The notes beneath the pieces are model-generated. The model was not told where the DNA came from, made no database searches, and saw only the letters and a program-made list of their open reading frames with translations. From positions 1-30,758 of IMG/VR virus record IMGVR_UViG_3300046467_001746: DNA of 30,758 bases. One strand, given 5' to 3'. This DNA comes from a virus. Both the position numbers and the translations under genes were made by a program. Shown here piece by piece: positions 1-30,758 of the stretch (position 1 is its first letter; each line of letters begins with the position of its first letter).

Positions 1-384
1 ATTAGAAAGAGATTCTTCAAATGGATTATTCGTTAAATAAAAATCCATTTTTCTATTTTCTTTAATGTTCCACTTTTTTAGAGACCCATTAATACCAATT
101 ATTGCAATGTCATTTGGCAAATTAGATAAAAACGATTTATTCTCTTCAAATTTATATCCATCGGAGCAAATTAAAACATTAGAAGCGGACGCACTAATGC
201 TGCTAATATCGGACAGCCCCATTTGAATGTTTTCAAGTTCATTATGTAAAATTGTTTCTTGTTTCCCATCTAGAAACATTTTATTTAAATCTAAAAAAAC
301 TTTTGAATCTTTTGTGAAATTTCTTACCCACACCCCCGATGGAGTGCGCAAATATTCATTGGTTTTATATTTTTTTATTCTCAT
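1..384 (-). CDS. Partial protein, MptE/DUF115-like Rossmann domain (C-terminus off window)
   Basis: Reading the minus strand directly gives 128 codons open to the window edge, starting MRIKKYKTNEYLRTPSGVWV. The ATG lies two bases after the stop of the repeat-fibre gene and has no clear Shine-Dalgarno site, so translation may be coupled. From about residue 68 there is a beta-alpha-beta pattern: VLICSDGYKFEEN, then DIAIIGINGSLKKW, then MDFYLTNNPFEES. That order (a hydrophobic strand with a small-residue loop, a strand ending in an N-G pair, and a strand ending in a D or N pair plus P) resembles the MptE-like/DUF115 family, which is often found in glycan or motility-glycosylation loci. The family call is from pattern memory only and the downstream half is not visible. 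A sugar-related role would fit the glycosyltransferase-like gene further upstream, but that is inference. Confidence 0.6.
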   Translation of the reverse strand, partial: MRIKKYKTNEYLRTPSGVWVRNFTKDSKVFLDLNKMFLDGKQETILHNELENIQMGLSDISSISASASNVLICSDGYKFEENKSFLSNLPNDIAIIGINGSLKKWNIKENRKMDFYLTNNPFEESLSN

Positions 385-386
385 AT

Positions 387-2987
387 TTATTTTTGAGGAC
401 AAGGAATGATAGCGACACAAGCTGGGCCATTTTCATCATCGCCGCCTGTTAACTTTTTAATATCCAATTCCACTTTTACATCTATTGGACTTCCTTTGTA
501 AACCATTTCTATTTCAGGATCTTCAGGCATTTTAAGTTCAATTACAGATGGTATATCCCCTGATAATTCTATTGTGCTTGGAATACCTACAACTTGAATG
601 GTATCAGGAATATCAGTAGCATCTAGTTTTATAGAAGTTGGAAAATCATGAGACGTTTCTAAAATAATTGCCGCCGGTAAATTAGGAGCAATTAACTCAA
701 TCGCAGAGGGAACATTGATGGCATCAATGTTTATTGATTTAGGAACATCTTCCGCAATAACCTTGATTTCAGAAGGCAATGGTATTTCGGGTCCGATTAT
801 GCTTATATCTGGAATATTAGGCGCCACAACATTTATCTCTGCGGGTAGATCATGCATAATTCTAACATTTGGAAGATCCGTTGGGGCAATTATCTTAATT
901 ACTGACGGGATTCCAATATCTCCCGTTTCAAGAATTATGTTCTCGTCTTCCTGCATGCTGTCTTCAAAATCATTTGCATAGATGTTATCACTGTAGCCCA
1001 TCCCTCGGAATGCTGAGGAAGCCGAACTTGATGGGCACTGAATGGTGACTACACAACTGACCGTTGGCGGAGTCCCCCAGCAAACGCTGACACAGGGAGC
1101 AGGGCCAAAAGAAATCGGCCCTAAAGATGGTGCATCACCGAACTCGATCTTTGTTGGGATAAATGGTGCATCACCGAACTCGATCTTTGTTGGGATAAAT
1201 GGTGCATCACCGAACTCGATCTTTGTTGGGATAAATGGTGCATCACCGAACTCGATCTTTGTTGGGATAAATGGTGCATCACCAAACTCGATCTTTGTTG
1301 GGAAATCTGGTGCAGGCCCAAATCCAATTGGAGAGAAACTAGGTGCAGGCCCAAATCCAATTGGAGAGAAATCTGGTGCAGGCCCAAATCCAATTGGAGA
1401 GAAATCTGGTGCAGGCCCAAATCCAATTGGAGAGAAATCTGGTGAAGGGCCAAAACCAATTGGGGTGAAGTTTGGTGAAGGGCCAAAACCAATTGGGGTG
1501 AAGTCTGGTGCAGGGCCAAAACCAATTGGCGAGAAACTAGGTGCAGGGCCAAAACCAATTGGCGAGAAGTCTGGTGAAGGGCCAAAACCAATTGGGGTGA
1601 AGTCTGGTGAAGGGCCAAAACCAATTGGTGTAAGACTAGGTGCAGGCCCAAAACCAATTGGTGTAAGACTAGGTGCAGGGCCAAAACCAATTGGTGTAAG
1701 ACTAGGTGCAGGGCCAAAGCCAATTGGTGAGAAACTAGGTGCAGGCCCAAAGCCAATTGGTGAGAAACTAGGTGCAGGCCCAAAGCCAATTGGTGAGAAA
1801 CTAGGTGCAGGCCCAAAGCCAATTGGTGAGAAACTAGGTGCAGGCCCAAAGCCAATTGGTGAGAAACTAGGTGCTCCAGTAATGCTAATTGGAGTGAACG
1901 TAGGCCCAGTAATGCTAATTGGAGCGAAACTAGGCCCAGTAATGCTAATTGGAGTGAACGTAGGCCCAATAATACTGATTGGAGCAAACGTAGGCCCAAT
2001 AATACTGATTGGAGCAAACGTAGGCCCAGTAATGCTGATCGGAGTGAATGTAGGTCCAGTAATGCTGAAAGGAGATAGTTGAGCGGGAGGAATGTCAATA
2101 TCTATACTAATGACCGATAAATCAATTGGGCCGATATCCAAACAAGGAAAAACTATAGGGGGTATTCTTGTTTCTACGGTTATGTCCTCGCATATTGACG
2201 GAACATTTAAAGATGGTATTGGCGGAATGTTGGGTATTGGTATTATGAAATCTTCATCTGGTGGTGGTTCTTCATAATTGCCCGGAGATTGTATTATTTC
2301 GCATTTACCATTTTTTACAATAAGAACAGGGTTTGCTAATCTATTTGTTGCATAAAAATGTGTCCCCTCAAGTTCAGTTGACGTGAATGTTCCATCTCCA
2401 AAATCCAATTTGTATTCTTGATACGTTCCTTGTATTTCAACCAAGAACTCTGCCGTATATCCTGCTGCCTCAGTGCCGGATTGTATGTTAAAAGTAAAAG
2501 TTATGTCTGGGCATAAATGATCATCAAATATAACAGGAATTGCTTCTAAATTTCTTATCCTCCAATCTACTGTTTCGATGTCAGTATTAAATTGAAATCC
2601 AACAAATTCTTCCACATTCAATATTGCATCTACTAATTGATTGTGATGTTCCGCAACAACAAATCCTCTTACATATTTTCCCGCTGGTACGAAATGTGTT
2701 TTTTTGCCACCTAAGTTTCTAGCGCATCTTTTTAATTTATATATTTTACCGTTTGAGTTTGTTTCAACAGAATCATAATATAAAAGTTCTCCTTCAATAT
2801 TTGCAAATCCATTAACTGGCCAAACTTCTGTTTCGCCGGATTCAACAGGTGTAATCTCTATATCTTCAGACCAAGCTGGATTGTCAGCGACCAACTTCGC
2901 TTCCGTTGTATTGTAAACAAGAAACAATGTGAAATCATTGTCAATTGCAAAAGGATAAACTGGATTTGGTGGGTAGCCTACAGTCAA
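387..2987 (-). CDS. Giant short-repeat tail fibre/adhesin with shared N-terminal attachment domain
   Basis: 866 residues, starting at TTG, chosen because AGGAAG lies five bases upstream and no in-frame start fits better. Residues 1-145 form the N-terminal domain shared with the next two genes upstream; its hallmark is VAEHHNQLVDAI with HHN at 114-116. Residues 160-230 contain a PKD-like beta sandwich with LDFGDGTF at 194-201. A proline-rich linker (about 238-305) follows. Then come six 10-residue units (311-370), seventeen 11-residue units (372-558) and five 12-residue units (559-618). A cysteine-bearing spacer (630-660) leads to twelve degenerate units of 9-12 residues (about 693-818), and a short C-terminus ends CVAIIPCPQK. 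The likely role is an elongated virion fibre, with the N-terminus anchored to the baseplate and the repeats forming a beta-rich shaft. Function is inferred from architecture and context; no enzymatic motif is seen. Confidence 0.8.
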   Translation of the reverse strand: MTVGYPPNPVYPFAIDNDFTLFLVYNTTEAKLVADNPAWSEDIEITPVESGETEVWPVNGFANIEGELLYYDSVETNSNGKIYKLKRCARNLGGKKTHFVPAGKYVRGFVVAEHHNQLVDAILNVEEFVGFQFNTDIETVDWRIRNLEAIPVIFDDHLCPDITFTFNIQSGTEAAGYTAEFLVEIQGTYQEYKLDFGDGTFTSTELEGTHFYATNRLANPVLIVKNGKCEIIQSPGNYEEPPPDEDFIIPIPNIPPIPSLNVPSICEDITVETRIPPIVFPCLDIGPIDLSVISIDIDIPPAQLSPFSITGPTFTPISITGPTFAPISIIGPTFAPISIIGPTFTPISITGPSFAPISITGPTFTPISITGAPSFSPIGFGPAPSFSPIGFGPAPSFSPIGFGPAPSFSPIGFGPAPSFSPIGFGPAPSLTPIGFGPAPSLTPIGFGPAPSLTPIGFGPSPDFTPIGFGPSPDFSPIGFGPAPSFSPIGFGPAPDFTPIGFGPSPNFTPIGFGPSPDFSPIGFGPAPDFSPIGFGPAPDFSPIGFGPAPSFSPIGFGPAPDFPTKIEFGDAPFIPTKIEFGDAPFIPTKIEFGDAPFIPTKIEFGDAPFIPTKIEFGDAPSLGPISFGPAPCVSVCWGTPPTVSCVVTIQCPSSSASSAFRGMGYSDNIYANDFEDSMQEDENIILETGDIGIPSVIKIIAPTDLPNVRIMHDLPAEINVVAPNIPDISIIGPEIPLPSEIKVIAEDVPKSINIDAINVPSAIELIAPNLPAAIILETSHDFPTSIKLDATDIPDTIQVVGIPSTIELSGDIPSVIELKMPEDPEIEMVYKGSPIDVKVELDIKKLTGGDDENGPACVAIIPCPQK
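522..917 (-). repeat. Twelve degenerate 9-12-residue repeats in the fibre C-terminal region
   Basis: Within the 866-residue fibre, residues about 691-822 repeat the pattern hydrophobic-P-x-x-I-x-[LIV]. Examples are IPSVIKI, LPSEIKV, VPSAIEL, FPTSIKL and IPSVIEL. The conserved prolines fall at 694, 706, 715, 726, 738, 749, 760, 771, 783, 794, 803 and 813. The pattern is the same as the IPTKIEF core of the perfect 12-residue units, so these look like an older, diverged part of the same repeat lineage. Confidence 0.7.
1134..1313 (-). repeat. Tandem 36-bp units (12 residues), five copies
   Basis: Five units encode APDFPTKIEFGD once, then APFIPTKIEFGD four times. The four APFIPTKIEFGD units are nearly identical in DNA as well as protein, indicating recent expansion or gene conversion. 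All changes keep the reading frame. Confidence 0.95.
1314..1874 (-). repeat. Tandem 33-bp units (11 residues), seventeen copies
   Basis: Seventeen units follow the pattern [AS]-P-[SDN]-[FL]-[ST]-PIGFGP. Sub-blocks of identical DNA units (for example five consecutive APSFSPIGFGP copies, three APSLTPIGFGP copies) show stepwise local duplication. No stop occurs in several frames of either strand, which produces long spurious antisense frames here. Confidence 0.95.
1878..2057 (-). repeat. Tandem 30-bp units (10 residues), six copies
   Basis: Six exact 10-residue units follow GP[TS]F[TA]PISI[TI]. A degenerate unit (QLSPFSIT) sits just before the first. The transition to the 11-residue block is an extra glycine at residue 371. 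Confidence 0.95.
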
Positions 2988-3036
2988 TTTAACTTCCTAT
3001 CTTATTTTGTTTAATTTATTTATTACTTGACTTTAA

Positions 3037-5409
3037 TTAATAAATTTCCATTTGCCACTGTGTCCCTGTTGGTCTGCTTCCTAAAGACTTAAATGTTAAA
3101 TCTGTTTCGTTAAATGAGACGAATGCTTTTGAACTGTAATCGAAGCTCAAATATGCCTTTCTATCTCCATCTGATGTTGCCAGAAGAGTATTGGTGGTAT
3201 CGCCAAATCCCGTAACGCTTGTATCTTGCAAGGACACAAAAGAAGTGGCCAAAGATTGCCCAGTCTCCCAAACATCTGATACATCATTATAAACAGATAT
3301 TGCACTAGAATTATCAAAGAAATATAGTCCAGATGTAAGAGGAACCAATTGGCCTTCATACTTTACAGTTCCTGGCATGTCCGTTAATTTCCTGATCATT
3401 TGCACAGGATCACTTGTCACTCCTTCTGTTCGGTAGAAACTTTTTAATCGGAATGTAGCGCCAACTCCATCATTTCTGATTATGTATCCTGTATTGTTTT
3501 TATAAGCTGTTCTATATGCACTAAAATGCCCATGGTTGATTTGTCCGGCTCCATCAAATGATGCTACATTATTTTTTAATTCCTCTGCGCCGTTCTTATA
3601 ATTTGAATCTGCAAACGTGGATGATGACGAACTCAAAGTTGTTAGATTTCTCTTAACAAGTGATTGATTTGTTAAAGACTCCCAAGCGGCAGAGTCGGTC
3701 ACGCCTAAGAAAAAATAAATATCTTCGAGAGCATTTAGGCCAATCCAATTCCACTGTCTGTTTAGTTTTGCGGGACAGTTTGGCTGCACACAGTAAGTTC
3801 CCTGAAATGCATTATATGTCAAAAAATCAATGCCTTCTGTTGTGTTAGCGGCTTCAGGCGTCCTTCCAGTGGCCCAATAAAGAATTGCATCTCCACTATT
3901 TCCAGATGTAGCTGCTGTTCTTTGTGCCATTCCATTGTTTCGATCAAATTCTCGCACCAATTGCTCCGAGTTGGCAACTTGGTGCGACTCCGTGTCTACT
4001 AAAAAAGAATTATCTATATTTAGTTGTTTTATAGGAGCAGGCTCTGTTTTAAATGTTTCTGATAAAAGACCGAATTCATAAGATCTTACATCAGTCGAAG
4101 AACCCGCAGAATAATTCCAAAGCCACAAATTTACATCCTCTACTACGTCAATAACATTAGGATATTGTGTTATTCTATAAGAATTTAAATCTGTGTCTGT
4201 TCGAACTATAGCATCATATAACCCTCCGATGCTATACGCTGCTCGTGCAGTTCTGTTGTTGGAATGTGTTAAATCATCACTTAAAGACCATGTGTAAGAC
4301 GTTACGGGATCAAGAGGATCATCATTGCCGTCAAGGGTTTCTCCCGAATAGGATTTGCCTGTGGAATTATTTTTCCCAGCCCCGATTTGAATGTCTACAA
4401 TGGTGCCAACTTTGGTTTTTAGAATAGGCGGGAAATTTGTTGTGAAGTCAGGAGGCACTACAGGGGTCGTTCCTTCGAGTCGATCCTGTCCGCTGTATCT
4501 GTCATGATGGAAAAATAATTGTCCTGCTCGTGGACGCAAGTCTATAATTGCTTCGTCAGGAGCCTCAATTCGGGCATAGATGTATCCGGGTAATTCTAAA
4601 ACATCGCTACCCATGTCATTTTTAACAGTCAGGGAAACATCGTACTTTCCTGGCACGAAATAAGTCTTCTTAATCTTCCCCCCGTCAGTATCCTTTACAA
4701 TCACATTGACATCTTCTTCGTTTTCGTCCCATTCCTCTCCAGGGGACAGCAACCCTGGCACTTCGTCAGTAGCCGAGATGGTAGAAACTAATGATAAATT
4801 TGTTTGATCTCCAAAGTCCCATGTGTAATTTATATCACCTGTGGTTCCATCTGTTCCGAGTTGAAAACTAAGTTCATTAAATTCTACGGTAAAAGGAACT
4901 ATTCCTGTTGTTCTGTCGGATGTGAACCATACCCTCGGCCTTAGAACCAATCTCCTGAGGAAATTAATTCGTCCTTCCATGGTTTCCCCCAATGGTTTCT
5001 TATCAACAGTTCCTTTTATCCCAACAAATTTTTCTATTGCAATAACTGAATCTTTTATTTGATTGTGGTGGGATGCCATTACATTTTGGGTGACGTTGGT
5101 TATTTTTTTAGACTTAATAACATCTTTGAATCCAGGCAATATCTCTAAGCCAGAAAAAACACTGTCTACTTTAGAACTATAAAAAAACGATATGGCTCTT
5201 TCATCTGGTTCGCTACATTGTTCTGTTAAAGTGATCAAACCACTGGTGGGGAATTTAGAAAGAGCCAAAGCATCGTTTGTAACGGTTATGCTCTTGTCCC
5301 CAGGTTTATAATCTTCTGTGAGTTTCACCCTCGCAGAATCATGCACTTCATATAAATTTGTGCTATCATCAAGTGTGTCGGGGTAATTGCTAGAACTAGG
5401 TATTGTCAT
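3037..5409 (-). CDS. PKD-domain tail fibre/adhesin, 790 aa, with C-terminal receptor-binding-like region
   Basis: The ATG is preceded by GGTGA at a spacing of seven, 13 bases after the upstream paralogue. Residues about 15-135 match the shared attachment domain: FPTSGLITL, a diverged middle, then VMASHHNQIKDSV with HHN at 114-116. A PKD fold follows (about 160-280) with INYTWDFGDQ and the closing strand YFVPGKYDVSLTVKNDMG. A second PKD-like sandwich (about 340-430) contains SYTWSLSDDL and YSIGGLYDAIV. The remaining 350 residues are rich in serine, threonine and aromatics. They include LYFFDNSSAISVYNDVSDVW and LLATSDGDRKAYLSFDYS, suggesting beta-propeller-like or other all-beta blades. PKD domains are common in surface adhesins; the C-terminal part is the best candidate for receptor contact. 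The adhesin role is inferred from architecture and location. Confidence 0.8.
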   Translation of the reverse strand: MTIPSSSNYPDTLDDSTNLYEVHDSARVKLTEDYKPGDKSITVTNDALALSKFPTSGLITLTEQCSEPDERAISFFYSSKVDSVFSGLEILPGFKDVIKSKKITNVTQNVMASHHNQIKDSVIAIEKFVGIKGTVDKKPLGETMEGRINFLRRLVLRPRVWFTSDRTTGIVPFTVEFNELSFQLGTDGTTGDINYTWDFGDQTNLSLVSTISATDEVPGLLSPGEEWDENEEDVNVIVKDTDGGKIKKTYFVPGKYDVSLTVKNDMGSDVLELPGYIYARIEAPDEAIIDLRPRAGQLFFHHDRYSGQDRLEGTTPVVPPDFTTNFPPILKTKVGTIVDIQIGAGKNNSTGKSYSGETLDGNDDPLDPVTSYTWSLSDDLTHSNNRTARAAYSIGGLYDAIVRTDTDLNSYRITQYPNVIDVVEDVNLWLWNYSAGSSTDVRSYEFGLLSETFKTEPAPIKQLNIDNSFLVDTESHQVANSEQLVREFDRNNGMAQRTAATSGNSGDAILYWATGRTPEAANTTEGIDFLTYNAFQGTYCVQPNCPAKLNRQWNWIGLNALEDIYFFLGVTDSAAWESLTNQSLVKRNLTTLSSSSSTFADSNYKNGAEELKNNVASFDGAGQINHGHFSAYRTAYKNNTGYIIRNDGVGATFRLKSFYRTEGVTSDPVQMIRKLTDMPGTVKYEGQLVPLTSGLYFFDNSSAISVYNDVSDVWETGQSLATSFVSLQDTSVTGFGDTTNTLLATSDGDRKAYLSFDYSSKAFVSFNETDLTFKSLGSRPTGTQWQMEIY

Positions 5410-5422
5410 TTATTTTCACCAA

Positions 5423-6496
5423 TTAAGATATAATAATTGAATCCTCTAAAAAAACACGTTTTAATTTTCCACTAGAAAATATAATGATTACGTTGACATC
5501 ATATGTGCCTGGCGAAGCATATGTGTGTTTAATGGTATGTTTATTAGGATCATAAACACTGTCTTGCGTTGTATCATCAAAAACCCAATGTCTTTCTGTG
5601 ATGTTTCCATCTGTTTGATCTACAAATGTAAATTCCGTTGCTGTAGTGGAATTCAAAGTAGCTGTTTCTTCTGAAACTCCAACTATTGAACGAACGCACG
5701 CATTGGCGACGATCTTGCAGGAATAGAAAAAAGCCTCCGTTTCCTCTTTGTCCACAACAATGTAATTGTTTTTAGTTGTAGCCGCTTGTTCGCCTAATAA
5801 TGTCATCATATTTAATTTGACAGTATAATTGCCTTCAGCGGTATAAGTGTGAACTGGGGACATTTCGGTGGAACTAGATCCGTCCCCAAATTCCCACAAG
5901 TATCTAATGGGAGGGCCTCCTGAAAAATTAGCAAATTTAACTTTCAAAGGAGGTGCACCAACAACGGGATAGGCTCTAAATGATGGTTTGGGACCAAGAA
6001 ATCTTTCTTCTTGCTTTTTAAGTATTTGGTTTAAAGATCCTCCAACTCCCACTGGTGATATATCATCGTTGGGGGTGGTTTTTATTCCTAAATCAGTTTC
6101 TATATTAATTATTGCATCTTTTATAGAATTATGGTGCGAAGCCATTACTGCGCTTGTGATATTGGAACCCAAAGGCCATTGCCCCCTGATGGAACCAGCA
6201 AAACCTCTTATGGTGTCTTTGAATGTGTTTGTTGTTTTTTTTCCATAATAAATTAATTCATGATTTCCGGCCTCACCAACTTTGGTGTTTCCAATCCTTA
6301 TTATCCCTGTGTTGGGGAAAGATGATGTACTTTCTACCACTATATTTTTAGCGGTATAAACAACTGACTGAGAAACTTTTGTTTCTCCATTGTTTTTAGC
6401 TTCATATAATATATCTTTGTCGTCTTTTACTATGGGAAATAAAGATAAATCTCCTGTTTTATATCCCGTGGTGAAAGAAGAAACTTGATCAGCCAT
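5423..6496 (-). CDS. Two-PKD-domain virion protein, 357 aa
   Basis: The ATG overlaps the end of the coiled-coil gene by eight bases, with AGAGGAC upstream as ribosome-binding site. Residues 25-140 form the shared attachment domain: SFPNTGIIRIG, ELIYYGKK, FKDTIRGFAG, then VMASHHNSIKDAIINIE with HHN at 121-123. PKD domain 1 is at about 172-248, with the signature YLWEFGDGSSST and closing TYTAEGNYTVKL. PKD domain 2 is at about 285-357, with RHWVFDDTT and HTYASPGTYDVNV. It is the shortest and most canonical of three adjacent paralogues and contains little beyond the attachment domain and the PKD pair, so it may be an adaptor or a short fibre. It is a structural role by inference; no catalytic motif is visible. 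Confidence 0.85.
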   Translation of the reverse strand: MADQVSSFTTGYKTGDLSLFPIVKDDKDILYEAKNNGETKVSQSVVYTAKNIVVESTSSFPNTGIIRIGNTKVGEAGNHELIYYGKKTTNTFKDTIRGFAGSIRGQWPLGSNITSAVMASHHNSIKDAIINIETDLGIKTTPNDDISPVGVGGSLNQILKKQEERFLGPKPSFRAYPVVGAPPLKVKFANFSGGPPIRYLWEFGDGSSSTEMSPVHTYTAEGNYTVKLNMMTLLGEQAATTKNNYIVVDKEETEAFFYSCKIVANACVRSIVGVSEETATLNSTTATEFTFVDQTDGNITERHWVFDDTTQDSVYDPNKHTIKHTYASPGTYDVNVIIIFSSGKLKRVFLEDSIIIS

Positions 6497-7169
6497 TTTT
6501 ATTGTCCTCTATTTTGGTTTGTTCAATTTGAACCAAAGCTTGTTGTTGAATATTTTCCAACATCTTAATTGTTTGTTGTTTTGTTGGAGAATTGTTATTA
6601 AGTGACATAATAGTTTTAACCAATTCAACATCAGGGGCACGTTGCAATAGAAGCTTAAGGTTTAGTTCATTTGAAAGCTTTTCATCCCAATAGTGTTGTT
6701 GAGAGGGCAAATCGTCAAAATCTTTTAAAGGCTCTATTTCCTCTAGGCTTTTGAATGTTTCTAAAAAGAAATTTGCTTCTTCCAATATGTAGTTCTGTTT
6801 TTTGTTTAAATCAACTAATGCATTCTCCGTCTTTTGTTTTTGCCTTTCTAATTGTCTAGTAATAACCCTACACTCTCTTGCATTTAGATCTCCCTCAGGG
6901 GAAGATTCTTCTATGTTTTTTAGAGTCAGATTGTTTTTTTCTATTTGTATATCTATTAATTCTTTCTTATCATTTAATTCATAATTTTCTATTTCAACGG
7001 CATCTAAAGAGTCCTTTCTGCTTCCAAGCTCTCTTATGCATTGCCACATTTTTCCTTGTAAAGTAGGTTCTTTTCCAATAACAAAATATTTAAGTTGAAA
7101 ATAACTGTGCCTTTCAGACAGTCCATTTTCCAATATTTTATTTATTTGTTCCATTATTTCTGTTGACAT
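6489..7169 (-). CDS. Coiled-coil protein of unknown function, 226 aa
   Basis: First gene of the left minus-strand block. The ATG has GGAG nine bases upstream. The sequence is charged and strongly helical: residues about 55-150 are rich in E, K, Q, N and L with heptad-like spacing (LERQKQKTENALVDLNKKQ). This suggests a long coiled coil or helical hairpin. An N-terminal segment (HSYFQLKYFVIGKEPTLQGK) and a C-terminal glutamine-rich helix flank it. No enzymatic motif, signal peptide or membrane segment is seen. I do not recognise the family. Its place immediately before three fibre proteins suggests an assembly factor or structural connector, but a non-structural role is equally possible. Confidence 0.7.
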   Translation of the reverse strand: MSTEIMEQINKILENGLSERHSYFQLKYFVIGKEPTLQGKMWQCIRELGSRKDSLDAVEIENYELNDKKELIDIQIEKNNLTLKNIEESSPEGDLNARECRVITRQLERQKQKTENALVDLNKKQNYILEEANFFLETFKSLEEIEPLKDFDDLPSQQHYWDEKLSNELNLKLLLQRAPDVELVKTIMSLNNNSPTKQQTIKMLENIQQQALVQIEQTKIEDNKNG

Positions 7170-7190
7170 GAAAATTTACTCCGTAATAAT
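7163..7190 (+). promoter_or_regulatory. Putative sigma70-type promoter for the plus-strand gene
   Basis: A perfect TTGACA at 7163-7168 is followed after 16 bases by AATAAT at 7185-7190 (five of six matches to TATAAT). A start about seven bases downstream would give a leader of roughly 30 bases before the ATG at 7229. The -35 box overlaps the first codons of the divergent coiled-coil gene. Sequence match only. Confidence 0.5.
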
Positions 7191-7200
7191 GTGGTATTGA

Positions 7201-7206
7201 ATTATA
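7201..7206 (-). promoter_or_regulatory. Possible -10 element for the left minus-strand block
   Basis: Read on the minus strand this is TATAAT, about 32 bases before the ATG at 7169, with GGAG between them as ribosome-binding site. There is no good -35 box at the expected distance (TCTTTC), so it could be a phage-specific late promoter or chance in AT-rich DNA. It lies in the 59-base divergent gap. Confidence 0.35.
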
Positions 7207-7228
7207 AGAGTTTAAAAGAAGCAGAAAG

Positions 7229-7789
7229 ATGAATAGACTTAAAAATACCAGGGTGTATTTGTGTGGAGCAATGGATCGAGTTCCTGACGGGGGAACCGCC
7301 TGGAGAGATGAAATAACTCCTTTGCTGGAAGACAAAGGGGTCATTATCATTAATCCATGTAAAAAACCAATAGACGTAGGAATTGAGGACAGTGTTGCTA
7401 GAGAAAAAATAGAAACATACAAAAGAGATGGCGATTTTGATAAAATTAGACCCGAATTTGGAGTAATTAGAACCGTAGACTTAAGATGTGTAGATATATC
7501 GGATTTTATAATTGTAAATATTGATATAAACACTCATGCATGTGGAACATATGAAGAAATCACCGTGGCCAATAGGCAGAAAAAACCAATTTTAATTTGG
7601 TGCACCCAAGGTAAAGAACATACCCCAAACTGGTTGTTCTTCATGTTGCCACACCAACATGTTTTTGGGAATTTAGAAGACTTAATGCATTATTTGAATA
7701 ATATAGACACCTGCGAAGGTGAAATCGATCATTGCAAAAGATGGTTCTTTTTTAATCAAAAGTTTAAAAAATCTGATACCCAAGTATAG
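7229..7789 (+). CDS. Nucleoside 2-deoxyribosyltransferase-like protein
   Basis: 186 residues, the only plus-strand gene here. Members of this Rossmann-like superfamily transfer or cleave the deoxyribosyl group of nucleosides or nucleotides. Visible signatures are the first strand and loop VYLCGAMD (9-16), a tryptophan at 25 in a following helix, VDLRCVDISDFIIVNID (83-99, typical of the D-x-S-D-hydrophobic-strand motif), and GTYEE (106-110), which carries the glutamate position used as nucleophile in the family. The length suits the family. The start has only a weak AGAAG-type site upstream. The gene converges on the glycosyltransferase-like gene and overlaps its end by 26 bases, without an obvious terminator. 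A nucleotide salvage, base-modification or NAD/nucleotide-related counter-defence role is possible; the substrate cannot be read from sequence. Confidence 0.8.
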   Translation: MNRLKNTRVYLCGAMDRVPDGGTAWRDEITPLLEDKGVIIINPCKKPIDVGIEDSVAREKIETYKRDGDFDKIRPEFGVIRTVDLRCVDISDFIIVNIDINTHACGTYEEITVANRQKKPILIWCTQGKEHTPNWLFFMLPHQHVFGNLEDLMHYLNNIDTCEGEIDHCKRWFFFNQKFKKSDTQV

Positions 7790-8309
7790 CTTTAAATTTA
7801 CAACCATACTCAGCAGCTTTACATCCCCACAAAAGCTTGCACATTTGCAAGTTTTCATCTTCTTTAAATTTGCCCACTTTGTTAAATGTTTTTTTGTGAA
7901 TCATAAGTCCATTTAAAGTACAATCAATAAAATCAGTTTTTTTATCAACTATAGGAAAAACCACATCTTTATCGTCTTCTAGAAAATGATTTATTTTTTT
8001 ATCAACACAAGGTCTTACAAAACTACCTGCCGTGACAAACATGTTCCATGTTTTGCACCCATGCCTCATTCCTTTGTTCATTAGAGAAGTATAGGTTTCA
8101 CCTCCCTTATAAACCTTGCACACTTCTTTCATTAAACTCATTTCATCTTTATCTATTTTTGAAGTGGCGATCCCTATAAAAGGAAGACCGTCATAATTAT
8201 TTTTAATAGAATTGGCTGTTGATCTTAGAGAATCTATATTATCATTATGACATAATATAACAAAACCAAAATCAAAATGAAATTTAGGTCTTTTAGATTT
8301 TATTATCAT
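7764..8309 (-). CDS. GT-A-fold glycosyltransferase-like protein, apparently lacking DXD
   Basis: 181 residues. Its ATG shares one base with the stop of the upstream fibre gene (TAATG), indicating coupled translation. The N-terminus FGFVILCHNDNIDSLRSTAN (14-33) resembles the first strand and helix of family-2 glycosyltransferases. LMNKGMRHGCKTWNMFVTAG (76-95) occupies the place of the usual 'N-x-G...(hydrophobic)4-D-x-D' segment. GLMIHKKTFNKVGKFKED (134-151) followed by a helix up to GC (169-170) matches the 'hydrophobic-R/K-F-x-x-V-G-x-F' and acceptor-side region. The aspartates of the DXD metal motif are not present: the equivalent stretch reads FVTAGSF. It may be a metal-independent, diverged or inactive enzyme. 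The protein is short for the family (usually 230 or more), so a minimal catalytic domain is the most that can be claimed. Confidence 0.6.
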   Translation of the reverse strand: MIIKSKRPKFHFDFGFVILCHNDNIDSLRSTANSIKNNYDGLPFIGIATSKIDKDEMSLMKEVCKVYKGGETYTSLMNKGMRHGCKTWNMFVTAGSFVRPCVDKKINHFLEDDKDVVFPIVDKKTDFIDCTLNGLMIHKKTFNKVGKFKEDENLQMCKLLWGCKAAEYGCKFKAILGYQIF

Positions 8310-9127
8310 TAGGAAAGTTCTGTATCGTAATCAACTATTATAACATCACTTGAAGTTATGGCGGATGACAAAACAAATGTTCCGCTGGCTGGGGTTGCAG
8401 TGAATTTAATTGCCGTCCAAGTAGATGCATCTAATTCAGGAGAGGCTGCTGGGGGTACCAGAACAAGAGTGTCTTCAAGTAGTCTAGTTCCATTTATATG
8501 AACTCTTAGTGATCCACTAATATAAGGCGTGGAAACAGTATTTACTTTATAATTCGTATAATCGGGAGTTACTAAGTTTGCATGTACCGGAATATCATTG
8601 TATACATGTTGATGTAATGACGTAGCAGGGAAGGTAGTATTTGCATATATCTTACTTGAAGATATGTGCCAAGTAATAGTGTCAGAAGGCTCAAAATCTA
8701 AATTTCCATTTGTATATGAAACAGTAGTAGAAGGAGTCGTGAACTCTGCAACTAAGCTGTTTGACTGGCTTTCAATTAGAGACAATTTGTCTCGCTCGTC
8801 TTGCTTCATCCTGACAAATGAAACGCTATCACTTGCTCCTGGAGAGCTTTCTCCAAGTCCATCTACGTGTGATCCTATATTATGATCCACATCATCCACA
8901 GCCGCTTTTTTCAATGACCCATCAGATTCTAAAGATTGATTCAACCTGTTGGCAAGAGTACCTGCGGTGCCGATTGCCGCTATCATCAAATCGGTATTAG
9001 AATCAACTGCTCCGTTTATCAACTCTTGTCGAGTGATAAGCTTTTTTAAGGGAGCATTGTCAAACTCGTGATGGTAAGGGTCTAAAGGGTTGTGTAATGG
9101 GACTGATATATTACTTATGTTAGGCAC
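8309..9127 (-). CDS. Fibre-type virion protein, 272 aa
   Basis: GTG start with a strong AGGAGA site five bases upstream. An N-terminal helical part (about 25-75: LKKLITRQELINGAV, then IGTAGTLANRLNQSLESDGS) leads into SLKKAAVDDVDHNIGSHVDG (71-90) and FVRMKQDERDKLSLIES (104-120). After that the chain is beta-rich, ending with SLRVHINGTRLLEDTLVLVP and a final strand SSDVIIVDYDTEL. The layout, a short helical attachment and trimerisation-like part followed by beta strands, is typical of phage fibre or baseplate-peripheral proteins, and I recall the 'GSLK-AVD-H-IG-H...ERDKL-LI' signature from marine phage virion proteins. No database check was possible. It sits between a SET-domain gene and a glycosyltransferase-like gene, making it a candidate substrate for either. 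Confidence 0.65.
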   Translation of the reverse strand: MPNISNISVPLHNPLDPYHHEFDNAPLKKLITRQELINGAVDSNTDLMIAAIGTAGTLANRLNQSLESDGSLKKAAVDDVDHNIGSHVDGLGESSPGASDSVSFVRMKQDERDKLSLIESQSNSLVAEFTTPSTTVSYTNGNLDFEPSDTITWHISSSKIYANTTFPATSLHQHVYNDIPVHANLVTPDYTNYKVNTVSTPYISGSLRVHINGTRLLEDTLVLVPPAASPELDASTWTAIKFTATPASGTFVLSSAITSSDVIIVDYDTELS

Positions 9128-9136
9128 TGTCGTCTC

Positions 9137-9670
9137 CTAGTCAAATAGTTGTTTAAGTAAACCTAAATTATATAGGTCATGAGATATAAAGGTTTCCCAA
9201 CTATCTATGGAGCCTTTATCCTCTTCTTTATATTTATCAGTCCACCTCAATATCTTATTCCATGGATCTCCATAATATCCAAGGACTTCTTCATCTTTAT
9301 TTATATCTTTAATTACCCGATATAGGATTGGCCCCGCAGCGGGGTTCTTCTTTTTATAGTTTTTATATAATGAATCTTTAATGAATTCTATTTCAACGTT
9401 TTGTTCTTTTTGGTCTATGGCATGATTTATAATTGCGGCAAATCCCATAGGAACGATTTGATGAGTTATTTCCTCATTTGATGCAAATTTATATTTATTA
9501 GCGTATTGAGTACAAGCGTGGGCAGTTGAATCCGATTTAACCATTACTCCGATTATCTCTAAATAATTGCCTTTTTGTATTTTTTTTTGGGAAAATACAC
9601 CAGAGCCAGCGCCTTCAATGGAAGAATCTTTAATATAAAATCTAGGGTCAGTTTCACTTATAATAATCAT
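9137..9670 (-). CDS. SET-domain protein lysine methyltransferase-like
   Basis: 177 residues; the ATG shares one base with the upstream stop, with AGGA eight bases before. SET enzymes transfer a methyl group from S-adenosylmethionine to lysine side chains. All main landmarks are visible: GAGSGVF at 20-26 (the G-x-G cofactor loop), a following KGNYLEIIG strand, INHA at 81-84 (N82-H83 of the 'N-H-S/A' motif), and KDEEVLGYYG at 125-134 with the catalytic-type tyrosines Y132/Y133. There is no cysteine-rich post-SET segment; the C-terminus is a charged helix ending LGLLKQLFD. Size fits minimal viral SET proteins such as chlorella virus vSET. No histone substrate is expected in a bacterial host, so a virion or host protein is the likely target. 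The surrounding fibre genes favour a virion target, by inference only. Confidence 0.85.
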   Translation of the reverse strand: MIIISETDPRFYIKDSSIEGAGSGVFSQKKIQKGNYLEIIGVMVKSDSTAHACTQYANKYKFASNEEITHQIVPMGFAAIINHAIDQKEQNVEIEFIKDSLYKNYKKKNPAAGPILYRVIKDINKDEEVLGYYGDPWNKILRWTDKYKEEDKGSIDSWETFISHDLYNLGLLKQLFD

Positions 9671-9933
9671 TATATGCGTCCTGATTCAATGGCTTCATTT
9701 ACTTCTTCTAAAGTAATTTCCTTTCCAATAAATTCAGAAAAGCTTTCAATAAAATGTCTTTTTATATCTTCGTTTAAAGATTTTTTCATAGTAGAATCAT
9801 TTTTAGTAAATTCAATAGCATTACTTAAATGTTCTTTTTCCATTCCCCAATCAAACAATGCGTCATCAACATAAATTACTCTACATTGGTCCCCAGTTTC
9901 TTCATCTTGGTATGGTTTAATGGATAATTTCAT
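9670..9933 (-). CDS. Small acidic helical protein of unknown function
   Basis: 87 residues from the ATG at 9933, preferred over an upstream GTG at 9966 that would overlap the fibre-type gene by 28 bases. The stop of that gene lies five bases before this ATG; no Shine-Dalgarno site is visible, so reinitiation is likely. After an N-terminal beta hairpin (KLSIKPYQDEETGDQCRVIYV) the chain is helical: DWGMEKEHLSNAIEFTKND, then DIKRHFIESFSEFIGKEITL and EEVNEAIESGRI. It overlaps the SET gene by one base, so the two are made together. I recall similar short 'DWG...HF...F-GKE-T...VN-AI--G-I' proteins in marine phages without an assigned role. Confidence 0.7.
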   Translation of the reverse strand: MKLSIKPYQDEETGDQCRVIYVDDALFDWGMEKEHLSNAIEFTKNDSTMKKSLNEDIKRHFIESFSEFIGKEITLEEVNEAIESGRI

Positions 9934-9938
9934 ATTGA

Positions 9939-10415
9939 TTAAACAAATGACAATCGCCAATTCCACGTAATTTGCATGGATGAAGTTTTAGTGAGGTCAG
10001 GAAAAGTAACCATGCTATATAAATCACCATTGTTCATTTGAAGAGCCATTTCGCTCAATGCATATCCATTGGCTTCTGTGAAGGTTAAAACAGTGGTGAA
10101 AATAACTTGAGTTGTAGCATTAGGATCTACTGTAGCAAGCACTCCTTTGTTGGCACGAGTTACTCCGAAAAGGCCATTGACTGAATCAGTTACAAATTTA
10201 GGGGAATCTCCTTGTGTTCCTCCATCCCCAAATAACATCCTTGATATAAAAAAATCATAAGTATCACCTACTACATTGGCAAGAGAATTTGCTAATGCCT
10301 GTCTACCCTTTAATAGAACTGTATTGCTGAAATTGACGGTCTTATCGGGACGACCATCATCATATGTGATGGTCATTTCCACTTCGCCCTTGGTTCTTAT
10401 TTTATCTTTGTTCAT
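9939..10415 (-). CDS. Tail-fibre/baseplate-peripheral protein, 158 aa
   Basis: The ATG shares one base with the stop of the wedge gene (TAATG), with AAGGAGAC about nine bases upstream. The sequence begins with a short strand (GEVEMTITYDD), a helix (LLKGRQALANSLANVVGD) and then DFFISRMLFGDGGT. It continues to a beta-rich C-terminus, ANGYALSEMALQMNNGDLYS, MVTFPDLTKTSSMQITWNWR. The last part resembles the '(Y/A)-x-E-(I/M)-(G/A)-L...G-L-(F/Y)...T-K-(T/P)-x-x-x-x-(I/M)-x-(I/L)-x-W-x-(I/L)' ending of proteins encoded right after gpI in contractile tails, which link fibres to the baseplate. This fits its position directly after the gpI-like gene. Function is inferred from pattern and synteny. Confidence 0.6.
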   Translation of the reverse strand: MNKDKIRTKGEVEMTITYDDGRPDKTVNFSNTVLLKGRQALANSLANVVGDTYDFFISRMLFGDGGTQGDSPKFVTDSVNGLFGVTRANKGVLATVDPNATTQVIFTTVLTFTEANGYALSEMALQMNNGDLYSMVTFPDLTKTSSMQITWNWRLSFV

Positions 10416-13400
10416 TAAATGTTGTCTCCTTCAATTTCTTCATCGTCAGCCCATTCAATTTCTAATGTGATGTTTTCTTCTTGTGATATAGGCTCTTTAA
10501 TTTGGTCATCAGTTGCATTTAAAGCCTCTGCTGCAAAGGCTGCAAAAGGAGCAGCGGTATCTATATTTAGGGATATCACTTCATTTCCTCTTCTATCAAT
10601 AAAATTAAAATCATGTCCTAAGTACTGATAACCTGCTGGTTGCACATATCGTAATCCATCAACTTCTGTTTCTCCTCCATACCCAGCTTTAGGTTGTATG
10701 GAAATGTTTTCTTTAGAATATTTTAAAATAGAATATGTAACTGAAGTTCCTCCACTAACTTTCCAACTTTCTTCTGGACCATCAACATTTATTGTGGTAC
10801 CATCTATTCCTGTTACTTTATAATAGTTTGATCCAATTAACACTAAAAAGTTTTCTTTAAACAGATTGTCATCAACTACTGTGGCAGGGGGATTTGAGCC
10901 ATTAACTATGCTTAACCCCGTTTCGTGATTAGAGGATGTTACAATTTTCATGCCTCTATAATCCACATATCCGGCTTCTGAATCAACTAATCTTTTATAA
11001 ACATTAAAACTCTGCCCAGAGGCATCTCCAGCAGTATATCCACTTATATAAAATTGATAGTCTTGTGAGTCAACAAATCCTATTATTTTATATTCAGTTC
11101 CACTTAATACAAAATAATCACTTGTGTCTGCTACATCTCTAATGTCATTCGCACCACCCCCAGAAGGAGAGGAGTCAGTTATCTTGGCCCTTCTACTTAT
11201 TGCAAGACTTCCATTGGCGCTAGAAGACACATGATTGTTGCTATCATCTAAAATATTATAAGACAATGAAGATGAATTGCTTTTTGGCAATGCCTCAGTG
11301 GGGTCGTTGAGGATAAGACTGCCATCTGACAATATGTTGGATATGGTATATATCCCATTTGAAAATCCCGACTCTGTTATTTGCACTTTCCATGCGGTTC
11401 CTGTATAGGACGAGTCATTGTTGTCATCCCAATCTGTTTTTATTCCTTTTTCTATGAAATCAACCGTTGTATCACTAAATGCAAAAACATCATCTTGCTC
11501 AATAGCGGCTGTTCCTGAATAAGAATCATTTGATAACCTAAAAGTAAAAGATGATGTGTTTAAAGGCTCAGTTATACCAGATATATTGGCCATATGAGTG
11601 TCTGGACTGGTAATGCTATAATTTCCCGCATTCGCAGAAGGAGACAATATCTTTAAAACATTGGAACTTGTATCTAAAGGTAATAAGTCGAATCTTACAT
11701 CAGGTGCGTAGATTATTATATTGTCATTAAACCCAGTTGCAGATTGACTTGATACTTCTGTGGTGGAAAAAGCAAGCATGTTTCTTTTTACAAATCCAGA
11801 AGAAGTTGTGGGAGAACCATTGACAAAATCAGTTTTTGACATGCCTGCCGTGCCGCTGTCTGTCAAAACAACTGTTGTGTTTCCGGCGTCTCCACTATCG
11901 GATTGTATAATTGTGACAACAGCCCCGTATACTGAGGCCACAAATCTGTTGGTTGAATTACCAGCTTGATATGCATTAATGAGTGTCGCCAAGGCTTCTG
12001 CGGCGTCGGAATTTGAACTTCCAGGATTCCATCCGCTTCCATCGGTGGCCGCAGTAAAATCAATATCTACTGTTGGCGACGCCGTCGTCCTGAGCGTCAC
12101 TTTGTCACCTGCATTGAGTTCGCTATAATCAGTAACTGTTACGGTCGCAGTGGCCCTCGTGCCCGATGTGAACGCATTGTCAAACATTGCTCGGAAAAAG
12201 ACTTTTTGTTGATTTCCAGATAATACGTTTTCAGTAATAGAATATTTTACTGTCCCCTCTAAATTCTCTATTGGGGATAGAACAAATTCATTGAATCCAC
12301 CGGAAACATTTACTTGGTGCAGCACAGAATGAAATGGAGTATATTCTTCAATAATAGATTCTGCTTCATTGATTCTGTCTGTGGAGAGATCCTTTATTTC
12401 TAAATCTAAATTAAATTTGCTGCTTTGACAATATTGGCATTTGTCAACAAAATTCTTATCTAAATGGCACGGATCAGTGGAATCTCTTAAGCTACCATTA
12501 TATTCTTCCATGTTATAAATATTTTCACTATAAGGGAACTCTGTCCTTATTTTCCCATAGAACACAGGATCGTGAAAAGGATGCCGATCAGGTATTAGGA
12601 CATCAAAAAGAGCGTCATCTTCTTCAATTAGTCTAACGTTCCAATTTTTGGGCGGATAATCTTGTAAAGTCTCATCACGTTGATCTGCTAATGGTAAAGA
12701 TCTTGTGTAATTTTCTTTTACTTGTTCGGCTGAACTGGGAACGTTAACAACTTCATATAATATTTTTACAAAATCCCCTTCAGCCAATGTTATTGGACTA
12801 GATGAAAGCAGATGACCCACCCAAGTCATCGTGGTTTCTCCTTCTGAAGTAGAAAAAGAAACATGATCATCTGTTAGCTCTGTATAAGATGATGACCCTT
12901 TTAGTCTTCTAAATATGCTGGTATTAGCTGTGCTGCCGCCTGTAAAATTTGTCTTAGTCATACCGGCAGTGCCGGTATCTGCAAGGGTGACTGTTGTGTT
13001 TCCGTCCGCCCCCGAAGTGCTTTGCGAAATAGTAACAACCGCTCCAACTGCCGAGGCAGAAAATCTAGATCCAGAGGGTCCGCCGCTTGTGTTGATGACA
13101 TTAGCTAAATTTGTAGCAGTTTGATTATTGCTTGCGTCGGACTCCCAGGTGCCACTTGTCGAACTTTGATTTCCATTTATGAAATCATAATTAGTTCCAT
13201 CAGTAGCAATTAAATTAACTGCGTCACCTGAATTAAGTTCGGTAAAGTCAGTAATTGTTACTGTTGCATTGGCGGCTTGCGGATCGTCCACACCACCAGT
13301 GAAGTCTGTCTTGGTCATACCGGCAGTGCCGGAATCTGTGAGAGTGGCTGTTGTGTTTCCGCCCGACCCCGAAGTGCTTTGCGTAATAGTAACAACCGCT

Positions 13401-15112
13401 CCAACTGCCGATGCAGAAAATCTGGTTCCAGATGGCCCACTGCTCGTGTTAATGACGTTCATCAAATTTGTAGCAGTTTGATTATTGCTTGCGTCGGACT
13501 CCCAGGTGCCAAGTGCCGAATCTTGGCTTCCATTTACGAAATCATAGTTAGTTCCGTCAGCAGCAATTAAATTGACCTTATCCCCTGAATTAAGTTCGGT
13601 AAAGTCAGTAATTGTCACTGTCGCAGTGGCGGGAAGTGCCCCATCGCTTGTGTGTCCCAAAGCCACTTTTTCTAATATAAATTGAGTTTGATCTTTGGCT
13701 ACTTTAAACGATTCTTGCCAAGTATATGGAGAAGTTATTTGCCACAACCTTGTAGTTTTTTTAAGCTCCATGTCTGCTTGTATTAAAGCTTCCTTTAAAC
13801 TTCCTCCAGTGCCTTTTCGCTTGAACAAAGGAACCGCAGTTTTTATTTGCCTTCTCCACAACGTTGGATCGTCGGATTTAAGCCTCAAATTAAACATGTT
13901 GCTTAAAAGATTTAGTAAAGATTCATGAGTTGAATTGGCATCCATTAAATCAACAGCTTGATTGGCCATATCTTCTACAAATGTAAATCCTTTGGCTATC
14001 GCTTTATGAAATTTATCTAATGTATCAGGAGTAACATCCGCTTCAGACAGTTTGGATTTGTATACATCAGGAAGATATCTTTCTAACAAAGTTGTATACT
14101 TTTCAGGGTTAGTAAAGTGAGTAGGAATACTAGTTGTTAATACAGTACTTCCTTCTAAATTGAACTTTAAAAAGGATGAAATTGAATCTCCGGCAGCATT
14201 AGGAGTCCATGTCCAACAAACGACGTAATCTCCTTCACGACTTTGAACAGGATTCCAATTATATTTAAAATTACCGAATTGATTATTTCCATCTGCATCT
14301 AACGGTACGTTTTCAATAAAAGCATTATCTGTATCTGTTGAAAGCCAAGCGGGATTGCTCTCATCTCCTAAGACTTTAACAGGGACAAGTTCGCTGTAAT
14401 AATTCGAACTTTTGTTAGTAGTCTCATTTAGTTCGGTTTTTAGTCTTTCAACTTCTTTTAATTGATCTTTTGTAGGGAGGCCACCAATAAAGTCTGTTTT
14501 AGACATACCTGCGGCATCAGGGTCAGTCAAAACAATAGTTGTGTTTCCATCAACACCAGCATCAACCTGCGTTATCGTCACTACTCCATCATTCTCATCA
14601 TTGTCAACAGTAGCAGTTAATTTAGAATTGGCATTTAAACATGTTGCTAAGTTAGCGGCAGTAGAGTGATCGCTGCCATTAACTATTGCCCAAGTTGGCG
14701 AGTTTGTATCAGTATTTGTAGTGGCTCCTCCATTTGCTGTAACTGTTGCCGTTATTGTAGTTCCGTCAGTCGTAGTAATGGTAATGTAATGAGTGGTTGC
14801 CACCAAATTTGCTGCGTCAGTAATAGTAACTGTACCTGTCGCATGCGAATAAACACATGCAATGGCTTTGGCTTTTTCATATTCCGCTAAAACTTTAGGG
14901 TCTAGATGGTTTTCTTCAAAAATAAAGGGAGTCCCTGAAAAATGGTTTCTCCCTAAAGAATATATTGTAACCTTATCAACTTTATATGGATTTGAAATAA
15001 AGCATTCGTCTGCCCCTGGCGCAAGGAGTTCTATAGATACAATGTCTGCTATTGTTGGACTTTCTTCCAACTTTTTTATTTTTTGATTACTACTAGTTTT
15101 ATTTATAGACAT
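10415..15112 (-). CDS. gpI/gp7-like baseplate wedge protein, 1565 aa, with four inserted beta domains
   Basis: Begins five bases after the J-like gene. The core relating it to P2 gpI and, by role, T4 gp7 is at about 338-451: LLERYLPDVYKSKL, then FTFVEDMANQAVDLMDA, then LWRRQIKTAVPLFKRKGTGG and SLKEALIQADM. In contractile tails this protein pairs with two J/gp6 subunits to form each wedge. It is several times larger than P2 gpI. Part of the excess is four copies of a roughly 110-residue beta domain with the signature TVTITD...LN-GD, TATNL..VIN, AVVTI-Q-.SG--GNTT, GM-KTDF-GG. They lie at about 91-212, 492-605, 611-724 and 982-1101. Their flanks read as continuous helix or sheet, suggesting loop insertions. 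Residues 1105-1565 form further beta-rich domains. A single uninterrupted frame supports one intact protein. Confidence 0.82.
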   Translation of the reverse strand: MSINKTSSNQKIKKLEESPTIADIVSIELLAPGADECFISNPYKVDKVTIYSLGRNHFSGTPFIFEENHLDPKVLAEYEKAKAIACVYSHATGTVTITDAANLVATTHYITITTTDGTTITATVTANGGATTNTDTNSPTWAIVNGSDHSTAANLATCLNANSKLTATVDNDENDGVVTITQVDAGVDGNTTIVLTDPDAAGMSKTDFIGGLPTKDQLKEVERLKTELNETTNKSSNYYSELVPVKVLGDESNPAWLSTDTDNAFIENVPLDADGNNQFGNFKYNWNPVQSREGDYVVCWTWTPNAAGDSISSFLKFNLEGSTVLTTSIPTHFTNPEKYTTLLERYLPDVYKSKLSEADVTPDTLDKFHKAIAKGFTFVEDMANQAVDLMDANSTHESLLNLLSNMFNLRLKSDDPTLWRRQIKTAVPLFKRKGTGGSLKEALIQADMELKKTTRLWQITSPYTWQESFKVAKDQTQFILEKVALGHTSDGALPATATVTITDFTELNSGDKVNLIAADGTNYDFVNGSQDSALGTWESDASNNQTATNLMNVINTSSGPSGTRFSASAVGAVVTITQSTSGSGGNTTATLTDSGTAGMTKTDFTGGVDDPQAANATVTITDFTELNSGDAVNLIATDGTNYDFINGNQSSTSGTWESDASNNQTATNLANVINTSGGPSGSRFSASAVGAVVTISQSTSGADGNTTVTLADTGTAGMTKTNFTGGSTANTSIFRRLKGSSSYTELTDDHVSFSTSEGETTMTWVGHLLSSSPITLAEGDFVKILYEVVNVPSSAEQVKENYTRSLPLADQRDETLQDYPPKNWNVRLIEEDDALFDVLIPDRHPFHDPVFYGKIRTEFPYSENIYNMEEYNGSLRDSTDPCHLDKNFVDKCQYCQSSKFNLDLEIKDLSTDRINEAESIIEEYTPFHSVLHQVNVSGGFNEFVLSPIENLEGTVKYSITENVLSGNQQKVFFRAMFDNAFTSGTRATATVTVTDYSELNAGDKVTLRTTASPTVDIDFTAATDGSGWNPGSSNSDAAEALATLINAYQAGNSTNRFVASVYGAVVTIIQSDSGDAGNTTVVLTDSGTAGMSKTDFVNGSPTTSSGFVKRNMLAFSTTEVSSQSATGFNDNIIIYAPDVRFDLLPLDTSSNVLKILSPSANAGNYSITSPDTHMANISGITEPLNTSSFTFRLSNDSYSGTAAIEQDDVFAFSDTTVDFIEKGIKTDWDDNNDSSYTGTAWKVQITESGFSNGIYTISNILSDGSLILNDPTEALPKSNSSSLSYNILDDSNNHVSSSANGSLAISRRAKITDSSPSGGGANDIRDVADTSDYFVLSGTEYKIIGFVDSQDYQFYISGYTAGDASGQSFNVYKRLVDSEAGYVDYRGMKIVTSSNHETGLSIVNGSNPPATVVDDNLFKENFLVLIGSNYYKVTGIDGTTINVDGPEESWKVSGGTSVTYSILKYSKENISIQPKAGYGGETEVDGLRYVQPAGYQYLGHDFNFIDRRGNEVISLNIDTAAPFAAFAAEALNATDDQIKEPISQEENITLEIEWADDEEIEGDNI
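11810..12165 (-). repeat. Inserted beta-domain copy 4 in the wedge protein
   Basis: Residues about 982-1101: TVTVTDYSELNAGDKVTL, AAEALATLINAYQAG, AVVTIIQSDSGDAGNTTVVL and GTAGMSKTDFVNG. Clearly homologous to the other three copies in protein, diverged in DNA. It separates FFRAMFDNAF from GFVKRNMLAF, which look like adjacent strands. Confidence 0.85.
12941..13636 (-). repeat. Near-identical tandem beta-domain copies 2 and 3 in the wedge protein
   Basis: The DNA at 12941-13277 and 13299-13636 is highly similar over its whole length, with a period of 357 bases (119 codons). Long exact runs are shared, for instance around the codons for ESDASNNQTATNL. This indicates a recent in-frame tandem duplication. 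Differences are mostly silent or conservative. Confidence 0.92.
14477..14842 (-). repeat. Inserted beta-domain copy 1 in the wedge protein
   Basis: Residues about 91-212: TGTVTITDAANLV, TAANLATCLNANS, GVVTITQVDAGVDGNTTIVL and AGMSKTDFIGG. It interrupts two helical stretches, DPKVLAEYEKAKAIA before and KDQLKEVERLKTELNE after, that would otherwise read as one charged helix or hairpin. Confidence 0.8.
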
Positions 15113-15117
15113 TTTTA

Positions 15118-16674
15118 TTACTCAAAAGTAAATGTTAAAGTAATGGTATCAGGTCGAATAATTTCGTAATATTTAGTAGTTACTAATGAGCCTGAATTGT
15201 CAGCATCATCTGTTGTAAATTCAACGGAATAACTGTTAATTTGTTTGATGTCGGCAATATCTTTAATTAAATTAGTTTCTTTAAGATCATCTCCCATTTC
15301 CCAACGACTCAAAGAAAAGAATTCATTGACTCTATTTAAAACTCTTTGGCGGTATTCATCAACAAATTTCTTATAAAACTTATCTACAGAGCAATCAATT
15401 GTCACATCAACAAGCAAAACGTCTCCGTCACGTATGCAAACAAAGTCTGTGAACATTTTCTTTTCATCAATTTCTTCATTTAAAGCAATTTTAAGTCCTT
15501 CTGAAGAGTCTTCTAGCGATATCTCTCCTGATCCTCTGGATAAAATATATAAGTCAACTATATTTCCTGCGCATCCATGATTCCTAAGAATAGATGTTGC
15601 CTTTCCCACTTGCCCATTTGCGCCAGTAACAAATTGTTCAGCGATAGTTTTATAATCTAGACCAGTGACGGCTCTGTTTTGAGTTCTTAAATAAGGAGGC
15701 AATTTTCTTCTAATGTCTTCAATTGTATCTCCTGCAAATCCGTATTTTCCATTGCTGTAATTTCTAAAGGTTATAGGGATTGAATGATTTAACCCTGGCA
15801 CAGGGAAGTTAGTTTGGTATTCTACAAATCCAGCAATTATATTACCTATCGTTCCCCCGCCAGTTCTATAGGTGACTTTTATTTCAGATGCCGAAGAGGG
15901 TATCATTCCGGCTCGATTGTTTCCGAAAATGATAAATCCATTAAATTCAGAATCATATTCAAAAATATACTCTCTTCTGGGGTTAGAATCTGTAAAATAA
16001 TCCACTTCCGTCCATCGCACCCCATCCACATCAACACGAATTGAATCAAATATTACAGACCCTTCAGTAAGCGATATAGTCTGTCCTACTGCTCCGTCGC
16101 CAACAAATATGTCAGCTACAGTTTTTCCTTCAACACCAACTATGTTGGCGTTAACCACATCCCCCGCAGAGACAATAATATTATCGTCATAAATAGGGTT
16201 GTTATTTGAATCGGCTGGAAACAACTCAATTCTGATCGGACTTCCATCTGCCACTGTGTTAATAGCCAAAGGAGTAACGATTGATAAGTCAGTGGTTAAA
16301 GGACTAGTAAGGCTTCCCGTCCACCTAGAAGCAGCCCCAATTGGGCCAACTGGTTTTAAACCTATTAATTTAGACAACCTGAAAGCATTTTCTACCTCTG
16401 TGACTGTGTCGATGAATAATTCATTTACTATTTGATCCATTTTGAAAGAAAGAGTGTCCGCTAAAAACGCCCAGTTTTCAATTAGCATCATTGCTAAAGA
16501 TGATTCTACAAAATCTGAGAAGTCATCTTCAAAATTTTGTTTGATATAATCAATCAACCTAGTTTTTAATGACCAAAAATCTTGACTAGTATAGTTAAGA
16601 TTGAAAATAGGAGGATTTTTAATCAGTTCCGATTCACCAATAGGTGCTGCATCTCTTAGACAATTGTCAGGCAT
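15118..16674 (-). CDS. Baseplate wedge protein, gp6/gpJ-like
   Basis: 518 residues, ATG with AGGAG about ten bases upstream. J/gp6-type proteins form the wedge ring around the hub. Features seen: an N-terminal helical part with FWSLKTRLIDYIKQNFEDDF and AMMLIENWAFLADTLSFKMD (about 30-85), including the characteristic 'L..(Y/W)..D.L.F..D' stretch; a central beta domain with VTYRTGGGTIGNIIAG; and RAVTGLDYKTIAEQF (about 333-347), the 'R-x-V-T-x-x-D-Y' motif common to baseplate J proteins. The C-terminal third carries the expected 'VDVTIDCSVD' strand and following helix. It sits between the gp25-like and gpI-like genes, the standard order. Length is usual for large-phage J proteins. Confidence 0.9.
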   Translation of the reverse strand: MPDNCLRDAAPIGESELIKNPPIFNLNYTSQDFWSLKTRLIDYIKQNFEDDFSDFVESSLAMMLIENWAFLADTLSFKMDQIVNELFIDTVTEVENAFRLSKLIGLKPVGPIGAASRWTGSLTSPLTTDLSIVTPLAINTVADGSPIRIELFPADSNNNPIYDDNIIVSAGDVVNANIVGVEGKTVADIFVGDGAVGQTISLTEGSVIFDSIRVDVDGVRWTEVDYFTDSNPRREYIFEYDSEFNGFIIFGNNRAGMIPSSASEIKVTYRTGGGTIGNIIAGFVEYQTNFPVPGLNHSIPITFRNYSNGKYGFAGDTIEDIRRKLPPYLRTQNRAVTGLDYKTIAEQFVTGANGQVGKATSILRNHGCAGNIVDLYILSRGSGEISLEDSSEGLKIALNEEIDEKKMFTDFVCIRDGDVLLVDVTIDCSVDKFYKKFVDEYRQRVLNRVNEFFSLSRWEMGDDLKETNLIKDIADIKQINSYSVEFTTDDADNSGSLVTTKYYEIIRPDTITLTFTFE

Positions 16675-16701
16675 TTTTAATTAACTCCTAATTTAAACTT
16701 T

Positions 16702-17199
16702 TTAATCATCTGCATTCACTATGGCTACATCTTGTGATGCGACCGAAACGTCATTGTTTATAGACAAGTTAGCTGATGTACTAGTCCCACTCAGTGGAAG
16801 TTGTAAAACTAATTCTTGTACATCCAATATGTCTTCAGGATCAAAGAATGCAATTCTAATACTCAAGATTGCTCCCTGTTCAGTTAAATCATCATGTTTA
16901 TCTAGACTATCTTGTTCCAATCCGTTAGTTACTTCTATGGCATCTACTGTTATTCTAGGCTCCCAATCAGTAATGGATTGAATAATCATGCCCCTCGCAG
17001 CAGAAATTAGTTCCTGATCGTTTTGTTCAAACATTAACGTTCTTAAAGGAGTCCCATATGTGGGCATAAAAACTCTTTCTCCAGGATTAGTTAAAAGTAA
17101 AGACAATAGATCCGCCTTAATTTGATCTATACCACTTTGAGTATGTAACAAACCCTTGGCATCGGGAATAATCGGATATGGCATGCCTTTAAATTTCAT
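16702..17199 (-). CDS. gp25/gpW-like baseplate wedge protein
   Basis: 165 residues. gp25-like proteins connect the baseplate wedges to the sheath and trigger contraction. The N-terminal 110 residues are a textbook match: GLLHTQSGIDQIKADLLSLL (16-35), TNPGERVFMPTYGTPLRTLM (37-56) and the EPR-type motif WEPRI (79-83) before VDAIEVTNG. A longer than usual C-terminus (about 120-165, LVLQLPLSGTSTSANLSINN) adds some 40 residues of low complexity. The start is ATG with GAGAGAT upstream, 34 bases after the spike gene. Despite the old 'lysozyme' name for this family, no catalytic residues are expected. Confidence 0.95.
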   Translation of the reverse strand: MKFKGMPYPIIPDAKGLLHTQSGIDQIKADLLSLLLTNPGERVFMPTYGTPLRTLMFEQNDQELISAARGMIIQSITDWEPRITVDAIEVTNGLEQDSLDKHDDLTEQGAILSIRIAFFDPEDILDVQELVLQLPLSGTSTSANLSINNDVSVASQDVAIVNADD

Positions 17200-17233
17200 T
17201 TTTAATCTCTCTCATTTAAAAACTTTACTATAG

Positions 17234-19360
17234 TTATTCTCCTGAACAACTTTCCTGTGCCGGTTCTGGGTTTGCAGATGCAAATACTCTGGTGCTTATC
17301 GAGTCTTCTGTCCAATGAATCATATGAGGAAATATAGGACATGGCTTTGGACACTTTCCTACAACCACAGGATAAACACAAGGAGTGCATTCACCATCTT
17401 CGTCCGTACAATCATAATTAGCCAATAAAGCAATAAATTCATCGGCAAAAATTATTGATCTTGCATTTTTATTAAAGTATGTTTCTTCTGCAAATACTAT
17501 TTTATTACGTGTTATATATTCTATTTTATCTGATGGGTTTTCATTAGGTTCCCCAATAATAGAGAATTGGTTATCATAAGTAGATACGATATAATCCCCT
17601 CCTGCACGCAAAAATATTTGACCAGGCCCAGTAGGTCTTTCTTGAAATCTTTCAATATGTGGGCCTCTTTGTTTGTTATCCTTTTGAGGTGCTAATATTT
17701 GAATATATTGTTTATCGGTTTCTTGCTGATCGTTGTCGTCACCCATATGTATTTCAAGACCATATCCTGATCTTATTTGCACGAATGCTTTTTTAGATTT
17801 ATTGACAGGAGTTCCACCTTCTTTTCTAACTGACGGCGATTGATCATTTTGTTCATCCACCATCCAGATGTGATGGCGACTAGTAGACTCTAGAGCTATT
17901 CCACGGTTTTTTCCTGCCAACCCCTGTTCATTTATGGTGTGATCATTAAGTTGAAGCCTGTTTCCACATGCTGTTAACAATTTAATACCATTATGTGGGA
18001 TATTGGCTGGTGCTCTATTAAAATGTGATTCTTCTTCGAATGGTGCCCTTACCTTGGAAGGTGTTTCGCAATCTCCCAATTCTATCATGTGCCCCGTAGC
18101 AGATTTCAACATCATCTTTCCATAAAATTTGTCCGTGCAACCAAAGCTAAAAGGCAGTTGAGATTTTTCCCATTCAATCTTCCCGTCTGGTTGCTCGACA
18201 TGATCATCCATTACGAAAGAATGACCGCTTAAAGAAAGAAACTGAATCCCACTTTGTCCTAATTCCGCTGAATTGTTTTGTGGGGTTAGCGGTCCTCTGT
18301 ATGGCCTGTCTTCATTTATATGTTTGGCATAAGGGTTGCCACAGACGTTTCCGCCATCTTCAGAACAGTCAGTACCATCTTCTCCCCCGTCACACAACTT
18401 TCCGGCTGATAGAGGAACTCCAAATTCATCGAGTCCTGCCTGTAGTCCTCCCGCCAATCCTGCTGAGATTGCCGACGCCAATGTGCCCGATAATTTTTGA
18501 TCGCAATCACTTTCATCACCAGATCCAGGTTGTTGAGTAAACCAAGAAGACTTACCCTTAGAACATTGTGTTTTTGTACTAGCCCATTGTCCTGCTGGGT
18601 GAAGATGATCATCCTTCATGATCATCCAATTTCCAGTGCTAGATAGTATTTCTAATCTTTTCCATCTCCTGCAACACTTAGGATCTCCATCCACCATTTT
18701 CATCATGTGTTTTTCAGGAGTCTTAAATCCATAAATGTTTGGATAAGTTGCTTTCCTTTGCAATTCTTCCTGCGTGGCTGATTCAAAATCCTCTTTTGAA
18801 GTAACATCTATGCCATTATAATTTTCTGTATTCCATTGAGGAAATACTTGCGAACCATCATTGGGTCCAATATGGTATCCTTTTCTATGCCCTTCATATA
18901 CTTTGTAGTGTTCATCTATATTGAAATTCCAATTTCGTTGTCCCGCTTTGCCTCTATTTCTATACCAAACTGTCCCTATGTATAACGCTTTCCCCCTCAG
19001 TCCCTGTTCAAATAACAAACAAATCATGGAGCCAGCAGGAGGAACCCAAACGCAGCCGGAATCATCAAACCCGCCCATATTTGATATGGGATCGGCAAAG
19101 GGAAGTTGGCTTACCGAAGTTTTAGGATTGTGATATAAAGGAGAATAGAATTTAACTCTTCCTTTCTTCCATGGGTCTAGCGTAGAAACACATAAGGCGG
19201 TTGTTAAATTTACTTCTGCATCGGCTTGCGCAGACAAGCTAGTGGTGTGCTTTTGGCCGGATTGCACCACGGCCTTCATGCTATATCCCATCTCGGCAAA
19301 GCGATTCTCTAGCGTCTTTATGCGTTGATTTAATTGGTAAATAGTCTGTTTTGTTGACAT
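17234..19360 (-). CDS. gp5/gpV-like central spike, OB fold plus beta-helix, no lysozyme domain
   Basis: 708 residues. An N-terminal coiled-coil-like helix (5-24) precedes an OB fold (about 55-133: GRVKFYSPLYHNP, CVWVPPAGSMICLLFEQG, ALYIGTVW) typical of gp5/VgrG spikes. The body contains repeats of the form 'S/T-x-G-(H/N)-x-x-x-(M/L)-x-D', such as STGNWMIMKDD, LSGHSFVMDDH, ATGHMIELGD, ACGNRLQLND and TSRHHIWMVDE. These correspond to the beta-helix 'GH-x(3)-M-x-D' pattern that I recall from T4-like cyanophage gp5. A cysteine-rich insert (CDGGEDGTDCSEDGGNVCGN, about 321-340) and a cysteine-rich C-terminus (C651, 658, 661, 670, 674, 705, with H679 and H682) are unusual. No lysozyme domain is seen. 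The ATG follows the hub stop by two bases. Confidence 0.87.
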   Translation of the reverse strand: MSTKQTIYQLNQRIKTLENRFAEMGYSMKAVVQSGQKHTTSLSAQADAEVNLTTALCVSTLDPWKKGRVKFYSPLYHNPKTSVSQLPFADPISNMGGFDDSGCVWVPPAGSMICLLFEQGLRGKALYIGTVWYRNRGKAGQRNWNFNIDEHYKVYEGHRKGYHIGPNDGSQVFPQWNTENYNGIDVTSKEDFESATQEELQRKATYPNIYGFKTPEKHMMKMVDGDPKCCRRWKRLEILSSTGNWMIMKDDHLHPAGQWASTKTQCSKGKSSWFTQQPGSGDESDCDQKLSGTLASAISAGLAGGLQAGLDEFGVPLSAGKLCDGGEDGTDCSEDGGNVCGNPYAKHINEDRPYRGPLTPQNNSAELGQSGIQFLSLSGHSFVMDDHVEQPDGKIEWEKSQLPFSFGCTDKFYGKMMLKSATGHMIELGDCETPSKVRAPFEEESHFNRAPANIPHNGIKLLTACGNRLQLNDHTINEQGLAGKNRGIALESTSRHHIWMVDEQNDQSPSVRKEGGTPVNKSKKAFVQIRSGYGLEIHMGDDNDQQETDKQYIQILAPQKDNKQRGPHIERFQERPTGPGQIFLRAGGDYIVSTYDNQFSIIGEPNENPSDKIEYITRNKIVFAEETYFNKNARSIIFADEFIALLANYDCTDEDGECTPCVYPVVVGKCPKPCPIFPHMIHWTEDSISTRVFASANPEPAQESCSGE

Positions 19361-19362
19361 AA

Positions 19363-20865
19363 TTATGTTCCAGGAGTTGCGTCATCTACGCTGATTGTAG
19401 TGGTATAAGATCCTTCTTTCATATCATGATTAATTTTCGTGATTCGGTACGTCTTACTAGTTAAGATCGGATTACATGTTGGATTTGCTAACCACTCGGA
19501 ATTTTTTATTTGACCTTTACTGCCCTGCCGTACCACAACAGGATGGAAAGGATTTACAACAACAATAGAGATGTATTTTTCAAACCACATGAGCGCTCGA
19601 TCCATCTCTGGATCTCCTTCTACTATAAGTTCGGCGTTTAGGGGTTCTGTGAAGTTATTGTTAGCATTAGCCTGTGCGTTCATCCCTTCGTCGGTAGCTT
19701 TTTGGGCATTGTCTGGGCCTTCGTTGTCAACAACCTGTTCAGTAGGCGGAATTGCTGTTCTTTCGCCTACATTTTTTGCTGCTCCAACAACAATACAATC
19801 ATTATCTTCTTGGGACGCCTTTCTTTTAATCGATGCCCCAGTAGCAGTTGATCCGGCTCCGCCGCCGTATGCTTCCGCAGTGACCTGTGGAGTCCAAGCT
19901 ATTGTGGGATTAAATGATATAACAGGAGAATGTTTTCCTCCATTAACGATATAGGTGCGTTCGCACAGGTCGAAGATCGTTTTGTTCACCGTCTTGCATC
20001 CGCTTTCTACATACATTATATGAGGAGTGGAAGTTTCATTGTTAAACATAGGTTTAAGACCATAGCCTTTATCCGTTTTATAAGGGGCTTTCCACTTAAC
20101 AACTGCGGACATGGTGTTTATACCTCCGCAGGGCCAATTACTAACCACTGGCTGTCCATGTGTAGTTACAAAAGGTTCGTCAATAATAGACATGGTCTTT
20201 GTGCCTGGCACTCTGCGTCTAAAAGATACTTCTGTTGAAGGCGTGCTATCTTTCCATGCTTGTATCACTGCATCTTTCAGTTTCATCTTGCCGCCAGCCT
20301 CCGGGTAAACATTATCCATATTGGTTTGAAACGTCTTCTGTGCCGTGTCTTCGCCCTCAAGAATATACTTAAATCCTCCGTTGCTATAATTTATTTGCAA
20401 GGCCGTGGGCAAAAAATAATGACAATCAGATTTAGGCATCTTTTCCTTAGCTGTTGCACATGGTGTACATGCCCAACCCCATTTGACCTGCATTATAAAA
20501 TTTCTCCTGGCTTTTGTAATATCTTTATTTAATTTTTGAAAGAAATGGTTCAGGTCGGAACCCTTTCTATCCATTATCTCTAATTTGCATCCTATGCCAT
20601 CAGAGAACCCCATGCTAAAACTTTTTATAAGGCCTTCATTCATTGCGGCTGGATCAAAACCCCCAACCGTGGCGGCAATTTGACCCCCTTTAAGAGGATC
20701 GCAGCTTACAAAGCTGCAAACAACCCAAGGAGCTTTGCCAGCACATTCAAGTGGCCTTTTAATAGGACCTTGACAATCCGCTTTGCCAATACACCCCTCA
20801 GACCGTTTTTCAATTGTGCCAAGACCTGTGGAAGTTGAAAGTACTTCAATAAAATTTGCTACCAT
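19363..20865 (-). CDS. gp27/gpD-like baseplate hub protein
   Basis: 500 residues from the ATG at 20865, preferred over a TTG at 20883 because AGGA lies seven bases upstream and the TTG overlaps the gp53-like stop. Hub proteins form the trimeric ring to which the spike attaches at the end of the tail tube. Supporting features are an early beta domain (VANFIEVL, KSFSMGFSDGIGCKLEIMD), a helical ring segment around MKLKDAVIQAW, and a C-terminus LNAELIVEGDPEMD, ISIVVVNPFHPV and SKTYRITKINHDMKEGSYTT, the classic end of gpD/gp44-type hubs. Unusual: several cysteines, including CIGKADCQGP, LECAG and WACTPCATAKEKMPKSDC with a CxxC. The order before the spike gene fits the assignment. Confidence 0.87.
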   Translation of the reverse strand: MVANFIEVLSTSTGLGTIEKRSEGCIGKADCQGPIKRPLECAGKAPWVVCSFVSCDPLKGGQIAATVGGFDPAAMNEGLIKSFSMGFSDGIGCKLEIMDRKGSDLNHFFQKLNKDITKARRNFIMQVKWGWACTPCATAKEKMPKSDCHYFLPTALQINYSNGGFKYILEGEDTAQKTFQTNMDNVYPEAGGKMKLKDAVIQAWKDSTPSTEVSFRRRVPGTKTMSIIDEPFVTTHGQPVVSNWPCGGINTMSAVVKWKAPYKTDKGYGLKPMFNNETSTPHIMYVESGCKTVNKTIFDLCERTYIVNGGKHSPVISFNPTIAWTPQVTAEAYGGGAGSTATGASIKRKASQEDNDCIVVGAAKNVGERTAIPPTEQVVDNEGPDNAQKATDEGMNAQANANNNFTEPLNAELIVEGDPEMDRALMWFEKYISIVVVNPFHPVVVRQGSKGQIKNSEWLANPTCNPILTSKTYRITKINHDMKEGSYTTTISVDDATPGT

Positions 20866-20879
20866 ATCCTTTTCCTGTC

Positions 20880-21209
20880 TCAATAAACCATTGCAGGTAA
20901 TCTTATGTTGGTTCCTGATGTAAAATCAAAAATATCTTTAATTCCATTGGCTTCCATTATCCTCCACCAGAAATCTGGTAGCCCATATTCTTCATAAGAA
21001 ACTAAATCTGGTCGGTATTCATGACCTGGTCCTACTACTGTAAACCTATCTTGATTAGAAAAAGATTGGTTCCATCCTTTGTAGGTGTTTAAAGTTAAAT
21101 ACCCATTATCTGAGTATTTTAAGACTTTTGTCTTATCGTTATCATATCGACTAGTCCCAGCAACATATTTGCTTATTTCTGTTTTCAATATTTCTATTTT
21201 GTTTGCCAT
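20880..21209 (-). CDS. gp53/LysM-like baseplate wedge protein
   Basis: 109 residues from the ATG at 21209. A longer frame from a TTG at 21266 overlaps the upstream gene and lacks a ribosome-binding site. The C-terminal half reads EYRPDLVSYEEYGLPDFWWR, then IMEANGIKDIFDFTSGTNIR and LPA. This is the D-x-(V/I)-(S/A)...(Y)-G-x-x-x-x-(W/F)-W...N-x-(I)-x-x-(I/P) pattern shared by T4 gp53 and LysM-type tail proteins (gpX). In other phages such a protein joins wedge to hub. N-terminal residues are polar (KYVAGTSRYDNDKTKVLKYS). It lies directly before the hub gene. The role is well supported by motif and position. Confidence 0.75.
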   Translation of the reverse strand: MANKIEILKTEISKYVAGTSRYDNDKTKVLKYSDNGYLTLNTYKGWNQSFSNQDRFTVVGPGHEYRPDLVSYEEYGLPDFWWRIMEANGIKDIFDFTSGTNIRLPAMVY

Positions 21210-21246
21210 TTTACATACCCCATCATTTGTCCCATCGCCGTAACTA

Positions 21247-21903
21247 TTATCTTCCCATTTCCGCAATTCGTGATTGTCCTGGCAAATCTTCGGTAGGATA
21301 AACTACTTCCCAATTACAAGTTAAATCAAACTTATAAGGCAAAAAAGTGGCCGACCCAATCGCCGCCCCTGAGTAAATAGTCGGCGCTCGCTGGCCATTG
21401 TCCCAAGGAACGTCTGTGGGGAATTGAACTGAATAACTTTTCAAAATAACACAAACTGGGTGCCGATCTTCGCCGTTTGCGGCACCACCAAGTAGTTGGC
21501 CACATTCAATTCTGCAAACCGGCGGGGGTCTATAAGGGAATCGAGGATCATCCATTGGATATACGGCACTTTCAATTAGTCTTAAAGCCCTTATATTATC
21601 TTCAATATCTTGTTCTTCTATTACTACAAAATGGCACACCATAGTGATTGACCTATTTTCGGAATGAGAATAGGTCTTCATTGGAAATGCTCTACCCATA
21701 ATAGGCTCATCATTCCAAGCTGCACTTTTTGTATCTGTTATCTCTGGTAGGACTTTAAGGTAAATGTCTTGTCCCAGTATATAAATCTTACACGCCTCCA
21801 TTGGGAGAAGATTCCCCGTTAGGGTGTCCGTGGCTCGACCCCATCCCTTTGTGTAGACCTTTTTCTGAGGGAAGTGACCAGCGTTGTTTGGTGCGTGCGG
21901 CAT
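21247..21903 (-). CDS. Probable tail tube-cap/baseplate hub accessory protein
   Basis: 218 residues; ATG with AAAGGAAAT at a spacing of about five. It follows the tape measure and precedes the gp53-like gene, the place where tube-initiator or tube-cap proteins occur. The middle section PIMGRAFPMKTYSHSENRSI (68-87) followed by TMVCHFVV resembles the 'hydrophobic-G-R-(S/A)-x-P-(hydrophobic)-x-x-Y-x-x-(S/T)-x-x-R-x-(I/L)' segment of tube-like proteins in contractile injection systems. Later parts are RALRLIESAVYP, PPPVCRIECG and LKSYSVQFPTDVPWDNGQ. The remaining C-terminus YKFDLTCNWEVVYP looks like the last strands of such a barrel. I am not certain of the exact ortholog (gp48- or gp54-like caps are alternatives). 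Confidence 0.6.
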   Translation of the reverse strand: MPHAPNNAGHFPQKKVYTKGWGRATDTLTGNLLPMEACKIYILGQDIYLKVLPEITDTKSAAWNDEPIMGRAFPMKTYSHSENRSITMVCHFVVIEEQDIEDNIRALRLIESAVYPMDDPRFPYRPPPVCRIECGQLLGGAANGEDRHPVCVILKSYSVQFPTDVPWDNGQRAPTIYSGAAIGSATFLPYKFDLTCNWEVVYPTEDLPGQSRIAEMGR

Positions 21904-21946
21904 ATTTAATTTCCTTTTACTATACGAGTGTAATTCAACTTAATCT

Positions 21947-24900
21947 TTATGTCCCAGGATTAATTACTTGTTTGTTTCCAATTTGTCCATGTTGGCCGAA
22001 TTGCCATGTGTAATAATTTGGAGAGCTTTTAGGCTGTATGTTCGATGAGGTGTCGCCGCCATCAGCAGTTGGTGACGAATACCCTGAAGATGTGTCCGTT
22101 TGTCCCATGTTGTCTCTCATAGCCTTTAGATGATCACGTATTTCGACTAAAGTTGCACATTGTTGATCTGTTGATGACGAAATCATCGATAGCTCTTTAC
22201 CTCCTACTGATGTAGACGATCTAGATGTTGCTATGTCTCGTTGCACCCTATCGTGGATATCCGCTGTGGGCAGAACTGCACTCATGGCAGAAATGGCCTG
22301 TCCGGTCTCTCCAAGGCCGGGATTACCAAATGGATCAACACCCGCCAGCGCCACCATCGACAAAGATTTTTCGGCTGCCAATGCCGCTGGAGATAAAATA
22401 CCTGCGTTAGTTACTCCGCTGGAAAAACCGCCAGATGTTTGGGCTTTTTCACCTCCGAAGATGCCGGAGAAGATAGACTTGAGAGAACCCAACATCCCGC
22501 CGCCAATATCGCCTGCTGCCCCAAGAATGTCTCCCTGACCTAACTTAGACATTGCAGATTTGGCGGAGTCCATTCCACGTCCAAAAAAGCCTTTTATAGA
22601 ACTCCATATTCCTCCCGTTGCAGCTTTTCCAGTCATCATCGTATCACTTCCACCAAGCGACCCGACCGCTGTCAAGTCCGTGCCACGAAGCCGATCTGGA
22701 AGACTGGACGGCAAGGCTAAACCGTCGCCGGGCAATCTACTTTCCAGAAGCATGCCTATCATTGCCGTATTATCTGCAATTGCGGTTACATCTGTTGATA
22801 TGGCCTCTAGGGGAGTTATTTTGGGAATTTTAACGATATCTGATTCCTTTTTACCACCACCACCACCAAACCAATTTAAAGGATTCATCATGCCAGCAAT
22901 GTCGCCAATGGAGTCCCAAGCTCCGCTCGCAACATCGCCTGCTGCTCCAAGAATGTCTCCCTGACCTAATTTAGAAATTGCAGATTTGGCAGTTTCCATT
23001 CCACGTCCAAAAAAGCCTCTTATAGAATCCCACATCCCAGAAATCGCAGATCCAACACCGGCCCTGCCCTCCGTCCCTTGTGCAGACAACTTTGCTCCGC
23101 CGTCGAGCAGGCTTTGACCGGCAGGGACAACCATTTCGCCAGCATGAATCAGTGCTAGTCCGCCTTTTTTTACGCTTGATATTCCTTCTTTTCCCGTCAG
23201 CCAGTCCCATCCGCTGGATATCCACCCTCCAACAGTCTTTACCGCCCCAATCGCTGCTCTGGTGGGTAATGTCACTGCTCCCACTAAGGCTTCTCCTGCT
23301 CCTGCCGCTTTTTCACCAAAGGTTTCGCCATGCCACATTTGAGCAGCGCCGTGGCCCATCCTTGCATTCGCAACGTATTCAGCAGCACCCTGAATTCCTC
23401 CTTCGCCCGATGGATTGAGACGCTCGGCTCTTTCTTCTTTTTCTTCTCCTTTCATCCAGTCCGGCACCCAACTCTTTATCCAATCCCAAACCTTTGTCAG
23501 AGCGGTTTTGAACCCATTCCATAACCAAATTGGGAAATCTACAAACACAGCTTTGGCTGCTGCTTTAATTCCATCCCAAATTTTCCCTGGTAATTCTAAG
23601 AGGAATTTTCCTACTGATTTAAAACTCTCCCACATCCAACCGAAAAAGCTCTTTATTTTGCCCCATATCCAACCAAGTCCCTTTTTGAGCTTGCCGTACA
23701 CCCATTTAAGACCTTGCCAAATTTTTCGTGGTATATATGTAAGTACCTCTCCTGTCTTCTTTACACCGTCCCACAATAGGCCTCCGAGTTTCTTAACGCC
23801 GCCCCACAACCACTTCATCATGCCCTTCACAGCATTCCAGATCATTATAGGAATGAAAGTCATGGCTTTGAAAAGGGCCTTAACAACCCATTTAAATCCG
23901 CTCCAGAGCATCCCTGGTACTTTCATAATGAATTTCACTAATCCTTTAATACCCTTCCAAACCATTTTTGCCAGCCAACTTATGGCCTTATACAATCCAT
24001 AAACAATCAAAGCTGGAATGCCAACTAAAACTGCGGCTATGCCTATTAAAGCCCATTTGAGAGTTTTGAGAAAAGCCTCCCCCACCCAGATGATTGCGTC
24101 CAACATGAAGCCAGGCAGTGCTGCAAAAACACTTACAATCCCATCCCAAATCATACCGGGGAGTTTCTTTACTCCGTCCCAAATCCAAGAGAAGAAATCA
24201 GCTAGCTTCCCGCCCAACCATTTAATACCTTCCCAAATTTTCAAGGGTATTGACAAAATTCCTCTCAAAAGCATGCCGGGTATGCCTATTATGAATTTGC
24301 CTACTGCTTTCACTGATGACCATAAGAATCCCATTAATTTCTTTATGCCGACCCAAACTAATACGGGAATGAAAGTCATGGCTTTAAACAACCACTTTGT
24401 AACAGTCTTAATTCCGCTCCAAAGATATCCAGGCAATTTTAAAAGGAATTTTCCTATGCCTTTAAGACCCTTCCAAATTGTTTTTACCAGCCAACTTATG
24501 GCCTTTGCCAATCCATAAACAATTAAAGCTGGGATGCCAACAAATACGGCAACAATTCCTACTAAGGCCCACTTTAAGCCTTTCAACAATAGTCCAGGAA
24601 GGGCCTTAATGCCTTTCCAAATTAATCCTCCAAGACCCTTAATGCCTTTCCAAAGCAATGATGGAATTAATGTAACAACTTGCCAAATCATGCCTGGAAT
24701 GGATTTTATGACTCCCCAAAGTGCCACTCCCAATCCTTTTATTCCGTCCCAAAGTGCGCTAAAGTTAAGAGTGAAAATAGCCTTTACAATGTTGATAAGA
24801 CTTCCAAAAACTTTTGATACTTTACCAAAAAATGAACCTATCTTTTTTAATCCTAATTTATTAAACATTTTTCCAACAAAACCATAAAGCATCTTGGGAA

Positions 24901-27900
24901 TAGACAGCAATCCAGTGAGTATCAGTTTAGGAATTTGTAATAAGAATTTAAATCCTTTCCATAGTAACGATGGAATTAATGTAAAAACTTCCCACAGCAT
25001 GCCTGGGATGGATTTTATGACATCCCAAATTGCCCCGCCCAATCCTTTAATTCCGTCCCAAAGTGCACTAAAGTTAAGAGTGAAAATGGCCTTTACAATG
25101 TTGATAAGACTTCCAAAGACTTTTGATACAGCAGAGAAATATTTTGCTACTTTGTCTAATCCCAATGACGAAAACATCCTACCAACAAAACCATAAATCA
25201 TCTTGGGAATAGACAACAATCCGGTGTATATCATTGTAGGAAGTTCGGAAAATAAGAATTTGAATCCGGCCACTAGTCCAGACCAAATTAACTTCGGCAA
25301 TTCCATAAGAGCAGAACCTATTTCACTCATGAATTCGCCAAAATTAATCTCTCCCTTTATAAGTTTGGCAATAGAACCAATTGCTTTTGCCAAAAATATA
25401 AGCGGACTTAATATAACCTTGATGGCAAATCCAATTATTTTAAATGCCCACACTAATGGCTTAAGAGCAATGTTTAAAACCCATCCAATAATTTTTCCAA
25501 CCCATTCGAATGCTTTGGCTATTCCATCCATGATTGCCATAAAGAAGCTGCCACTGTCGCCTGTACTGCCGAAGATTCCTCCTATAGCACCAAAAAGCTC
25601 TTTGATAGAATTCCATATTGCTACAAATGGCTCAAGTATAGTCACAAATATTGACTTAATGGCGGACCATACTTGTTCAAATGGTTTTAAAATTGCTTTA
25701 GTAAAGAGTATTACACCTTTTATTACTCCGCCAATGACGGTAGCCACTAATTTTAATCCCATCATCAACGGGTAGAGAGCTATTTTGATTAACCAGCCGA
25801 TTGCCTTGGCAACCCAACCGACCACTTTACCCAGTATTCTAAAAGCTCCAACTATCCACTCTGTAACATCGCCTATTTTTGAAAGCAATGATGGCCCTTC
25901 TGCATTTTGACCAAGCATACCTGCTATTGATGAGCCTATACTCATTATGAACTGTCCCAATTCCATAAATGGAGACAGTGCTATCTTTATTCCAGACCAA
26001 ATACCTTTAAACACTTCGGCTATAAATACTCCTATTCCTTTAATGACTCCCCAAACCACCTTCAAAGCATTTATCAATACACGAATGGGAACCAGAATGC
26101 CGACGATGACGTATCTTAGTGGCCCTAATGCTGCAAAAAACCTAGCCAAACCTTTAGTCCATGTTCCGCCTGGTCCAAGCCACTTAGCAAAAACTCCAAA
26201 GCTCAACATATTAAGAGCACCTGTCAAAAACCCAGCTTCCTCTGCTGCATACTTTTGATTAAAGGTTAATTGCTCTTGAGTAGTACCATATAAATCTGCT
26301 GCCTTTGCTCCTGTCGAGAAAGCTCCAATTACTCCACCAAGGGCGGCAGTAACTGCTAGGCCGATACCAGGAATGGCTTTCAAAGGAGTCAATACTGCTC
26401 CTAGACCAGTTGTGGCAGCATTTGCGCCGGTACTCGCCAAACCTGCCGACGCACCAATCGAAGCCAGCCTCGTACCCACTGATGTAAGAGCCTTGCCAAC
26501 ACCAGGAATCTTGGTAATGAGCGATTTACCACCACCGAGTGATTTGAGCTTACCGGCAAGACCTCCGACCATCTTCGACGCTCCAGCAGCCTGTCGCCCT
26601 CCGCCCAGCGCATTCGGAATTATTTGGCCACCAACCTTTACATTGGTTCCGGTAATTGCTCTCGTTATCTTGCCTGGGATTCCTTGAAGTCCTGATGCGA
26701 CACCTCTCATTTTTGCCGCATCTGCCCCACCTCGCCCAACGGCCTTCTTTATGCCTGGAATCCAAGAAGTAAGGCCCACAACTCCAAAGCCTTTGACAAT
26801 CCCCGCCACGGCACCACCGAGGAGTAATGCAATGATTCCTAACTTTCCAAATACCCTCATAAACCATTGGCTTGAGTTCTGTACCAATTTGCCCATTTTA
26901 TCATTAACTTCCATCATGTCCTTAGCCATGTCAGAAATAGGGTCAACATTAGACTGTAATTCCGCTGCTGCTGCTTGCTCGGCTGCCTGAGCTTTATCCA
27001 TGAAATTCATCATTTCGCCTCGGTCGCCTGACATTGCTTTTTCTATATCGATGTTGGCAAATTCTGCTATTTCGCTGGCGGACATATTAGCCTGCTTCAT
27101 TTTTTCTACTACATTGTCCGACATTGACTGCATGACGCCGCCCATTGCTTCCATTGATCCGGCAGATTTTATAAACTTCGTTTCGCCCGTTTCGGGATCG
27201 AACTTCAGTCCCATTAGATCCTTCATGGACTTACCCTGAGCTTGAGTCTGCGCTATTAATTGATCGCTGACACCCATGTGCTTTAAAGAGGCATCGTCCA
27301 TTGCACCAAGCTTGATAGCCATTTGCTCAAATGGATCTTGAGTCGCACCAACGTCGGACAGTGACGATATTTGCGACATCAGCACCGTTTCTAGCTGCTG
27401 CTCTTTGTATAGCCTCGCTTCTTCTATGGACAAATTTCCTTTATATTTATCATTCAAGGAATCCATTCGTTGGCCAATGGTCTGAAAGCTTTCTTTAAGT
27501 GCGGTGAGGCCAACAGCGTTCTCGCCTATCCCTTTACCGCTGATTTTTCTCATTTTTGCATCTAAGACAGCAAATCCTTCTATCGCTCCGCTGGCGGGAT
27601 TCGCTTCCGACATTGCTCGCATTCTTTTCAAATAATCGCCACTTGACATTTCTTCGAGAGATTTGGCTGCTAACTTATTGCCACCTTCAAACGATCTGGC
27701 CGAACCAGCGAGTCCCAGCAATTGCGTTTCCATGCCCGTTAGCAGTTTTTTCGTTTTTCCTGGGTCTTCTAAAAGGTCTGGCAGGTCTAGCACATTAAAT
27801 TTCATGCCCGATGCAGTGGCGCTTATCGCAAGAAGGCTTCTCATTGAACTATTTGTCCAACCGTCTATCCCGCTCAATCCTTTTTGAAATTCACTCACAA

Positions 27901-28978
27901 AATCTTCTGCGCCATGTTTAGATGCAGCAGCATTCATGGCAACTATGTTGCCAGCGATTGCAACTGAAAATGATCCCGCATTTCTAAAATTCGTCACCAT
28001 GGCTGCGGATTGCTTGACAACATTTGCCAGGTTCTCACCTGTAACGCCGGTCATTTTAGCTACATCACGAATCTTATATGACAATGCGCCCACTTGCTGA
28101 GTTGTCATCCCCGTCTGCATTGACCAATCATGCATGCTTTCAGCAGTTGAATCAGTACTATCCCCAATTAGGTTGGCCAAACCCAAACCAGTTCTAGTAA
28201 TTTTCAGAGTCTCTTTTTGAGTTCTGATACCCTTTTTCATATTCGCATCATAAGCTTTTAAAAACTTATGACGCATACGCCCGGTGAAGTGAGTCGTTTC
28301 CCCAACTTTGGTGAGTTCCTCTTGCATAAACACAACGCTTTTGCCGACGCCTTGAGTTTGGTGCAAGGTTCTTCTCATTGATCGTTCGAATTGAATTGTT
28401 GGACCTACAAGACCTTCAAACACATGGCCTAAAGTTAGACCGCCAGTGACAGCAGCAATGCCGCCAACCATCATGCTGGTAGCCTTTTGCATAGTCTGGC
28501 CGACTTTGTTGAACAAGAACCTAAGATGCCAAGCTGCTTCCTGAGTGGCTGGAGATATTTTCCCAAGAGACTCTGTGACTCGTGAGCCAAAGCCCTCTGC
28601 TGAGTCGCCTAATTTCTCAATGCCCTCTTCAGCATCATCACCGTCAAATTCGGCTTTAATGTTGGCCTTGGTTTTTCCACCACTCGGAGCCGCTTTGCTA
28701 CCAGATACTTTCTTATAAATTTCACCTATTTTTTTAGCAGATTTTTCAGCATCTTTTAAAATTCCAGAAAACGATTCTTCTATATCCTCAAGAACTTTTT
28801 CTAATTTTTTATATTGACCCTTATCTTCTTTATCAGAATGACCAGGAGGTTTGCCTTTCTCTTTAACATCCCCCATCATCATATCTTTAATGAAGCTTTG
28901 CGCATCCGGGCCATATGACATGACATCGACTTGACGATTCATGTTATCAACAGTTGGATTTTGTGTATTATCGCCCAT
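21947..28978 (-). CDS. Tail tape measure protein, 2343 aa
   Basis: The largest gene here. Tape measure proteins set tail length and are ejected during DNA delivery. The N-terminus has a charged coiled coil (about 45-92, YKKLEKVLEDIEESF) and then a helical domain rich in alanine, methionine and glycine with FERSMRRTLHQTQGVGKS and TGVTGENLANVVKQSAAMV (about 190-400), typical of phage tape measure cores. A hydrophobic segment at about 705-730 (IIALLLGGAVAGIV) and further hydrophobic helices follow. Residues about 960-1850 are an extended tryptophan-rich array of units like LLWKGIKGLGGLIWKGIKAL with roughly 11-residue spacing. Large internal duplications are present. Residues 1850-2343 are polar and glycine-rich with one more duplication (FFGRGM...SKLGQGDILGAAGD). 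No peptidoglycan hydrolase motif was recognised. The start at ATG 28978 has only a weak AAAAGAAA site. Confidence 0.95.
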   Translation of the reverse strand: MGDNTQNPTVDNMNRQVDVMSYGPDAQSFIKDMMMGDVKEKGKPPGHSDKEDKGQYKKLEKVLEDIEESFSGILKDAEKSAKKIGEIYKKVSGSKAAPSGGKTKANIKAEFDGDDAEEGIEKLGDSAEGFGSRVTESLGKISPATQEAAWHLRFLFNKVGQTMQKATSMMVGGIAAVTGGLTLGHVFEGLVGPTIQFERSMRRTLHQTQGVGKSVVFMQEELTKVGETTHFTGRMRHKFLKAYDANMKKGIRTQKETLKITRTGLGLANLIGDSTDSTAESMHDWSMQTGMTTQQVGALSYKIRDVAKMTGVTGENLANVVKQSAAMVTNFRNAGSFSVAIAGNIVAMNAAASKHGAEDFVSEFQKGLSGIDGWTNSSMRSLLAISATASGMKFNVLDLPDLLEDPGKTKKLLTGMETQLLGLAGSARSFEGGNKLAAKSLEEMSSGDYLKRMRAMSEANPASGAIEGFAVLDAKMRKISGKGIGENAVGLTALKESFQTIGQRMDSLNDKYKGNLSIEEARLYKEQQLETVLMSQISSLSDVGATQDPFEQMAIKLGAMDDASLKHMGVSDQLIAQTQAQGKSMKDLMGLKFDPETGETKFIKSAGSMEAMGGVMQSMSDNVVEKMKQANMSASEIAEFANIDIEKAMSGDRGEMMNFMDKAQAAEQAAAAELQSNVDPISDMAKDMMEVNDKMGKLVQNSSQWFMRVFGKLGIIALLLGGAVAGIVKGFGVVGLTSWIPGIKKAVGRGGADAAKMRGVASGLQGIPGKITRAITGTNVKVGGQIIPNALGGGRQAAGASKMVGGLAGKLKSLGGGKSLITKIPGVGKALTSVGTRLASIGASAGLASTGANAATTGLGAVLTPLKAIPGIGLAVTAALGGVIGAFSTGAKAADLYGTTQEQLTFNQKYAAEEAGFLTGALNMLSFGVFAKWLGPGGTWTKGLARFFAALGPLRYVIVGILVPIRVLINALKVVWGVIKGIGVFIAEVFKGIWSGIKIALSPFMELGQFIMSIGSSIAGMLGQNAEGPSLLSKIGDVTEWIVGAFRILGKVVGWVAKAIGWLIKIALYPLMMGLKLVATVIGGVIKGVILFTKAILKPFEQVWSAIKSIFVTILEPFVAIWNSIKELFGAIGGIFGSTGDSGSFFMAIMDGIAKAFEWVGKIIGWVLNIALKPLVWAFKIIGFAIKVILSPLIFLAKAIGSIAKLIKGEINFGEFMSEIGSALMELPKLIWSGLVAGFKFLFSELPTMIYTGLLSIPKMIYGFVGRMFSSLGLDKVAKYFSAVSKVFGSLINIVKAIFTLNFSALWDGIKGLGGAIWDVIKSIPGMLWEVFTLIPSLLWKGFKFLLQIPKLILTGLLSIPKMLYGFVGKMFNKLGLKKIGSFFGKVSKVFGSLINIVKAIFTLNFSALWDGIKGLGVALWGVIKSIPGMIWQVVTLIPSLLWKGIKGLGGLIWKGIKALPGLLLKGLKWALVGIVAVFVGIPALIVYGLAKAISWLVKTIWKGLKGIGKFLLKLPGYLWSGIKTVTKWLFKAMTFIPVLVWVGIKKLMGFLWSSVKAVGKFIIGIPGMLLRGILSIPLKIWEGIKWLGGKLADFFSWIWDGVKKLPGMIWDGIVSVFAALPGFMLDAIIWVGEAFLKTLKWALIGIAAVLVGIPALIVYGLYKAISWLAKMVWKGIKGLVKFIMKVPGMLWSGFKWVVKALFKAMTFIPIMIWNAVKGMMKWLWGGVKKLGGLLWDGVKKTGEVLTYIPRKIWQGLKWVYGKLKKGLGWIWGKIKSFFGWMWESFKSVGKFLLELPGKIWDGIKAAAKAVFVDFPIWLWNGFKTALTKVWDWIKSWVPDWMKGEEKEERAERLNPSGEGGIQGAAEYVANARMGHGAAQMWHGETFGEKAAGAGEALVGAVTLPTRAAIGAVKTVGGWISSGWDWLTGKEGISSVKKGGLALIHAGEMVVPAGQSLLDGGAKLSAQGTEGRAGVGSAISGMWDSIRGFFGRGMETAKSAISKLGQGDILGAAGDVASGAWDSIGDIAGMMNPLNWFGGGGGKKESDIVKIPKITPLEAISTDVTAIADNTAMIGMLLESRLPGDGLALPSSLPDRLRGTDLTAVGSLGGSDTMMTGKAATGGIWSSIKGFFGRGMDSAKSAMSKLGQGDILGAAGDIGGGMLGSLKSIFSGIFGGEKAQTSGGFSSGVTNAGILSPAALAAEKSLSMVALAGVDPFGNPGLGETGQAISAMSAVLPTADIHDRVQRDIATSRSSTSVGGKELSMISSSTDQQCATLVEIRDHLKAMRDNMGQTDTSSGYSSPTADGGDTSSNIQPKSSPNYYTWQFGQHGQIGNKQVINPGT
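22510..23033 (-). repeat. Duplicated segment in tape measure C-terminal region
   Basis: Two copies, at about 22510-22606 and 22936-23033 (offset 426 bases, 142 codons), encode SIKGFFGRGMDSAKSAMSKL and SIRGFFGRGMETAKSAISKL, each followed by GQGDILGAAGD. The DNA is nearly identical in each, with only a few changes. Confidence 0.9.
23830..24575 (-). repeat. Duplicated ~80-residue segment in tape measure (offset 172 codons)
   Basis: Copies at about 24343-24574 and 23830-24060 encode LKWALVGIVAVFVGIPALIV and LKWALIGIAAVLVGIPALIV, then YGLAKAISWL and YGLYKAISWL, and end near KAMTFIPVLVW and KAMTFIPIMIW. The shared DNA word ccagccaacttatggcc sits at 24487 and 23971, an offset of 516 bases. Confidence 0.88.
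24642..25225 (-). repeat. Duplicated ~90-residue segment in tape measure (offset 103 codons)
   Basis: Copies at about 24950-25225 and 24642-24916 share LLSIPKM(I/L)YGFVG, KVFGSLINIVKAIFTLNFSA, LWDGIKGLG and IPSLLWKG. The DNA offset is 309 bases. Between the conserved blocks the copies diverge (DKVAKYFSAV against KKIGSFFGKV), so this is older than the C-terminal duplication. Confidence 0.88.
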
Positions 28979-28993
28979 TAAAATTTATTTCTT

Positions 28994-29554
28994 TTAAACT
29001 TCCTCAACGTTTTGTTGTTCTACCGTTCCAATTGGTTTTACGGGTGCAACTGGTTTTATAGGCGTGGTTACAGGAGTCGCCACTGGCGTCTCCTGTTGTG
29101 CAACAAGTTCTTCGGCGGTAGGATTGACTTTTCTTCCTATTTGTTCTTGCATCGCTTTTTTAATAGCATCTAATTCGGCGGGGTCTAAGGAACGGGCAGA
29201 GGCAAGAACATTAAGAAGGAAGTCGCAATCAAGCTTTTTAACTTGTCGGATACCTTGCTTTTTATAACTACGGTAGGCGTTAACTATGTATGAGTCTCCC
29301 TTTACGTTATAATAAGAGAAGCCAGAATTATCACAGTAAGGTCTTAGTAACTTCTTGGTATAAGCAAATGTCAGATAATGTAAATTAACTCCTTTTATAT
29401 ATTGAGGAGTTACTCTTGACACTAAAACCAAAGGATAGGCATCATGTGCCCAGAACATATAATTAAAAGCAATAAGAGACCCTACGCCTATATGTTGGTT
29501 AAGAGCGTTTGGTTGAACATTATTAAATAAATTTTCTAATCTAGCATTTGCCAT
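28994..29554 (-). CDS. Conserved phage protein of unknown function, 186 aa, with NLHYL motif
   Basis: First gene after the terminator and directly before the tape measure. The central part reads GSLIAFNYMFWAHDAYPLVL, VSRVTPQYIKGVNLHYLTFA, YTKKLLRPYC and ends the folded region near KQGIRQVKKLDCDFLLNVLA. I recall 'PLVL...x-G-x-N-L-H-Y-L' as a recurring signature in proteins of large marine myophages but do not know its function. The last 50 residues are a proline, valine and threonine-rich tail (ETPVATPVTTPIKPVAPVKP) likely to be disordered. No catalytic motif. The start is odd: the ATG has no Shine-Dalgarno site and is preceded by CTATATAATAT. The next in-frame ATG is at residue 33, inside the conserved part, so the first ATG is kept. 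Confidence 0.65.
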   Translation of the reverse strand: MANARLENLFNNVQPNALNQHIGVGSLIAFNYMFWAHDAYPLVLVSRVTPQYIKGVNLHYLTFAYTKKLLRPYCDNSGFSYYNVKGDSYIVNAYRSYKKQGIRQVKKLDCDFLLNVLASARSLDPAELDAIKKAMQEQIGRKVNPTAEELVAQQETPVATPVTTPIKPVAPVKPIGTVEQQNVEEV

Positions 29555-29573
29555 ATATTATATAGGAGACTTT

Positions 29574-29607
29574 AAAAACAAATCGCCGCCCAAATAGGCG
29601 GCGATTT
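29574..29607 (-). terminator. Intrinsic (rho-independent) terminator
   Basis: On the minus strand an 11-bp perfect stem, AAATCGCCGCC with GGCGGCGATTT, and a six-base loop is followed by G and a run of five T. It sits 29 bases after the stop of the 156-residue gene and 20 bases before the start of the next. On the plus strand the stem lacks a good T run. Confidence 0.9.
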
Positions 29608-29635
29608 AAATGTATTTAAGTCTATTTGCAAACAC

Positions 29636-30106
29636 TTATTTTTTATGTACCTTGTTGGAATAGTCAGTTCCGGTTGACTTGATTATTATTTGTCCCAATC
29701 CGCCAGCGTCTTTAAAGAAATCTTTTTCTAATTTTGCACATTTTTTAAAGAAGTTTTTAAATTCATTTGATATTTCTTCTATAACTTTTTCACCAGCTTC
29801 TTTTTCTTCCATATCTTCTAAAAATTCATTAAACATATTTTCTATATCCAACAAATAAGCTTTTCCATATGGATGAGTTTTTTCTTCTTTTTGTATTCTA
29901 TAAGCCATTATGTCGCCTATTTTATAAACTCTTACTCCGTTAAACGACAAGTTCTCATTTTTATTATGAACATATAAATATGGATCTTCTTCTTTAAGGT
30001 AGTCTCCAATATCACTCCCATCTTTTTTTAAAGCATCTCTAATCAACTCCAAATGGGTTATTCCCTCAATGCTTTTTCTATTTACAAATTCATTAAAAGT
30101 TTTCAT
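29636..30106 (-). CDS. Hypothetical phage protein, 156 aa
   Basis: The ATG follows the upstream TAG with no gap. The N-terminus MKTFNEFVNRKS resembles the 'MKTF-x-(E/Q)-F' opening seen in several phage virion or assembly proteins. A middle beta-rich part (FNGVRVYKIGDIMAYRIQKE) precedes an acidic helical segment (LDIENMFNEFLEDMEEKEAG) and a basic C-terminus (STGTDYSNKVHKK). I do not recognise the family. The strong terminator immediately downstream makes it the last gene of its transcription unit. A structural role is plausible from location only. Confidence 0.6.
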   Translation of the reverse strand: MKTFNEFVNRKSIEGITHLELIRDALKKDGSDIGDYLKEEDPYLYVHNKNENLSFNGVRVYKIGDIMAYRIQKEEKTHPYGKAYLLDIENMFNEFLEDMEEKEAGEKVIEEISNEFKNFFKKCAKLEKDFFKDAGGLGQIIIKSTGTDYSNKVHKK

Positions 30107-30758
30107 CTAACATTGCCTCATTAAAATTTCTGTAATTGAAGGAACACAACGACTCAAAATGGCCAAGTCGCTTGGGTTTCCGTTATAAGGAGATTCGTTT
30201 AAAAGTATTCCCTGCATGGATGAAGACGCTTCTCTAACTAGTTGAATGTCAGCGGTAAGAAACAACTGGCCATCTCTTCTTTCCATAAAACTCAACTCTT
30301 CCAGTTCTGGCTTTCCATCTTCGTCCAATTGGCCTGTCGGCTTTAAATAAACAATGCTTAAGTCCACCAAAGGAACAATGTTGCCATCATCATCAATCAT
30401 CGCTTCTGAATTTTCTGACAGTCGAGTTTTGATAGTAACTTTTCCAGAGCTATAAGCAGCCTTAATTGAATTAGAAATATTCCAGCCGAAGTGATTAACT
30501 GTTCCATCAACTCCAACTACATTAATCAAGAATGATCTTTCTTTAAATCTATCGCTAATTGATTCGATAACTATTCTATGTCTTAAAACTTCTCTTTCCT
30601 CTGGGCTTCCGTTTTCTAATCTTTTCATTTCTGGATCGGAAAGAATTTTTTCTGGATCGTCCTCTTTAAGAGTCCATTTTCCTAAATTGATATCTCCGAA
30701 TTTAGAATTAAATCTAGTAGAGATATTAACTCTGAAATCATTTGTTCCTACATAAACT
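30107..30758 (-). CDS. Hypothetical phage protein, N-terminus off window
   Basis: The frame is open to the right edge: 43 codons precede the first internal ATG (30628), reading VYVGTNDFRVNISTRFNSKF and onward to ILSDPE. The true start is therefore outside the window. The visible 216 residues show a beta-rich, acidic protein: SFLINVVGVDGTVNHFGWNI, NSIKAAYSSGKVTIKTRLSE, then an IDDDGNIVPLVD loop and FLTADIQLVREASSS. No catalytic or membrane motif is visible and I do not recognise the family. It abuts the 156-residue gene, so both belong to one transcription unit that ends at the terminator. Confidence 0.6.
   Translation of the reverse strand, partial: VYVGTNDFRVNISTRFNSKFGDINLGKWTLKEDDPEKILSDPEMKRLENGSPEEREVLRHRIVIESISDRFKERSFLINVVGVDGTVNHFGWNISNSIKAAYSSGKVTIKTRLSENSEAMIDDDGNIVPLVDLSIVYLKPTGQLDEDGKPELEELSFMERRDGQLFLTADIQLVREASSSMQGILLNESPYNGNPSDLAILSRCVPSITEILMRQC

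Follow-up and report, generated by a model that had tools for sequence, protein, structure and literature searches.

A domain of about 113 residues, present in four copies at three sites of a phage baseplate wedge protein, was also found, inserted in frame, in at least 18 unrelated phage protein families besides the wedge. To judge from the sequences, phage proteins, many of them virion parts, have this domain in common as a mobile building block, and we are highly confident that it has been inserted into, and has spread among, such proteins. The window, that is the whole stretch of DNA analysed, consists of 30,758 bases of an IMG/VR virus record and bears the tail region of a myophage.

A wedge protein with four copies of one domain

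The carrier found in the window is a protein of 1565 amino acids, which matches Pfam Tail_P2_I at residues 366-472 with 24.9 bits (cut-off 20.6), and directly upstream of its gene lie those of the gp25 and gp6/J types, in the order W-J-I. Because of this match and of the genes preceding it, the protein is placed in the position of gpI, as rightly proposed by the initial annotation, which had described a gpI/gp7-like wedge protein. The three genes and the features found within the carrier are listed below, by positions in the window.

10415..15112, minus strand: gpI/Tail_P2_I-type baseplate wedge protein, the carrier, 1565 aa (open reading frame; Pfam Tail_P2_I)
15118..16674, minus strand: gp6/gpJ-type baseplate wedge protein, neighbour (phrog_219, E 2e-24)
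16702..17199, minus strand: gp25/gpW-type wedge protein, neighbour (Pfam GPW_gp25, E 2e-17)
14480..14842, minus strand: copy 1, aa 91-211, at site 1, between core residues C86 and P213 (HMM 3e-29)
13292..13630, minus strand: copy 2, aa 495-607, at site 2 (HMM 5e-50)
12935..13273, minus strand: copy 3, aa 614-726, in tandem with copy 2 (HMM 9e-48)
11816..12154, minus strand: copy 4, aa 987-1099, at site 3 (HMM 3e-35)
11858..12112, minus strand: interior of copy 4, aa about 1001-1085, replaced relative to L005, the closest wedge relative (amino acid identity)
13682..13687, minus strand: empty fourth site, between T476 and Q477, holding a fifth copy in L005 (anchor spacing)

The four copies match each other pairwise (phmmer E 2e-7 to 5e-53), while no match was obtained in any of 1000 shuffles of the wedge protein, used as a control. 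At the DNA level copies 2 and 3 agree at about 86% of positions along 300-340 nt, and the copy edges share 72-75% identity across all four. Similarity, shuffles and DNA repeats concur in showing that the four copies at three sites are real, and the limits first assigned to them agree with those of the HMM within a few residues. Their contribution to the unusual length of the protein, initially thought to be partial, is in fact larger: the stretch between the anchors (aa 86-1110) spans 1023 residues in the window and about 530-570 in most homologues, and nearly all of this excess is accounted for by the copies.

Relatives of the wedge protein were found on contigs of up to 527 kb, as well as on one 595-kb uncultured phage record, which makes it probable that the window derives from a very large myophage. 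Among its virion genes lies one for a SET-domain protein (9137-9670, minus strand; PF00856 above cut-off), and an opposite-strand gene within the tail region (7229-7789, plus strand) resembles nucleoside 2-deoxyribosyltransferases (PF05014, just under cut-off). Downstream of the wedge, two adjoining proteins (3037-5409 and 5423-6496, minus strand) feature PKD domains, apparently a second kind of accessory domain in this region. A protein of 866 amino acids (387-2987, minus strand) contains a long run of a repeat of about 11 residues, GPAPSFSPIGF and variants, followed by FGDAPFIPTKIE; because of the repeat, long frames are open on either strand (1042-2082, plus; 1121-2098, minus).

Filled and empty sites, and the history of the copies

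A search with the whole wedge protein returned 79 loci; 45 wedge proteins were aligned, and site occupancy was taken as the number of residues between conserved anchors in this alignment. Homologues are far from always carrying all copies: 41 to 43 of the 45 hold 0-32 residues per site, with 0-27 residues at site 1 (41 of 43 homologues), 14-17 at site 2 (43 of 45) and 9-32 at site 3 (43 of 45). Within the alignment, stretches of 122-254 residues occur at these sites only in the window and in L005, a relative about 90% identical in the wedge and lying on an independent contig; a sensitive search of the wedge homologues with the domain likewise found copies in L005 only. In L005 all four copies recur, with the frame open as in the window, along with a fifth one at a fourth site, where the anchors are 139 residues apart, versus 12 in the window; in 43 other homologues, as in the window, 11-13 residues lie there. 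At this site the window and L005 are a natural pair of empty and filled alleles.

The comparison with related phages, suggested by the initial annotation, thus revealed alleles lacking copies at the same sites and keeping intact flanks. These flanks, together with the fifth copy found in L005 only, argue for the insertion, at separate places in the wedge, of a domain that folds by itself, as had been supposed. The accompanying claim, that the flanks would form continuous secondary structure upon removal of a copy, holds in part: homologues without copies do keep their flanks intact, but those of site 1 are two helices connected by a tight C-x2-P turn, and not a single continuous helix. A model of wedge residues 1-1130, which is poor (pLDDT 63.5, pTM 0.38) because only two alignment rows cover the inserts, places helices at aa 72-89 and 215-231, flanking copy 1, and is consistent with insertion of this copy in the turn between them.

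The same comparison bears on two other explanations. An assembly chimera or a misread frame might be feared in a metagenomic contig, such as the window record, but the independent contig L005, where all four recur without a break in frame, refutes it for the shared sites, and its overall probability is negligible. It is also very unlikely that the copies are ancestral to the wedge and were lost in most homologues: parsimony counts alone cannot separate gain from loss, but all other homologues are devoid of copies and feature short, conserved joins (0-32 residues), so that loss would have to be both precise and repeated; moreover, the domain is also found in 18 unrelated families, and the wedge copies fall in separate starred branches along with copies of other carriers.

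The four copies do not, however, form a single set of duplicates. Copies 2 and 3, which share 84% of their amino acids, are closer to their positional counterparts in L005 (90% and 92%, respectively) than to each other, and their duplication therefore predates the split from L005: the description of the two as tandem duplicates is confirmed, also by their DNA identity, but 'recent' is to be taken in a relative sense. Copy 4 shows 95-100% amino acid identity to L005 in the core flanks and 25-65% inside, where about 80 residues are unalignable; such an interior, between near-identical flanks, has therefore been exchanged. The extra copy of L005 has copy 1 as its nearest relative, with about 80% identity in DNA along 314 nt and a starred branch in common (100/93). 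Its last residues are 'GGLP', and the P is equivalent to P213, a core residue next to site 1 that hardly varies; this hints at its having been copied out of site 1, two residues being weak evidence. In the domain tree, copy 1 and copies 2-4 lie in separate supported branches, each including copies from other carriers, so that the wedge protein either received the domain at least twice or holds two anciently separate lineages. Copy 1 is a member of a different subfamily, on a starred branch, and the interior of copy 4 is a replacement.

Spread across carrier families

A profile built from the four copies, as the initial annotation had advised, was searched against the proteins of viral loci and identified 61 loci containing the domain. 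Relatives of the carriers added further copies and, upon removal of near-identical ones, 71 distinct copies were obtained, belonging to 19 carrier families, the wedge included; families are defined by the absence of similarity outside the domain at E 1e-5. All carriers are metagenomic, and most are fragments. No wedge relatives were found among the other carriers by a profile of the domain-free wedge. Many carriers appear to be virion parts, a nature that is shown only for some, including the following.

L100: tail sheath (phrog_23)
L098: T7-type tail protein (phrog_376)
L134: beta-helix tail spike
L142: probable head-tail adaptor (phrog_211, match to the C-terminal part only)

Several other carriers are encoded directly after gp25/gp6-type genes, in the same place as the wedge of the window. 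The 'GNTT..F-GG' modules, which the initial annotation mentioned for other virion proteins, do occur there; the proposal of a domain spreading within baseplate genes was correct as to the spread but too narrow, since sheath, T7-type tail protein, spike and adaptor are also involved.

Empty alleles exist in the T7-type tail protein and in the sheath as well as in the wedge. The domain found in L098 is replaced by a short join in L207, L209 and L210; among sheaths, L112 holds the domain at a place other than in L108 and L120, and no domain match was found in Microcystis phage Mel-JY01, to which the L100 sheath comes closest among cultured relatives. The T7-type tail protein of L209 (751-4194), in which the L098 site is empty, features divergent tandem relatives of the domain elsewhere (..TTVGTAGNTAIT..TSFTGG), with weak HMM matches. 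In L117 (2903-5284) a further stretch of about 200 residues, absent from relatives, ends in TTFTGG and is possibly a distant member of the domain family. The 1218-aa carrier of L138 (5557-9210, G032) contains five tandem domain matches. The contig on which it lies measures 85 kb and is, after L005, the closest to the window in tetranucleotide profile (0.93), and the C-terminal part of the carrier is related to proteins of 546-602 aa from large phages with a domain-free wedge; L138 may be another part of a sibling of the window's phage.

Domain identity between families has a median of 65% and a maximum of 91%, and among the 146 pairs of carriers that are directly similar to each other, identity is 75% in the domain, as against 40% in the carriers. 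The domain tree requires 33 changes of carrier family, versus a minimum of 18 and a mean of 48 upon shuffling of the labels: movement between carriers is frequent, but not free, the labels being still clustered with respect to the shuffles.

Copies 2 and 3 show 77-81% DNA identity, over 330-357 nt, to copies found in the unrelated carriers L152, L153 and L096, and the matches run close to the limits of the domain itself. Identity at four-fold sites is 0.56-0.79 with these three, against a median of 0.33 with other families; such high values, over the domain alone, point to a comparatively recent exchange, confined to the domain. An origin of L096 from the window's own phage was considered and rejected, its tetranucleotide profile being unlike; a search run with no positive control found no wedge match on the L096 contig. 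Most between-family pairs are saturated at four-fold sites, indicating that most movements are old, with a mechanism no longer visible. Between families, no clear gradient of four-fold-site identity toward the domain edges, expected under edge-driven recombination, was observed, and no dedicated mobility gene for the domain was identified.

We infer that copies of the domain are exchanged in frame and that it spreads in this way, most of these events being old and some recent. The DNA encoding one copy would recombine with a different virion gene or with a further copy, and survival would be limited to insertions that keep the frame and fall at exposed turns; in-frame recombination between copies would thus be accompanied by occasional capture at new exposed turns. 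That the DNA of the domain is a precise in-frame cassette, moved by a recurrent mechanism through its own conserved edges, seems improbable; if this were true, the domain would be a mobile element at the protein-domain level, and not the product of rare chance recombination.

Fold and possible role of the domain

The structure predicted by AlphaFold2 for copy 2 alone, from 55 aligned copies (pLDDT 96.8, pTM 0.90), features strands around a 12-residue central helix, and the domain is accordingly predicted to fold independently. Its top structural match in PDB is the A-1(L) tail sheath, residues 91-185 (Z 10.8, rmsd 2.0, 91 residues). Matches include sheath insertion domains (Z 6.6-10.8), T7-type tail proteins (Z 9.0-9.4), FliD and flagellin (Z 7.2-8.6) and T4 gp11 (Z 6.7), along with baseplate J-like, major tail, sheath and capsid proteins among predicted viral structures. 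These values, in the range 7-11, are only modestly above the best background Z of 7-8. The domain profile and the A-1(L) sheath gave an hhalign probability below 1%, with a single-sequence template that makes this a weak comparison. Since a Z of 7-8 is common in the background and sequence homology is undetected, common descent with the sheath insertion domain is put forward as a hypothesis. Only chance-level matches, none naming the domain, were obtained with Pfam, PHROGs and NCBIfam models, and its sequence profile matched nothing in PDB. Copy 2 found no relative in cultured phage records (a weak absence, the query being a single sequence), while a consensus query produced a weak match (E 0.9) to tail tubular protein B of Pelagibacter phage HTVC010P; short peptide patterns found no relatives in genome contigs, again a weak absence.

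Ig-like domains on bacteriophage virion proteins, reportedly described by Fraser et al. in 2006, are said to be accessory, horizontally exchanged and promiscuous. The domain described here shares with them the accessory character, the horizontal exchange and the presence on diverse virion proteins, but differs in its fold, in lying inside its carriers and in being often present in several copies at different sites. It is highly improbable that it is itself an ordinary phage Ig-like domain, as might be suggested by its similar size, beta-rich composition, insertion in virion proteins and the antibody domains found in the Foldseek list: its predicted fold includes the 12-residue central helix, Ig chains superpose at 6-10 A rmsd (TM 0.24-0.35), compared to 2.0-3.4 A for sheath insertion domains, and Pfam Ig families match none of 55 copies.

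The predicted fold appears similar to that of the sheath insertion domains of XM1, A-1(L), Milano, Mu and PhiTE. These sit in the N-terminal half of the sheath, and carriers L100, L108 and L120 hold the mobile domain in a comparably N-terminal place; sheath insertion domains, however, have been described for one protein, whereas the present domain spans 19 carrier families, identity between them reaching 91%. The XM1 domain resembles FliD D3 (PMC10457771); our domain matches FliD D3 and flagellin D2-D3, from bacterial flagellar proteins, over about 100 residues with 11-18% identity at most, a likeness which may reflect just a common arrangement. Sheath accessory domains lie away from the tube, and adhesion or stabilising roles have been proposed for them (PMC9230969). 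A-1(L) gp31 is also a wedge protein with an insertion domain of about 100 residues, which contacts the hub, fits its cleft and holds the long tail fibre (PMC10966104); the A-1(L) wedge is made of two gp31 and one gp32, which are different proteins, and gp31 is likened here by its insertion, not as a gpI relative. Domains common to otherwise unrelated phage proteins, including baseplate and tail ones, were reported by Smug et al. 2023 (PMC10684548), whose survey used known ECOD domains, whereas the domain described here is without a Pfam, PHROGs or NCBIfam model.

A role like that of the insertion domains of sheaths and of the A-1(L) wedge is proposed here: each copy would be an extra, independently folded surface outside the tail or baseplate, and would weakly contact the host surface or neighbouring virion parts, apart from core assembly, this being the least certain step. 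Surface decoration, as initially suggested, is plausible from the fold and from the solved sheath insertion domains, and insertion, spread and outward accessory role are, taken jointly, probable.

Which contacts would be made is a matter for tentative proposals. Each copy might bind host glycans, adding weak affinity for the cell surface, as has been suggested for Ig-like domains of phages and for accessory domains of sheaths (PMC9230969); outer domains of the flagellar cap and of flagellin show a similar fold, and the carriers include proteins that face outward, among them tail spike and sheath, although carbohydrate-binding families gave no match. With comparable likelihood, the domain might instead connect virion parts with one another, for instance by anchoring fibres, folding them back or cementing neighbouring parts: the insertion domain of the A-1(L) wedge, which holds the long tail fibre and fits the hub cleft (PMC10966104), and T4 gp11, which joins baseplate and short fibre and is found among the structural matches, speak in favour, while the carriers have no common neighbour and the closest phage differs in copy number. 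That the domain is close to neutral and spreads by itself wherever exposed turns tolerate it is rather unlikely: copy number and site do vary between phages about 90% identical, and dN/dS is higher in copies 1-3 (0.19-0.32) than in the core (0.14), but these values are well below 1, the copies being under constraint, and the sequence is conserved across unrelated carriers.

Phage tail accessory domains are usually described one structure at a time. Here, sheath, tail, spike, adaptor and baseplate proteins from numerous uncultured phages are connected by a single unnamed domain of high conservation; with a family model, annotation would no longer link unrelated proteins through the domain, and the near-identical wedge pair, with and without a copy, would be a ready-made test of the role of such domains.
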